From Leucobacter muris (GTDB lineage Bacteria; Actinomycetota; Actinomycetes; Actinomycetales; Microbacteriaceae), in the NCBI RefSeq assembly GCF_004028235.1, contig NZ_CP035037.1:806001-870000 (forward strand): a DNA stretch of 64,000 bases, written 5' to 3'. A program made the position numbers and the translations under genes. This document shows, piece after piece, positions 1 through 64,000 of the stretch (the first letter of the stretch is position 1; each line of letters starts with the position of its first letter). The notes under the pieces were generated by a model that was given only the letters and a program-made list of their open reading frames with translations, was not told the DNA's origin and did no database searches.

Positions 1-1
1 G

Positions 2-667
2 TCGGGCGCCGACACCGCCCCGCCCGACACCCCCGACTTCCGGTGGCTCATGTCGTCGGACGTGTGCAAGCACTGCACCAACGCCGGCTGCCTCGACGTC
101 TGCCCCACGGGCGCGCTCTTCCGCACCGAGTTCGGCACGGTCGTGGTGCAGGAGGATATCTGCAACGGCTGCGGCACCTGCGTGGCCGGGTGCCCTTTCG
201 GCGTGATCGAGCGGCGCAGCGACGGGATCGCCGTGCCCAAGACGAACCGCGACTTCGTGCCCGGCGAGCAGGCGCCCACCCGCAACGCGGGCGTTGCTCA
301 GAAGTGCACGCTCTGCTACGACCGCCTCACCGATGATCAGACGCCCGCCTGCGCGCAGGCCTGCCCCACCACGTCGATCAAGTTCGGCAGTCGCGAGGAG
401 CTCGCGAAGATCGCTCGGGCCCGCGTGCGCGAACTGCACAAGCAGGGCCTCACCGAGGCGCGGCTCTACGGCGCGAACGAGCGCGACGGCGTGGGCGGCA
501 CGGGGTCGATCTTCCTGCTGCTCGACGAGCCCGAGGTGTACGGGCTGCCCCCGGACCCGCAGGTCGCGACGAAGGATCTGCCCCGCATGTACAAGCGCGC
601 CGGTCTCGCCGCGCTCGGCATGATCGGCGCGGTCGCGCTCGCGTTCCTCACCGGAGGGCGTCGATGA
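2..667 (+). CDS. fdhB: Formate dehydrogenase iron-sulfur (beta) subunit, 5' partial
   Basis: The 5' end is cut: the frame stays open to the first bases of the window, upstream of the Met at position 50. The visible part is a polyferredoxin-type electron-transfer subunit with repeated Cys clusters (CKHCTNAGCLDVCP, CNGCGTCVAGCP, CTLC, CAQACP) that ligate [4Fe-4S] clusters. A hydrophobic C-terminal helix (AGLAALGMIGAVALAFL) matches FdnH/FdoH-like subunits that dock on the membrane. It would pass electrons from the catalytic subunit, probably encoded just upstream outside the window, to the NrfD-like protein that follows 28 bp later. The formate dehydrogenase assignment rests partly on the selenocysteine and molybdopterin genes next door; other DMSO-reductase-family complexes have similar subunits. 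Confidence 0.85.
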   Translation, partial: SGADTAPPDTPDFRWLMSSDVCKHCTNAGCLDVCPTGALFRTEFGTVVVQEDICNGCGTCVAGCPFGVIERRSDGIAVPKTNRDFVPGEQAPTRNAGVAQKCTLCYDRLTDDQTPACAQACPTTSIKFGSREELAKIARARVRELHKQGLTEARLYGANERDGVGGTGSIFLLLDEPEVYGLPPDPQVATKDLPRMYKRAGLAALGMIGAVALAFLTGGRR

Positions 668-695
668 ACCGCGCCGCGTGGAAAGGTGATCGTTC

Positions 696-1787
696 GTGAC
701 CCTCTCGGAGTTCGACAGCTACCGGCCCCCCGAGAAGCCGCGCCGGTCCGGGGGCAGGCGCAAGCGCCGCGGTGGCAGGGGCGCCGGGGCGACCGACGGC
801 TCGCGCGAGATGGCCATGGTGCCCGAGGTCGAGTTCGCCACCTACTACGACCGGCCCATCGTGAAGCCGCCGCCGTGGGAGGCGCCGATCGGCATCTACC
901 TGTTTCTCGGCGGCGTCGCGGGCGGGTCGTCGCTGCTGGCCGCGGGCGCGCAGTTCAGCGGCAACGCGAAGCTGCGCCGCAACAGCCGTCTCGCGGCGAT
1001 CGCCGCGGCCGGCGCGGGCGCCGTGTCGCTCATCGTCGACCTGGGCAGGCCCGAGCGATTCCTCAACATGTTCCGCACGCTCAAGGTGACCTCGCCGATG
1101 AGCGTCGGCTCGTGGATCCTCGGCGCGTTCAGCGCCGGAGCCGGCGTCGCGGCCGCCGCCGAGTTCGACCGCATGACGAAGCGCCGGCTGCCGCTCGGGC
1201 CGCTGCGCCGACTGCTCGATCTGGCCGAGCAGCCGGCGGGAGTGGTCTCCGCGGTGTTCGCGGCGCCGCTCGCCGCCTACACCGGCGTGCTGCTCTCGAA
1301 CACGGCGAACCCCACGTGGAACGCGGCGAAGGAGGATCTCTCGTTCGTCTTCGTGAGTTCGGCGAGCCTCGCCGCCGGTGGCCTCGGCATGGTGACGACG
1401 CCCGTGGCCGATGCGAAGCCGGCGAGGGTGCTGGCGGTGGCCGGGTCGGCGGCCGAGCTCGCCGCGTCGGAGCTCATGGAGCGGCGCATGGATCCGGTGG
1501 CCGCCGAGCCGCTGCACCGCGGGAGCGCGGGTGCGATGCACCGGTGGAGCAAGCGTCTCGCCGCGGTCGGCGGGGTCGGCGCGGTCTTCGCGGGGCGCAG
1601 CCGCACGGTCGCGGTCGTCTCGGGGGTCGCGCTGCTCGCGGCCTCGGCGCTCACCCGCTTCGCGGTGCTCGAGGCCGGCCTCCACTCCACGAAGGATCCC
1701 CGATACGTCATCGAACCGCAGAAGCGCCGGCTCGAGGCGCGCCGCCGCGCGGGGATCGTCGACGACTCGATCACCACGGCCGAGTAG
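696..1787 (+). CDS. NrfD/PsrC-type membrane subunit of the formate dehydrogenase complex
   Basis: 363 residues from a GTG start preceded by GAAAGG (681-686). A basic N-terminal tail is followed by several hydrophobic segments (for example the stretch around IGIYLFLGGVAGGSSLL, residues about 68-84). That W-E-x-P-I-G-x-Y-L-F-L-G-G pattern is typical of the polysulfide reductase NrfD family, which anchors the complex and exchanges electrons with menaquinone. It lies 28 bp after the Fe-S subunit and is surely cotranscribed with it. Family membership is seen in sequence; quinone reactivity is inferred. It is not a classical cytochrome b556 gamma subunit. Confidence 0.85.
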   Translation: MTLSEFDSYRPPEKPRRSGGRRKRRGGRGAGATDGSREMAMVPEVEFATYYDRPIVKPPPWEAPIGIYLFLGGVAGGSSLLAAGAQFSGNAKLRRNSRLAAIAAAGAGAVSLIVDLGRPERFLNMFRTLKVTSPMSVGSWILGAFSAGAGVAAAAEFDRMTKRRLPLGPLRRLLDLAEQPAGVVSAVFAAPLAAYTGVLLSNTANPTWNAAKEDLSFVFVSSASLAAGGLGMVTTPVADAKPARVLAVAGSAAELAASELMERRMDPVAAEPLHRGSAGAMHRWSKRLAAVGGVGAVFAGRSRTVAVVSGVALLAASALTRFAVLEAGLHSTKDPRYVIEPQKRRLEARRRAGIVDDSITTAE

Positions 1788-1807
1788 CGGGGACGAGGGG
1801 GGAAGCG

Positions 1808-2149
1808 GTGACGCGAGACGAAGCGGTGCGAGCGGGGCTCGTCGAGCTGCGCGCGCAGACCGATGCCCGCGCGGCCCGGCTCGAGGCCGAGCTCGACGCG
1901 CTGACCCGCGCTCGCCGCAGCGAGTCGGATGACGACGAGCACGATCCGGAGGGGGTGACGCTCTCCTCGCAGTGGTCGATGCTCGCCGGCCTGCTCGCCT
2001 CGGCGCGCGAGGACGCCCGGGCGGCCGACGCCGCCGTGCGGCGCTTCGAGGCGGGCGAGTACGGGATCTGCCCGGCATGCGGGCGGCCGATCCCCGAGGG
2101 GCAGCTCGAGGCGCGGCCGTTCCGCGAGCGCTGCGTGGCGTGCTCCTAG
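1808..2149 (+). CDS. TraR/DksA-family C4 zinc-finger protein
   Basis: 113 residues from a GTG start with a strong GAGGGGGGAAG ribosome-binding site at 1794-1804. The N-terminal half is charged and helical. The C-terminal part has CPACGRPIPEGQLEARPF followed by RCVAC, the four-cysteine zinc finger of TraR/DksA proteins. DksA relatives bind the RNA polymerase secondary channel; several short actinobacterial members have unknown roles. It is the last gene of the formate dehydrogenase operon (20 bp after the NrfD gene) and converges on selD. Whether it regulates the operon or acts as a maturation factor cannot be read from the sequence. Confidence 0.8.
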   Translation: MTRDEAVRAGLVELRAQTDARAARLEAELDALTRARRSESDDDEHDPEGVTLSSQWSMLAGLLASAREDARAADAAVRRFEAGEYGICPACGRPIPEGQLEARPFRERCVACS

Positions 2150-2179
2150 GGGCGGCGGGCCCGCTCGGCCGCGGCTCCG

Positions 2180-3172
2180 TCACCGGATGGTGATGCCGGC
2201 TCCCGCGACGGTCTCGCCGATCACCGGGTAACCCGGCACCTCGCCCACGACCAGCAGCCCGCCCGAGGTCTGTGCGTCGGCGAGCAGCACCAGCTCCTCC
2301 TCGGAGAGGGGGCGCTCGATGTCGAGGTGGGGCCGCACCCAGTCGAGGTTGCGGCGCGATCCACCGGGGATGAACCCCTCGTCGAGCGATTCCCGAGCCG
2401 CCTCGATGAGCGGCACCGCGCCCGAGTCGAGCACGGCGCCGACGCCCGAGGCGCGGCACATCTTGTAGAGGTGCCCCAGCAGGCCGAAGCCGGTCACGTC
2501 GGTGGCGGCGCGAGCACCCGCGGCGACGGCGGCGATCGAGGCGTCTCGGTTGAGCTGCACCATCTGCGCGATCGCGTGCTCGAACACCTCGCCGGTGCGC
2601 TTGTGCCGGTTGTTCAGCACGCCGACGCCGATGGGCTTGGTGAGGGTGAGCGGCAGGCCGGGCTCGGCCGCGTCGTTGCGCATGAGCCGCGCGGGATCGA
2701 CCACACCGGTGACCGCCATGCCGTACTTGGGCTCGGGGTCGTCGATCGAGTGGCCGCCGGTGACGGGGCAGCCGGCCTCGGCGGCGACGTCGAGCCCGCC
2801 CCGCAGCACCTCGGTGAGCAGTTCCATGGGCAGCACCTCGCGCGGCCAGCCCACGAGGTTGATCGCCGTGATGGGGGTGCCGCCCATCGCGTAGATGTCC
2901 GAGAGCGCGTTGGCGGCGGCGATGCGGCCCCAGTCGTAGGCGTCGTCGACCACGGGGGTGAAGAAGTCGGCGGTCGAGAGCACCGCGAGGTCGTCGCGCA
3001 CGAGCACCGCCGCCGCGTCGTCGCCGTCGTCGAGCCCCACGAGCACCTGGGGCGCGGTCTGGCCGACGAGCCCCCGCACGGCGTCTTCCAGCTCGCCCGG
3101 CGGGATCTTGCAGGCGCAGCCGCCGCCGTGCGCGTAGGAGGTGAGTCGTGCGGGATCCAGCTCGGTAGCCAT
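2180..3172 (-). CDS. selD: Selenide, water dikinase
   Basis: 330 residues. Makes selenophosphate from selenide and ATP, the selenium donor for SelA. The N-terminal GGGCACKIPP motif supplies the catalytic Cys19 and Lys22 (the enzyme uses Cys, not selenocysteine). Downstream are the glycine- and Asp-rich PurM/AIR-synthase-fold motifs, for example LVGLDDGDDAAAV, FFTPVVDD, NALSDIYAMGG and TGGHSIDDPEPKYG. It is a single gene on the minus strand, divergent from the tRNA-Sec gene, with a TAGTCT box six bases before the ATG suggesting leaderless transcription. Confidence 0.96.
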   Translation of the reverse strand: MATELDPARLTSYAHGGGCACKIPPGELEDAVRGLVGQTAPQVLVGLDDGDDAAAVLVRDDLAVLSTADFFTPVVDDAYDWGRIAAANALSDIYAMGGTPITAINLVGWPREVLPMELLTEVLRGGLDVAAEAGCPVTGGHSIDDPEPKYGMAVTGVVDPARLMRNDAAEPGLPLTLTKPIGVGVLNNRHKRTGEVFEHAIAQMVQLNRDASIAAVAAGARAATDVTGFGLLGHLYKMCRASGVGAVLDSGAVPLIEAARESLDEGFIPGGSRRNLDWVRPHLDIERPLSEEELVLLADAQTSGGLLVVGEVPGYPVIGETVAGAGITIR

Positions 3173-3178
3173 GCCCCG

Positions 3179-3184
3179 AGACTA
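3179..3184 (-). promoter_or_regulatory. Predicted -10 box of a leaderless selD transcript
   Basis: Read on the minus strand the sequence is TAGTCT-cggggc-ATG. The -10-like hexamer sits six bases before the start codon and there is no ribosome-binding site, so transcription would begin at or next to the ATG. Pattern recognition only. Confidence 0.55.
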
Positions 3185-3210
3185 CCCCGCGCATCGCTTT
3201 CGCGGGAGTG

Positions 3211-3216
3211 TAGGCT
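3211..3216 (+). promoter_or_regulatory. Predicted -10 box for tRNA-Sec
   Basis: TAGGCT lies seven bases before the mature 5' end of the tRNA, so transcription could start at or very near the first tRNA nucleotide. No convincing -35 box is seen. Confidence 0.45.
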
Positions 3217-3223
3217 CGTCGGT

Positions 3224-3318
3224 GGAGGCGTCAGGGTTCCTGGTGGGCCCCCGGTCTTCAAAACCGGTGAGTCCGAGCATCTCGGGCTGGCGGGTTCGAT
3301 TCCCGTCCGCCCCCGCCA
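3224..3318 (+). tRNA. selC: tRNA-Sec (anticodon TCA), CCA encoded
   Basis: 95 nt including the encoded CCA, the same length as E. coli selC. The anticodon stem CCGGT/ACCGG encloses CTTCAAA with anticodon TCA at 3258-3260. A long variable arm (TCCGAG-cat-CTCGGG) and the T-arm GCGGG-TTCGATT-CCCGT follow. The acceptor strands GGAGGCG/CGCCCCC pair except for an A.C mismatch at the third pair. The eighth acceptor pair usual in bacterial tRNA-Sec is absent (U opposite C), but an extra G-C can extend the T stem to six pairs. It decodes UGA in the formate dehydrogenase mRNA and is charged through SelA and SelB, encoded immediately downstream. Confidence 0.95.
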
Positions 3319-3358
3319 ATATGCCGACCGGGGAATATCGAGCGGGCGAGGGGGCGCG

Positions 3359-4750
3359 ATGAGCGACGAGGATCATCGCAGGCGCATTCCCCGCACCGAC
3401 CGGCTGCTGGCGCACCCCGCGGTGCGCGAGGCGCGGGAGCGGATCGGCGACGCCGCGATCCGCCGCATCGTCGAGGAGCGGCAGCGGGCGGCCCGCGAGG
3501 GCCGGGTGCCGATCGAGGAGGTCGAGCAGGCGGTCGTCGACGCGCTGCGCGCCGAGCGGCCCGCGTCACTCGTGCCCGTGCTCAACGCGACCGGCGTGAT
3601 CGTGCACACGAACCTCGGCCGCGCGCCCCTGTCGGAGGGCGCCAGGCAGGCGATCGGGGCCGCCGCCGGCTACGTCGACGTCGAGATGGATCTCGTGAGC
3701 GGCAGGCGCAGCGCCCGGGGCGCGGGCGCGCGCGAGGCGCTGCTGCAGGCCTGTCCCGAGGCCGAGGACGCGTTGATCGTGAACAACGGCGCGGCAGCGC
3801 TGCTGCTCGCCGTCACCGCGGTCTGCGCCCGGGCGTCGGAACGGGATCGCGCGATCCCGAGCGAGATGATCGTGAGCCGGGGCGAGCTCGTGGAGATCGG
3901 CGCCGGGTTCCGGCTGCCCGACCTGCTGGTCACCACGGGTGCCCGGCTGCGCGAGGTCGGCACCACCAATCGCACGCACCTCTCCGACTACGAAGCCGCG
4001 ATCGGCGCCGCGACCGGCTGCCTGCTGAAGATCCACCCGAGCAACTTCCGCGTGCAGGGGTTCACCTCCGGAGTCGACGTGGCGGCGCTGCGCCGACTCG
4101 CCGACGCATACGGGCTGCCGCTCGTCGTCGACCTCGGCAGCGGCCTGCTGCGACCCGACGCGCTGCTGCCCGACGAGCCCGACCTCGCGGGCGCCCTGCG
4201 CGCCGGAGCCGACGTGGTGATCGCGAGCGGCGACAAACTGCTCGGCGGCCCGCAGGCGGGGCTGCTGGTGGGGCGGGCCGAGACGATCCGGCGCCTCGCG
4301 AAGCATCCCCTCGCGCGCGCCGTGCGCAGCGACAAGCTCACCCTCGCGGCGATCGAGGCGACCCTGCGCGGCCCCGAGACGCCTGTGCAGGCGGCGCTGC
4401 ACGCCGACCCCGCCCGTCTGCGCGAGCGCACCGAGGGGCTCGCCGCCCGCCTGGCCGCAGCGGTGCAGGGGCCCTGCGAGGTCGTGCCCCACGAGGGGCG
4501 CGTGGGCGGCGGGGGAGCGCCCGGGGTGCCGCTGCCGGGGTGGGCGATCGAGCTGCCCGAGGCGATGGCGCCCCGCCTGCGGGCCGGTGCCGTCGCCGTG
4601 GTCGCCCGCGTGCACCGGGGGCGCTGCCTGGTCGATCTGCGCTGCATTCCCGAGTCGGACGACGAACTGCTGCTGGAGTGCCTGATCGAGGCGCTGGGCG
4701 ACGCGGGCGCCGCCCCGCGCTCCGCGCCGCGGGGGCTCGGGTCCCGCTGA
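3359..4750 (+). CDS. selA: L-seryl-tRNA(Sec) selenium transferase
   Basis: 463 residues, the same length as the E. coli enzyme. This PLP enzyme converts Ser-tRNA(Sec) to Sec-tRNA(Sec) using selenophosphate. The PLP lysine lies in ASGDKLLGGPQAG (Lys293), and the N-terminal NATGVIVHTNLGRAPLS motif is typical of the family. The ATG at 3359 has GAGGGGG at 3348-3354 upstream; the frame is open further upstream but crosses the tRNA. The stop is one base before selB, so the two are translationally coupled. Confidence 0.97.
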   Translation: MSDEDHRRRIPRTDRLLAHPAVREARERIGDAAIRRIVEERQRAAREGRVPIEEVEQAVVDALRAERPASLVPVLNATGVIVHTNLGRAPLSEGARQAIGAAAGYVDVEMDLVSGRRSARGAGAREALLQACPEAEDALIVNNGAAALLLAVTAVCARASERDRAIPSEMIVSRGELVEIGAGFRLPDLLVTTGARLREVGTTNRTHLSDYEAAIGAATGCLLKIHPSNFRVQGFTSGVDVAALRRLADAYGLPLVVDLGSGLLRPDALLPDEPDLAGALRAGADVVIASGDKLLGGPQAGLLVGRAETIRRLAKHPLARAVRSDKLTLAAIEATLRGPETPVQAALHADPARLRERTEGLAARLAAAVQGPCEVVPHEGRVGGGGAPGVPLPGWAIELPEAMAPRLRAGAVAVVARVHRGRCLVDLRCIPESDDELLLECLIEALGDAGAAPRSAPRGLGSR

Positions 4751-4751
4751 C

Positions 4752-6593
4752 ATGTACGTCGTCGCCACCGCCGGCCACGTCGATCACGGCAAGTCGACCC
4801 TCGTGCGCGCCCTCACCGGGATGGAGCCGGACCGGCTCGCCGAGGAGCGGCGGCGCGGCCTGACGATCGACCTCGGCTTCGCGTGGACGCGGCTGCCCTC
4901 CGGCCGCGAGGTCGCCTTCGTCGACGTGCCCGGCCACGAGCGGTTCCTCGCGAACATGCTCGCGGGTGTCGGCCCCGCCCCCGTGGTGTGCTTCGTGGTC
5001 GCGGCGGACAAGGGCTGGCAGGCGCAGTCGTCGGATCATCGCGACGCGGTGGCGGCGCTCGGCATCGAGCACGGCCTCGTGGTGATCACGCGCGCGGATC
5101 GCGCGCCGGACCGGGTCGCCGAGACGATCGAGCAGACCCGGATCGCGCTGGCGGGCACCCCGCTCGAGCGCGCACCGGTGGTGGTCTCGGCGCTGCCCGC
5201 CGGCTTCGACGAGTCGGGTGGCGCGGCGCCGAGCACCGGTCTCGGCGAGGTCGTGGAGCGGCTCGACGACGTGCTCGCGGCCGTGCCCGAGCCCGATGCC
5301 GAGGCCCGTGTGCGGCTCTGGGTCGACCGCTCCTTCACCATCAGGGGGGCGGGCACCGTGGTGACGGGCAGCCTGACGGCGGGCACGCTGCACCAGGAGG
5401 ACCGCCTGCAGCTGATCGGCGACGGGGGAGCGCACCCGACGGCCGTGCGGGGGCTGCACAGCCGGAACGAGGCGGCGACCGCGGTGACGCCCCACGCGCG
5501 GGTCGCCGTGAACCTGCGCGACGTCGCCGCCGACGCCGCGCACCGCGGAGACGCCCTCGTCACGCCGGACGCGTGGCCGATCGTCGACGCGGTCGACGTG
5601 CGGCGCACCACGGGGGCCGGCTTCGCCGATGCGCCGCAGCAGCTCGTGGCGCACATCGGCACCGCGGCGGTGCCCGTTCGCCTGCGGCCGTTCGGCGACG
5701 ATCACGCGAGGCTCGCTCTGCAGCGGCCGCTGCCGCTGCAGCTCGGAGACCGACTCGTGCTGCGCAGCCCCGGCAGCCGCTTCGTGTTCGCGGGGGCGCT
5801 GGTGCTCGACGCGGATCCGCCCGCGCTCACGCGGCGGGGCGACGGCGCCCGCCGGGCCGCCGTGCTCGCCGCGCGCCCCGACACGGGGGACGCCCTCGCC
5901 GAGGTGGAGCGACGCGGCGCGATGCCGGTCGAGCAGCTGCGCCGACTCGGTCTGACGGGGCTCGAGGCGGTGCCGGAGGGGCTCTCGGCGGTCGGTCGCG
6001 CGGGCGCCTGGTGGGTGCATCCGCCCACGCTCGACCGCTGGGCGAGCCTGCTGCGCGAGGCGGTGGCCGAGAAGCTGCGCGCGGATCCGCTGACGCCCGG
6101 CCTCGCGGAGGGCGCCGCCGCCGACGCGCTGCTGCGCGCCGATCCGCCGCTGCCGCACGCTTCGCTGCTGCCGCTCGCGGTGCGCCGGGCGGGGCTCGAA
6201 TCGCGGTCGGGGGTGCTCAGACCGCCCGGCACGGGCGTGGACCTCGGTGCGGCGGAGGCCGGGGTGGCGCAGCTCGAGCGACGGCTGCGCGAGCACCCGT
6301 TCGCGGCGCCCGAGGCCGACGACCTCTCGCGGCTGCGGCTCGGCGCACGCGAGCTGGCCACGGCGGAGCGCGCCGGTCGGCTGCTGCGGCTGCGCGACGG
6401 GATCGTGCTGCTGCCCACCGCCCCCGCCGAGGCGATGCGCCGGCTCGCGTCGCTCGAGCAGCCCTTCACCACGAGCGGGGCGAGGCGCGCGCTCGATACC
6501 ACGCGTCGGGTCGCGATCCCGCTGCTCGAGCACCTCGATGCGCGAGGGTGGACGCGGCGTATCGACGGGGTGAACCGGATCGTGGTGCGGTAG
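4752..6593 (+). CDS. selB: Selenocysteine-specific elongation factor
   Basis: 613 residues (E. coli SelB 614). A GTPase that delivers Sec-tRNA(Sec) to in-frame UGA codons followed by a SECIS hairpin. The G1 motif GHVDHGKS is at residues 8-15, G3 DVPGH at 58-62 and G4 TRAD at 113-116. EF-Tu-like beta-barrel domains follow, and the C-terminal third has the winged-helix character that binds SECIS RNA. It follows selA by one base. The target gene (formate dehydrogenase alpha subunit) is not in the window. Confidence 0.96.
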   Translation: MYVVATAGHVDHGKSTLVRALTGMEPDRLAEERRRGLTIDLGFAWTRLPSGREVAFVDVPGHERFLANMLAGVGPAPVVCFVVAADKGWQAQSSDHRDAVAALGIEHGLVVITRADRAPDRVAETIEQTRIALAGTPLERAPVVVSALPAGFDESGGAAPSTGLGEVVERLDDVLAAVPEPDAEARVRLWVDRSFTIRGAGTVVTGSLTAGTLHQEDRLQLIGDGGAHPTAVRGLHSRNEAATAVTPHARVAVNLRDVAADAAHRGDALVTPDAWPIVDAVDVRRTTGAGFADAPQQLVAHIGTAAVPVRLRPFGDDHARLALQRPLPLQLGDRLVLRSPGSRFVFAGALVLDADPPALTRRGDGARRAAVLAARPDTGDALAEVERRGAMPVEQLRRLGLTGLEAVPEGLSAVGRAGAWWVHPPTLDRWASLLREAVAEKLRADPLTPGLAEGAAADALLRADPPLPHASLLPLAVRRAGLESRSGVLRPPGTGVDLGAAEAGVAQLERRLREHPFAAPEADDLSRLRLGARELATAERAGRLLRLRDGIVLLPTAPAEAMRRLASLEQPFTTSGARRALDTTRRVAIPLLEHLDARGWTRRIDGVNRIVVR

Positions 6594-6697
6594 CGGCGGC
6601 GCGAGAGGCAGCCTCGTGTACGGTTCTGCGGGCGATTTCCGCCCGCTGCCGCGTGCGCGAACCGGGCTCGGAATCCGCGCCTGCGGAAGTGCGGATG

Positions 6698-6703
6698 TAG
6701 GAT
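6698..6703 (+). promoter_or_regulatory. Predicted -10 box of a leaderless transcript for the Mop/HTH-modABC operon
   Basis: TAGGAT-cggggc-ATG: the hexamer ends six bases before the ATG of the next gene and no ribosome-binding site intervenes. The spacer cggggc is identical to the one before selD. Confidence 0.55.
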
Positions 6704-6709
6704 CGGGGC

Positions 6710-7117
6710 ATGTCGCACTATCGGATCCGGGAGGCAGCGCGTCTGATCGGCGTCAGCGATGACACGATCCGCCGCTGGGTGACGCAGGGGCTGCTCGAGG
6801 CGAGCGTCGACGAGGCCGGAGTGCAGGTGATCGAGGGCGCCTCGCTCGCAGGGCGGGCGAAGCAGCTCGCACCGGTCACCGGCGACGACGGCCCGGTGCT
6901 GCGCAGCGCCCGAAACAGTTTCACCGGCATCGTGACGCGGGTCGACGCCGACGGCGTGGTCGCCGTCGTCGAGGCGCAGTGCGGGCCGCACCGCCTCGTG
7001 TCGATCATGACTCGGGAGGCCGTCGACGAGCTCGGCCTCGAGGTCGGTTCGCGCGCCACGGCGATCGTGAAGGCCACCAACGTGATCATCGAGACCCCTC
7101 GGAAGGATGCGGCATGA
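6710..7117 (+). CDS. HTH plus TOBE (Mop-like) molybdenum-binding protein
   Basis: 135 residues. The N-terminal part (residues 1-45, MSHYRIREAARLIGVSDDTIRRWV) is a MerR/excisionase-type helix-turn-helix. Residues about 65-130 (RNSFTGIVTRVDADGVVAVVEAQC...ATAIVKATNVIIE) form a single TOBE/Mop fold that binds molybdate or tungstate. The arrangement resembles a miniature ModE and suggests a molybdate-responsive regulator or storage protein. It overlaps modA by ATGA (7114-7117), so it heads the molybdate transport operon. Regulation of modABC is inferred from context. Confidence 0.85.
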   Translation: MSHYRIREAARLIGVSDDTIRRWVTQGLLEASVDEAGVQVIEGASLAGRAKQLAPVTGDDGPVLRSARNSFTGIVTRVDADGVVAVVEAQCGPHRLVSIMTREAVDELGLEVGSRATAIVKATNVIIETPRKDAA

Positions 7118-8004
7118 ATCCCAAGACGCTCAGAGACGCGACCCGCATCGGCGCGCTCGCACTCGCCGCGGGCCTCGCCGCCGCGCTCGCGGGCTGCGGC
7201 TCGGGCCAGCCGTCGGGGCCCGCGAGCACTCCCGACCCGGCGCCCGCATCGCAGATCGGCGGCGACCTCACCGTCTACGCCGCAGCCTCGCTCGAGCCCG
7301 CCTTCGAACAGATCGGCGACTGGTTCGTCGACGAGCACCCCGACGTGTCGATCGAGTTCTCGTACGACGGCTCCTCGGTGCTCGCCACGCAGATCCTGAG
7401 CGGCGCCCCGGTCGACGTGTTCGCGTCGGCCGACGCGCCGAACATGGAGAAGATCACCTCAGAGGCGCGGAACGACGGCGAGCCCACGGCCTTCGCCGCG
7501 AGCGAGCTCGCGATCGCCGTGGCGCCGGGCAACCCGCTGGGCATCGAGACGCTCGCCGACCTGGCCCGAGCGGGCGCCGGCGCCCCGGTCACCGTGATCT
7601 GCGCGGCGGAGGTGCCCTGCGGCAATGCGTCGCGCGCGCTGCTCGAGCGCGACGGGGTCGAGCTCGCGCCGGCGAGCGAGGAGCAGAACGTGACGGCGGT
7701 GCTCACCAAGGTGCGCGAGGGCGAGGCCGACGCCGGGCTCGTCTACCTCTCCGACATCCTGCGCGCGGGCGATTTTCAGGATGAATCGCGCAGCGATTCA
7801 TCAAATCGACCGCTGACGTCACCACGTCAGGGCGAAGTCGACGGCATCGAGATCCAGGACGCCTCGGACGCCGCCGGCGACTACCTGGCGGTGCCGATCG
7901 AGGGATCCGACGCCCCCGAAGCGGCTGCCGCCTTCTCCGAGTTCCTGCTCACCGACCGCGTGCAGCAGCTCCTCGCAGACCTGGGCTTCGGCCCCGCGCG
8001 CTGA
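7114..8004 (+). CDS. modA: Molybdate ABC transporter substrate-binding lipoprotein (carries a palindromic insertion)
   Basis: 296 residues. A lipoprotein signal ends at the LAGC lipobox (Cys28). The mature protein has the ModA core: DLTVYAAASLEPAFEQI, FSYDGSSVLATQI, PVDVFASADAPNM, and DAGLVYLSDILRAGD. It captures molybdate outside the membrane for ModBC. Where relatives read roughly AGD-x-V-x-GIEI, this protein has about 21 extra residues (near 221-242) encoded by 7774-7836. That segment consists of two perfect inverted repeats and keeps the frame open. The ATG overlaps the previous stop, and modB follows 3 bp after the stop. Confidence 0.93.
   Translation: MNPKTLRDATRIGALALAAGLAAALAGCGSGQPSGPASTPDPAPASQIGGDLTVYAAASLEPAFEQIGDWFVDEHPDVSIEFSYDGSSVLATQILSGAPVDVFASADAPNMEKITSEARNDGEPTAFAASELAIAVAPGNPLGIETLADLARAGAGAPVTVICAAEVPCGNASRALLERDGVELAPASEEQNVTAVLTKVREGEADAGLVYLSDILRAGDFQDESRSDSSNRPLTSPRQGEVDGIEIQDASDAAGDYLAVPIEGSDAPEAAAAFSEFLLTDRVQQLLADLGFGPAR
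7780..7830 (+). repeat. Double palindrome inserted in frame within modA
   Basis: Arm GATGAATCGC (7780-7789) and its perfect complement GCGATTCATC (7793-7802) enclose three bases. Ten bases later CTGACGT (7813-7819) and ACGTCAG (7824-7830) enclose four. The segment is less GC-rich than its surroundings and falls where the ModA family has no residues. This looks like a small palindromic element that entered the gene without breaking the frame. Confidence 0.8.
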
Positions 8005-8007
8005 GCC

Positions 8008-8852
8008 GTGACCGATCGGGCTGCGCGGCGCCCGGCCCCGCGCTCCGCGGCGGACCGGGACGCGCGGCGTGTGCGGCTGCCCGCGGGGGTGCTGGTGCCG
8101 GCCGCGATCGGCGCGGCCACCCTGCTGCTTCCCCTCGCTGCGCTGCTGCTGCGCGTGGACTGGCGGGCGGTGCCCGAGACACTCTCGGCCCCGGGCACCC
8201 TCAGCGCGCTGGGGCTGTCGCTCGGCACCGCGACGATGGCGACGATGCTCTGCTTCGCGCTCGGGGTGCCGCTCGCGCTCGTCATCGCCCGCACCGAGGG
8301 CGCCGTCGCCGCCGCGCTGCGCGCCTGCGTCACGCTGCCGCTCGTGCTGCCGCCGCTCGTCGGCGGCCTCGCGCTGCTGAGCCTGCTGGGGCGCGGGGGC
8401 CTGCTCGGCGACTGGCTCTTCGGGCTCGGGATCCGCATCCCGTTCACCACGGCCGCCGTGGTCATCGCGCAGACCTTCGTCGCACTGCCGTTCCTGGTGA
8501 TCGCGGTGGAGGGCGCGCTGCGGGGTCAGGGGAGCGCGTACGAGCGGGTGGCCGAGAGCCTCGGCGCCCGGCCCTGGACCGTGCTCAGGCGGGTGACGCT
8601 GCCCCTGCTCGCGCCCAGCCTCACCGCCGGCGGCATCCTCTGCTTCACGAGAGCCCTCGGCGAGTTCGGGGCGACCGCGCTCTTCGCGGGCAACGCGCCC
8701 GGCACCACCCGCACGATGCCCCTCGCGATCTACACCGCGTTCAACGGCGCCGGGGTCACGCAGGATGCGGCGCTCACCCTCTCCCTGCTGCTCGTGCTCG
8801 TCGCGATCGTGACGCTCGTCTGCATGCGCTCCCGAGGCTCGGGAGCCGCGCT

Positions 8853-8856
<4 letters not shown>
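8008..8856 (+). CDS. modB: Molybdate ABC transporter permease
   Basis: 282 residues from a GTG three bases after modA. A charged N-terminal tail precedes hydrophobic segments, with the permease EAA-type loop (VAESLGARPWTVLRRVTLPLLAPSL) and LPLVLPPLVGGLALLSLLGR, typical of ModB. It forms the membrane channel with ModA and ModC. The last four bases overlap the modC start (GTGA). Confidence 0.94.
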
Positions 8857-10013
<1,157 letters not shown>

Positions 10014-10116
10014 GGCGGCGGGCCCGCCGCTCGATCCTCGGCGTCGCGCCCGCCGCCGCTCGTCCGCGCTCGGCCCGCTCGCTCCTTCTCCCGCCTCGGC
10101 GCACGGGCGCCGGTGC

Positions 10117-10139
10117 TAGGGTGAGGATCGGAGTGAGGA
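10117..10139 (+). promoter_or_regulatory. Predicted -10 box and ribosome-binding site for moaA
   Basis: TAGGGT at 10117-10122 could serve as the -10 element, followed by GAGTGAGGA (10131-10139) five bases before the ATG. Unlike many single genes here, moaA appears to have a short leader. Confidence 0.45.
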
Positions 10140-10144
10140 CTGCG

Positions 10145-11224
10145 ATGCGACCGGAAGAGCGGGGATCGGGCGGCGTGGGAGCGCGCCGGCTTCCCTCGAT
10201 CGGGCTCTCGGACGCCCGGGGCAGGCCCCTGCGCGATCTGCGCATCTCGGTGACCGACCGCTGCAACTTCCGCTGTGTCTACTGCATGCCGAAGGAGATC
10301 TTCGGCCGCGACTACCAGTTCCTCGACCGTTCCGAGATCCTCAGCTTCGAGGAGATCGAGCGGGTGGCCAGGATCGGCGCCTCCCTCGGCGTCGTCAAAC
10401 TGCGCCTCACGGGCGGCGAACCGCTGCTGCGGCGCGGCATCGAGGATCTCGTCGCCGCGCTCGCCGCGATCCGCACCCCCGACGGGCAGCCCCTCGACCT
10501 GGCGCTCACCACCAACGGGTCGGCGCTGCCCGTGAAGGCGGAGGCGCTGCGGGCCGCGGGCCTGCGGCGCGTCACCGTCTCGCTCGACTCGCTCGACGAC
10601 GAGCGGTTCCGCGCCGTGAACGACGTGCGCTTCCCCGTGCAGCGGGTGCTCGAGGGCATCGCCGCAGCCGACGCGGCGGGGCTCGCTCCGGTGAAGATCA
10701 ACACCGTGCTCAAACGGGGGGTGAACGACGACGAGATCCTGCCGCTCGCCGAGCGGTTCCGCGGCACCGGTCATCCGCTGCGCTTCATCGAGTACATGGA
10801 CGTGGGAGCCTCGAACGGCTGGCGCCTCGACGACGTGGTGCCCTCGGCCGAGGTGGTGCGCCGCATCGACGAGGCGCACCCGCTCGAGCCGGTCTCCCCC
10901 GCCGCTGCGGGGGAGACTGCGAAGCGGTGGAGGTATCGCGACGGCGCCGGAGAGATCGGGGTGATCTCGAGTGTGACCGGCGCCTTCTGCGGCGACTGCT
11001 CGCGCGCCCGCATCTCGGCCGAGGGTCAGCTCTTCACGTGCCTGTTCGCCTCCAGCGGCTTCGACCTGCGCGCGGTGCTGCGCTCCGGCGCGTCCGACGA
11101 CGACGTGGCGCGAGCGCTCGGGGGCGTGTGGTCGCGGCGCGCCGACCGCTACTCCGAACTGCGCGGCCGCGCCGCGCCCGCCGCCGCTCCCGCGCGCATC
11201 GAGATGTCGTACATCGGCGGCTGA
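10145..11224 (+). CDS. moaA: GTP 3',8-cyclase (molybdopterin synthesis)
   Basis: 359 residues. This radical-SAM enzyme starts molybdopterin synthesis from GTP. The SAM cluster motif CNFRCVYC gives Cys40, Cys44 and Cys47; [11 protein letters not shown] follows. The C-terminal cluster motif [11 protein letters not shown]...LFTCLF and the terminal Gly-Gly (SYIGG) match active MoaA. The chosen ATG has a GAGGA site; the frame extends upstream without family similarity. Product passes to MoaC, encoded at 15824. Confidence 0.96.
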
Positions 11225-11381
11225 ACGGGACTGCCGGCCGTCCGTCGGGCGCGGGAGCCGGACCTCGCTCACCAGCAGTTTCTCCTCAGGACTCGCCGGT
11301 GGTTCTCCGCTGCCCTGCGGATAGGGAGACCGCCGATGAATACGCCTCAGACCGCTGCGTTGCGAGTTCGCTTCGCCCCGC

Positions 11382-11387
11382 TACACT
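11382..11387 (+). promoter_or_regulatory. Predicted -10 box of a leaderless transcript for the desulfurase gene
   Basis: TACACT-gcgggt-ATG: six bases separate the hexamer from the ATG at 11394 and no ribosome-binding site is visible. Confidence 0.5.
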
Positions 11388-11393
11388 GCGGGT

Positions 11394-12594
11394 ATGTCGC
11401 AGCAGGTCTATCTCGATCACAACGGCACCACCCCGATCGCGGCGCGGGCGGTCGACGCGATGCTCCCGTACCTCACCGAGCGCTTCGGCAATCCCTCGAG
11501 CTCCAACCCGCAGGGCCTCGCTGCGCGCGGCGCCGTCGACACGGCCCGCGAGCAGCTCGCCGCGCTGATCGACGCGCACCCCGACGAGATCACCTTCACG
11601 TCGGGCGGCACCGAGGCGAACAACCTCGCGATCAGGGGCGCGGCGCAGCTCGCCGAGCAGCGTGCGGCGCTGACCTCGGTGGTCGAGCACCCGGCCACGG
11701 CGCAGCCGATCGCCGTGCTGGAGCGCGAGGGATGGGCGGTGCACCGGCTCTCCGTCGACGCCGACGGCCGGGTCGATCCGCGCGCCGTGCCCGGGGCGCC
11801 GCTCGGGCTCGGCACCCTGATCCTCGCGCAGAACGAGGTCGGCACGATCCAACCCGTGGCCGAGGTCGCCGAACGGGTGCGCGCGGCGGGCGGCGTCGTG
11901 CACGCCGACGCCGCGCAGGCCGTGGGCAAGATACCGGTCTCGGTCGACGCGCTCGGAGTCGACCTGCTGAGCATCGCCGGCCACAAGCTCTACGCGCCAA
12001 AGGGGTGTCGGCGCCCTCTACGTGCGGCGCGGCACGAAGATCGCGCCCGTGCTGGTCGGCGCGGGGCAGGAGCGAGGACTCCGCCCGGGCACCGAGAACG
12101 TGGCAGGGATCGTGGCTCTCGGCGCGGCGGCCGAGCTCGCGGGAGAGCTGCTCGCCGACGAGTCGGCGCGCCAACTCCGCCTGCGCGAGCTGCTGTGGGA
12201 CCGGCTCGTCGCGGGGCTGCCGCAGCTGGTGCGGATCAGCCCCGTCGACGGCTGCCTGCCGAACACGCTCATGGTCGCCATGCCGGGCCGCGTCGGCGGC
12301 GAGGTGCTGGAGCGCGCGTCGGGGGTCGGCGCCTCCACGGGCAGCGCGTGCCACTCGGGGGTGCACACCCCGGCGCAAACCCTCCTCGAGATGGGGCTCG
12401 ACCCCGATCTCGCGCTCGGCGCGCTGCGCCTCTCGCTGGGCCGCGCGACCACCGAGAGCGACGTCGACGCCGTCGCGGCGACCCTGATCGCGGCCGCGGA
12501 GGGGCGACTGACCGCGCCTCGGAGGCGTCGGGGGACCGGCCCGCGAGATCGCCGGTCGGCCGGCAACTTCCCCGTCGGGCGAGACAGACCCTAG
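11394..12594 (+). pseudogene. Cysteine desulfurase (NifS/IscS-like), interrupted by a frameshift
   Basis: The protein reads as a class V aminotransferase: VYLDHNGTTPIAARAVDAML, SGGTEANNLAIRG, HADAAQAVGK and the PLP-lysine motif AGHKLYAPKG. It then loses frame at the run AAAGGGG (11999-12005). Dropping one G restores GVGALYVRRGTKIAPVLVGAGQE, and the catalytic loop GASTGSACHSG follows. Together about 399 residues, the normal length. It could supply sulfur for MoeZ/MoaD or selenium for SelD; both are neighbours. One extra base in a homopolymer may be a real mutation or a sequencing error. The stop codon shares CTAG with that of convergent moaE. Confidence 0.85.
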
Positions 12595-13004
12595 AGGCCG
12601 ACCCAGTCGGAGACGCCGTCGGCGTAGTGCTGACGCTTCCAGATGGGCACCTCGCGCTTGATGCGCTCGACGAGCCGCTCGATCGCTTCGAACGATTCCC
12701 GCCGGTGGGGCGAGGCCGCGGCGGCGACGAGGGCCGCGTCGCCGATGCCGAGCGCGCCCACGCGGTGCACGGCGGCGAGCCGCACACCCGAACCGTGCTG
12801 CTCCTCGGCGAGGATCGCCGCGAGAATGCGCGGGGCGTCGGGATGGGAGCTGTAGTCGAGCGAGCGCACTCGCTCGCCGGCGTCGTGATCCCGCACCACG
12901 CCGTGGAAGACGACCACCGCGCCGCACTCGGCCGCCTCGACGGCCGCGCGCACCGCCGCCTCGTCGATGGGTCGGTCGGTGATGCCGGCGAGCGGGTCAG
13001 ACAT
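12591..13004 (-). CDS. moaE: Molybdopterin synthase catalytic subunit
   Basis: 137 residues. With MoaD it inserts sulfur into precursor Z to give molybdopterin. Diagnostic segments are AVVVFHGVVRDHDAGERVRSLDY, VHRVGALGIGDAALVAAAASPHR and the lysine-bearing VERIKREVPIWKRQHYADG. It overlaps moeZ by 8 bp on the minus strand, so they form one operon. Its terminal codons overlap those of the convergent desulfurase gene. Confidence 0.96.
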   Translation of the reverse strand: MSDPLAGITDRPIDEAAVRAAVEAAECGAVVVFHGVVRDHDAGERVRSLDYSSHPDAPRILAAILAEEQHGSGVRLAAVHRVGALGIGDAALVAAAASPHRRESFEAIERLVERIKREVPIWKRQHYADGVSDWVGL

Positions 13005-14163
13005 CGCCGCCCTCCAGCAGTTGGGGTGCGACCGCCGCGAGCGCGACCACCCCGCCGCGCAGGTAGCGGGCCTCGACGCCCCGGCTCGCGAGTACCCGGG
13101 CGGCGCGGATCGAGCGCGGATCCCGCTCGCAGTAGACCGTGACGGGCTCCTCCGCCGGATGCCACGGGAGCGCCGCCTCCGAGCCCTCGAGCGCGTCCAG
13201 AGGCAGCCCGGCCGACCCCGCGATGCGGCGCGCGGCGTGCTCGCCGGGCGTGCGCACGTCGACCAGCCGCGGCGGGGAGCCCCCGCTCAGCTCCGCGGCG
13301 AGGGCCTCGGCCGAGACCGAGGCGGGCAGCGGCTCCGACCCGGCGCAGAAGAGCTCGTAGTCGACGAGCGCCGAGACGGGGGCGGCCTGCGGATCCCGCC
13401 CGTAGGGCAGTTCGCGGAACCGGGACGCGAGCGCGTCGTAGAGCAGCACCCGCCCGATGAGCGGCTCCCCCAGCCCGGTGATGAGCTTCAACGCCTCCGT
13501 CGCGAGCAGGGAGCCGATCGTGCCGCAGAGGCCGGGGAGCACGCCGCCGGTGCCGCAGCTCAGCACCTCCTCGGGTGGCGGGGGAGCGGGGAAGAGGTCG
13601 CGGTAGCCGGGCCCGTGGCGGTGCCAGGCCACACCGACCTGCCCGTGGTACTGCAGGATCGCCCCCCAGACCAGCGGCCGGCCCGTGAGCTCGGCGGCGT
13701 CGTTCGCGAGATACCGGGTGGCGAAGTTGTCGCTGCCGTCGATGATCAGGTCGTAGCGCTCGAACAGCTCGATCGCGTTCGAGGAGTCGAGTCGGATGCG
13801 GTGCTGCTCGACCCGCACGCCGGGGTCGAGTCTGCCGACCGCGTCGGCGAGGGACTCGGTCTTCGGGCGGCCGAGGTCGGCGGTGCCGTGCGCGATCTGC
13901 CGGTGCAGGTTCGAGAGCTCGACCTCGTCGTCGTCGACGACCCCGATGACGCCCACCCCCGCCCCGGCGAGGTAGGGCACGCTCGCGCTGCCGAGACCGC
14001 CCGCCCCGATGACCAGCACGCGGGCGGCGTGCAGACGGGCCTGAGCGGGCGCGCCGAAGCCGGGCAGCGGGAGCTGGCGCTGTGCGCGGCGCAGCCGCTC
14101 CTCGGGGAGCGGACCGCCCGGTTCGACGAGCGGAGCCGGGCGGTCGTGGTCGGCGGGGGTCAT
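12997..14163 (-). CDS. moeZ: Molybdopterin-synthase adenylyltransferase/sulfurtransferase (MoeZ type)
   Basis: 388 residues. An N-terminal MoeB/ThiF-like E1 domain has the nucleotide motif VIGAGGLGSASVPYLAGAG, the VDDDEVELSNLHRQI segment and the catalytic Cys region PSC/GTGGVLPGLC. A C-terminal rhodanese domain (from about residue 285, PPRLVDVRTPGEHAARRI) has Cys in VTVYCERDPRS. It activates the MoaD C-terminus and transfers sulfur to it. Like mycobacterial MoeZ it lacks the second CxxC zinc pair and has LVDYELFC instead. The frame stays open far upstream, but the ATG at 14163 with TACAAT six bases before it is the sensible start. Confidence 0.93.
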   Translation of the reverse strand: MTPADHDRPAPLVEPGGPLPEERLRRAQRQLPLPGFGAPAQARLHAARVLVIGAGGLGSASVPYLAGAGVGVIGVVDDDEVELSNLHRQIAHGTADLGRPKTESLADAVGRLDPGVRVEQHRIRLDSSNAIELFERYDLIIDGSDNFATRYLANDAAELTGRPLVWGAILQYHGQVGVAWHRHGPGYRDLFPAPPPPEEVLSCGTGGVLPGLCGTIGSLLATEALKLITGLGEPLIGRVLLYDALASRFRELPYGRDPQAAPVSALVDYELFCAGSEPLPASVSAEALAAELSGGSPPRLVDVRTPGEHAARRIAGSAGLPLDALEGSEAALPWHPAEEPVTVYCERDPRSIRAARVLASRGVEARYLRGGVVALAAVAPQLLEGGDV

Positions 14164-14169
14164 GGGGCC

Positions 14170-14175
14170 ATTGTA
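14170..14175 (-). promoter_or_regulatory. Predicted -10 box of a leaderless moeZ-moaE transcript
   Basis: On the minus strand TACAAT-ggcccc-ATG. The hexamer is close to consensus and ends six bases before the moeZ ATG. Confidence 0.6.
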
Positions 14176-14202
14176 GATCTGGGGGGCGGGGCGGGCGCGG
14201 GC

Positions 14203-14208
14203 TACGAT
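14203..14208 (+). promoter_or_regulatory. Predicted -10 box for the moaD-moeA-moaC-mog operon
   Basis: TACGAT lies seven bases before the ATG at 14216, giving a leaderless message. It back-to-backs with the moeZ promoter in a gap of about 50 bp. An in-frame ATG at 14207 would overlap the hexamer, which argues for 14216 as the start. Confidence 0.5.
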
Positions 14209-14215
14209 GGAGAGC

Positions 14216-14464
14216 ATGACGGGCATCACGGTTCGGTACTTCGCCGCGGCGGCCGAGGCCGCGGGCGCCGACCAGGAGGAATGGCAGCCGATCGGCGCGG
14301 CGACGATCGACGCGCTTCGAGCCGAGCTCGAGCAGCGCCACGGCGCGCCGATGCGGCGGGTGCTGCGCAGCGGCTCCTTCCTCGTCGACGGCACGGTGCG
14401 GCGCGACGGCGGCGAGATCGGCGGATCCGTGGTCGACGTGCTGCCGCCGTTCGCCGGCGGATGA
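14216..14464 (+). CDS. moaD: Molybdopterin synthase sulfur-carrier subunit
   Basis: 82 residues, ubiquitin-like fold. ITVRYFAAAAEAAG opens the first strand. The protein ends in LPPFAGG, the Gly-Gly tail that is adenylated by MoeZ and thiocarboxylated. An alternative ATG at 14207 would add MES. Its stop overlaps the moeA ATG (ATGA). It is the first gene of a four-gene plus-strand operon, divergent from its partner enzymes moeZ and moaE. Confidence 0.94.
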   Translation: MTGITVRYFAAAAEAAGADQEEWQPIGAATIDALRAELEQRHGAPMRRVLRSGSFLVDGTVRRDGGEIGGSVVDVLPPFAGG

Positions 14465-15831
14465 CGGGCGGCACGATGACCGAATCGCAGCCGGGGCACG
14501 GCTCCGACGGGATGGGGGTCGAGGGCGCGGCTGCGCGCACCGCCGACGAGCACGCGGCCGCCTGTCGCATCGTGCTGCGGCAGGCGCTGCAGCGCGCGGG
14601 CGCCCGAGCGCCCGAGACGGTCGCGCTCGACGATCCCGAGCTGCTCGGGCGGATGACGGGGGGAGCGCTCGTCTCGGACATGCCCCTGCCGCCGTTCGAC
14701 AACTCGCAGATGGACGGGTACGCGGTGTGCGCCGTCGACCTCGCCGGAGCCGCCCCGGGCGCGCCGGTCGAGCTGCAGATCGGGATCGCGACCGCCGCGG
14801 GCGACGCCCCCGTCGCGCATGCCCCGGGGACCGCCTCTCCGGTGATGACCGGGGCGCCGATCCCGGCCGGCGCCGACGCGGTCGTGCCCGTCGAGCGCGC
14901 GCTGCCGCCGCAGTTCCCGCCGCTCGCACGGGCCGGCCGGGGGGCGCCGCAGGGGGCGGTGGCGTTCGCGGCGCCGGTGGCGACGGGGGAGTTCGTGCGC
15001 CGCGCCGGCTCCGATCTCGGCGCGGGCGCCGAGATCCTGCCCGCCGGCGTGCGGCTCGCCCCCGCCCGCATCGGCGCGCTCGCGGCCGCCGGGATCGCCG
15101 AGGTGCCGGTCGCGCCCCGCCCGAGGGTGCTGCTCTGCTCGACCGGTGACGAGATCACACCGCAGGCAGGGCCCGGAGGCCTCGCCCCCGGCCGGATCCA
15201 CGACGCGAACACGCCCATGCTCGCCGCCGCGCTGCGATCCGCCGCCGCCGAGGTGCGGGTGGTGCGCTGCGACGACAGCCCCGGCGCGCTGCGGGCCGCA
15301 CTGCGAGCGCACGAGCGGTGGGCCGATCTGCTCGTGACGTCGGGCGGCATCAGCGCGGGCGCGTTCGAAGTGGTGCGCGAAGCCCTCGCACCGCTCGGGG
15401 CCCGGTTCGTGAAGGTCGCCATGCAGCCGGGAGGGCCGCAGGGGCTCGGGATGCTCGCCCTCGACGCCTCGGGCGGGGCCGATGCGGCTTCCGCCGGCCC
15501 GCGGCTGCCCGCGCTCTGCTTCCCCGGCAACCCGGTGAGCGCGATGCTCTCGGCCGAGCTCTTCCTGCTGCCCACGCTGCGGGAGCACGCCGGGCTCCCG
15601 GCGGAGCGCCCGCGCGAACAGCGCCCGCTCGCCCACGACGCGGAGTCGCCGGAGGGCAAGCTGCAGCTGCGCCGCGGCACGATCGCGCCCGATGGCAGGG
15701 TCGTGCTCAGCGGCCCCAGCTCCCACCTGCTGCGGGGCCTCGCCACCGCCGAGGTGATCGCGGAGATCCCGCTCGGAATCGGCTTCCTCGCCGAGAACGC
15801 CCCCGTCGTCGTCTGGAGGATCCATGACTGA
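14461..15831 (+). CDS. moeA: Molybdopterin molybdotransferase
   Basis: 456 residues. Inserts molybdenum into adenylylated molybdopterin. Typical motifs are [69 protein letters not shown] and [12 protein letters not shown]. The MoeA domain order is complete, ending in the beta-barrel domain. Starts in the moaD stop (ATGA) and overlaps moaC by 8 bp, so translation is coupled. Confidence 0.95.
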
Positions 15832-16327
15832 AGCCCGCCCCGCTCCCGACCCCGCCGACCCGCGGCTCACCCACCTGCGCGAGGACGGCAGCGCCCACAT
15901 GGTCGACGTGAGCGACAAGGCCGTCACCAAGCGCACCGCGCGCGCCGAGGCGGTGCTCGTGACCCTCCCCGGGGTCGTGCAGCAGCTCATGGAGGGGCGG
16001 TTGCCGAAGGGCGAGGCGCTCGGCACCGCCCGCGTGGCCGGCATCATGGCGGCGAAGCGCACGTGGGAGTTGATCCCGCTCTGCCACCCGCTGCCCATCA
16101 GCCGCGTCTCCGTCGACTTCGAGGCCGAGGGAGACCGGGTGCGCGTGCTGGCCGAGGTGAGCACGCGCGGCGTCACGGGCGTCGAGATGGAGGCGCTGAC
16201 GGCGGCGAGCGTGGCCGCCCTCACCCTGTACGACATGATCAAGGCGGTGCACAAGCGCGCCGAGATCACCGGCACCCGGGTGCTCGCCAAATCCGGCGGC
16301 AAGAGCGGCGACTGGGAGGCCTCGTGA
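15824..16327 (+). CDS. moaC: Cyclic pyranopterin monophosphate synthase
   Basis: 167 residues. Converts the MoaA product into cyclic pyranopterin monophosphate. Signature segments: [38 protein letters not shown], and [23 protein letters not shown], which include the active-site region. Overlaps moeA by 8 bp and the next gene by GTGA. Confidence 0.97.
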
Positions 16328-16824
16328 GCGTGCGGCCGCCGGGCCGTGCCGTCGTGGTGGTCGCGTCGACGAGCTCTGCGGCCGGTCGCTCGGTCGACCG
16401 CACCGGCCCGGTGATCGCCGAGTGGTTGCGGTCGCGCGGCTTCGAGACCGAGGCGCCGGCCGTCGTGCCCGACGGCCGGCCCGTCGCGACGGCCGTGCGA
16501 GACGCCGTCGCCGCCGGGTGCGCGGTCGTCATCGTCACCGGCGGCACCGGGGTCTCGCGCACGGACCGCACGCCCGAGGCGGTCGACCCGCTGCTCGATA
16601 CGCGGGTGCCCGGGCTGATCGAGGAAATCCGCCGACGGGGCCTCGCCTCCTCGCCGCTGGCGCTCATCACGCGCGGCGTGGCCGGGTTCGCGGGCGGCAC
16701 CTTCGTCATCACGCTGCCGGGTTCGCCCGGCGGCGTGGCGGACGGGCTCGACGTGCTCGGGGGAGTGCTCGAGCACCTGCTGAGCCAGCGCACGGGCCCC
16801 GAGTCACGGCACCCGCAGCGCTGA
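16324..16824 (+). CDS. MogA/MoaB-family molybdopterin adenylyltransferase
   Basis: 166 residues from GTG. Adenylylates molybdopterin before metal insertion by MoeA. Motifs: [50 protein letters not shown]. The SGGTG-type loop is TGGTG here. It closes the operon moaD-moeA-moaC. The sequence alone does not separate MogA from MoaB function. Confidence 0.93.
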
Positions 16825-16834
16825 GCGGCACGGG

Positions 16835-17776
16835 TCAGCGGCGCGGCTGCGGCGCGATCACCTCGTTCGCGGGCGCGAGGGCGAGCAGGATCAGCACGGC
16901 GCCGATGACCGCGAGGCCGATCCAGCCGAGCGCGGTGAGTCGCTCGCCCACGATCGCGACCGCCAGGATCGCGGCGACGGCCGGCTCGGTCAGCGTCACC
17001 GTCGTCGCCGTGCTCGGCGGCACTCGGGCGAGGCCGTAGCCGAACAGCAGATAGCCGAGGAACATCGGCACGAGCGCCATGTAGGCCGCCACGAGCGCGG
17101 CCTGGGGAGAGGCGAGCAGCGGCGCCCCGGTGAACGCCAGCACGGGCAGCAGCAGCGCCCCGCCGCACCCGAACACGGCCCCCATCGAGGCGGCCCTGCT
17201 CACACCGCTCGCGATGAGGCGGTGCGCGACCCATGAGTAGGCGGCGTAGGCCGCCCCCGCGATGAGGCCCAGCAGCACGCCCGTGACGGTCGATGAGGCG
17301 GTCGACGCCGGCTGCCCGAGCTTCGACAGGCACAGCAGCGCCGCGCCCGAGATCCCGAGCGCGGCGGCGAGCGCCCACCAGCCGCTCAGGGGCCGGCGCT
17401 CCACCACCCGTTCGAGCAGGCCCGAGGCGAGGGGCGCCGAGGCGAGCGACACGACCGACCCGATCGCCACCCCCGCGAGGTGCATCGAGCTGTAGAAGGC
17501 CAGCGGGTAGACGGCGACCGCGATCGCCCCCGTGGCCACGAGCCCGCGCCGGTCGCGGAGTCGGCCGCGTGCGGCGCGCAGCGCGGGGACCGCGACGGCC
17601 GCCTGCAGCAGGCCGCCGACGCCGAGCGCGGCCGCGCCGATGGCGAGCGGTCCGGCCTGGGGCGCGAAGGTCGCGGCCGTACCCGTGGTGCCCCAGAGCA
17701 GCGAGGTCGCGGTGATCGCGGCGATGCCAGCGAGTCTGCGCCCGCGGGCGGTGCTCCGGGCGCCGGCGGGGGTCAC
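16835..17776 (-). CDS. EamA/DMT-family transporter
   Basis: 313 residues, about ten hydrophobic segments arranged as two EamA repeats (ATSLLWGTTGTAATFAPQAG near residue 20; second half from GVLLGLIAGAAYAAYSWVAHRL). These usually export metabolites or drugs; the substrate is unknown. The GTG start overlaps the tetR stop by GTGA, so the regulator gene and transporter form one operon and TetR probably controls both. Confidence 0.85.
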   Translation of the reverse strand: MTPAGARSTARGRRLAGIAAITATSLLWGTTGTAATFAPQAGPLAIGAAALGVGGLLQAAVAVPALRAARGRLRDRRGLVATGAIAVAVYPLAFYSSMHLAGVAIGSVVSLASAPLASGLLERVVERRPLSGWWALAAALGISGAALLCLSKLGQPASTASSTVTGVLLGLIAGAAYAAYSWVAHRLIASGVSRAASMGAVFGCGGALLLPVLAFTGAPLLASPQAALVAAYMALVPMFLGYLLFGYGLARVPPSTATTVTLTEPAVAAILAVAIVGERLTALGWIGLAVIGAVLILLALAPANEVIAPQPRR

Positions 17777-18363
17777 CGGGCGCCCAACAGCGATGTCGCG
17801 ATGCCGCGGGCGCGCAGCAGTCGCTCCGGGCCGCCCTCGAGTCCTGCCCGGCTCATCGCCCCCTCGAGCAGGAACGAGAGGTGCTCCGCGGTGCCGGCCG
17901 GGTCGGGCGCGCCGGCGGCGTGCAGATGCTGGGCGAGGATCGACTCGACCTCCTCCTTGTGGCGCCGCACCTCGTCGCGGGCGGGGTTGCCGACGGGCAG
18001 CTCGGCGGCGGCGTTCAGCAGTCCGCAGCCGCGGAAGCCGCGATGGTACGCGGCTCGGGCGTGGTCGAGGTAGGCGTCGAAGACGGCGAGCACCCGCTCG
18101 CCCGGCGTCCGCGCGTGCGCGAGGCGCGCGCGGTAGAGGCCGAGCCACTCGTCGTGCCTCGCGCCGAGGTAGGCCCGGGTCAGATCCTGCTTCGACGAGA
18201 AGTTGTTGTAGAGGCTCTGCTTCGCGACGCCCGCCTCGGCGGTGATCGTGTCGATGCCGGTCGCGGTGATGCCGTCGGCGTAGAAGAGTCGCGCGGCGGC
18301 CTCGAGCAGGCGGGCGCGTGCCGGCCGGCGCGGGCCGACGGGGGGTTCGGGTGCGGAGCTCAT
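17773..18363 (-). CDS. TetR-family transcriptional regulator
   Basis: 196 residues. The N-terminal HTH is ARARLLEAAARLFYADGITATGIDTITAEAGVAKQSLYNNFSSKQDL (residues about 16-62, quoted in part in families as GVAKQSLYNNF). The C-terminal half is a typical variable ligand-binding domain. A GAGAGGA ribosome-binding site precedes the ATG, and a perfect short palindrome lies 24 bp upstream. Likely represses its own gene and the EamA exporter gene. Confidence 0.9.
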   Translation of the reverse strand: MSSAPEPPVGPRRPARARLLEAAARLFYADGITATGIDTITAEAGVAKQSLYNNFSSKQDLTRAYLGARHDEWLGLYRARLAHARTPGERVLAVFDAYLDHARAAYHRGFRGCGLLNAAAELPVGNPARDEVRRHKEEVESILAQHLHAAGAPDPAGTAEHLSFLLEGAMSRAGLEGGPERLLRARGIATSLLGAR

Positions 18364-18386
18364 GCGGTCCTCTCGAGACTAACTAG

Positions 18387-18400
18387 GTAGATCAGTCTAC
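18387..18400. promoter_or_regulatory. Palindromic operator candidate for the TetR regulator
   Basis: GTAGA-tcag-TCTAC is a perfect 5-4-5 palindrome just upstream of the tetR start and its ribosome-binding site, the usual place for autoregulatory TetR binding. Confidence 0.5.
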
Positions 18401-18440
18401 TCGTCGACCGGCTGATCCTCCCGCGCTCCGGCGAGGTCGC

Positions 18441-18490
18441 TAGGCTGCTAGGGCGTGTCTCGCAACCGCAAGGACTTGCGAGACCCGCCC
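18441..18490 (+). promoter_or_regulatory. Promoter and 5' leader hairpin of the SulP gene
   Basis: TAGGCT (18441-18446) is followed within a few bases by an inverted repeat: GGGCGTGTCTCGCAA (18451-18465) pairs with TTGCGAGACCCGCCC (18476-18490) with one mismatch and a 10-base loop. If transcription starts near 18452, the mRNA would begin with this hairpin, a stabiliser or a binding site. No U-run follows, so it is not an ordinary terminator. Confidence 0.5.
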
Positions 18491-18539
18491 TTGTCGCCGG
18501 CCCGCGCCGCCCGCACCCGATCCGCCCGAAGGAATCGAA

Positions 18540-20063
18540 TTGACCGCACCCCAGACGGACGCCGCCGAGCGCGCCCGATACCGTCCCGACCCCTCGGTGC
18601 TCACGGCGCTGCGCAGCCCTCGACTGCTCACGCGGGAGGTGCTCGCCGGGATCGTCGTCGCGCTCGCCCTGATCCCCGAAGCCATCGCGTTCTCGGTGAT
18701 CGCGGGCGTGGATCCGCGCATGGGGCTGCTCTCCTCGTTCATCATGGCGACGAGCATCGCCTTCCTCGGCGGCCGGCCCGCGATGATCACGGCCGCCACC
18801 GGCGCCGTGGCGCTCGTCGTTGCGCCCGTGGTGCGCGAGCACGGGCCCGAATACCTCATCGCGACGGTGCTGCTCGCAGGGCTGATCCAGATCCTGCTCG
18901 CCGTGCTCGGCGTGGCGAAGCTCATGCGGTTCATCCCGCGCAGCGTGATGGTCGGCTTCGTGAACTCGCTCGCGATCCTCGTGTTCATCGCGCAGCTGCC
19001 CCAGCTGATCGGCGTGCCCTGGGCTGTGTACCCCCTGGTGGCGGGCGGCATCCTGATCCTGCTGCTCATGCCCCGGATCACGCAGGCCGTGCCGGCGCCG
19101 CTCGTCTCCGTGATCATCGTGACGATCGTGGTGGTGGTCTGCGCCATCAACGTGCCCACGGTCGGCGACCAGGGCGAGCTGCCCCGCAGCCTGCCCGAGC
19201 TGGTGATCCCGAGCGTTCCGATCGAGTGGGGCACGCTCGCCGCCATCGCGCCCTACGCCTTCGCGATGGCGCTCGTCGGCCTCATGGAATCGCTCATGAC
19301 CGCGAAGCTCGTCGACGAGATCACCGACACCCACTCCGACAAGACGCGCGAGGGCTGGGCGCAGGGCGTCGCCAACCTGCTCTCCGGCCTCTTCGGCGGC
19401 ATGGGCGGCTGCGCGGTGATCGGTCAGACGATGATCAACGTGAAAGCGTCGGGCGCGCGCACCCGCATCTCGACCTTTCTCGCCGGCGTCTTTCTGCTGA
19501 TCCTCGTGGTCGTGCTCGGCGATCTCGTCGCGATGATCCCGATGGCCGCTCTCGTCGCCGTGATGATCATGGTCTCCATCGAGGCCTTCGACTGGCACAG
19601 CGTGGCGCCCTCGACCCTGCGGCGCATGCCGAAGAGCGAGACCTTCGTGATGCTGTCCACCGTCGCGCTCGTGGTGGCCACCCACAACCTCGCGATCGGC
19701 GTGATCGGGGGCGTGCTCGTCGCGTCGGTGCTGTTCGTGCGGCGGGTCGCGCACTTCGCGCGGGTCGACCGCGAGGTGACGGGGGAGGGCGACGCCGAGG
19801 TGGCCGGCTACCGCGTCTCGGGCGAGCTGTTCTTCGCGTCGAGCAACGACCTCACCACGCAGTTCGAGTACCGGCGCGATCCCGAGCGCGTGGTGATCGA
19901 CATGTCGGGCGCCCACGTCTGGGACGCCTCGACGGTGGCCGCGCTCGACGCGGTCGTGACGAAGTACGAGCGACTGGGCAAGCGGGTCGAGCTGGTCGGC
20001 ATGAACGCGCGCACGAGCGACTTCCACGCGCGCCTCACGGGCACTCTCGGGGGCGAGGGCTGA
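18540..20063 (+). CDS. SulP-family inorganic anion transporter with STAS domain
   Basis: 507 residues from a TTG start with AAGGA at 18529-18533. The membrane domain has SulP motifs (EVLAGIVVALALIPEAIAFSVIAGVDPRMGL, GPEYLIATVLLAG, FGGMGGCAVIGQT). From about residue 390 a STAS domain follows (VAGYRVSGELFFASSNDL...VVIDMSGAHVWDASTVAAL). Relatives carry sulfate, bicarbonate or other anions; the substrate cannot be told here. Proximity to the molybdenum genes is suggestive but the gene has its own promoter. Confidence 0.9.
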   Translation: MTAPQTDAAERARYRPDPSVLTALRSPRLLTREVLAGIVVALALIPEAIAFSVIAGVDPRMGLLSSFIMATSIAFLGGRPAMITAATGAVALVVAPVVREHGPEYLIATVLLAGLIQILLAVLGVAKLMRFIPRSVMVGFVNSLAILVFIAQLPQLIGVPWAVYPLVAGGILILLLMPRITQAVPAPLVSVIIVTIVVVVCAINVPTVGDQGELPRSLPELVIPSVPIEWGTLAAIAPYAFAMALVGLMESLMTAKLVDEITDTHSDKTREGWAQGVANLLSGLFGGMGGCAVIGQTMINVKASGARTRISTFLAGVFLLILVVVLGDLVAMIPMAALVAVMIMVSIEAFDWHSVAPSTLRRMPKSETFVMLSTVALVVATHNLAIGVIGGVLVASVLFVRRVAHFARVDREVTGEGDAEVAGYRVSGELFFASSNDLTTQFEYRRDPERVVIDMSGAHVWDASTVAALDAVVTKYERLGKRVELVGMNARTSDFHARLTGTLGGEG

Positions 20064-20961
20064 GCGGCGCGGGTCGCCGCGCAGGCGGGGCGGGATCCCG
20101 GAGGGGCGGGCGATCGCTCGCGCTGGCGGCGCTGGCGGTGTGCGCGCTCGCCCTCGCGGGCGCGCTCGCGATGCAGGGCGTGGACGCCCCCGAGGGGAGC
20201 GGCGCGGCTCCGGGCACGGGCTCGTCGCGGCAGGCCGACGAGGGGGCGAGCGGCGATCCTGCCGCGGGCGAGGCGGCGGTTGATCCGCCCGCGGGCGATC
20301 CCGGGCCGTCGGCCGCGGATCCCGGATCGGCCGGTGCGCCCGTTCCCGCGCCCGCGCCCGCCGCGGAGCGCACCGCCGCCGAGACGCTCGACGCGCTCCC
20401 CGTCAAGGGGCGCGCGCCGAAGACCGGCTACGACCGCAGGACGGGATTCGGGAGCGGGTGGCAGGATCCCGACCGCAACGGCTGCGACGCCCGCAACGAC
20501 ACGCTGCAGCGCGACCTCGCCGATGCCCGACTCGACGGCCCGTGCACAGTGCTGTCGGGGGTGCTGCTCGACCCGTACACCGGGGCGCGCATCGACTTCG
20601 TGCGCGGCGAGCGCACCTCCCAGGCCGTGCAGATCGACCACGTCGTCGCGCTCTCCGACGCCTGGCAGAAGGCGCGCAGGCGCTCACGCGAGAGCAGCGG
20701 GTCGTGTTCGCCAACGATCCGCTCAACCTGCTGGCGGTCGACGGCGCGGCGAACTCGAGCAAGGGCGACGGCGATGCGGCGACCTGGCTGCCGCCCGAGC
20801 GGGGCATCCGCTGCGAATACGTCGCCCGGCAGATCTCGGTGAAAGCCTCGTACGGGCTGTGGGTGACGGCTGCCGAGAGCGATGCGATGCGGCGCGTGCT
20901 GACGAGCTGCCCGGGTCAGCCGGCGTACGAGTCGCCGCTCGCCGGAGCCGAGACGGGCTGA
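20060..20961 (+). pseudogene. Secreted HNH endonuclease family protein, frameshifted
   Basis: A signal-peptide-like segment (LALAALAVCALALAGALA) and a Pro/Ala-rich linker precede an HNH/DUF1524-type nuclease domain: KTGYDRRTGFGSGW, GCDARNDTLQRDL, VQIDHVVALSDAWQ, then after a frame change NDPLNLLAVDGAANSSKGD. One G is missing after CAGAAGG (about 20671); adding it restores the conserved DAWQKGAQALTREQR region. No ATG or GTG fits the signal peptide: the natural start position is a CTG overlapping the SulP stop (CTGA). Either a decaying gene, an error, or an unusual start. Confidence 0.75.
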
Positions 20962-21030
20962 GCTGCGACTGGCTGAGCTGCGACGGGCTGGGCCGCGGCG
21001 GGCTGATCCGTCGCGGGCTGAGCCAGCGCG
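20956..21030 (+). repeat. 15-bp tandem repeat (five degenerate units)
   Basis: Five consecutive 15-mers begin with GGCTG: GGCTGAGCTGCGACT, GGCTGAGCTGCGACG, then three diverged copies. The array starts in the last codons of the nuclease pseudogene and fills part of the 178-bp gap before the convergent dehydrogenase gene. No other gene is seen in the gap. Confidence 0.7.
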
Positions 21031-21139
21031 GCTCCGGGAGCGCCCGAGGAGACCGGCACCCCCGGCGGCGACGGTCGGCGGCGACCATGGCCGCCGGCCG
21101 TCGCCAGACGCTCCGTCGAGGAGCGAGGCGGGACGCAGC

Positions 21140-22132
21140 CTAGGCCGGGCGGTTGACCGGCGAGTCGGGCGCACCCGCCTCGAGCAGCGAGACGGCGTTC
21201 TGCGCCTGGATTCTCACGTACTCGATCTCGGTGCGCGCCGAGAAGTAGGCGATGTGCGGGGTGAGCACCACGTCGTCGCGGCCGAGCAGCGGATGACCCG
21301 GCTCGGGCGGCTCCTGATCGAGCACGTCGAGCGCCGCCCCCGAGAGCCGCCCCGAGTCGAGCGCCGCGGCGACCGCGTCGGGATCGATGAGCCCGCCCCG
21401 CGACACGTTCACGAGCACGGATCCTCGCGGCATCGCCGCGAGGAAGTCGGCGTCGACCATGCGCTCCGTCTGCGGGGTGAGCGGCAGGTGGAGGGAGAGC
21501 ACGTCCGACGATGCGCGCACCTCCTCGAGGCCCGCGCGCCGCACTCCGAGCGCGTCGAACTCTGCGCGCACCTCTGGGGTGTCCGGCAGCATCGGGTCGT
21601 AGCCGACGACCGAGCCGAAGAGGGGCGCCGCGAGCCGCACGAGCTCGCGTCCGATCTTGCCGAGGCCGATGACGCCGAGCGTGGTCTCGCTGAGGCGGGG
21701 AGGCGCGGCGGGGGCCCGGTCGTTCCAGTCGGCCGGGTTCGCGGAGGCCGTGTAGAACGGGAGCTGGCGCACGCTGCTGAGCAGGATCGCGAGGGCGTGG
21801 GTCGCGACCTCCTTGGTCGCGGCGCCGGGCACGTTCGTCACCCACACGCCTCGCTCGCTCGCGGCCTCGACATCGACGTAGTCGAATCCCATCGACATGA
21901 GCGACACGATCCTGAGCGACGGCAGCGCCTCGACGATCTCGCGGGTGACGGCGGCGTAGCCCGGCAGCAGCGCGACCGCGCCCTGCGTGCCCGCGATGAT
22001 CTCGGCGGGATCGCGGGTGCCGAGCACCCGCACCTCGAAGCCGTGCTCTTCGAGCAGGCGGATGCCGGCCGAGGGGTCGGTGTCGTCGACGTCGGTGTAG
22101 ACGGCGATCGGCCGCCCGCCGTCGGCGCTCAC
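21140..22132 (-). CDS. D-2-hydroxyacid dehydrogenase family protein
   Basis: 330 residues from GTG. NAD-binding GVIGLGKIGREL, the catalytic Arg in LVNVSRGGLID, Glu in DVLDQEPPEPGHPLLG, and His in VVLTPHIAYFSA are all present. It interconverts 2-oxo and 2-hydroxy acids or belongs to the phosphoglycerate dehydrogenase branch. The start overlaps the stop of the ThDP-enzyme gene by GTGA, so the two enzymes are coupled and may act on successive intermediates. Confidence 0.88.
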   Translation of the reverse strand: MSADGGRPIAVYTDVDDTDPSAGIRLLEEHGFEVRVLGTRDPAEIIAGTQGAVALLPGYAAVTREIVEALPSLRIVSLMSMGFDYVDVEAASERGVWVTNVPGAATKEVATHALAILLSSVRQLPFYTASANPADWNDRAPAAPPRLSETTLGVIGLGKIGRELVRLAAPLFGSVVGYDPMLPDTPEVRAEFDALGVRRAGLEEVRASSDVLSLHLPLTPQTERMVDADFLAAMPRGSVLVNVSRGGLIDPDAVAAALDSGRLSGAALDVLDQEPPEPGHPLLGRDDVVLTPHIAYFSARTEIEYVRIQAQNAVSLLEAGAPDSPVNRPA

Positions 22133-23772
22133 GAGGCGGCCTCCTCGGAGAGATCGAACGCGGCCTGATCGATGTGGATCAGCTGCAGGCCGCCCTCGCG
22201 AACGGCCGCCTCGACGGCCTGCGCCAGCTCTCGCGGGCCGCCGGCGCGGCGGCCGCGGCCGCCGAACGCGTCGGCGACGGCGACCCAGTCGGGCTGGGCG
22301 AGGTCGACGCCCACCGGCGCGATGCCCGCGTCGGCCTCGTTCTGCTTGATCTCGGCGTAGCCGCCGTTGTCGACCACGATCACGGTGACGTCTTCGCCCT
22401 GCTCGACCACGGTGATGAACTCGTTCATCGAGAACATCAGCGCGCCGTCGCCGGTCACCACGAACGCCGGGCGGTGCGGGGCCGCGATGCGCGAGCCGAG
22501 GGCGGCGGGCAGGCCGTAGCCGAGCGTGGCGTAGGTGGCCATGTAGGGCGTCGAGTTCGGCTGCGACACCCGCAGGGCGTTGAGCAGCCCCCAGTAGGCG
22601 ATCTGCGACGAGTCGGTCGCCACGATCGCGTGCTGCGGCAGGGCCGCGGCGATGCGTTCGGCGAGCGCGGCGTTGGGCGCCGACAGCTCGCTCGACTCGG
22701 CCCGGGCGGCCTCGAGGCTCTCGCGCACCCGGTCGGCGGCCCGGTCGCCGCGACCGGCGTCGGCCTCGGTCTCGGGCAGCGCCTCGAGGATCGCGGTGAG
22801 CGCGGTCGCGGCGTCGCCCACGATCCCCAGGTCGGCGCGCTGGTTCTTGTCGATCTGCGATTCGAGCAGATCGACGCGGATCACGGTGCCCCCGGCCTCG
22901 AGTCGGGGCACCCACAGCTCGGCCTCGCCGAGCTTCGAACCGACGACGAGCAGCACGTCGGCCTCCTGCGCGATCCGCCTCCCCGCGGCGAGCCGCAGGT
23001 TCGAGCCGGCCGCGAGCGGGTGGTGCTCGTCGAGCACGCCCTTCGCGTTGAGGGTCGTGACCACGGGGGCGGCGATCCGCTCGGCGAGAGCGCGCAGCTG
23101 CGCAGCTGCCCCGCGCGATCCGCCGCCCGCGAGGATCGCCGGGCGCTCGGCCCGGGCGAGCAGTGCGGCGGCCGAGGCGACGTCCCCGGCGGCGGGCCGG
23201 GCCGGGTCTGGGAGCGGCCGCGGCGCCGTCGCCGTCGCCGGCAGCTCGGTCTCGCGCTCGAGCACGTCGAGGGGGATCTCGAGGTAGACGGGGCGCGGCC
23301 TCGTCGTGGCGAACAGCTCGAACGCGTCGTGGACGGCCGCGACGGCCTGCTCGGCGGAGGTCACGCGCCGGCCCCACTCGACGATCGCCGAGGCGGCGCC
23401 GAGCTGGTCCTTGGTCTCGTGCAGGGTGCCGACATCGGCGAACTCGGCGCCGAGAGCCGGGCCGGGTGAGACGATGATCATGGGGCGCGACTCGCAGTAG
23501 GCGGTGCCCGCCGCCGAGAGCGCGTTGAGCAGGCCCGGCCCGCTCGTCGTGATCACGACGCCCGGCAGACCCGTCTGCAGCGACCAGCCGTCGGAACCGT
23601 AGCCCGCGCCCTGCTCGTGGCGGGTCGTGACGGGGCGGATCCCGAGCGCGCCGAGGGGTCGGTAGAGCTCGAGGTTGTGGGTGCCGGGGATGCCGAAGAC
23701 GGTGTCGACGCCGTAGCCGCGGAGGGTTTCCATGACGACCCAGCCGGTCGTGCGCTTGGGTGTGGTTTCCAT
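22129..23772 (-). CDS. Thiamine diphosphate-dependent enzyme (acetolactate-synthase-like decarboxylase)
   Basis: 547 residues with three domains. The N-terminal PYR domain has the catalytic Glu53 in RHEQGAGYGSDGWS and TTSGPGLLNALSAAG. A central domain follows, then the PP domain with GDGALMF (from residue 441) and DNGGY about 27 residues later, the cofactor-binding signature. The family includes acetolactate synthase, benzoylformate decarboxylase and 5-guanidino-2-oxopentanoate decarboxylase. I cannot assign a substrate. GAGGAG precedes the ATG by four bases. First gene of a two-gene unit with the dehydrogenase. Confidence 0.88.
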   Translation of the reverse strand: METTPKRTTGWVVMETLRGYGVDTVFGIPGTHNLELYRPLGALGIRPVTTRHEQGAGYGSDGWSLQTGLPGVVITTSGPGLLNALSAAGTAYCESRPMIIVSPGPALGAEFADVGTLHETKDQLGAASAIVEWGRRVTSAEQAVAAVHDAFELFATTRPRPVYLEIPLDVLERETELPATATAPRPLPDPARPAAGDVASAAALLARAERPAILAGGGSRGAAAQLRALAERIAAPVVTTLNAKGVLDEHHPLAAGSNLRLAAGRRIAQEADVLLVVGSKLGEAELWVPRLEAGGTVIRVDLLESQIDKNQRADLGIVGDAATALTAILEALPETEADAGRGDRAADRVRESLEAARAESSELSAPNAALAERIAAALPQHAIVATDSSQIAYWGLLNALRVSQPNSTPYMATYATLGYGLPAALGSRIAAPHRPAFVVTGDGALMFSMNEFITVVEQGEDVTVIVVDNGGYAEIKQNEADAGIAPVGVDLAQPDWVAVADAFGGRGRRAGGPRELAQAVEAAVREGGLQLIHIDQAAFDLSEEAAS

Positions 23773-23797
23773 GCTGCTCCTCGAGTTCGTGGTGTGC

Positions 23798-23857
23798 GCC
23801 GAGAGGCGGATTCTGCCGCGGGATCGTCAGATGCTGCGGCGAAATCCACCTCTCGGC
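23798..23857. repeat. 60-bp inverted-repeat element (copy 1)
   Basis: Arms GCCGAGAGGCGGATT (23798-23812) and AATCCACCTCTCGGC (23843-23857) pair with one mismatch around a 30-base centre. It sits in the 134-bp gap between the ThDP enzyme gene and the transporter gene. The same arm core, CGAGAGGCGGAT, recurs at 36433-36490. Confidence 0.75.
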
Positions 23858-23906
23858 CGGGGTGAGGCGGGTGGTGCGGGTGGGGGAGCCCCGGGGGGAG
23901 CCGCGG

Positions 23907-25268
23907 TCAGCGGGTCTCGGGGTCCCGCGTGTCGATCGCGGTGGTGTCGAGACGCGGCGTGAAGGAGCCGGTGACCGGGGCCGCGTCGGAGTGCTGCGGT
24001 GCGAAGCGCACGCCGATGAACGCCGCGAGCGCGAGCACGCCGAAGAACCCGACGACCGACCAGAAGTTGCCGTCGGTCACGATGAGCAGGGTGGAGGCGA
24101 TCGCGGGTGAGAGGCCGCCCCAGACCGCGGCGCCGATGCCGTAGGAGAGCGACATCGAGGTGTAGCGCGACTGGGGGCGGAACATCTGCGCCATGAGGGT
24201 CGAGAGGGGCGCCCAGGCGCCGCTCAGCGTGACGCGGATCAGGATGACGAACAGCCAGATCAGCGCCACGTTCTTCGCCTGGATCGACATCACCAGCGGG
24301 ATGATGACGAGGCACGACGGGATAATGCCGAGGTACATGACGGCCTTCGGCCCGATCTTGTCGCCGAGCGCGGCGATCGGCAGCGTCACGATGAGCTCGA
24401 CGAGCGAGGCGATCGTCATGGCGCCGAGGATGATGGACGGGTCGAGGCCGATCTCGGGGGTGTCGGCGTAGTTCTGCACGAAGGTCGTGGCGATCACGTA
24501 GCCGCCCGACGACATCGCGATGATGCAGAAGCCGAGCAGGATCGGCAGCCAGTTGTTCTTGAGCGCGAACAGCAGCGGCGTCGACTGCTCCTGCCCCTCG
24601 ATCTTCGCCTCGAACACGGGGGTCTCCTCGACGCGGTAGCGCACCCAGAAGCCGACGCCGATGAGCACGATGCTGAAGAGGAACGGCACGCGCCACCCCC
24701 AGCTCAGCAGGGCGTCCTCGCCCAGCGCAGAGAGGGCCCAGAACGCGCCGGTGGCCATCATGGCGCCGAGGGGGTTGCCCACCTGCGTGAAGCCGCCGTA
24801 GAACGTCTTCCACTTGGCGGGTGCGCTCTCGACGGCCATGAGGCTCGCGCCGCCCCACTCGCCGCCGACGGCGAGGCCCTGGGCCATGCGGCACAGGATG
24901 AGCAGGATCGGGCCCCAGATGCCGATGGTCGCGTAGCCGGGCAGCACGCCGACGAGGGTCGTGGCGACGCCCATGAGGATCAGGGTGATGGTGAGGGCGG
25001 GCTTGCGGCCGAGCTTGTCGCCGACGTGACCGAAGATGATGCCGCCGATCGGCCGCATGAAGAAGGCCACGGCGTAGGTGCCGAAGGAGGCGAGTGTCGC
25101 GAGCGCCGGGTCGGCTTCGGGGAAGAACACGTGCGGGAAGATGATCGCCGCCGCGGTCGCGTAGACGTAGAAGTCGTACCACTCGATCGAGGTGCCGACG
25201 AGGGCGGCCATGCCGCCTCTCAGCGCGCGCCTGTGGGAGTTCGGCGCGGCGGCCGTCGATGTGGACAT
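23907..25268 (-). CDS. MHS-family (MFS) metabolite:proton symporter
   Basis: 453 residues with twelve hydrophobic segments. The N-terminus GGMAALVGTSIEWYDFYVYATAA and the loop GHVGDKLGRKPAL are hallmarks of the metabolite:H+ symporter branch (ShiA, ProP, KgtP relatives), which import carboxylates or zwitterions. AAAGGAG lies just before the ATG. It is placed between the ThDP/dehydrogenase pair and an amidohydrolase gene, so it probably imports their substrate. Substrate unknown. Confidence 0.9.
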   Translation of the reverse strand: MSTSTAAAPNSHRRALRGGMAALVGTSIEWYDFYVYATAAAIIFPHVFFPEADPALATLASFGTYAVAFFMRPIGGIIFGHVGDKLGRKPALTITLILMGVATTLVGVLPGYATIGIWGPILLILCRMAQGLAVGGEWGGASLMAVESAPAKWKTFYGGFTQVGNPLGAMMATGAFWALSALGEDALLSWGWRVPFLFSIVLIGVGFWVRYRVEETPVFEAKIEGQEQSTPLLFALKNNWLPILLGFCIIAMSSGGYVIATTFVQNYADTPEIGLDPSIILGAMTIASLVELIVTLPIAALGDKIGPKAVMYLGIIPSCLVIIPLVMSIQAKNVALIWLFVILIRVTLSGAWAPLSTLMAQMFRPQSRYTSMSLSYGIGAAVWGGLSPAIASTLLIVTDGNFWSVVGFFGVLALAAFIGVRFAPQHSDAAPVTGSFTPRLDTTAIDTRDPETR

Positions 25269-25359
25269 GTGAGCTCCTTTGCTGGATGCCGACAGGGGGT
25301 GGATGCGGGGTTGGCGGGGAAGGGAGGGGCGGATGCGGTCGCACCCGCCCCGGGGAGGA

Positions 25360-27030
25360 TCAGCGGGCGAAGACGCGCTCGCCGCCGACCCAGGTCTCGG
25401 TCACGCCGACCCGGGCGAGCTCCGAGACGGGGGTCGCGTGCGGATCGCGGTCGAGCACGGCGAAGTCGGCGCGCTTGCCGGCCTCGATGCTGCCGAGCTC
25501 CTCCTCGCGGCCCAGGGCGCGGGCCGCCGAGATGGTGTGGGCGCGCAGCGCCGTGTCGAGCGAGACGGCGAGGTCGTCGGGGCCGAGCTGCGTGCCGCGT
25601 CGGGTGATGCGGGAGACGGCGGCCTGCACGGCCTCCATCGGGCGGGGGTCGGCGACGGGGGCGTCGGACGAGATGGTGACCGGCACCCCAGCGCGCTCGA
25701 ACTCGCCGAGGGGGTTGAAGCGCTCGCCGGGGGTGCCGACGGCCTGCTCGACGCCCTCGCCCCAGTTGTAGTGGTGCTGCGGCTGGTTGACCGGGTGGAT
25801 TCCGGCCTTCGCCATGCGGGCGATCTGCTCGGGGGTGGGCAGGCCGCAGTGCTCGATGCGGTGGCGGGCGTCGGGATCGGGGCGATCCTCGAGCGCCGCC
25901 TCGATCGCCCCGATCACCATTTCGAGCGCGGTCGGCGACTGGGAGTGCGTGGCGGTCTGCAGGCCGACCCGGTGCGCCTTCCTGATGAGCTCGGCGTAGT
26001 CGGCGGGCTCGTGGTACAGCTGGCCGGTGCGGCACGGGTCGCCCACGTAGCCGTCGGGGAAGTAGGCGGTCCAGCCGCCGAGCGTGCCGTCGGAGTAGAA
26101 CTTGATGCCGGCGAAGCTGAGGTGCTCGTTGCCGAACTGGCCGTGCAGGCCCATCTCGATGGCCTCGTCGAGCAGGTGCGAGAGCAGGTACATGCTCACG
26201 CGCACCTTGAGGTCGCCGGACTCGGCGAGCCGCAGGTACATGTCGAACTCGCGTCGGCTGACCTGGGCGTCGCCGATCGTCGTGACACCGCCTTCGAGGA
26301 AGTTCTGCTGGGCCGCGGCGAGCTGGCGCTTGTGCTCCTCGGGCTCGTCGGCGAGATGGAAGTTGGGGCCGTGGTGGCCGATCTTCACGCCCTCGAGGCC
26401 GGTGAGCACGTTGCAGGCGGCGTCGGAGAGCTCGCCCGTGAGCTCGCCGTCGGCGTCGCGGAAGAACTCGCCGCCCTTCGGGTTGGGGGTGTCGCGCGTC
26501 ACGCCGTGCAGCTCGAAGGTGTAGCTGTTGACGACGCCGCCGTGGCCCGACGCGTTCATCAGGTAGACCTCGCGGTCGGTGGCGACCTCGTCGAGCTCGA
26601 AGCGGGTGGGGTGGCGGCGCTCGGCGAGGTTGCGCTGCTCGTAGCCGTAGCCGCGGATCGGGCGGCCGGGGGGCAGCGTCTGCGCTGCGTCGCGCAGCAG
26701 TGCGACGATCTCGGGGATCGATCCGGCCTGGTCGGGCCCGCAGTCGACCCAGCTCATCATCTGGCCGAGCATGAGGGGGTGCGCGTGGGCGTCGATGAAG
26801 CCGGGCACGACCGTCGTGTCGCCGAGGTCGACGAGTTCGGGTGCGAGCGCGCTCACCTCGGCGGCGGCAGCGCGGCACTCGTCGACGGAGCCGACGTGCG
26901 CGAAGCGGTCGCCGATCACGAGGAACGCCTCGGGGGTGCTGCCGGCCTCGTCGAGCGCGTCGATGCGCTCGGCCGTGACGATCTTCGGTGCGGCGGGGGT
27001 CGGGGCCTGGGTGAACGCGAGCTTGCGCAC
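25360..27030 (-). CDS. YtcJ-like metal-dependent amidohydrolase
   Basis: 556 residues from GTG with AAGGAG eight bases upstream. The metal-binding VVPGFIDAHAHPLMLGQMMSW motif, later GGVTTIGDAQVSRREFDMYL, HRIEHCGLP and the ISSDAPVADPRPMEAVQAAV segment identify the amidohydrolase_3 (YtcJ-like) group. These hydrolyse amides or related bonds of mostly unknown substrates. No signal peptide. Divergent from the tandem Lrp regulator, which probably controls it. Confidence 0.87.
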   Translation of the reverse strand: MRKLAFTQAPTPAAPKIVTAERIDALDEAGSTPEAFLVIGDRFAHVGSVDECRAAAAEVSALAPELVDLGDTTVVPGFIDAHAHPLMLGQMMSWVDCGPDQAGSIPEIVALLRDAAQTLPPGRPIRGYGYEQRNLAERRHPTRFELDEVATDREVYLMNASGHGGVVNSYTFELHGVTRDTPNPKGGEFFRDADGELTGELSDAACNVLTGLEGVKIGHHGPNFHLADEPEEHKRQLAAAQQNFLEGGVTTIGDAQVSRREFDMYLRLAESGDLKVRVSMYLLSHLLDEAIEMGLHGQFGNEHLSFAGIKFYSDGTLGGWTAYFPDGYVGDPCRTGQLYHEPADYAELIRKAHRVGLQTATHSQSPTALEMVIGAIEAALEDRPDPDARHRIEHCGLPTPEQIARMAKAGIHPVNQPQHHYNWGEGVEQAVGTPGERFNPLGEFERAGVPVTISSDAPVADPRPMEAVQAAVSRITRRGTQLGPDDLAVSLDTALRAHTISAARALGREEELGSIEAGKRADFAVLDRDPHATPVSELARVGVTETWVGGERVFAR

Positions 27031-27225
27031 GGTGAACTCCTTCGTCTCGAATCGCTACGAGAGTACGCACTTTCGAACGGCCGCGACAGCAGAAAAATCG
27101 TTGAAATCGCAAGAGCGGATGATATGTCGATCAAGGTCGCCATTTTCTCGTGGAGAAGCTCAGATGAGCCCGATGTCGGTGATGATCTGCTGGAATCAGC
27201 CGCGGTGATCTGGCAGGATCGGAGC
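27031..27225. promoter_or_regulatory. AT-rich divergent promoter region between amidohydrolase and Lrp-type regulator
   Basis: 195 bp with noticeably lower GC than its surroundings, including the A-tract AGAAAAATCGTTGAAATCGC near 27090. Lrp/AsnC proteins prefer AT-rich curved DNA, so this is the likely operator zone. The ribosome-binding site AAGGAG of the minus-strand gene is at its left edge. The frame of the regulator is open through here, but the sequence lacks family similarity before 27226. Confidence 0.5.
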
Positions 27226-28186
27226 GTGGACGAGTTCGATGAAGACCTGATCCGAGCCCTGCAGCTCGACGGGCGAGCGCAGTTCTCCGCGCTCGCCGAG
27301 CAGCTCGGGGTGCACCGCACCGTCGTCGCGCAGCGCGTGCACGACCTGCTGGCGTCGGGCGAGATCCGCATCCTCGCGGCGGTGCATCCGCGGGTCGTCG
27401 GGCTTCCCGTCCAGGCGAACCTGCAGCTGCGCATCAGCGGGCCGACCCCGCCCGTATTCGAGCGCATCCGCGAGCTCACCAACGTCGTCTTCCTGTCCGA
27501 GATCAGCGGTCAGACGCAGGCGGTCGTCGAGGTCTGGGCGGCCGACCGCGACGACGTCGCCCGCTCCCTGCGCGAGATTCAGGCGATCGACGGCGTGCTC
27601 GACATGCAGTTCTCGCTCTACGACCGCGTGCTGCGCCGGCTGCGGCTCGGCGAGGACCCCGAGATGACCGACCTCGCCTTCGACGACTTCGACATCGCGC
27701 TCATCGCCGAGCTCCAGCTCGACGGCAGGCTCACGTTCGGGGAGCTCGCGCGCCGCACCGGCCGGTCCGCCTCGGCGTGCCGCGCGCGTGCTGCGACTGC
27801 TCGGATCGGGCGTCATGCGGATCGGCGCGGTGCGCAGCCGCCGCAGCGCGACGAGCTCGGTGCTCTCGGGAGTGGGCATCGTGCTCGGGGGCGATCCGAA
27901 TGCTGCGGCCTCGGCCGAAGAGCTGCTGCTCGGCATCCCGACCATCGAGTTCGCGGCGCGCACCCTCGGCCGCTACGGCCTCATCGCGACGATCGCGGCG
28001 CGCTCGCTCGCCGATTACACCGACATCGTGCGCATGATCCGCGCCCACCCCGGGGTGCGCCTCGTCGAGACCTGGGTGCACGCGTTCGTCTGGCTGGAGC
28101 GCTACGAGTGGAGCCTCGACCGCCTCGACCGAAACCGCAGGGCGCGCCCCGCCCCGTCTGAGCTCGAGGCCGCGGACCCCGGCTGA
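27226..28186 (+). pseudogene. Tandem Lrp/AsnC-type regulator, frameshifted
   Basis: Reads as two consecutive HTH-plus-ligand modules. HTH 1: DLIRALQLDGRAQFSALAEQ followed by GVHRTVVAQRVHDLL, with an AsnC-type domain after it. HTH 2: DIALIAELQLDGRLTFGELA followed by RRTGRSASACRAR. Frame is lost at CCGCGCGCG (27780-27788) and resumes as VLRLLGSGVMRIGAVRSR through the second ligand domain. One missing CG dinucleotide explains it. About 319 residues if repaired. GTG at 27226 has CAGGAT six bases upstream. Likely controls the divergent catabolic genes. Dinucleotide loss fits slipped-strand mutation as well as error. Confidence 0.8.
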
Positions 28187-28223
28187 CCCGCCGCTTCACG
28201 ACCAGGGGAGGACTGCGCCGACG

Positions 28224-28907
28224 TCAGGCGCCGCGTCCGCCCGACGCGTGGTCGTCGGCGAGCTGCTGGCCGGTGAGCGCGTGGATCGCCGCCATGATGC
28301 GCTCGGTCGCCTCCCGCCTCGCCCGCCCGGCGGGCAGCCCCGCGAGGTCGTCGAGCGGGACCGGGGCCCCGAAGCGCACCTCGACGCGGTCGGGCCTGCC
28401 GGTCTCGGGGTTGCGCAGCGCGCGGTTCGTGCCGACAAGCCCCACGGGCACCACGGCCGCCCCCGTCTCGAGCGCGAGCCACGCCGCGCCCGCCCGGCCG
28501 CGGTAGAGCCGGCCGTCGCGGGAGCGGCTGCCCTCGGGGAACACCGCGAACACGTTGCCCGCTGCGAGCACCTCGCGGCCCGCGTCGAGCGCGCTCTGCG
28601 CGGCCGACGAGGCCTCGCGGTGCACGGGGATCGCGCCGATCTGCCGGAAGAACCAGCCCCCGATGCGCGACTCGAAGAGCGACGCCTTCGCGAGGAACTG
28701 CACCTTGCGCGGCGAGAACGACGGGATGAGGATCGTGTCGAGCCCCGAGAGGTGGTTGCTGGCGAGCAGCACGGGGCCAGCCGCGGGCACGTGCGCGCGA
28801 CCCGAGACGCGGGGTCGGAAGCGCAGGCGCAGCAGCGGTCGCAGCACGGCGCGACCGATGAAGAACACTGGGCCGGGCCGCGCGGCCGCGACGATCGACG
28901 AACTCAC
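28224..28907 (-). CDS. 1-acyl-sn-glycerol-3-phosphate acyltransferase (PlsC-like)
   Basis: 227 residues. The acyltransferase boxes are NHLSGLD (HxxxxD) and VFPEGSRSRDGRLYRGRAG. An N-terminal hydrophobic stretch fits a peripheral membrane enzyme of phospholipid synthesis. GTG start with TAGGGT-cgaggg directly upstream (leaderless). Divergent from the next gene. Confidence 0.9.
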   Translation of the reverse strand: MSSSIVAAARPGPVFFIGRAVLRPLLRLRFRPRVSGRAHVPAAGPVLLASNHLSGLDTILIPSFSPRKVQFLAKASLFESRIGGWFFRQIGAIPVHREASSAAQSALDAGREVLAAGNVFAVFPEGSRSRDGRLYRGRAGAAWLALETGAAVVPVGLVGTNRALRNPETGRPDRVEVRFGAPVPLDDLAGLPAGRARREATERIMAAIHALTGQQLADDHASGGRGA

Positions 28908-28913
28908 CCCTCG

Positions 28914-28919
28914 ACCCTA
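28914..28919 (-). promoter_or_regulatory. Predicted -10 box of the leaderless acyltransferase transcript
   Basis: Minus-strand TAGGGT-cgaggg-GTG with a six-base spacer and no separate ribosome-binding site. Confidence 0.5.
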
Positions 28920-28946
28920 TCCGGCGAGGGTGCGCGAGACATCCCC

Positions 28947-28952
28947 TAGGCT
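28947..28952 (+). promoter_or_regulatory. Predicted -10 box of a leaderless transcript
   Basis: TAGGCT-cgacgc-ATG upstream of the membrane protein gene at 28959. The same hexamer and an almost identical spacer precede the minus-strand NUDIX gene at 35557. Confidence 0.55.
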
Positions 28953-28958
28953 CGACGC

Positions 28959-29972
28959 ATGACCGGGATCGAATCGACGAAGGCCTTCCGGCGCCGCGCT
29001 CGGGCGAGTGTACCGCGCATCAGCGAGCGCGAGCGCATCCTGCCGCTCTCGCTCGTGCTCGGCACGCTCGGCGGGGTGTTCGCGGCGATCGCCGTGTTCA
29101 TGCTCACCACCCTCGACCAGGCCGAGACCGCCGCGGAGCGGCGCGAGCAGTTCTGGGTGAGCCTGCTCGCGATCGTCGGCGCCGTGTTCTTCTTCGCCTC
29201 CATCGGGTACAGCGTCTGGGTTCTGGCCCGCAAGTGGCGCCGCCGTCGCGCGGCAGCCGAGCTCGCGATCTCCCGCGGCTGGCACTACAACGTCGAGTGG
29301 GATCCGCGGGCCTACCCGGCCACGCTCTTCCGCACGGGATCCCGCGCGTGGGTCGAGAACGCCGCGCACCTGCACGAGCCGCGCTACATCGAGGTCGGCA
29401 ACTACTCCTTCGAGACCGCCGAGCGGGCATCCGGCCGCCGCGAAGTCGGATTCGTGGGCATCGGGCTCGATCGCAGACTGCCGCACATGTACCTCGAAGC
29501 CGCCCAGCGCGGCCGGCCGAGGGCGTACGTGCCGCAGTTCTCGGCAGACCAGCGCCTGTCGCTTGAGGGCGACTTCGACCGCTGGTTCCGCCTGTACTGC
29601 CCCCGCGAGTACGAGACGGACGCCCTCTACGTCATCACGCCCGACGTCATGGCACTGATGATCGACGAGGCGCCCGGCTTCGACATCGAGATCATCGACG
29701 ACTGGATGTTCGTCGTCGCGCGCGAGCCGTTCGACATGGCCGACGCACGCGTGCTCGACTTCGCGCAGCGGCTCGCCGCGACGCTCGGCGGCACGACGGC
29801 GCGGCAGTCGGCCCGCTACCGCGACGACCGCAGCGACGACGCCGCCTTCGTCGACCGATCGGGTGCGAGGCTGAAGACCGGCCGGTGGCTGGTCACGCTG
29901 CTGCCCGCGGTGATCACCGGTCTCGTGTGGCTCGGGATCGCCTGGGCGAACGGCGTCTTCGCGCTCGGGTGA
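28959..29972 (+). CDS. Membrane protein of unknown function
   Basis: 337 residues. Two transmembrane segments near the N-terminus (LSLVLGTLGGVFAAIAVFML, about 30-50; LLAIVGAVFFFASIGYSVWVL, about 64-84), a soluble middle of about 200 residues with many aromatic and Arg residues, and a C-terminal helix (LLPAVITGLVWLGIAWANGVF). No motif that I recognise. Monocistronic, leaderless-type promoter, followed by a hairpin at 30017. Confidence 0.75.
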   Translation: MTGIESTKAFRRRARASVPRISERERILPLSLVLGTLGGVFAAIAVFMLTTLDQAETAAERREQFWVSLLAIVGAVFFFASIGYSVWVLARKWRRRRAAAELAISRGWHYNVEWDPRAYPATLFRTGSRAWVENAAHLHEPRYIEVGNYSFETAERASGRREVGFVGIGLDRRLPHMYLEAAQRGRPRAYVPQFSADQRLSLEGDFDRWFRLYCPREYETDALYVITPDVMALMIDEAPGFDIEIIDDWMFVVAREPFDMADARVLDFAQRLAATLGGTTARQSARYRDDRSDDAAFVDRSGARLKTGRWLVTLLPAVITGLVWLGIAWANGVFALG

Positions 29973-30016
29973 GCGCCGTGCCCGCCGCATACACCGGGGC
30001 AGCCGCGGCTGGCAAG

Positions 30017-30037
30017 CCCCCGCGCGTCGCGCGGGGG
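30017..30037 (+). terminator. GC-rich hairpin after the membrane protein gene
   Basis: CCCCCGCGC-gtc-GCGCGGGGG, nine perfect pairs with a three-base loop, 45 bp after the stop of the membrane protein gene. No U-run, so it may be a weak or Rho-assisted terminator. Confidence 0.5.
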
Positions 30038-30044
30038 CGACCGT

Positions 30045-30089
30045 TAGGGTGGGGTGAACGCAGCCACCGTGCACCCGACCTCAGGGAGG
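30045..30089 (+). promoter_or_regulatory. Predicted promoter and ribosome-binding site of the osmoprotectant ABC operon
   Basis: TAGGGT (30045-30050) is a -10 candidate immediately after the hairpin; AGGGAGG (30083-30089) precedes the GTG by seven bases. Confidence 0.5.
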
Positions 30090-30096
30090 TGTCGAC

Positions 30097-30909
30097 GTGA
30101 TCGAGTTCGAGCACGTGTCCAAGGTCTACCCGGGCGGCGCCACGGCGGTGCACGACTTCTCGTGCGTCGTGCCCTCCCACCGCACCGTCGTGCTGGTGGG
30201 CTCGTCGGGCTCGGGCAAGACCACCCTGCTGCGCATGGTCAACCGCATGGTCGATCCGACGGCGGGGCGCGTGCTCATCGACGGCGACGACGTGCGCGAG
30301 CGCGACCCGGTCGAGCTGCGCCGCTCCATCGGCTACGTGATGCAGCACGGCGGCCTGCTGCCGCACCGCACCGTGCGCGACAACGTCGCGACCGTGCCGA
30401 TCCTCTCCGGCGTCTCGCGGCGCGAGGCGCGCACCTCGGCGGCCGGGCTGCTGGAGCGCGTCGGCCTCGATCCCGCGCTCGGCGACCGCTACCCGGCGCA
30501 GCTCTCCGGAGGCCAGCAGCAGCGCGTCGGGGTGGCGCGGGCGCTCGCGGCCGACCCGAACATCCTGCTCATGGACGAGCCCTTCGGCGCGGTCGACCCG
30601 ATCGTGCGCCGCGAGCTGCAGCGCGAGCTGCTGGAGCTGCAGGCCGAGCTCGGCAAGACGATCGTGTTCGTCACCCACGACGTCGACGAGGCGTTCCTGC
30701 TCGGCGACGAGGTCGTGGTGCTCGAGAGCGGCGGGCGCATCGCCCAGCGGGGTGCGCCCGCCGAGATCCTCGCCGATCCCGCGAGCGACTTCGTGCGCGA
30801 CTTCGTCGGCGCCGACCGCGCCGAGCGCCGCCTGCGCCCGGTCGAGGTCGGCGGCAGGAGCGTCGCCGTCGACGAGGACGGCAGGCCGGTGGGGGTGCTG
30901 GGCGGGTGA
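30097..30909 (+). CDS. Osmoprotectant (glycine betaine/choline type) ABC transporter ATP-binding protein
   Basis: 270 residues. Walker A VGSSGSGKTT, signature LSGGQQQRVGVARAL, Walker B ILLMDEPFGAVDPI and switch FVTHDVDEAF. The sequence TLLRMVNRMVDPTAGRVLIDG is characteristic of OpuCA/ProV-like proteins. It lacks the C-terminal tandem CBS domains of OpuCA, so osmotic gating would differ. First of four genes coupled by GTGA or ATGA overlaps. Confidence 0.9.
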   Translation: MIEFEHVSKVYPGGATAVHDFSCVVPSHRTVVLVGSSGSGKTTLLRMVNRMVDPTAGRVLIDGDDVRERDPVELRRSIGYVMQHGGLLPHRTVRDNVATVPILSGVSRREARTSAAGLLERVGLDPALGDRYPAQLSGGQQQRVGVARALAADPNILLMDEPFGAVDPIVRRELQRELLELQAELGKTIVFVTHDVDEAFLLGDEVVVLESGGRIAQRGAPAEILADPASDFVRDFVGADRAERRLRPVEVGGRSVAVDEDGRPVGVLGG

Positions 30910-31547
30910 GCTGGCTGCTCGCCAACTGGCAGCCGGTGGCCGGGCTCGCGCTCGACCATCTGCTGCTGAGCCTGCCCGCGATCCTCGTCAGCGTGCTCGT
31001 GGCCGTGCCCATCGGGCGCCTCGCGTTCCGGCGGCCCCGCATCGGCGGGCCCCTGCTCTCGGTCGCGACGCTCGCGTACGCGATCCCGGCGCTGCCGCTG
31101 CTCATCATCATCCCGGCCGTCACCGGCACGCCCCTGCGCTCGTGGCAGACGATGGTCGCCGCGCTCACGGTCTACGGCGTCGCGCTGCTCGTGCGCACCG
31201 CCTGCGACGCCTTCACCGCGGTCGACCCGCAGCTGCGCGACGCCGCCGTGGCCACCGGCTACTCGCCGCGCGGTCTCTTCTGGCGTGTCGACCTGCCGCT
31301 CGCGGTGCCCGTGCTCGTCTCGGGCGTGCGCGTGGTCACGGTGTCGACGATCAGCCTCGTCACCCTCGGGGCGCTGATCGGTGTGCCGGGCCTCGGCACG
31401 CTGCTCACCGACGGCTTCCAGCGCGGCATCGCCGCCGAGGTGTGGACCGGTGTCATCACGACCGCGGTGCTCGCGCTGCTGCTCGACGCGGCAGTGCTCG
31501 GGATCGGGCGCGCGCTCGCGCCGTGGACGCGAAGGGTGCGATCGTGA
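30906..31547 (+). CDS. Osmoprotectant ABC transporter permease 1
   Basis: 213 residues, five or six hydrophobic segments, with the OpuCB/ProW loop AVATGYSPRGLFWRVDLPLAVPVLVSGVR. GTG start overlaps the ATPase gene stop. Forms the channel together with the second permease. Confidence 0.9.
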   Translation: MSWLLANWQPVAGLALDHLLLSLPAILVSVLVAVPIGRLAFRRPRIGGPLLSVATLAYAIPALPLLIIIPAVTGTPLRSWQTMVAALTVYGVALLVRTACDAFTAVDPQLRDAAVATGYSPRGLFWRVDLPLAVPVLVSGVRVVTVSTISLVTLGALIGVPGLGTLLTDGFQRGIAAEVWTGVITTAVLALLLDAAVLGIGRALAPWTRRVRS

Positions 31548-32329
31548 CGCCCGCGGCGCTCGGGCTGTTCGGCGAGGCGCTCGCCTGGCTCGTCGACCCC
31601 GCGCACTGGAGCGGGGCGGGCGGCATCCCGAACCGCGCCCTGCAGCACCTCGGCGTGACCGCTCTCGCCCTCGTCATCGCCGCGGCGGTCGCCCTGCCCG
31701 CGGGGGTGCTCATCGGGCACACGCGGCGCGGATCCGGCCTCGTCGGCGGCCTCACGGGAGCCGCGCGCGCCCTCCCCACCCTCGGTCTGCTCACCCTCTT
31801 CGGGCTCGCGTTCGGCATCGGCCTCACGGCCCCGCTGCTCGCGCTCGTCGTGCTCGCCGTCCCCTCGCTGCTCGCCGGCGCCTACGCGGGCGTGCAGGCG
31901 ATCGACGCCGCCGTGCCCGCCGCCGCGAAGGCCGTCGGCTTCAGCCCGGCGCAGGTGATCCTGCGCGTCGAGCTGCCGCTCTCGCTGCCCGTCATGGTCG
32001 GCGGCATCCGGGCCGCCACGCTGCAGGTCGTGTCCACCGCCACGCTCGCCGCGTACACCGCCGACATCGGCCTCGGCCGCTACCTCTTCGCCGGCCTCAA
32101 ATCGAGGGACTACGCCCAGATGCTCGCCGGCGCGCTGCTCGTCGTCGTGATCACGCTGCTGCTCGAACTGCTGCTCGCCGCCTGCCAGCGGGTCGCGACG
32201 GCCCGCTTCGGGCGCCCCGGATCCCGCGCCCCGCGATCCCGCGCCCAGCGATCCCGAACCGCCGACGGCGAACCCGCCGCTCCGACCCCAGCCACCTCAA
32301 CCATTCACCGAGAGGAAGCCCGATCATGA
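31544..32329 (+). CDS. Osmoprotectant ABC transporter permease 2
   Basis: 261 residues. Loop AAAKAVGFSPAQVILRVELPLSLPVMVGGIR and the LPTLGLLTLFGLAFGIGLTAPLL helices match OpuCD-type permeases. A polar Arg/Ser/Pro/Thr tail of about 40 residues ends the protein. Overlaps both neighbours by four bases. Confidence 0.9.
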   Translation: MTPAALGLFGEALAWLVDPAHWSGAGGIPNRALQHLGVTALALVIAAAVALPAGVLIGHTRRGSGLVGGLTGAARALPTLGLLTLFGLAFGIGLTAPLLALVVLAVPSLLAGAYAGVQAIDAAVPAAAKAVGFSPAQVILRVELPLSLPVMVGGIRAATLQVVSTATLAAYTADIGLGRYLFAGLKSRDYAQMLAGALLVVVITLLLELLLAACQRVATARFGRPGSRAPRSRAQRSRTADGEPAAPTPATSTIHREEARS

Positions 32330-33294
32330 CCGCTCGCCCTCAGCCCCACACCCCCGCCCGGCCGCTCGGCCGCCGCACCTGGCGCCGCACCGCGATCGCC
32401 GCCGGCGCGCTCGCGCTCTCGGCGGCGCTGCTCACCGCCTGCGGAGGAGGCGGCGACCCGCTCGCCGAGCCCGGCGCCGAACCCACCGCCGGCGACGCCA
32501 TCGTGATCGGCTCGCAGGACTACTACTCCAACGAGATCATCGCCGAGCTCTACGCGCAGGCGCTCGAGGCCGGCGGGTACGAGGTCGACCGCCAGTACCG
32601 CATCGGGCAGCGCGAGGTCTACCTGCCCGAACTCGAGGCCGGCACCATCGACCTGTTCCCCGAGTACACGGGCAACCTGCTGCAGTACTGGGAGCCCGAC
32701 ACCGAGGCGCGCCTGAGCGACGACGTCTACGCCGCGCTCGAGCAGGCCGCCCTCGACGGGCTGCGCGTGCTCGAGCAGTCGCCCGCCACCGACCAGGACT
32801 CGTACACCGTCACCCGCGAGTTCGCCGAGCAGTGGGACCTCGCCCAGGTCGACGACCTGGCCGGCGTGGACGAGCCGCTCACACTCGGAGCCAACTCCGA
32901 AGCCGAGAGCCGCCCCTACGGCCCGGACGGCCTCGCCGAGGTCTACGGCGTCGAGGGTGTCGGGTTCACGCCCATCGAGGACGGCGGAGGCCCCCTCACG
33001 GTGAAGGCGCTGCGCGACGGCTCGATCCAGCTCGCCATCATCTACACCGCCGACCCGACCGTCGCCGAGAACGACCTCGTCGCCCTCGAGGACACGAAGG
33101 GCCTCTTCCTCGCCTCCCACGTCGTGCCGCTCGCGAGCGACCGCGTCGACGAGGGCGCCGAGCAGATCATCGACGAGGTCAGCGCCGCGCTCACCGCCGA
33201 CGACCTCGTGGCGATGAACGGTCGCAGCGTGAACGACGAGCTGGCCGCCGACCGTATCGCAGGCGACTGGCTCGCCGAGAAGGGCCTCGTCTGA
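32326..33294 (+). CDS. Osmoprotectant ABC transporter substrate-binding lipoprotein
   Basis: 322 residues with a twin-Arg-like positively charged start, signal sequence and lipobox LLTAC. The mature part (IVIGSQDYYSNEIIAELYAQALEAGGYEV, DLFPEYTGNLLQYW) is the OpuAC/OpuCC fold. It binds betaine-like compounds; exact substrate unknown. Last gene of the operon and followed by a long inverted repeat. Confidence 0.91.
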   Translation: MTARPQPHTPARPLGRRTWRRTAIAAGALALSAALLTACGGGGDPLAEPGAEPTAGDAIVIGSQDYYSNEIIAELYAQALEAGGYEVDRQYRIGQREVYLPELEAGTIDLFPEYTGNLLQYWEPDTEARLSDDVYAALEQAALDGLRVLEQSPATDQDSYTVTREFAEQWDLAQVDDLAGVDEPLTLGANSEAESRPYGPDGLAEVYGVEGVGFTPIEDGGGPLTVKALRDGSIQLAIIYTADPTVAENDLVALEDTKGLFLASHVVPLASDRVDEGAEQIIDEVSAALTADDLVAMNGRSVNDELAADRIAGDWLAEKGLV

Positions 33295-33323
33295 GACGGG
33301 CGGCGCGGCGGGTCCGCGAATCC

Positions 33324-33383
33324 GCCCGACTTCGTCCCATGAGAACCGGAGAATTCAGTGTCGTTCATGGGACGAAGTCGGGC
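33324..33383. repeat. 19-bp inverted repeat with 22-base loop after the ABC operon
   Basis: GCCCGACTTCGTCCCATGA (33324-33342) pairs perfectly with TCATGGGACGAAGTCGGGC (33365-33383). It lies 30 bp past the binding-protein gene and 66 bp before mycothione reductase. No U-run on either side. Could be a terminator or a mobile palindromic repeat. Confidence 0.75.
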
Positions 33384-33448
33384 CGATTCCGCTTGGTCCG
33401 GTGGGGGCGCCGCTCGATCCGCCCGCGGGTTCTGAGAGGATACGTTCC

Positions 33449-34981
33449 ATGAGCACCATCAGCGTCGACCTCGCGATCATCGGCTCGGGATCGGGCAACT
33501 CGCTCGTCACCCCCTTCTGGGACGACAAGCGGGTCGCGATCGCCGAGCAGGGCGTCTTCGGCGGCACCTGCCTCAACGTGGGCTGCATCCCCACCAAGAT
33601 GTACGTGCGGCCCGCCGCGCTCGCGCGCACCCCCGAGGAGGCCGCACGGCTCGGCGTCGAGATGCGCACCGAGTCGGTCGACTGGCGCGCGATCCGCGAC
33701 CGCATCTTCTCGCGCATCGACGCGATCTCCGAGGCCGGAGAGCGGTATCGCGCCGAGGAGCTCGACCACGTCGAACTGATCTCCCGGCGGGTGCGCCTCG
33801 ACGGGCCGCGGGCGCTCGTCGTCGACGGGCCGGGTGGCCCGGACGCCCGAGCCGCGTCCGAGCGGGACGCGTCCGAGCGGGGCGCGGGCGAGACGGGCTC
33901 CGATGCGGACGCCCGCGACGCGGTCGCGCGCGTCGAGGCCGGGCAGCTGGTGATCGCCGCCGGCTCGCGGCCCGTGATGCCCGACATCCCCGGCATCGAC
34001 CTGCCGGGCGTGCACACCTCCGACACGGTGATGCGCGTCGACGAGCTGCCCGCGCGCGTGGTCGTGATCGGCGGCGGCTACATCGCGTGCGAGTTCGCCG
34101 CCATCTTCTCGGGCCTCGGCTCGCAGGTCGTGCAGGTCGTGCGCGGAGACCGTCTGCTGCGCCGCCTCGACGACGAGATCGCGGGGTGCTTCACCGCCGA
34201 GGCGGGCCGTCGCTGGGACGTGCGGCTCGAGTGCTCCGTGCGCGCCATCCGCGTCGACGCCGCGCTCGCGGGCGGCGCGAGCGGGCTCGTCGCCGAGGTC
34301 GGGCGCTCGGGTGAGACGGGCACCGAGGCGATCCGCGCCGACATCGTGCTCGTGGCGACCGGGCGCCGGCCCAACTCCGACCTGGTGGGCGCCGCCCAGG
34401 CGGGCCTCGACCTGCACGACGACGGGCGGATCGCGGTCGACGAGTACCAGCGGGTGCTCTCGGGCGGCGAGCCCGTCGAGGGCGTCTACGCGCTCGGCGA
34501 CGTGTGCTCGCCGTTCCAGCTCAAGCACGTCGCGAACCACGAGGCGCGGGTGGTCGCGCACAACCTCGAGCACCCGAACGAGCTGCGGCGATCCCGGCAC
34601 GAGGCCGTGCCCGCGGCCGTGTTCAGCGACCCCGAGCTCGCCCAGGTCGGACTCACCGAAGCCGAGGCGGCCGAGTCGATCGGGGCCGAGCACGTCACCG
34701 CGAAGGTGCAGCGCTACGGCGACACCGCCTACGGCTGGGCGATGGAAGACGGCACGGGCGTGTTCAAGGTGGTCGCCGACCGCCGCGACGGGCGCATCCT
34801 CGGGGCGCACGCGATGGGGTATCAGGCCTCCAACCTGATCCAGGTCGTCGTGATGGCCATGAGCTTCGGTGTCGACGCGCACACGGCGGCGCGCGGCCAG
34901 TACTGGATCCACCCGGCCCTCATGGAGGTCGTCGAGAACGCGCTGCTCGGCCTCGACGTGCCGAGGGGCGACGCGCTCTGA
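33449..34981 (+). CDS. mtr: Mycothione reductase
   Basis: 510 residues. FAD motif IIGSGSGNSLVTPFW, redox disulfide GGTCLNVGCIPTKM, NADPH motif VVIGGGYIACEFA, YGWAMED and the C-terminal WIHPALMEVVENALL. Reduces oxidised mycothiol, the actinobacterial thiol. Between about residues 129 and 157 there is an extra polar stretch rich in Asp, Glu, Arg and Ala compared with the roughly 460-residue family. GAGAGGA precedes the ATG by eight bases. Confidence 0.92.
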   Translation: MSTISVDLAIIGSGSGNSLVTPFWDDKRVAIAEQGVFGGTCLNVGCIPTKMYVRPAALARTPEEAARLGVEMRTESVDWRAIRDRIFSRIDAISEAGERYRAEELDHVELISRRVRLDGPRALVVDGPGGPDARAASERDASERGAGETGSDADARDAVARVEAGQLVIAAGSRPVMPDIPGIDLPGVHTSDTVMRVDELPARVVVIGGGYIACEFAAIFSGLGSQVVQVVRGDRLLRRLDDEIAGCFTAEAGRRWDVRLECSVRAIRVDAALAGGASGLVAEVGRSGETGTEAIRADIVLVATGRRPNSDLVGAAQAGLDLHDDGRIAVDEYQRVLSGGEPVEGVYALGDVCSPFQLKHVANHEARVVAHNLEHPNELRRSRHEAVPAAVFSDPELAQVGLTEAEAAESIGAEHVTAKVQRYGDTAYGWAMEDGTGVFKVVADRRDGRILGAHAMGYQASNLIQVVVMAMSFGVDAHTAARGQYWIHPALMEVVENALLGLDVPRGDAL

Positions 34982-34998
34982 CGGACCCGCCCCGAGGT

Positions 34999-35025
34999 CG
35001 TCGAGGAGCGCGGTTCTCCTCGACG
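34999..35025 (+). terminator. Hairpin after mycothione reductase
   Basis: CGTCGAGGAG pairs with CTCCTCGACG over a seven-base loop, 18 bp after the stop. No U-run. May act bidirectionally with the repeats that follow, because the next gene converges. Confidence 0.5.
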
Positions 35026-35041
35026 GGGCGGCCGTATCCGC

Positions 35042-35098
35042 TCCCCGAGCCCGTCGAAGGGGCAGGGCGCGCCCCGTTCCCCGAGCCTGCCGAAGGGG
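35042..35098. repeat. Two copies of a TCCCCGAGC-YG-CGAAGGGG repeat
   Basis: TCCCCGAGCCCGTCGAAGGGG (35042-35062) and a copy with two changes at 35078-35098, spaced 36 bp apart. Each has CCCC and GGGG ends that can pair. Similar short repeats are known between convergent actinobacterial genes; the gap separates convergent mtr and NUDIX genes. Confidence 0.65.
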
Positions 35099-35137
35099 GC
35101 GGCGGTTGCCTGCGACGTGCTCAGGGAGCGCGGGCGC

Positions 35138-35557
35138 TCAGCCCGCGAGCAGCGCCGGAAACACGAAGTCGGTGTTGAGGGGCGCCATATCGGCGCGCTC
35201 GGCCGACGGATGCACCCACTCGAGGTGCTCGATCTCGGCCCGGGGCTCCGCCGTGGCGGCCGCCGTGACGAGCGGGTGCTCGAACACCGAGGCTTCGACG
35301 GTGTGGCCGGGCTCGTTCGCCGCCACGGCCCGGAACACGCCCAGCTCGCGCAGCCGATCCCGGTCGAGCGCGATCCCGAGCTCCTCCTCGAACTCCCGCA
35401 CGGCGGTGTCGCGAGGATCCTCGCCCGCCTCGTGCTTGCCGCCCGGCAGCATGAGCGAGCCGGTGCCCCGCTTGCGCACGTTGAGCACGCGGCCGGACTC
35501 GTCGCGCATCACGACGGCGCTCACGCGGATGAGGAGGGTCTCTGCTGCAGCGGTCAC
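35138..35557 (-). CDS. NUDIX hydrolase
   Basis: 139 residues from GTG. The Nudix box G-x5-E-x7-REUXEE-x-G-U spans residues 40-62 (starting GKHEAGEDPRD and ending REFEEELGI), with all catalytic acids present. Hydrolyses a nucleoside diphosphate derivative; substrate unknown. Start supported by TAGGCT six bases upstream. Confidence 0.9.
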   Translation of the reverse strand: MTAAAETLLIRVSAVVMRDESGRVLNVRKRGTGSLMLPGGKHEAGEDPRDTAVREFEEELGIALDRDRLRELGVFRAVAANEPGHTVEASVFEHPLVTAAATAEPRAEIEHLEWVHPSAERADMAPLNTDFVFPALLAG

Positions 35558-35563
35558 CCGTCG

Positions 35564-35569
35564 AGCCTA
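35564..35569 (-). promoter_or_regulatory. Predicted -10 box of the leaderless NUDIX transcript
   Basis: Minus strand TAGGCT-cgacgg-GTG, six-base spacer. Confidence 0.5.
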
Positions 35570-35581
35570 ACGCCGGTGGGC

Positions 35582-36364
35582 CTACTGCGCGTAGCCGGGC
35601 GCGGCGGGCAGCCCGAAGAACTCCTCGAGCGTCGTCGTGCCGGTGGCGCGCATCTGCTGCGCCAGCTCGGGGCCCACGTAGCGGAAGTGCCAGGGCTCGG
35701 GCATGAAGCCCGTCACCTCCTGCTTGCCCTCGGGGTAGCGCACCACGAAGCCGTGGTCGGCGGCGTGCTCGGCGAGCCACAGCCCCGCGGGCGTCTCGCC
35801 GAAGCAGGCGGCCAGGTAGCAGGCGCCGTGGTCGTCGAAGTCGACCGCGAGGCCCGTCTGGTGCTCGGAGTGGCCGGGGCGGGCCGAGTACGTGTCGGCG
35901 GCGGCCTGCCCGTCGCGCGCCGTGTAGCCGTCGTACAGGGCCACCTGCGTGGCGTAGTCGCGGTAGGCGCTGATGATGCGCACCGCGTGCCCGTCGGCCG
36001 CGGCCGCGGCGACGAGCGCCTCGACGGCTCGCGCGGCGGGCTCGCGCAGCGGCTGCGAGAACTCGTTCTCGACCCCCTCGGGCATCACGAGGTCGGCGGG
36101 TGCGAAGTCGGCGGGCGAGAGGGGGCGCAGCTTGTTGCTGACCACCCAGATCGACATGGGATCGTCGACGGAGTGGGCGGCCCGGTCGAACTCGGCTTCG
36201 GCGGGCGGCTCCTCGGCGGGGGCGGGGGCAGGGGCGGGCTCGGGGGAGGGGGCCGCCGAGGCCTCGGCGGCGGATTCGGGTTCGGGCGCGCAGGCCACGA
36301 GGGGCAGCGCGAGGGCGCCTACCAGCAGCGCGGCGAGTGCGGGGCGCGGGATCCTGACCGACAT
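35582..36364 (-). CDS. D-alanyl-D-alanine carboxypeptidase, VanY/M15 family lipoprotein
   Basis: 260 residues. Signal peptide with lipobox LPLVAC, then a Pro/Glu/Ala-rich spacer, then the zinc peptidase: SAYRDYATQVALYDGY, SARPGHSEHQTGLAVD (His and Asp ligands) and EPWHFRYV (third ligand). Trims peptidoglycan side chains outside the membrane. Divergent from the CapA-like gene. Confidence 0.92.
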   Translation of the reverse strand: MSVRIPRPALAALLVGALALPLVACAPEPESAAEASAAPSPEPAPAPAPAEEPPAEAEFDRAAHSVDDPMSIWVVSNKLRPLSPADFAPADLVMPEGVENEFSQPLREPAARAVEALVAAAAADGHAVRIISAYRDYATQVALYDGYTARDGQAAADTYSARPGHSEHQTGLAVDFDDHGACYLAACFGETPAGLWLAEHAADHGFVVRYPEGKQEVTGFMPEPWHFRYVGPELAQQMRATGTTTLEEFFGLPAAPGYAQ

Positions 36365-36370
36365 GCGACC

Positions 36371-36376
36371 AGCCTA
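36371..36376 (-). promoter_or_regulatory. Predicted -10 box of the leaderless carboxypeptidase transcript
   Basis: Minus strand TAGGCT-ggtcgc-ATG, six-base spacer, no ribosome-binding site. Confidence 0.55.
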
Positions 36377-36432
36377 TGCGGTGCCGCGGTCGCGAGCCTC
36401 GACGTCCGTGGCCCGTGCCGCCCGCATACTCG

Positions 36433-36490
36433 GCGAGAGGCGGATTTCGCATGCTTCTTGGGGTGCTGGGCTGCAAGATCCGCCTCTCGC
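36433..36490. repeat. 58-bp inverted-repeat element (copy 2)
   Basis: GCGAGAGGCGGAT (36433-36445) pairs perfectly with ATCCGCCTCTCGC (36478-36490) around a 32-base centre. The arm core is the same as in the element at 23798-23857, and total lengths agree (58 and 60 bp) while the centres differ. It lies between the divergent carboxypeptidase and CapA-like genes, about 30 bp upstream of the latter's predicted -10 box. Confidence 0.75.
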
Positions 36491-36522
36491 GTGGGTGGGG
36501 AGGGAGGGCCTGCCGCACCGCA

Positions 36523-36528
36523 TAGGGT
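36523..36528 (+). promoter_or_regulatory. Predicted -10 box for the CapA-like gene
   Basis: TAGGGT-ggagggc-ATG with a seven-base spacer that also contains a GGAGGG purine tract. Confidence 0.5.
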
Positions 36529-36535
36529 GGAGGGC

Positions 36536-37783
36536 ATGACGCAGGAGAAGCGGGCGCGGACCGGGCTGTCGCGCAGGGCCAGGCTCACCATCACGATCGT
36601 CGTCGCCGCGCTCGTGCTGCTCGGCGGCGGCACCGCTGCGGCGCTGTGGCTGGGCGGCGGGGAGGATCCCGAGCCCACCGCCGAGACCCCGGCCCCCGAG
36701 CCCGCCCCCGCCGAGGAGCCGCCCGCCGAACCCGAGCAGCCGGCCCGGCCCCTGCACGTCATCGCGATGGGCGACATGCTGCCGCACGACTCCGTCAACG
36801 CCAACGCCCAGCTGCCCGACGGGGGCTGGGACTACGGGCAGTTCTTCGCGGGCATCCGGCCGCAGCTCGACGCCGCCGACGCGACCTTCTGCAATCAGGA
36901 GGTGCCGAGTGCGGGGGCCGAGTTCGGCATCAGCGGCTATCCGGTCTTCAACGCGCCGACCGAGTTCGCCCGGGACCTGCACGGCGCGGTCGGCTGCGAC
37001 CTCGTGAACCTCGCCAACAACCACGCCGCCGACAAGGGTGCGGCGGGCATCGCCGCCACCCGCGCGGCGTGGGACGGGCTCGCCCCCGCCGCACTTAGCG
37101 GCGCCAACCGCAGCCCCGAGGAGCAGCGAGCCGTGCAGGTCTTCGAGCAGGACGGGGTGCGGATCGCGCTCGTCTCGTTCGCCGAGTACTCCAACGCGCC
37201 GATCGACGGCGTCTCGCTCAACCTGATGGGCGACGACGCGCTCGTCGCCGACCTCATGGCGCAGGCTCGGGATCAGGCCGACGTGGTGATCGTGTCGGCG
37301 CACTGGGGCACCGAGGACTCCCACGAGGTGAACGGCGCCCAGACGGCGTTCGCGCAGCGGGTCGCAGACCTCGGGGCCGACGTGATCGTCGGCACCGGGC
37401 CGCACGTGCTGCAGCCGGTGACCTGGCTTCCGCGCGCCGACGGCGGGCGCACGCTCGTCTGGTACTCGATCGGCAACATGCTCAGCACGCAGCTCGAACT
37501 CGCGCAGCGCACGGGGGTGATCGCCGGCTTCGACCTCGTGCGCGACGAAGCGGGCGCGGTGCGGGTGGAGAACCCGACGGCGATCCTCACCTACATGCAC
37601 TACGAGTGGACGCCCGAGCAGGAGGCGGCGGGCGACCTCATGGCGCGGCACGGGCTGTCGATCACGCCGCTCGCCGCGTCGGGCGAGCTGCTGCAGGCCG
37701 CGCGCTTCGGGGTGACCGCCGAGCAGCAGGCGGCCGACTCGGCCGCGATCCTCGGGGCTGAGGTGACGATCCTGCCCGAGTAG
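36536..37783 (+). CDS. CapA-family protein (metallophosphatase fold)
   Basis: 415 residues. One N-terminal membrane helix (LTITIVVAALVLLGGGTAAAL), a Pro/Glu linker, then the CapA/PgsA domain with metal motifs: IAMGDMLPHD, FCNQEVP, LANNHAADKG, SAHWGTEDSHE, GTGPHVLQP. Relatives take part in poly-gamma-glutamate or capsule assembly or are phosphatases on the cell surface; no other PGA genes are seen here, so the role is open. Confidence 0.87.
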   Translation: MTQEKRARTGLSRRARLTITIVVAALVLLGGGTAAALWLGGGEDPEPTAETPAPEPAPAEEPPAEPEQPARPLHVIAMGDMLPHDSVNANAQLPDGGWDYGQFFAGIRPQLDAADATFCNQEVPSAGAEFGISGYPVFNAPTEFARDLHGAVGCDLVNLANNHAADKGAAGIAATRAAWDGLAPAALSGANRSPEEQRAVQVFEQDGVRIALVSFAEYSNAPIDGVSLNLMGDDALVADLMAQARDQADVVIVSAHWGTEDSHEVNGAQTAFAQRVADLGADVIVGTGPHVLQPVTWLPRADGGRTLVWYSIGNMLSTQLELAQRTGVIAGFDLVRDEAGAVRVENPTAILTYMHYEWTPEQEAAGDLMARHGLSITPLAASGELLQAARFGVTAEQQAADSAAILGAEVTILPE

Positions 37784-37836
37784 CGGCGCTCGCCGACCCG
37801 GTCGAGCGGGCGCCGCAGCCGAGGGTCGGCGGGGGA

Positions 37837-38727
37837 TCAGCCCCGCGCCTCGGCTCCGGGATCGGCCGAGAGCGTGGTGTACGCCTCGCCGCTCAACCGG
37901 TCGGCGATGACCGGGAACTCGGCGCGCACCTCGGCGACCCGTGAGGCGTCGACCTCGACGACGAGCACCTCCTCGCCGTCGCCGCACTCGGCCACGACGC
38001 GACCGGAGGGGTCGACGACGCGGCTGAAGCCGCCGAGCGCCACCGCGCCCGCGCCCTCGCCCTGAGTGCCGCAGGCGTTGCAGGCCAGCACCCACACCTG
38101 ATGCTCGACCGCTCGCGCCTGCGTCAGCAGTCGCCAGTGCTCGCGGCGGGCGGCGGGCCACGCGGCGGGCACCACGACGGTCTCGGCGCCGCGAGCGCTG
38201 AGCTCCTGCCAGAGGCCCGGGAAGCGCAAGTCGTAGCAGGTGGTGCTCGCGGTCTCGCCGAGCGGGCCGGGCACCACGCTCAGCGAGCCGCCGGGCCGCA
38301 GCAGCTGCGACTCGAGCGACTGGTAGCCGAACACGTGGATCTTGCGGTAGGTCTGGGCGATGCGGCCGCGGGCGTCGATGAGCACGGCCGTGTTGTGCAG
38401 CGCGCCGTCGGCGCCGCGCTCGACGATGCTGCCCAGGTGCACGGCGGCACCGAGGTCGCGGGCGACGCGCCGGCCCATCTCGACGGTCGGCCCGTCGAGG
38501 GTCTCGGCGCGTTCGTCGTAGCGGTCGAAGGCGAAGTAGCCGGCGCTCCACAGCTCGGGCAGCACGAACAGGTCGACTCCCTCGTGCTGGCGCAGCAGCT
38601 GCTCGACGCGCTCGATGCGTTCGGCCGGGCTCTCGGCGTCGGGGCTCGCCACCTGCACGAGGGCGATGCGGCGGATCGCAGAGGGCGTCTCCGTCTGAGC
38701 TGTCGTCGGCGCAGTCGTCGCGTTCAT
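37837..38727 (-). CDS. Carbon-nitrogen hydrolase (nitrilase superfamily)
   Basis: 296 residues. The Glu-Lys-Cys triad is in VLPELW, TYRKIHVFG and STTCYDLRFP. It probably hydrolyses a small amide such as an omega-amide. Start ATG follows TAGGGT-gggggt. Monocistronic. Confidence 0.9.
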   Translation of the reverse strand: MNATTAPTTAQTETPSAIRRIALVQVASPDAESPAERIERVEQLLRQHEGVDLFVLPELWSAGYFAFDRYDERAETLDGPTVEMGRRVARDLGAAVHLGSIVERGADGALHNTAVLIDARGRIAQTYRKIHVFGYQSLESQLLRPGGSLSVVPGPLGETASTTCYDLRFPGLWQELSARGAETVVVPAAWPAARREHWRLLTQARAVEHQVWVLACNACGTQGEGAGAVALGGFSRVVDPSGRVVAECGDGEEVLVVEVDASRVAEVRAEFPVIADRLSGEAYTTLSADPGAEARG

Positions 38728-38733
38728 ACCCCC

Positions 38734-38739
38734 ACCCTA
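38734..38739 (-). promoter_or_regulatory. Predicted -10 box of the leaderless amidase transcript
   Basis: Minus strand TAGGGT-gggggt-ATG, six-base spacer. Confidence 0.5.
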
Positions 38740-38871
38740 ACGAGTGCCGCGCTTTCGCCCGGCCGTTTCGACTCGGGGTCGCCGGCGCCCGCCCGGGAGG
38801 GCGACGCGGGAGACCGGCGAGCCGACGGGAAGGGGCAGACGCGGCCGGCGCGGCGGTGCAAGAATGGCAGC

Positions 38872-39447
38872 ATGAGCATCGACACGGCAGAGCTTCCCGA
38901 GCCCGAGGGCCCCGAGGATCGCCCCGCCCCGGCCGGCAACCCCGGCTGGCTGAGCGACGACGAGCTGCGCTTCGTGCGGGGTCGCCTGCCGGTGGTGTAC
39001 GTCGAGGCGGTGCCGGTGCGGCTCGACGGGCTCGGCAAGATCATCGAGGTGGGGCTGCTGCTGCGCAGCACCCCCGAGGGGGGCATCACGCGATCGCTGG
39101 TGTCGGGCCGCGTGCGCTTCGGCGAGACGCTGCGCGAGGCCCTCTTCCGTCACCTCGAGAACGACCTCGGCCCGATGGCCTTCCCCCAGATGCCCACCGC
39201 CCTGGTGCCGGTGCAGGTCGCCGAGTACTTCCCGATGCCCGGCATCTCGCCCTACGTCGACGAGCGCCAGCACGCGGTCTCGCTGGTCTACGTGGTGCCG
39301 GTCACGGGCACCTGCAACCCCCGCCAGGACGCGCTCGAGGTGAGCTGGATGTCTCCCGACGAGGCCCTCTCGCCGGACACGCTCGACGAACTGCCGGACG
39401 GACGCGGGCGGCTGCTGCGCGACGCGCTCGCCGCCGCCGGCTGCTGA
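38872..39447 (+). CDS. NUDIX-like protein (DUF4916 type)
   Basis: 191 residues. WLSDDELRFVRGRLPVVYVEAVPV and SLVSGRVRFGETLREALFRHLENDLG give a Nudix-like pattern without the canonical REUXEE acids (ALFRHLENDLG instead). That suggests a changed or lost pyrophosphatase activity. AAGAAT stands six bases before the ATG. Confidence 0.8.
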   Translation: MSIDTAELPEPEGPEDRPAPAGNPGWLSDDELRFVRGRLPVVYVEAVPVRLDGLGKIIEVGLLLRSTPEGGITRSLVSGRVRFGETLREALFRHLENDLGPMAFPQMPTALVPVQVAEYFPMPGISPYVDERQHAVSLVYVVPVTGTCNPRQDALEVSWMSPDEALSPDTLDELPDGRGRLLRDALAAAGC

Positions 39448-39486
39448 CGGGGAGGCACACGGGAAGCGATCCGCCGATCCGCCGGG

Positions 39487-39951
39487 TCAGGCGCGCTGCC
39501 TCCACGCGATCACGTGCGCGCGGGAGAACCCGCGGGCGCACCTGCCGCACGAGGTGACGCGGGTCGGTCTGCGGAAGCGGTAGTGCTCGTGCCCGGCCGG
39601 GCACGAACCCACCCACGGTGCGCGCTCGTGCGCGATCTCGCCGTCGTGGGTGCGCCCGCCGACGTAGCCGATCTCGGCCGCGACGCGCTTCCACGCGGCG
39701 CCGTGACCCGCCTCGGACCCCGCCATCGCGTGGGCGACCTCGTGCAGCAGCACCTGGTGGATCTCGTCGTCGTCGAACTTCTCCGCGAGGTAGCGCGACA
39801 CGGTGATACGGCGCTCGGTGTAGTTGCAGAGGCCCGCACGCCGCTTCGCGCGGTCGAAGTCGAAGCTCCACGAGCCCGCGCCGAAGCGCGGTTCGAGATG
39901 CATGCGGATCAGGGCGTCGGCCCACACCCGCACGCGTCCCAGCTCAGCCAC
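39487..39951 (-). CDS. SprT-like zinc metallopeptidase family protein
   Basis: 154 residues. The HEVAH zinc motif lies in VLLHEVAHAMAGSEAGHGAAWKRVA. A C-terminal zinc ribbon (GSCPAGHEHYRF...TSCGRCARGF) follows. SprT/Spartan relatives act on proteins bound to DNA, but bacterial roles are mostly unknown. Overlaps the preceding gene by 8 bp in a minus-strand operon. Confidence 0.88.
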   Translation of the reverse strand: MAELGRVRVWADALIRMHLEPRFGAGSWSFDFDRAKRRAGLCNYTERRITVSRYLAEKFDDDEIHQVLLHEVAHAMAGSEAGHGAAWKRVAAEIGYVGGRTHDGEIAHERAPWVGSCPAGHEHYRFRRPTRVTSCGRCARGFSRAHVIAWRQRA

Positions 39952-40825
39952 GACCGAACACCTCGGGCGGCGGCTCGGGGCTGGGGGCGGCGTCGGCGTC
40001 GAACACGGGCCTCGCGCCGCGCAGCCACTCGTCGAGTTCGCGCCCGGCGAGCATGCGGGCGGGGTGTGGGCCGCTCGCGAGCAGGCGGGGCAGCCAGTCG
40101 AGGTCGTCGGCGCGGGCGTCGGGCGAGGGGGAGCCGTCGGTCTCGCCGGAGGCCAGCAGCACGACGTTGCCGAAGCGCCGGCCCTTCAGCACCTGCGGTT
40201 CGGCGATCGCGGCCACCGTGGGGAAGAGGGATGCGAGCGTGGCGGTCTGGCCGCGTGTGAACGCCTGCCCGGAGCCGTCGGTCACGTTCACCACCACCAC
40301 GCCCGCGGGCGCGAGGAGCGGGCGGATGAGCTCGTAGAACTCGGTGCTCGACACGTGCGCGGGCGTGCGGTCTCCCGCGAAGATGTCGACGACCACCAGA
40401 TCCATGGCTCCGCGCATGCCCTCGGGCAGCTTGCCGAGCACCTCTCGGGCGTCGCCGCGTCGCACGCGGATGCTGGCGCGACGGGGTAGGGGAGCGGCCT
40501 CCCGCACGAGATCGACGAGGGCGCCCTCGAGCTCGATGATCTGCTGGCGGCTGCCGGGCCGTGTCGCCTCGACGTACCGGGGCAGGGTGAAGGCGCCGCC
40601 GCCCAGGTGCAGCGCTGAGATCGGGGCGCCCTCGGGCCGGAACAGGTCGATCACGTGGCCGATGCGGCGCACGTACTCGAAGAAGAGCTGGGAGGGGTCG
40701 CGCAGGTCGACATGGGACTGCGGAGTGCCGTCGACGAGCAGCTGGATCGCGCCCGGCACCCAGCGGTCCTCCTCGAACTCGGCCGTGAGGCCCGAGCTCA
40801 GCACGATCGGTTCGGGCAGGATCAC
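39944..40825 (-). CDS. Spermidine synthase-like methyltransferase-fold protein
   Basis: 293 residues from GTG. SAM-fold motif ALHLGGGAFTLPRYVEA, acidic motif IIELEGALVDLVREA, and DLVVVDIFAGDRTPAHVSSTEFYELI match the aminopropyltransferase family. Many actinobacterial members lack the polyamine site, and no polyamine genes are near, so the substrate is uncertain. Coupled to its neighbours by overlaps of 4 and 8 bp. Confidence 0.85.
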   Translation of the reverse strand: MILPEPIVLSSGLTAEFEEDRWVPGAIQLLVDGTPQSHVDLRDPSQLFFEYVRRIGHVIDLFRPEGAPISALHLGGGAFTLPRYVEATRPGSRQQIIELEGALVDLVREAAPLPRRASIRVRRGDAREVLGKLPEGMRGAMDLVVVDIFAGDRTPAHVSSTEFYELIRPLLAPAGVVVVNVTDGSGQAFTRGQTATLASLFPTVAAIAEPQVLKGRRFGNVVLLASGETDGSPSPDARADDLDWLPRLLASGPHPARMLAGRELDEWLRGARPVFDADAAPSPEPPPEVFGRG

Positions 40826-41133
40826 GGGGCGGTCTCCGCCGAATCGTGCGGCGGGTCGAGCCGCGCCGCGCCCTCCGCCTGCGTCGCGCCGAGCCCGAGC
40901 TCGGAGATCTTGCGCAGCATGTCGGCGTTCGACGGCCCGACCTGGTGGCTGCGGTCGGGGTAGACGATCACGGGGATGTTGGTGCGGCCGCTGATGTCGC
41001 GGGCCACGTCGACGGCTGCGGGATCCTGCACGAGATCGACGTAGCGGTAGGGGGCTCCCGCGCGCTCGAAGATCAGCTTGGCGCGCCGGCAGTCGCCGCA
41101 CCAGTCGGCTCCGAAGATGATGGTCTCGCTCAT
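40822..41133 (-). CDS. Glutaredoxin family protein (mycoredoxin-like)
   Basis: 103 residues. Thioredoxin fold with CxxC in GADWCGDCRRAKLIFE and the cis-Pro motif TNIPVIV. In a mycothiol-producing organism, such proteins reduce mycothiolated disulfides, which would link it to the mycothione reductase at 33449. The ATG overlaps the PAP2 stop (ATGA), and an internal TAGGCT box precedes it. Confidence 0.85.
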   Translation of the reverse strand: MSETIIFGADWCGDCRRAKLIFERAGAPYRYVDLVQDPAAVDVARDISGRTNIPVIVYPDRSHQVGPSNADMLRKISELGLGATQAEGAARLDPPHDSAETAP

Positions 41134-41807
41134 GCGTCCAGCCTAGGCGGCGGGGCCGATCCCGGTTTCGCCGAGCGCTCCCAGAGCCGGCGCGAGAGCA
41201 CCGCGGCGCAGACGCCGAGCAGCGCCCCGGCGAGGGTGTCGCTGAGCCAGTGCACGTGCAGGGCGGTGCGGCTCCACATCATCACGACGACCCAGCCCGC
41301 TGCGAGCGCCCACGCCCACCCGCTCGCGGAGCGCGAGAGCCGGTCCGACTCCGCCGCGACGAGCGCGAGCGAGACGGCGAGGGCGGCGGCGCCCATCGAG
41401 TGCCCGGACGGGTACGAGCTGCCGGCGGCGTGGAAGAGCGGGTCCCAGGGCCGGGGTCGCATGACGAGCGCCTTCAGGGTCTCCGAGGCGGCGATGCCGA
41501 TTACCATCGCGGTCGCGACGGAGGCCGCGTCGCGGGGCCGTCGCAGCGCGAGCAGCAGCGCCGCGGCGATCGCCGTGCACGCCGCGGCGCCGATCCCGCT
41601 GCCCGCCTCGGCCATGAACACCGCGACCGCGTGCGGCGCGGATCCCCGGGTCGCACCGGCGACGCCGTGCCACCACTCGTCGACGCCGAACGGTCCCGAA
41701 TGCACGAGCCGCAGGTAGGCGCCCAGCGCCGCGATCAGCACGAGGCCCGCGACCGCCCACGGGGTCGCGGTGCGCGCGAGCGAGGCGGTGCGCGGAGGGA
41801 TCGACAT
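41130..41807 (-). CDS. PAP2-family membrane phosphatase
   Basis: 225 residues, several hydrophobic segments. The three phosphatase boxes are KALVMRPRP, SYPSGHS and SRTALHVHWLSD. Relatives dephosphorylate undecaprenyl diphosphate or phosphatidate at the outer membrane face. First gene of the four-gene minus-strand operon. Confidence 0.92.
   Translation of the reverse strand: MSIPPRTASLARTATPWAVAGLVLIAALGAYLRLVHSGPFGVDEWWHGVAGATRGSAPHAVAVFMAEAGSGIGAAACTAIAAALLLALRRPRDAASVATAMVIGIAASETLKALVMRPRPWDPLFHAAGSSYPSGHSMGAAALAVSLALVAAESDRLSRSASGWAWALAAGWVVVMMWSRTALHVHWLSDTLAGALLGVCAAVLSRRLWERSAKPGSAPPPRLDA
41140..41145 (-). promoter_or_regulatory. Internal -10 box before the glutaredoxin gene
   Basis: Minus strand TAGGCT-ggacgc-ATG lies within the last codons of the PAP2 gene. 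Glutaredoxin could be transcribed separately as a leaderless mRNA. Confidence 0.45.
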
Positions 41808-41814
41808 GCGCTCT

Positions 41815-41820
41815 ACGGTA
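41815..41820 (-). promoter_or_regulatory. Predicted -10 box of the PAP2 operon
   Basis: Minus strand TACCGT-agagcgc-ATG, seven-base spacer. Confidence 0.45.
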
Positions 41821-41825
41821 GCCCG

Positions 41826-41886
41826 GCCTCCTGCGAACGACCCCGCGAGGCCTCCTGCGAACGACCTCGCGGGGTTACTCCCCGCG
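41826..41886. repeat. 24-bp direct repeat with alternative hairpins, upstream of rpoB
   Basis: Two tandem 24-mers (41826-41849, 41850-41873) begin GCCTCCTGCGAACGACC and differ at two bases. CCCCGCGAGG (41841-41850) pairs with CCTCGCGGGG (41865-41874). The second arm can instead use CGCGGGG (41868-41874) with CCCCGCG (41880-41886). Only one of these hairpins can form at a time. CTTGCGAACGAC near 42049 looks like a fragment of a third copy. Confidence 0.65.
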
Positions 41887-41893
41887 CTCGCTC

Positions 41894-41958
41894 AGCACCG
41901 ATCGACGTTCACGCACCCGATGACGGGTCGGCGAGGTGCGTGAGCGTCGATCGGTGCT
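41894..41958. repeat. Long inverted repeat (24-bp arms) between PAP2 and rpoB
   Basis: Positions 41894-41917 pair with 41935-41958 over 24 bp with a single G.U, enclosing 17 bases. The arm starts AGCACCGATCGACG and continues CACGCACC. The gap between divergent PAP2 and rpoB (41808-42256, 449 bp) holds this element, the direct repeats before it and a palindrome at 42085, but no gene that I can see. Confidence 0.75.
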
Positions 41959-42084
41959 TCGCTGAACAGCGGTGCGGGACGCGACGGATCGGCCCGCAGT
42001 CGATTGGGCGGATCGGGCCGCCGGGGAATATGCTGGGAGCGCCCCGCGATCCTTGCGAACGACGTCCGGCGCAGTAGACAGTCG

Positions 42085-42100
42085 GTAACAATGGTGTTAC
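42085..42100. promoter_or_regulatory. Palindrome GTAACA-N4-TGTTAC in the rpoB upstream region
   Basis: A perfect 6-4-6 palindrome in an AT-richer stretch (42078-42145) that probably includes the rpoB promoter. It resembles a dimeric regulator site. I could not settle -35 and -10 boxes; TTGCAC at 42110 and TATAGC at 42138 are candidates with poor spacing. Confidence 0.4.
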
Positions 42101-42256
42101 AGTCGATAGTTGCACTACGGACACCAGTATGCCTTCATATAGCGGTAGGCCCCGGGAGCTGGCGCGAAAGCGCAGATGAGCCTCGCCCGCGTGATCCGAT
42201 GCATCTCTCGCAAGACCAGGTCAACCGGCCCGACGGGGCCCACGGAGGTAGTTTCC

Positions 42257-45754
<3,498 letters not shown>

Positions 45755-45765
45755 GCCGACCCCAC

Positions 45766-45837
45766 CCCGTCCTCCCGCTCGCAGTCGCGGGATCCCGAGC
45801 AGCCGCCGCGTAAGCCGCGACTGCTCGGGATGACGGG
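45766..45837. repeat. Complex inverted repeat between rpoB and rpoC
   Basis: Outer arms 45766-45777 and 45826-45837 pair 11 of 12. Inner arms GCAGTCGCGG (45781-45790) and CCGCGACTGC (45815-45824) pair perfectly. A competing hairpin ATCCCGAGCAG (45792-45802) with CTGCTCGGGAT (45821-45831) uses overlapping bases, so the two folds exclude each other. It occupies the middle of the 121-bp gap. Confidence 0.75.
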
Positions 45838-45875
45838 GGCCACAGACTTACAGTTTCCATCCCAAGGAGAACATT

Positions 45876-49769
<3,894 letters not shown>

Positions 49770-49777
49770 GGCTCGGG

Positions 49778-49812
49778 CCTCGGATCCCGCGCGCGATGCG
49801 CGGGATCCGAGG
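49778..49812 (+). repeat. 15-bp perfect inverted repeat after rpoC
   Basis: CCTCGGATCCCGCGC pairs with GCGCGGGATCCGAGG over a five-base loop, 9 bp after the rpoC stop. It directly precedes the intrinsic terminator and may assist it. Confidence 0.7.
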
Positions 49813-49822
49813 GCCTGGCGAA

Positions 49823-49855
49823 GGGCGCGCGCACTTCGGTGCGGGCGCCCTTTTT
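49823..49855 (+). terminator. Intrinsic terminator of rpoBC
   Basis: GGGCGCGCGCAC-ttcg-GTGCGGGCGCCC (one mismatch) followed by TTTTT: a canonical GC stem, TTCG tetraloop and U-run. Confidence 0.9.
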
Positions 49856-49958
49856 CGTGTTTCCTGCGCGCGTGATCCCGGCATTGTCGCCGGCGGCTTG
49901 TATTGTGGCGGCCAGAGTATGTGCTCGGCAACGAGCGCCCACGACGAGAGGTGCAGCG

Positions 49959-51029
49959 ATGAGCGACGACCGCGAGACCCCCGCATCGAGAGCAGCAGAG
50001 GCTCCCGAGACGTCGGCGAATCCGGGGGCGCCCGTGGAGGAGACCGAGGCGAGCCAGACCGAGGTGCTGGCGGCCGTCGAGCGTTCGAAGGGCGCGACCT
50101 CCGACGCCGACGAGGGCGAGGCGAAGCGCGAGCTCGTCGTGGTCGAGGAGACGGTGGTGGCGGATCCCGCAGCGGATGATGCTCTCGCCGACGATGCGAC
50201 GGCCGCCGAGCAGGCGCGCCGGCAGGAGGCGTCCGAGGTCGACACGCAGCTCGACCTCGACCTGCAGTCCGGTTCGCGGCCCGCGGCCGAGGCCACCGAT
50301 TTCGCGGTGCTCCCGGCGCTCGACGATCTTCCGTCGGCCGCCGCGGACGCGCAGCTGTCGCCCGAGCGCGACGGCGAGATCCGCATCAGCCCCGACCACC
50401 CGATGGCAGCACTCTACATGCAGACGCCGATGCCCCCCGAGATCCGAGGCAACCGCGGCGCCGGCGTGCTCATCGCGCTGCTCGCGACCGTCGGCTTCGT
50501 GGTGCTCTACGCGGGCGTGATCGCCCTCTGGCTCGCGCCGACCCTCGCCCCGTCGCAGTTTGTCGACGGCCTCACCGCCGAGCTCGTCTCGTGGAGCACC
50601 GCGGCAGCCGCGGGCGCGTTCTTCGTGGGCCTCGCGGTGCTGGTGCTGATCGTGGGGCGCGCCGGCTGGTGGGCGTACGTACTCGGCAGCTTCCTCGTGG
50701 GCCTCGTCGTCTGGATGGCGGCGACCGCGGGCCTGCTCGTCGACGAGGCGGGCTTCCGCGCGCTGCTGAACATCGCCCCGGTCGCCATCGCCGAGCGCTT
50801 CGGCCTCACCATCCCCGCCATCGTCGCGGGCCTCGCGGCGCGCGAGGCCGCGATCTGGTTCGGCGCGTGGATCGGCGGTCGCGGCCGCCGCATGAAGCAG
50901 CGGAACGCGGTGGCCCTCGCCGAGTACGAGGCGGCCCTCGCCGAGGTGCAGGAGAAGCACTCGAAGCCCGAGCAGCCGATCGCCGTCTCGAAGCCCGAGA
51001 AGCCGCGGAAGCGGGCGAAGCAGTCGTGA
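49959..51029 (+). CDS. Membrane protein of unknown function with acidic N-terminus
   Basis: 356 residues. Residues 1-150 are acidic, Ala/Glu-rich and probably disordered. Then SPDHPMAALYMQTPMPPEIRGNRGAG leads to about four transmembrane helices (VLIALLATVGFVVLYAGVIAL, AAAAGAFFVGLAVLVLIV, WAYVLGSFLVGLVVWMAATAG, LTIPAIVAGLAAREAAIW). A basic coiled tail rich in Lys ends the protein. GAGAGG precedes the ATG. First of three coupled unknown genes inserted between rpoC and rpsL. Confidence 0.8.
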   Translation: MSDDRETPASRAAEAPETSANPGAPVEETEASQTEVLAAVERSKGATSDADEGEAKRELVVVEETVVADPAADDALADDATAAEQARRQEASEVDTQLDLDLQSGSRPAAEATDFAVLPALDDLPSAAADAQLSPERDGEIRISPDHPMAALYMQTPMPPEIRGNRGAGVLIALLATVGFVVLYAGVIALWLAPTLAPSQFVDGLTAELVSWSTAAAAGAFFVGLAVLVLIVGRAGWWAYVLGSFLVGLVVWMAATAGLLVDEAGFRALLNIAPVAIAERFGLTIPAIVAGLAAREAAIWFGAWIGGRGRRMKQRNAVALAEYEAALAEVQEKHSKPEQPIAVSKPEKPRKRAKQS

Positions 51030-51508
51030 CCGACGGCTCCCGTCGCGGGGTGACGCGCGGCTACGTCGCGGGCCTGGCACTGGCCGCCGTGATCGTCGCG
51101 GCAGCGCTGCTCATCGCGATCTGGGGGCTGCTCTCGCTCGCCATGCAGCGGGAGCCCGTGTCGAGCGACGGCGTGCCCCGCTGGGCCTCGCCGCTGCTGC
51201 TGTTCCTGGGGCTCGCGATGCTCGCCGCTGCGCTGTGGCAGCAGGCCCTCGTGCTGCTGCGGGGCCGCCGCGGCCCGGCGTGGGGCGTCATCGTCGCCGT
51301 CGCGGGCGGCGTGTACCTGCTGTGGTGCCTCGGGGGTGTGCTCGCGGGGCTCTCGGTCGACGAGACCTGGGTGAGCCCGTTCGCGGCTGCGCTGCCGCTC
51401 ATCTGGGCCGTGGCGTCACTGCTGTTCTGGGCGGTGCTCGCGCGTCGCGTCTACACGGATCGACCCGTTCCGAAGTGGCCTTGGGAGCGTGCCGGAGAGG
51501 ACGAGTGA
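51026..51508 (+). CDS. Small membrane protein of unknown function
   Basis: 160 residues from GTG overlapping the previous stop. About four hydrophobic helices (GLALAAVIVAAALLIAIWGLL, PLLLFLGLAMLAAALWQQAL, WGVIVAVAGGVYLLWCLGGVL, ALPLIWAVASLLFWAVLA) and a short charged tail. No motif recognised. Coupled at both ends (GTGA), so it is expressed with its neighbours. Confidence 0.8.
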   Translation: MTDGSRRGVTRGYVAGLALAAVIVAAALLIAIWGLLSLAMQREPVSSDGVPRWASPLLLFLGLAMLAAALWQQALVLLRGRRGPAWGVIVAVAGGVYLLWCLGGVLAGLSVDETWVSPFAAALPLIWAVASLLFWAVLARRVYTDRPVPKWPWERAGEDE

Positions 51509-52146
51509 TCGTGGCGGGCGCGATCGACGAACGGGTGAACGCGGCGGTCGACGCGTGGCTGCGCTGGGTGCCGAGCTGGTCGCCGGGCACGCATCGGGCT
51601 CGGGCGCGGCTGTGCCGCAGGTGCACGGGATCGCCGCTGCTCGCGGCGGCCGGCCTCACGAGCGATGTTCCCCACCAGGTGACCCACGCGCTCGTCTCGC
51701 GCATGCAGCGCATCATCGACCGGCGCGTCGACGAGTTCACCGCCGAGCAGCTCCCCGCGCTGCACGGCGAGCTGGCGGGGGAGGAGCTGTGGAGCGCGGG
51801 CGGCTACGACCCCACCGAGGGTCTCGCCCCCGAGTACGAGGGGCTGGATCCCGATCCCGATCCCGATGACACCGAGCAGCCGTTCCTCTTCACCCTCGCC
51901 GGCCTCGCCGAGGAGAGCCGCCCCGCACCGCCGCTCCCGCGGCCGCCGCTGAGCCAGGAGGAGAAGCAGCGCCTGCGCCGCGAGATCGAACTCGCCGACG
52001 CGCAGGCCGAGGCGACGGGGCGCGAGGTCTGCTTCGCGCTCGTGGCGCATCGCACTCGCATCGAGGCCGCGATCCACCGCTTCGTCGAACCGCAGATCCA
52101 GGCCATGCTCGACGAGCTCTCCCAGCACCTCGAGCCTCCGCAGTAG
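51505..52146 (+). CDS. Cytoplasmic protein of unknown function
   Basis: 213 residues from GTG overlapping the previous stop. Basic N-terminal part with a CRRC pair, then helical text (VSRMQRIIDRRVDEFTAEQLPAL), an acidic Pro-rich linker with Asp-Pro repeats, and a C-terminal helical region (SQEEKQRLRREIELADAQAE, then IEAAIHRFVEPQIQAMLDEL). No membrane segments. Function not recognised. Ends just before the rpsL promoter. Confidence 0.75.
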   Translation: MIVAGAIDERVNAAVDAWLRWVPSWSPGTHRARARLCRRCTGSPLLAAAGLTSDVPHQVTHALVSRMQRIIDRRVDEFTAEQLPALHGELAGEELWSAGGYDPTEGLAPEYEGLDPDPDPDDTEQPFLFTLAGLAEESRPAPPLPRPPLSQEEKQRLRREIELADAQAEATGREVCFALVAHRTRIEAAIHRFVEPQIQAMLDELSQHLEPPQ

Positions 52147-52156
52147 CGCCGCGCCC

Positions 52157-52185
52157 TTGCGCTGCGCGGATGCAGGGCGTACAGT
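52157..52185 (+). promoter_or_regulatory. Promoter of the rpsL-rpsG-fusA operon
   Basis: TTGCGC (52157-52162), 17-base spacer, TACAGT (52180-52185). This is the best-formed sigma70-type promoter in the window and fits a strongly expressed translation operon. Confidence 0.65.
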
Positions 52186-52191
52186 TGCATG

Positions 52192-52424
52192 TTGGTGCCC
52201 TCCACCGGTGGTTTCGTCGTGCACACGGCGATGCGAGCGGGGGAGTATCACCGAGCAGGGTCCCTCGCTCAACAGAGCTGACACCCCCACGGCATAGCTG
52301 CACTCGGTCGTCGAGGCGCGTTCGCGCGTCGCCGACGACAGCAGCTCAGCGGCCGCGCAAGCAGCCGTACATGCTTGGCCATAGAAGCATTCCTGTCACC
52401 GTGCAGGACGAATGAGGAGAATCA
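52192..52424 (+). other. Long untranslated leader of rpsL
   Basis: About 230 bases between the predicted transcription start and the rpsL GTG, without a coding frame of its own. It can fold: GTCGTCG (about 52310) pairs with CGACGAC around a GCGCG-ttcg-CGCG stem, and GGGGG near 52242 can pair with CCCCC near 52285. Possible site of autogenous control by a ribosomal protein, or a transcription attenuator; no known motif recognised. Confidence 0.45.
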
Positions 52425-52796
52425 GTGCCTACTATTCAGCAGCTGGTTCGCAAGGGCCGTACGCCGAAGGTCTCCAAGACCAAGGCGCCCGCCCTGAAGG
52501 CGAACCCGCAGCAGGCCGGGGTCTGCACCCGTGTCTACACCACCACGCCCAAGAAGCCGAACTCGGCGATGCGCAAGGTCGCTCGTGTGAAGCTCCGCAA
52601 CGGCACCGAGGTCACCGCCTACATTCCGGGCGAGGGCCACAACCTGCAGGAGCACTCGCTGGTGCTCGTGCGCGGTGGTCGTGTCAAGGACCTCCCCGGT
52701 GTCCGTTACAAGATCGTGCGCGGCGCGCTCGACACGCAGGCGGTCAAGGACCGTCAGCAGGCCCGCAGCCGCTACGGTGCGAAGAAGGTGAAGTAA
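52425..52796 (+). CDS. rpsL: 30S ribosomal protein S12
   Basis: 123 residues from GTG, with GAGGAGA upstream. Highly conserved: [56 protein letters not shown]. The two lysines linked with streptomycin resistance are unaltered. The stop codon TAA overlaps the rpsG ATG by one base. Confidence 0.98.
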
Positions 52797-53266
52797 TGCC
52801 CCGTAAAGGTCCCGCTCCCAAGCGCCCCGTCGTCGCCGATCCCGTCTACGGCTCGCCCGTCGTCAGCCAGCTCGTCAACAAGATCCTGCTGGACGGCAAG
52901 AAGGGTCTCGCCGAGCGCATCGTCTACGGTGCTCTCGAGAACGTCGCGGAGAAGTCCGGCCAGGACGCCGTGACCGTGCTCAAGAAGGCGCTCGACAACG
53001 TGCGTCCCACGCTCGAGGTCCGCTCGCGCCGCGTCGGCGGCAGCACCTACCAGGTGCCCGTCGAGGTGAAGCCGCACCGCGCGAACACGCTCGCGCTGCG
53101 CTGGCTCACCAGCTACGCGAAGGCTCGTCGTGAGAACTCGATGACCGATCGCCTCACCAACGAGATCCTCGACGCGTCCAACGGCCTCGGCGCCGCGGTG
53201 AAGCGCCGCGAGGACACTCACAAGATGGCCGAGTCGAACCGCGCGTTCGCTCACTACCGCTGGTAG
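52796..53266 (+). CDS. rpsG: 30S ribosomal protein S7
   Basis: 156 residues. [61 protein letters not shown] and [13 protein letters not shown] are typical S7. Binds 16S rRNA 3' major domain. Followed by a 19-bp inverted repeat before fusA. Confidence 0.98.
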
Positions 53267-53275
53267 TCATCCGCG

Positions 53276-53323
53276 CATCGAGCTTGTCGAGATGGCGGAC
53301 CCGTCATCTCGACAAGCTCGATG
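53276..53323. repeat. 19-bp perfect inverted repeat between rpsG and fusA
   Basis: CATCGAGCTTGTCGAGATG and CATCTCGACAAGCTCGATG enclose ten bases, starting 10 bp after the rpsG stop. No U-run. Sequences with the core TCGACAAGCTCGA are common in actinobacterial gaps, so this may be a dispersed repeat that also reduces read-through into fusA. Confidence 0.75.
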
Positions 53324-53381
53324 AACGATCGGCACCACCGATCCGCACACATTTTTCACCCCCTATTCGGAGGAGACCCCT

Positions 53382-55502
53382 GTGGCACAAGACGTGCTCA
53401 CCGACCTGAGCAAGGTCCGCAACATCGGCATCATGGCCCACATCGATGCCGGCAAGACCACTACGACCGAGCGCATCCTGTTCTACACGGGTGTCAACCA
53501 CAAGCTGGGCGAGACCCACGACGGCGGCGCGACGACCGACTGGATGGAGCAGGAGAAGGAGCGCGGCATCACCATCACCAGTGCCGCGGTGACCTGCTTC
53601 TGGAACAAGAACCAGATCAACATCATCGACACCCCGGGCCACGTCGACTTCACCGTCGAGGTGGAGCGCTCACTCCGCGTGCTCGACGGCGCCGTCGCGG
53701 TGTTCGACGGCAAGGAGGGCGTCGAGCCCCAGTCCGAGACCGTGTGGCGCCAGGCCGACAAGTACGGCGTGCCCCGCATCTGCTTCGTCAACAAGATGGA
53801 CAAGATGGGCGCCGACTTCTACTTCACGGTCGACACCATCGTCAGCCGCCTCGGCGCCAAGCCGCTCGTGATGCAGCTGCCCATCGGTTCCGAGTCGGAC
53901 TTCACCGGCGTCGTCGACCTGCTCTCGATGCAGGCGTTCGTGTGGGAGGGCGACGCCAAGGGCGACGTCACCATGGGAGCGAACTACGAAACCCGCGAGA
54001 TCCCCGCCGACCTCCAGGCCAAGGCCGAGGAGTACCGCGCGCAGCTCGTCGAGACCGTCGCCGAGACCGATGACGCGCTGCTCGAGAAGTTCTTCGGCGG
54101 CGAGGAGCTCACCATCGACGAGCTCAAGGCCGGCATCCGCAAGCTCGTCGTGAACAACGAGATCTACCCCGTCTACTGCGGCTCGGCGTTCAAGAACCGC
54201 GGCATCCAGCCGATGCTCGACGCGGTCGTCGACTTCCTGCCGAACCCGCTCGACGTCGGCGCCATCGAGGCGCACGACCCCCGCGACGAGTCGGTCGTCA
54301 TCGAGCGCAAGCCGTCGGCCGACCAGCCGTTCTCGGCGCTCGCGTTCAAGATCGCCGTGCACCCGTTCTTCGGTCGCCTCACCTACGTGCGCGTGTACTC
54401 GGGCAAGGCCGAGTCGGGCGCCCAGGTCGTCAACTCGACCAAGGGCAAGAAGGAGCGCATCGGCAAGATCTTCCAGATGCACGCCAACAAGGAGAACCCG
54501 GTCGACGAGCTGACTGCGGGCAACATCTACGCCGTGATCGGCCTCAAGGACACCACCACCGGTGACACCCTGAGCGACCCGAACAACCAGGTCGTGCTCG
54601 AGTCGATGACCTTCCCCGAGCCCGTGATCGAGGTGGCCATCGAGCCGAAGACGAAGGGCGACCAGGAGAAGCTCGGCGTCGCGATCCAGAAGCTCGCCGA
54701 AGAGGATCCCACGTTCCGCGTGAGCCTCAACGCCGAGACCGGTCAGACCGTCATCGCCGGCATGGGCGAGCTGCACCTCGACATCCTCGTCGATCGCATG
54801 AAGCGCGAGTTCAAGGTCGAGGCCAACGTGGGCAAGCCCCAGGTCGCCTACCGCGAGACGATCCGCCGCGCGGTCGACAAGTACGACTACACCCACAAGA
54901 AGCAGACCGGTGGTTCCGGTCAGTTCGCGAAGGTGCAGATCGCGCTCGCGCCGCTCGAGGTCGAAGAGGGCAGCGAGAAGACCTACGAGTTCGAGGACAA
55001 GGTGACCGGCGGTCGCGTTCCCCGCGAGTACATCCCGTCGGTGGACGCCGGTATCCAGGACGCCATGCAGTACGGCATCCTCGCCGGCTTCCCCGTCGTC
55101 AACGTCAAGGCGACCCTGCTCGACGGCCAGTACCACGACGTCGACTCCTCGGAGATGGCGTTCAAGATCGCCGGCTCGATGGCCTTCAAGGAGGCCGCGC
55201 GTCTCGCTCAGCCCGTCATCCTCGAGCCGCTCATGGCGGTCGAGGTGCGCACTCCCGAGGAGTACATGGGCGACGTGATCGGCGACCTGAACTCCCGTCG
55301 TGGGCAGATCCAGTCCATGGAGGACGCGAGCGGCGTCAAGGTCGTGCGCGCCCTCGTCCCGCTCTCCGAGATGTTCGGGTACATCGGCGACCTGCGGTCG
55401 AAGACCAGCGGTCGCGCGGTGTTCTCGATGACCTTCGACTCCTACGCTGAGGTGCCGAAGGCCGTGGCCGATGAGATCGTTCAGAAGGCTAAGGGCGAGT
55501 AA
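53382..55502 (+). CDS. fusA: Elongation factor G
   Basis: 706 residues from GTG with CGGAGGAG upstream. G1 AHIDAGKTT, switch region [21 protein letters not shown]3 DTPGH, G4 NKMDKMG. All five EF-G domains present, with the domain IV loop region [11 protein letters not shown] and C-terminal [14 protein letters not shown]. Drives ribosome translocation. Confidence 0.98.
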
Positions 55503-55635
55503 CTGCTCCGCTGATCGGGCGGTTCCCGCTCGGCGTCGGAGACGGGGCTTCTCCCGCTCCGGCTCCGGCCGGGAACCCGCCTACGGGGCAGTAGCCCAAA
55601 TCACTGCTCAGGTCGCGATCGCAGGCCAGAGCTTG

Positions 55636-55641
55636 TAACAT
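55636..55641 (+). promoter_or_regulatory. Candidate -10 box for tuf
   Basis: TAACAT, followed closely by TAGGTA (55641-55646), in the 220-bp gap between fusA and tuf. No clear -35. The gap also holds GC-rich inverted sequence around 55518-55580 but no terminator with a U-run. GAGGAGGA stands before the tuf GTG. Confidence 0.35.
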
Positions 55642-55722
55642 AGGTACACACACCCCGCGCCCGCGCGCCCTCGAAACCGTCGGGGGGGAAGCGGGTGCAA
55701 CGATGTCCTGAGGAGGACCATA

Positions 55723-56916
55723 GTGGCGAAGGCCAAGTTCGAGCGGACCAAGCCGCACGTAAACATCGGAACGATCGGTCACGTCGACCACGGTAAGACC
55801 ACCCTTACCGCGGCGATCTCGAAGACCCTCGCTGACAAGTTCCCGTCTGACGTCAACGTGCAGCGCGACTTCGACACGATCGACTCGGCTCCCGAGGAGC
55901 GCCAGCGCGGCATCACCATCAACATCTCGCACGTCGAGTACGAGACCGAGAAGCGCCACTACGCTCACGTTGATGCCCCGGGTCACGCCGACTACATCAA
56001 GAACATGATCACCGGCGCCGCTCAGATGGACGGCGCGATCCTCGTGGTCGCGGCGACCGACGGCCTGATGGCTCAGTCGAAGGAGCACATCCTTCTCGCC
56101 AAGCAGGTCGGCGTCCCCTACCTGCTCGTCGCCCTCAACAAGTGCGACCAGGTCGACGACGAGGAGATCCTCGAGCTCGTCGAGATGGAGGTCCGCGAGG
56201 AGCTCACCAAGAACGGCTTCGACGGCGACAACGCTCCCGTCGTGCGCGTCTCGGGCTACCAGGCGCTCCAGGGCGAGGAGAAGTGGGTCAACTCGATCCT
56301 CGAGCTCATGGAGGCCGTCGACAGCAGCATCCCCGATCCGGTGCGTGACAAGGACAAGCCGTTCCTCATGCCCGTCGAGGACGTCTTCACCATCACCGGC
56401 CGCGGCACCGTCGTCACCGGCCGCGCCGAGCGCGGTACGCTGAAGATCAACTCCGAGGTCGAGATCGTGGGTCTGCGCCCGACGCAGAAGACCACCGTCA
56501 CCGGCATCGAGATGTTCCACAAGCAGCTCGACGAGGCGTGGGCCGGCGAGAACTGTGGCCTCCTCCTCCGCGGCACCAAGCGCGAGGACGTGGAGCGCGG
56601 CCAGGTCGTGGTCGCACCCGGTTCGATCACCCCGCACACCAAGTTCGAGGGCACCGCCTACATCCTCAAGAAGGAAGAGGGCGGCCGCCACAACCCGTTC
56701 GAGACGAACTACCGTCCGCAGTTCTACTTCCGTACGACTGACGTGACCGGCGTCATCACCCTGCCCGAGGACAAGCCGATGGTCATGCCCGGCGACACCA
56801 CCGACATGTCGGTCGAGCTGATCCAGCCGATCGCCATGGAGGAGGGCCTCGGCTTCGCGATCCGTGAGGGTGGCCGCACCGTCGGCGCCGGCACGGTGAC
56901 CAAGGTCGTCGAGTAA
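55723..56916 (+). CDS. tuf: Elongation factor Tu
   Basis: 397 residues from GTG. G1 [10 protein letters not shown], effector loop [17 protein letters not shown]3 DAPGH, G4 NKCDQ, then domains 2 and 3 with the [20 protein letters not shown] region. Brings aminoacyl-tRNA to the ribosome (all except Sec, which uses SelB at 4752). Confidence 0.98.
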
Positions 56917-56935
56917 GTCTCGCCAGCGAGCTGAC

Positions 56936-56973
56936 GAAGAACCCCCGGGAGAGATCCCGGGGGTTCTTCTCGT
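56936..56973 (+). terminator. Intrinsic terminator of tuf
   Basis: GAAGAACCCCCGGGA-gaga-TCCCGGGGGTTCTTC: 15 perfect pairs with a four-base loop, followed by TCGTTT. Starts 19 bp after the tuf stop. Confidence 0.88.
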
Positions 56974-57168
56974 TTGCGGGGGGGCTCTGCGCGGTTCCGG
57001 TTCTGCGGCCTCGGATGCCCCCGTTGCGGTTGCCCCGGCAGCACACGATCCCGGCCGAGTCGCAGCGCCGTAGGCATTTCCGCCTACTCCGTTTCTCCTC
57101 TTCCGCGGTGTTCCATATTGTCGAGTGGACGAAGCCTGCGCTCGCGGGGCCCGGAAAAGGGGAAGCAG

Positions 57169-57786
57169 ATGGGGATGCGAGGACGATTGCGCCTTGGGGC
57201 GATAGGAAGCCTGCTCGTGGCGTTGCTGCTCGGCAGCGGTGCTGCGGCGCACGCCGCCGAGCCGGAGGGGCTCGGCCAGTTCACGCTGCCCGCCGGCACG
57301 GCGCGGGTCTGGGTCGAACTGGAGCAGAGCGGTCTGGCGGCGAACGCGGTGTCCGTGCGCGCCCAGATCGGCGGATCGACGCTCGACGTGCCGATGACGG
57401 CGACCACATTCGGCCTGCACGGCGAGTTCGCCGCGACTCAGGGCCAGGTGACGCTGACCATCCTTCCCGGGGTCGGGGCGCCGGCGGCCAGGCCCGACCT
57501 GGCGCTCACCGTGCTCGACGCGAACGGGCTCGTGCTGCAGGGCGTGAACATGCGCATCGCGATCCCGAAGGGGCCCGAGAGCGACGGCGAACAGCCGCAG
57601 CCCGCCGGGCCCGATGCCGAAGATCCCGACGGCGATCAGAACCGCGGAGCGAAGAAGAACATGGCGCGCACGGGCGGTGACGAGCCGACGTGGCTCATCG
57701 TCGCGGGCGCGCTGCTCGTGATCGCCGGCGGCACCGTCTACGTGCTTCGCCGCACCCGCGCCTCGCGAGAGGGGGCGGCACGATGA
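57169..57786 (+). CDS. Secreted surface protein with LAxTG-like sorting signal
   Basis: 205 residues. Signal peptide (RLRLGAIGSLLVALLLGSGAAAHA|AEP), a beta-rich domain of about 110 residues, an Asp/Pro/Gly linker, then NMARTGGDEP, a hydrophobic helix (TWLIVAGALLVIAGGTVYVL) and an Arg-rich tail. MARTG resembles the LAxTG signal of actinobacterial class E sortases, so the protein is probably cell-wall anchored. AAAAGGGGAAG precedes the ATG. The stop overlaps the start of the giant neighbour (ATGA). No family recognised. Confidence 0.8.
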   Translation: MGMRGRLRLGAIGSLLVALLLGSGAAAHAAEPEGLGQFTLPAGTARVWVELEQSGLAANAVSVRAQIGGSTLDVPMTATTFGLHGEFAATQGQVTLTILPGVGAPAARPDLALTVLDANGLVLQGVNMRIAIPKGPESDGEQPQPAGPDAEDPDGDQNRGAKKNMARTGGDEPTWLIVAGALLVIAGGTVYVLRRTRASREGAAR

Positions 57787-60700
57787 GGAACATGATGCGT
57801 CTCGCGATCGCCTCGGCGACCGCGTTCCTGCTGGTGCTCGGGTCGGCGACGGCGGCGAACGCCGAACCGATCGCGCCCGAGGACTTCGATCCGACACCGG
57901 TCTCCGGCGAGATCGGGTACCGGGTGAACGACCGTGATCGTCTGCCCGAAGTCGACTCCGAGGTCGGGATCGGTGCGGTGCTCGGCACCGAGCCGGGGTC
58001 TCTCGTCGCGCTCGGCGAGTCGGCGCTGGGCTACGGTTCGGCGCTGCTGCGGGTCTCGGTGTTCTCTCCCGCGCAGGACACGGTCGTGTTCCAGGCGGGC
58101 GGTGTCGCATCGCTGCGCACGCCGGCTGGCGTGTCGGCGTCGACCACCGTGCTCGTGCCGATCGACGCCGAGGGCCGCGCCCAGCTCTGGGCGAACGCGC
58201 CGGTGCAGGTGCGCGTCGAGGCGCTCGCGGCGTTCAACGGTTCGCAGGCGCAGCCGGGATCGACGATCGCCCTCCCCGAGCCGGTGCTCCGCGCCGACAC
58301 CCGCAGCGGCCTCGCCGGAACGGGAATCGGATCGGAGCCGATCCACGTCGGCCTGACCGGCCAGGGAGGCGTGCCGACTGAGCGCGTGCGCGGCGCCTAC
58401 GTCACGATCACCGCGGAGCTCGACGGGGCGGGAACGCTCGACATCGGCACCCAGCGTGTGTCGCTGCCCGCCGGCGTCAGCACCTTCACCACCGTGCTCT
58501 CGCCGGACGCCGACGGGGGAGTGCCCGCGAGCCTCGCTGGGGCGACCGGGCACCTCAGCCTGCACGTGATCGGTTGGATGGCCGACGCACCCGACCAGGG
58601 CACCCAGCTGAGCCTGCCGGGCAGCTTCGTGCCCACCTCGAGCCTCGACGAGACCTTCACCGACAAGGTCACCGAACGGCGCGACGACTTCGCGACCCTC
58701 ACCCGGAACTCCGACGCGGCCTACTCGATCGGTCTGGTGGCCCTCGCGCCCACGACATCCACGGAGCGCAGCTTCTTCGAGTTCGGGCCCGCCTACAGCG
58801 GCCGGGCGCGCGGCGCCGTGGTCGATCCCGCGCGCGGCGCCGCGCCGCAGCTCGTGATCGTGCCGGCCTCGACCGGCAGCGACGACGACGGCGACGGCTA
58901 CACGCTGCGGCGAGGCGAGGCGCAGCTGTCGTGGCTGCCGGTCGGCGACATTCTCGGCGAGGAGCAGCGACAGGCCACGAAGAACTTCGAGATCTCGATC
59001 GACACGCATCAGCAGGGTGAGGGCGTCGATCTCTCCGAGGACGGCTACTTCACCCTCGGCGGCACGATCACGAGCGAGGGCGTCGCCCCGAGCCTCGACC
59101 GCGTGGAGATCTCCGTCGACGCCGTCGACGGGATCCTCGGCTACGCCGACGTGTGGGAGGAAGCGGGCGTGCTGCGCTGGGAGGCCGACCTCTCGGCGCC
59201 GCAGAGCGGCACCTTCGCCTACTCGGTCGAGGCCTTCGACCGCGGCGACAACTCGAAGCGCGCCGACGTCAGCCTGGATGTGCACCGCTTCACCGAGGAC
59301 GACACGGTCATCGACCCCGAGATCCACGTGCTGAACGAGACTCCGGGCGTCTTCGACGGCCGCGTTGTCGCAGAGGAGCCCGACACGGTCTACGTCTCGG
59401 CGAGCCGCACCGTCAAGCCGGGAGACACGCTGATCTCCGGAGCCACCGAGGCCACGCCGAGCGGCCTCTTCGCAGAGGTCGAGTCGTTCGACCGCGTCGG
59501 CGACGAGTGGCGCGTGCGCACCGTCATGGCGAAGATCGAAGACGTTTTCCTGCAGGTCGACATCGACGAGGACGAAGACTACGACAACCTCGGCGAGAGC
59601 GAACTCGACGAGTCCAACTTCCAGGCGAGTCTCGAAGAGAACGGAGCCCCCGTCGAGGTCGAAGCGGAGCGGCTGCCGGGTGATGTCGGCTACGAGACCG
59701 CCGAGATCGTGACCGGCGACGACGTCGACCTCGATCCCTTCCCCGACGAGTGCGACCCGACCGGCACCGACACCTCGGCGATCCCGTGCCCCCCGACGCC
59801 GATCGAGATGGTCGGAGCGACCGCGGGCCAGCCCGACATCAGGTCGGCCGTGCTGAAGAACGGTGCGCCCGGCGGCATTCGACCGGCGGTCAGCGCAGAG
59901 CTCTCGACCGCGTTCGGCATCAAGGTCAACACCAAGCTGGTGAAGAGGGACAAGAGCTGGGGCATCACCGATGTCGGTGCGTCCTCGGCCGACCCCGAGG
60001 CCGAGGTGGCGAACGAGGTGAAGCAATGGGCGAAGGAGGGCAGCGTCAAGGGCGGTGTCGGCATCTCGCTCGCCGCGCAGGCTCTGCCGTCGCTCAAATT
60101 CACCCTCGAGACCGAGATCACCTGGAAGTGGCGGGTGATCCCCACCGGCATCACCGTCACCAAGTTCGCCATCGAGGTGTCGAACACGCTCAAGGCGCAG
60201 GCCGCGATATCGCTCTTCATCAAATTCGAGGGAGCGCTGACGCTGTCGCAGCGGGTGATGTCGATCAACCTGCCGATCACCACGATCATGGCGGGTCCCG
60301 TGCCGATCGTGCTGCAGAACACGATCGAGCTCGTCATGAAGGCCACCCTCGAGCTGAAGGCGACCGCCACCGCGAAGATCGGATTCTCCCGCACCGACAC
60401 GGTCGGAACGCAGTACACACCCGAGAAGGGGTGGGAATCGCTCAACAAGCCGACCAAGTCGTCGAGCCTGCCGCTCGGGTTCAGCCCGATCGCCGACATC
60501 AACGCGGAGTTCGAGGGCGAGCTGGCCGTCGGCCCGGTGTTCGCCCCCAACACCGCGCTCTACGGTGTGGCCGGCCCCCAGCTCGACATCTCGATACGCG
60601 CCGGCATAGCCGGAGAGATCAAATACAGCGTGGCGAAGAACAAGTGGGTGCTCTCGGCCGAGGTGTTCGCCGAACTCGGCTACGCGGTGAAGGTCAAGCT

Positions 60701-60863
60701 CAAACTCTTCACCAAGGAGTGGGACCACACCATCAACGAGAAGAAGTTCAAGTTCGTCTTCTGGTCGGACGAGTGGGAATACGGCGGTGACGCGAGCGGC
60801 GTCGCGTCGCTCGGGCCGCCGGGCGGCAGGAGCTTCGCGGCCCCGCCGCCGATCCCGGTCTGA
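57783..60863 (+). CDS. Large secreted beta-rich protein of unknown function
   Basis: 1026 residues. Signal peptide ends near residue 27 (GSATAANA|EPI). Two related N-terminal modules share PAGVS-x-x-TTVL about 115 residues apart (near 114 and 229). A DDDGDGY acidic loop is near 364, and an Ig-like domain at about 420-505 has GGTITSEG...W...GTFAYSVEAFDRGDNS. An extremely acidic patch follows (DIDEDEDYDNLGESELDESN, near 593-612), then two Cys near 656-668. The last 330 residues form a beta-rich domain with many Lys. No sorting signal or transmembrane helix at the C-terminus, so it would be released or held by its coupled partner. Confidence 0.8.
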   Translation: MRNMMRLAIASATAFLLVLGSATAANAEPIAPEDFDPTPVSGEIGYRVNDRDRLPEVDSEVGIGAVLGTEPGSLVALGESALGYGSALLRVSVFSPAQDTVVFQAGGVASLRTPAGVSASTTVLVPIDAEGRAQLWANAPVQVRVEALAAFNGSQAQPGSTIALPEPVLRADTRSGLAGTGIGSEPIHVGLTGQGGVPTERVRGAYVTITAELDGAGTLDIGTQRVSLPAGVSTFTTVLSPDADGGVPASLAGATGHLSLHVIGWMADAPDQGTQLSLPGSFVPTSSLDETFTDKVTERRDDFATLTRNSDAAYSIGLVALAPTTSTERSFFEFGPAYSGRARGAVVDPARGAAPQLVIVPASTGSDDDGDGYTLRRGEAQLSWLPVGDILGEEQRQATKNFEISIDTHQQGEGVDLSEDGYFTLGGTITSEGVAPSLDRVEISVDAVDGILGYADVWEEAGVLRWEADLSAPQSGTFAYSVEAFDRGDNSKRADVSLDVHRFTEDDTVIDPEIHVLNETPGVFDGRVVAEEPDTVYVSASRTVKPGDTLISGATEATPSGLFAEVESFDRVGDEWRVRTVMAKIEDVFLQVDIDEDEDYDNLGESELDESNFQASLEENGAPVEVEAERLPGDVGYETAEIVTGDDVDLDPFPDECDPTGTDTSAIPCPPTPIEMVGATAGQPDIRSAVLKNGAPGGIRPAVSAELSTAFGIKVNTKLVKRDKSWGITDVGASSADPEAEVANEVKQWAKEGSVKGGVGISLAAQALPSLKFTLETEITWKWRVIPTGITVTKFAIEVSNTLKAQAAISLFIKFEGALTLSQRVMSINLPITTIMAGPVPIVLQNTIELVMKATLELKATATAKIGFSRTDTVGTQYTPEKGWESLNKPTKSSSLPLGFSPIADINAEFEGELAVGPVFAPNTALYGVAGPQLDISIRAGIAGEIKYSVAKNKWVLSAEVFAELGYAVKVKLKLFTKEWDHTINEKKFKFVFWSDEWEYGGDASGVASLGPPGGRSFAAPPPIPV

Positions 60864-60907
60864 CCGGACCCAGGCCCGGGGCTAGTCTTCACCCCCTGCA
60901 GCCCCGG

Positions 60908-60999
60908 CTCGGGTGCTGAGACCCCACCGCCTCCCGGCACCCGAGCAGAGCCCGCGCCTCGCACCGCACCGAAATGGAGCGGTGCGAGGCGCGGGCTCT
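60908..60999 (+). terminator. Two consecutive hairpins after the large secreted protein gene
   Basis: CTCGGGTGC (60908-60916) pairs with GCACCCGAG (60937-60945). AGAGCCCGCGCCTCGCACCG (60947-60966) pairs with its exact complement at 60980-60999 over 13 bases. No U-run follows. They fill much of the 268-bp gap before the sugar-epimerase gene, where I see no other gene. Confidence 0.6.
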
Positions 61000-61131
61000 C
61001 GTGCGTCGGAGCCGCGCAGGATCCGCGGCGCACCCGGCCGGGTCGGCTGGGGAGCGCGCGGCGCGCGGTATCCTCGAAGGTGTTCCTGAGGTTCTTTCTC
61101 GGGTCGTTTCAGCAGAGCGAATGGAGTACGA

Positions 61132-62931
61132 GTGCCGCAGACCCTCGGTGAGCGCGTCGCCCACTTCACCAGGCAGTACGGGCTCCTGTTCCTGCTCGAC
61201 GCCGCCTCCTGGGCGGTGGGCATTCTCGCGGCGCTCGTGCTGCGCTTCGACTTCAACCTGAACCGCATTCACTGGGGCTGGACGCTCGCGGTGATCGGCG
61301 TCACCGTGCTGTTGCAGCTATTGGGCGGCTGGGCGTTCTGGCTGTACCGCAGCCGCTACGAGGTCGGCAGCTTCGACGAGGTTCGGGCGATCGTGCTCGA
61401 CGTGATCGCCGTCATGGTCGTGGCCTGGGTCTTCGCGTTCCTCGTCGGCTACGGCAACGGCATCCCGCGCAGCACCATGATCATCGCCGCCCCCATCACG
61501 TTCAGCCTCATGGGCGTCGCCAGATACGTGCTGCGGCTCTACAACGAGCGGCAGTTGAAGCCCGGCGCCGAGGCCGAGCGGACCCTGCTCTACGGCGCGG
61601 GGTACCTGGGCGTGCAGACCGCCAAGCGTCTGCTCACCGACGCCAAGGGTGCGGTGCTGCCGGTCGGGTTCATCGACGACGACCCCGCCAAGCGGCACCA
61701 GGAGGTGCGCGGCGTGCGCGTGCTCGGCGGTTTCAGCGACCTCGCCGACATCGTGCGCCAGACCCGCGCCACCCGACTCATCGTCTGCATCGGCGACGCC
61801 GATGCGACGATGATGCGGCGCGTCGATCAGGCGGCCGACCGCGCCGGCGTCACCGCCATGGTGCTGCCTCCGCTCGAGCAGATCCTGCAGAACGCCTCGG
61901 CGATCTCGGATGTGCGCGAACTCTCGATCGAGGACCTCATCGGGCGCCACCCCGTGCGGCTCGAGACCGAGTCGATCGCCGAGTACCTGCAGGACCGGCG
62001 CGTGCTCGTGACGGGCGCGGGCGGATCCATCGGCTCCGAGCTCTGCCGCCAGCTCGCGAGATTCGCGCCGAGCGAGCTCATCATGCTCGACCGCGACGAG
62101 ACCGCCCTGCAGGAGACGCAGCTCTCGATCAGCGGGCACGGGCTGCTCGACACCAACGACGTGGTGCTCGCCGACATCCGCGACGAGGCCACGCTGCAGC
62201 GCATCTTCTCGGAGCAGCGCCCCGAGGTCGTGTTCCACGCGGCGGCGCTCAAGCACCTGCCGATGCTCGAGCAGTACCCCGATGAGGCCTGGAAGACCAA
62301 CGTGATCGGCACGCTCAACGTGCTGCGCGCCGCCCGCAGCGCCGGCGTCGGCACGTTCGTCAACATCTCCACCGACAAGGCCGCGAACCCCACGAGCGTG
62401 CTCGGCCACTCGAAGCGGGTCGCCGAGAAGCTGACCGCCTGGATGGCCGAGCAGACGGGGCAGCGCTACCTCTCCGTGCGCTTCGGCAACGTGATCGGCA
62501 GCCGCGGGTCCATGCTGCCCACCTTCCGCAAGCTCATCGAGGCCGGAGGCCCGCTCACCGTCACCCACCCCGACGTCACCCGCTTCTTCATGACGATCCC
62601 CGAGGCCTGCCAGCTCGTCGTGCAGGCCGGCGGCATCGGGCGACCCGGCGAGGTGCTGATCCTCGACATGGGCGACCCCGTGCGCATCGTCGACGTCGCA
62701 CGTCGCATGATCGCGCAGTCCGGCAAAGACATCGAGATCGTCTACACCGGTCTGCGCCACGGCGAGAAGCTGCACGAAGAGCTCGTGGGCCGCGGCGAGG
62801 GCGACGAGCGCCCGTTCCACCCCAAGATCGCCCACGCCCACGTCGACACGATCTCGCCCGACGTGCTCGATCACGAAGGCTGGATCGCCCGCCTCGACCT
62901 CACCGAAGCCGCCGAGGAGCGGGTGCAGTGA
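61132..62931 (+). CDS. FlaA1/CapD-like nucleotide-sugar dehydratase/epimerase
   Basis: 599 residues from GTG. Four N-terminal membrane helices, a CoA-binding-like Rossmann domain (LLYGAGYLGVQTAKRLL, about residue 145), then the SDR domain (VLVTGAGGSIGSELCRQLA, about 297). The motif STDKAANPTSVLGHSKR is typical of the WbpM/CapD group in which the usual SDR Tyr is replaced. It makes a modified UDP-sugar for cell-surface glycans. Coupled to the next gene by GTGA. Confidence 0.92.
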   Translation: MPQTLGERVAHFTRQYGLLFLLDAASWAVGILAALVLRFDFNLNRIHWGWTLAVIGVTVLLQLLGGWAFWLYRSRYEVGSFDEVRAIVLDVIAVMVVAWVFAFLVGYGNGIPRSTMIIAAPITFSLMGVARYVLRLYNERQLKPGAEAERTLLYGAGYLGVQTAKRLLTDAKGAVLPVGFIDDDPAKRHQEVRGVRVLGGFSDLADIVRQTRATRLIVCIGDADATMMRRVDQAADRAGVTAMVLPPLEQILQNASAISDVRELSIEDLIGRHPVRLETESIAEYLQDRRVLVTGAGGSIGSELCRQLARFAPSELIMLDRDETALQETQLSISGHGLLDTNDVVLADIRDEATLQRIFSEQRPEVVFHAAALKHLPMLEQYPDEAWKTNVIGTLNVLRAARSAGVGTFVNISTDKAANPTSVLGHSKRVAEKLTAWMAEQTGQRYLSVRFGNVIGSRGSMLPTFRKLIEAGGPLTVTHPDVTRFFMTIPEACQLVVQAGGIGRPGEVLILDMGDPVRIVDVARRMIAQSGKDIEIVYTGLRHGEKLHEELVGRGEGDERPFHPKIAHAHVDTISPDVLDHEGWIARLDLTEAAEERVQ

Positions 62932-64000
62932 CGGGCCTCGGTACGGTGCTCGGGATCGGGGCGCTGACGCTCGCGCTCAGCCTGCTGCTGCCGTTCGCGG
63001 TAAAGCCGCTGCTCATGAAGCTCGGCATCATGGACGTGCCCAACGAGCGATCCTCGCACGAGCGCCCCGTGCTGCGCGGGCTCGGGCTCGCCGTGCTCAT
63101 CGCGATGGCGGCCGGCGGGATCCTCGCGGCGCTCGTCTACCCGCTGCTCGGTTACCCGTACGTCTCGACCAACACGATCACCGTGGTCGCCGGCTCGATC
63201 GCGGCCGGTCTGCTCGGCCTGGCCGAGGACCTGCGCGGGTTGAGCGTCAGGGTGCGCAGCCTCTGCCTGCTGCTCATCGCTTCGGGCGTGGCCGCATCGC
63301 TGCTCTGGCAGCCCCAGCTCTTCGGCGGCTCGTCGGGGCTCGTGAGCCCCGTCTTCCTGCAGTGGGTGAGCGGATGGCTGGAGACCGACCTGCCGCTGTG
63401 GGGGCTGCTGCTGCTCGCCGTCTACGCGGTGCTGTTCATCTCGAGCTACATCAACGTCGCGAACTTCATGGACGGGCTCAACGGCATCAGCGGCTTCCAC
63501 GGGGTCATCGCGGGTCTCACGTTCGCGGTTGTCGGATACCTCACCGGTCACGGGTGGCTGCTGGTCGTCGGTCTCGTGCTCGCAGCGGGTTTCGGCGGGT
63601 TCCTGCCCTGGAACCTCACGAAGCCGGGCGCCTTCCTGGGCGACGTCGGCAGTTACCTGCTCGGCGGTTCGGTCGCGGTGACGAGCTTCGCCGCCCTCGT
63701 CGCAGGGATACCGTTCCTGGCCACCATCGGGCCGATGGTGATCTACTTCGGTGACGTCGGCGCGACGCTGGTGAAGCGGGTGCGCGCCGGCAAGCGGTGG
63801 GACGAACCCCACAAGGAGCACGTCTACCAGCGCATCCAGCAGCTCGGCTACACGCACGTGCAGGCCTCGGCGATCACCGCCGGGTGCACGGCGGTCGCCT
63901 CGCTGCTCGGCATCGGTTCGCTCTTCACCGGGCTCTGGGGCACGCTCGCGCTGCTCGTCGCGGGGCTCGCCGTGGTGGTCTGCTACTCGCTGCTGCCGCG
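62928..64000 (+). CDS. MraY/WecA-like polyprenyl-phosphate sugar-1-phosphate transferase, 3' partial
   Basis: 357 codons are visible from GTG before the window ends. Multi-spanning membrane protein with ANFMDGLNGISGFHG and GAFLGDVGSYLLG, the catalytic Asp motifs of the family, and PHKEHVYQRIQQLGYTH in a cytoplasmic loop. Transfers a sugar phosphate to undecaprenyl phosphate, the first committed step of a surface polysaccharide. With the preceding epimerase gene it opens a glycan cluster that continues outside. Confidence 0.9.
   Translation, partial: MTGLGTVLGIGALTLALSLLLPFAVKPLLMKLGIMDVPNERSSHERPVLRGLGLAVLIAMAAGGILAALVYPLLGYPYVSTNTITVVAGSIAAGLLGLAEDLRGLSVRVRSLCLLLIASGVAASLLWQPQLFGGSSGLVSPVFLQWVSGWLETDLPLWGLLLLAVYAVLFISSYINVANFMDGLNGISGFHGVIAGLTFAVVGYLTGHGWLLVVGLVLAAGFGGFLPWNLTKPGAFLGDVGSYLLGGSVAVTSFAALVAGIPFLATIGPMVIYFGDVGATLVKRVRAGKRWDEPHKEHVYQRIQQLGYTHVQASAITAGCTAVASLLGIGSLFTGLWGTLALLVAGLAVVVCYSLLP

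Follow-up and report, generated by a model that had tools for sequence, protein, structure and literature searches.

The modA gene and its palindromic insert

The window, as the whole 64-kb stretch of Leucobacter DNA analysed is called here, encodes a molybdate ABC transporter substrate-binding protein of 296 residues (modA, 7114..8004, + strand). The product is assigned to TIGR01256 (modA) with 87.2 bits, above the cut-off of 62.5, and is also matched by PF13531. The gene contains a palindromic insert through which the reading frame stays open, as a sequence-only reading of the same DNA had stated; the two perfect inverted repeats described there, 10-3-10 and 7-4-7, are both exact.

The first palindrome, with inner arms at 7780-7789 and 7793-7802 around an apical loop at 7790-7792, is the tip of a long hairpin continued by outer arms of 11 nt with one mismatch (7765-7775 and 7803-7813), the first 4 nt of the 5' outer arm being host sequence. 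An asymmetric bulge, TCAG, lies at 7776-7779. Stop codons are often found near the level of this bulge in copies at gene ends, and the apical loop is the site of whole nested elements in some other copies. The second hairpin (7813-7830) is formed by the 7-4-7 palindrome, with arms at 7813-7819 and 7824-7830, and its loop CACC (7820-7823) is part of a CCAC/CACC motif common in the family described below. Since the outer arms extend the first palindrome, the unit is delimited as 7765-7830 on the + strand; the palindromic unit first proposed at 7771-7836 is thus real, with its limits revised. The whole unit is matched by two covariance models, both built from or with the modA copy, and includes host bases, 4 at its 5' side and 2 at its 3' side.

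The inserted segment itself comprises 60 nt or 20 codons. The alignment of ModA orthologues that had been suggested for fixing its borders reveals a 20-residue insertion best placed at 7769-7828 (+ strand), with proteins P0002, P0003 and P0004 lacking exactly 20 residues; we infer these borders on the condition that the lost Glu codon was GAG. By itself, the 6-nt direct repeat GGGCGA, with its 5' member at 7767-7772 and its 3' member at 7830-7835 (+ strand), is not significant. It was rejected as a target-site duplication, its best local score being 8.0 against a control mean of 7.46.

The insert is AT-rich (53% GC against 72%), and an equally low GC content is found in 0.6% of the 60-mers of the window. 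By chance, the exact modA palindrome pattern would occur 0.02 times per window when as many as 3 mismatches are allowed. The 64-kb window has 18 perfect hairpins with arms of at least 9 and loops of 3-8, so that a perfect hairpin alone is unremarkable; the modA hairpin coincides with a lineage-specific AT-rich insertion. RNA folding of 7760-7850 gave z = -2.24.

Alleles with and without the insert have been identified in the protein database. P0002 (276 aa, 98% identity in the alignment) reads LRA-E-GEVDG where the window ModA reads LRA-GDFQDESRSDSSNRPLTSPRQ-GEVDG, a net gain of 20 residues, and P0003 and P0004 also have no insert. The insert is present in P0001, a protein of 296 aa with 8 member sequences and 19 contigs, which differs from the window ModA at three residues, hence more than one sequence variant has it. 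A ModA match at E<=1e-20 was obtained in 34 of the 53 other genomes of the genus, and 29 of those loci were aligned. The insert site is a gap in all 29 rows, of 20 columns in 28 and of 21 in one (L033). The earlier observation that ModA relatives have no residues here is confirmed by these rows and by P0002, and its estimate of about 21 extra residues is corrected to a net 20, the 21-column gap being seen in L033 only. Judging from these sequences, the insertion is recent and polymorphic, being present in P0001 and missing from the near-identical P0002.

The AlphaFold2 model of ModA (57 alignment rows) has a mean pLDDT of 86.3. Residues 221-240 have a pLDDT of about 50, with a 3-residue helical turn as their sole structure, and the region is flanked by a helix (212-220) and a strand (243-246). 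The best Foldseek matches of the model are molybdate-binding or related proteins. The fold is therefore predicted to be intact despite the insert, the 20 added residues probably forming a flexible loop.

A search of the own genome with the insert (blastn) recovered itself and two further hits, whose E values are 1.4 and 2.6. The palindrome as a 23-mer, allowing up to 3 mismatches, was found there once, in modA. A recurrence of the same palindrome elsewhere in the genome, named earlier as the condition for a mobile element, is thus not borne out by sequence. Among 150 genomes of the family, blastn gave the insert itself and three weak matches to its second half (E 0.0016-0.0099, approximately the chance level); among 396 genomes of the order it gave only the insert itself. 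Phages yielded 3 matches, all at E 9, plasmids 24 records with E of at least 2 among the matches listed, and E. coli no match. A scan for the palindrome pattern gave 0 matches in viral contigs and, among 84,980 species genomes, 9 that are dispersed across unrelated phyla and were read as chance; two further 18-mers had 5 and 0 matches in viral contigs. GAATCGCNNNGCGATTC occurs once exactly in the own genome and at 28 places with 2 mismatches, which was judged to be background.

Within the genus, 14 of 54 genomes have a match to the 23-mer when up to 3 mismatches are allowed, with flanks unlike each other by eye. Some of these matches (G045:C94, G046:C172, G047:C1:280084, G049:1630161) are family members according to the later model. 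An identical repeated palindrome was rejected on the sequence searches, before a covariance model revealed the family. The best identity of the modA unit to the other copies compared is 76%, and no similar donor copy was found. By sequence alone the insert would have passed for a one-off. The sequence searches of this analysis missed the family because its sequence turns over, and it took a covariance model to recognise it.

A family of two-hairpin units in Leucobacter

With the modA copy as its sole input, a covariance model identified only this copy in its own genome and gave full-length matches in 19 of the 53 other genomes of the genus at E<=0.1, the best at E 1.2e-9. In total there are 41 matches, spread over 20 of the 54 genomes, and the modA copy accounts for two of these, one per strand. 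The window and 33 fetched loci, 34 sources together, yielded 38 matches at E<=0.0004. These form an alignment (A4) that was derived from one of 45 rows (A3) by removing 7 rows above E 0.0004, namely two opposite-strand shadows and five weaker same-strand matches. In A4, 95.5% of the pair cells pair, a figure inflated by the fitting of the alignment to the structure model. Changes on both sides are observed in 25 of 26 pairs, compared with a mean of 17 in shuffled and 13-16 in slid versions, and the covariation is 0.684 against 0.187 shuffled and 0.07-0.11 slid.

The model was retrained, with modA as the only training copy from the own genome. It identifies 7 copies there at E<=1e-3 (13 candidates scored) and 11 at E<=0.01 (150 candidates scored), ten of the latter being outside the training set. 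Genomes G049 and G002 encode 16 and 17 copies at E<=0.01. Across 398 genomes of the family at least nine match at E<=1e-3, seven of Leucobacter including the own genome and two of other genera, and the negatives of this search are weak because 13 candidates per genome were scored. At E<=0.01, the 96 loci collected (603 kb) contain 114 matches, including some opposite-strand shadows, few in number. None was found in 17 stretches of G049 and G039 (330 kb) picked for synteny and not for matches. Against Rfam 15, 7650-7950 had no match at an E of 1 or lower, and 10 of the first 33 loci fetched had none at an E of 0.1 or lower.

G-U pairs exceed A-C mismatches by 102 to 49 in alignment A5, 35 to 16 in A4 and 19 to 4 in A6, the alignment of copies at DUF4193 gene ends, although the covariance model itself favours G-U, and A5 and A6 together include seven opposite-strand shadow rows, which are also counted in the stop-codon, context and direct-repeat figures given below. 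The unit measures about 60-66 nt, or about 80-89 nt with a spacer module. Similar copies at two separate sites of G049 (2205749 and 2706386) are 92% identical, with flanks at 70% and 68%. Two adjacent hairpins with a bulge, compensatory changes and multicopy dispersal are thus all found with the two models, and it is established that the modA insert is a member of a multicopy Leucobacter family with conserved structure and sequence turnover. A literature search found no description of this hairpin family, which does not prove that none exists.

Single matches to the retrained model have been identified in two other genera (G099 and G678, E 1.2e-5; L151:1501-1564 and L152:1501-1572). The upstream context of L151 is common to L149, L156 and L209, so the family may predate the genus. 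G020 has three copies of a shorter variant (L146:928-983, 1032-1087 and 1139-1194) at a spacing of about 105 nt. Two copies of G025, L130 and L133, are 87% identical and both follow a GATTGAGCGAG-like sequence, possibly as a composite with another repeat.

A same-strand stop codon is found inside the element in 42 of 129 distinct contexts compared with 5 antisense, where every orthologue and every array unit counts as a context of its own, as do a few shadows on the opposite strand. The 42 contexts come from 42 of 87 loci, and the offsets of the stop within the element recur, 8, 12 and 17 nt most often. In the own genome, copies are situated at the ends of ribose-phosphate pyrophosphokinase (Prs), YceI-like and DUF3040 genes; a nested pair lies at the DUF4193 gene end, and tRNA-Thr has a unit on its 3' side. 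The Prs and DUF4193 end sites are common to several species, hence part of the distribution reflects inheritance and not movement. Two identical copies in G014 (L163:1501-1566 and 1658-1723) lie 157 nt apart, each followed by tRNA T-arm-like sequence; ARAGORN called no tRNA at these copies.

In-frame copies have also been identified in the phosphoglucomutase (Pgm) of G005, where 19 residues are missing from the aligned PDB homologue, and in the HrpA helicase of G026, in which 33 residues (339-371) separate aligned blocks that are one residue apart in the PDB HrpA. Besides ModA, the comparison of filled proteins with homologues covers Pgm and HrpA. In GrpE (G005, G049) and ParB (G047), an open frame runs through an element in the N-terminal region, outside the Pfam-matched domains; the peptide DESRSDSS is encoded both in the modA copy and in the GrpE copy of G049. 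A frame is open through the element in 9 sense and 10 antisense contexts of the 129. As openness is no rarer antisense, an open frame alone is no proof of translation, and the cases within proteins rest on homologues. Of the 9 sense contexts, L195 and L238 account for three and L143 for one, and the rule applied misses modA because only 57 codons follow its element. Copies in L153 and L125 lie within long opposite-strand open frames and are possibly antisense insertions in genes.

The DUF4193 gene is present in all 54 genomes. One or more units follow or cross its stop codon in 17 of the 30 loci read and none in 13, the eye and the model being in agreement; one of the 17 filled loci, that of G032, is weak by the model (E 0.0067). 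The protein has 95-96 residues and ends with P(I/V)C(A/R)EC and one or two residues, in filled and empty loci alike. The 5' arm of the hairpin at this site is therefore host coding sequence, and its 3' arm is, by eye, complementary to the 5' arm version of the same species. Among the copies of this site (A6, three shadow rows included) 23 of 26 pairs covary, with a covariation of 0.448 compared with 0.135 in shuffled alignments. G016, which is empty, and G032, which is filled, are near-identical apart from 89 nt at this site, of which 28 nt repeat the gene end. The difference could be a gain, or a loss by recombination.

Tandem arrays are found with units of about 60 nt (L114, L115, L119, L131, L132) and with units of about 75-84 nt that have a spacer module (L204-L206). 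Array units are alike within one genome; in L115 hairpin 2 is wholly different between adjacent units. A spacer module like CCCACGGAGCGAAGCGCGGGGTGG is seen between units or at borders, in either orientation, in L204, L205, L206 and L188, and also beside L179, L186, L189 and L153; it is probably a third hairpin module. Unit 2 of L147 agrees with unit 1 apart from a foreign element in its apical loop. Nesting in the apical loop was recognised by eye also in L169 and its G049 orthologue L191, and in L183. Strong downstream direct repeats (local score of at least 14) occur at 34 of 96 first or only units, many of them arrays, compared with a fraction of 0.018 in mismatched controls. The modA copy is at the control level (8.0 against 7.5) in the MITE-type test for a target-site duplication.

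Comparison with known palindromic systems

The palindromic elements of Rickettsia (RPEs), known from in-frame copies in proteins, are given in the source text as about 150 bp in length with a conserved peptide (PMC10969869). The Leucobacter elements resemble them in being palindromic and in frame in unrelated protein genes, as seen for ModA, Pgm and HrpA against their homologues. They differ in their length of 60-66 nt, their two hairpins and their lack of a conserved sequence. By eye, a common pattern is visible in the element peptides of ModA, Pgm, ParB and GrpE, but HrpA uses another frame. A kinship of the modA element with RPEs, raised by the sequence-only reading, finds support in no tested feature: the likeness is one of behaviour, and neither the length of about 150 bp nor the conserved peptide is found.

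GTAG and CGTC REPs are described as palindromes of 20-40 bp with an unpaired GTAG or CGTC tag, the CGTC type having a stem of 8-9 bp and a loop of 4-5 nt, and intragenic REP dimers or groups are stated to encode 20-30 residues (Di Nocera et al. 2013, PMC3733652). As given in the same source, REPs are like the Leucobacter elements short and dispersed, frequently follow genes, in some cases provide the stop codon and in some are intragenic; its main text does not have the words Actinobacteria, Leucobacter or Microbacteri-. By eye, no terminal unpaired GTAG tag is present in the listed Leucobacter copies, the CGTC of the modA copy is paired in hairpin 2, in contrast to the CGTC REPs, and many copies have no CGTC. 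RPEs, GTAG REPs and CGTC REPs are thus each set apart from the Leucobacter elements by defining features that these lack, although the behaviour is like that of RPEs and intragenic REPs.

Two further systems are comparable in form. REPIN or BIME arrays consist of paired hairpins in tandem that are non-autonomous and mobilised by RAYT. The Leucobacter units share the paired hairpins and the arrays, but REPINs are sequence families whereas here mainly the fold is conserved. Integron attC sites conserve structure rather than sequence, have an asymmetric bulge and measure about 60 nt. Their R and L boxes (GTTRRRY / RYYYAAC) are at the base of the hairpin, whereas the best-conserved Leucobacter pairs are near the tip and in hairpin 2, not in attC-style end boxes.

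Origin and spread of the copies

We consider it probable that the modA insert arose recently, as an in-frame copy from a family of small two-hairpin elements that occurs across Leucobacter and has spread as mobile DNA. We infer mobility from the polymorphic modA copy, the nested copies and the dispersed copies, nesting at the tip being the best sign here that whole units move. The earlier proposal of a mobile element that tolerates coding sites is largely supported by the dispersed multicopy occurrence and by the in-frame coding copies; its palindrome is not repeated by sequence. The copies would be non-autonomous hairpin DNA that is moved in trans, probably via single-stranded DNA. Sites at which a copy only lengthens a flexible loop, or coincides with a stop codon, would tolerate it. 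Existing copies may expand and contract as tandem arrays through recombination or slippage between direct repeats. The absence of a convincing target-site duplication and of a similar donor (best 76%) for the modA copy counts against mobility, and the host-coded 5' arm at DUF4193 is odd for a self-contained mobile element.

It is possible, though we hold it only tentatively, that the units act as functional RNA at the 3' ends of genes (stabilising the mRNA, or signalling its processing or termination) and are maintained by selection, with the modA copy being a product of illegitimate recombination. The excess of stop codons on the same strand (42 of 129 contexts against 5) and the retained pairing at DUF4193 ends (0.448 against 0.135, A6 with its three shadow rows) agree with such a role, as does the excess of G-U over A-C (102 to 49 in A5), though the model favours G-U. 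The 13 of 30 DUF4193 loci read that have no element speak against it, together with the copies that are nested, in arrays or in frame inside proteins, the low copy number and the lack of an Rfam match. Given the bias towards the sense strand, a role of the RNA at gene ends is conceivable, and the G-U excess leans likewise.

Local mutation is an unlikely source of the whole family. Fold-back template switching would turn the end of a gene into an inverted repeat and quasi-palindrome correction would match its arms, with no mobile element involved. Such a process would suit the DUF4193 copies, in which the 5' arm consists of host codons and the 3' arm complements the species' own version by eye, as well as the wholly different hairpin 2 of neighbouring units in L115 and the resemblance of array units within a genome. 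Alone it leaves unexplained the bulge, CCAC-type loop and hairpin order shared at unrelated loci, the nested copies, and the AT-rich modA insert with no evident local source. The host-coded 5' arm, the L115 difference and the likeness within arrays leave room for template-switch mutation, and this process and an RNA role are both compatible with mobility.

A mobile element templated by structure, whose constant core is the tip and the CCAC-loop hairpin while the remaining hairpin is built from host sequence, is a doubtful proposal. If it is true, the 3' arm of each copy would be the complement of its gene end, and the transposable unit would be a fold, half of its stem being host and its own apical loops its preferred targets. 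That the modA insert is a one-off foreign or random fragment with palindromes by chance is very improbable, as the want of any significant sequence match in phages, plasmids, E. coli, 150 family and 396 order genomes and the 9 scattered pattern matches in 84,980 species genomes, which would suit it, are outweighed by full-length structural matches across the genus and strong covariation that contradict it.

If the two-hairpin elements are mobile, in-frame palindromic elongation of proteins extends from Rickettsia and the REP-bearing phyla to a genus of Actinomycetota. The polymorphic modA insertion, the nested copies whose array also has an empty sister unit and the near-identical filled and empty species would then provide a testable system. 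The family also suggests that other genomes may hold repeats defined by shape that are missed by sequence-based annotation.

Comparison of the window with syntenic G049 revealed no second in-frame palindromic insert of two-hairpin form. Other repeats are present. A 10-7-10 hairpin lies in a gap between the window and G049 at 34982-35145. Two regions that are longer than in G049 (23774-23928 and 36377-36518) have a common GAGAGGCGGATT motif with inverted counterparts and look like another REP-like family. A segment of 84 nt at 45759-45842, represented by 3 nt in G049, is rich in inverted repeats around CCCGAGCAG.
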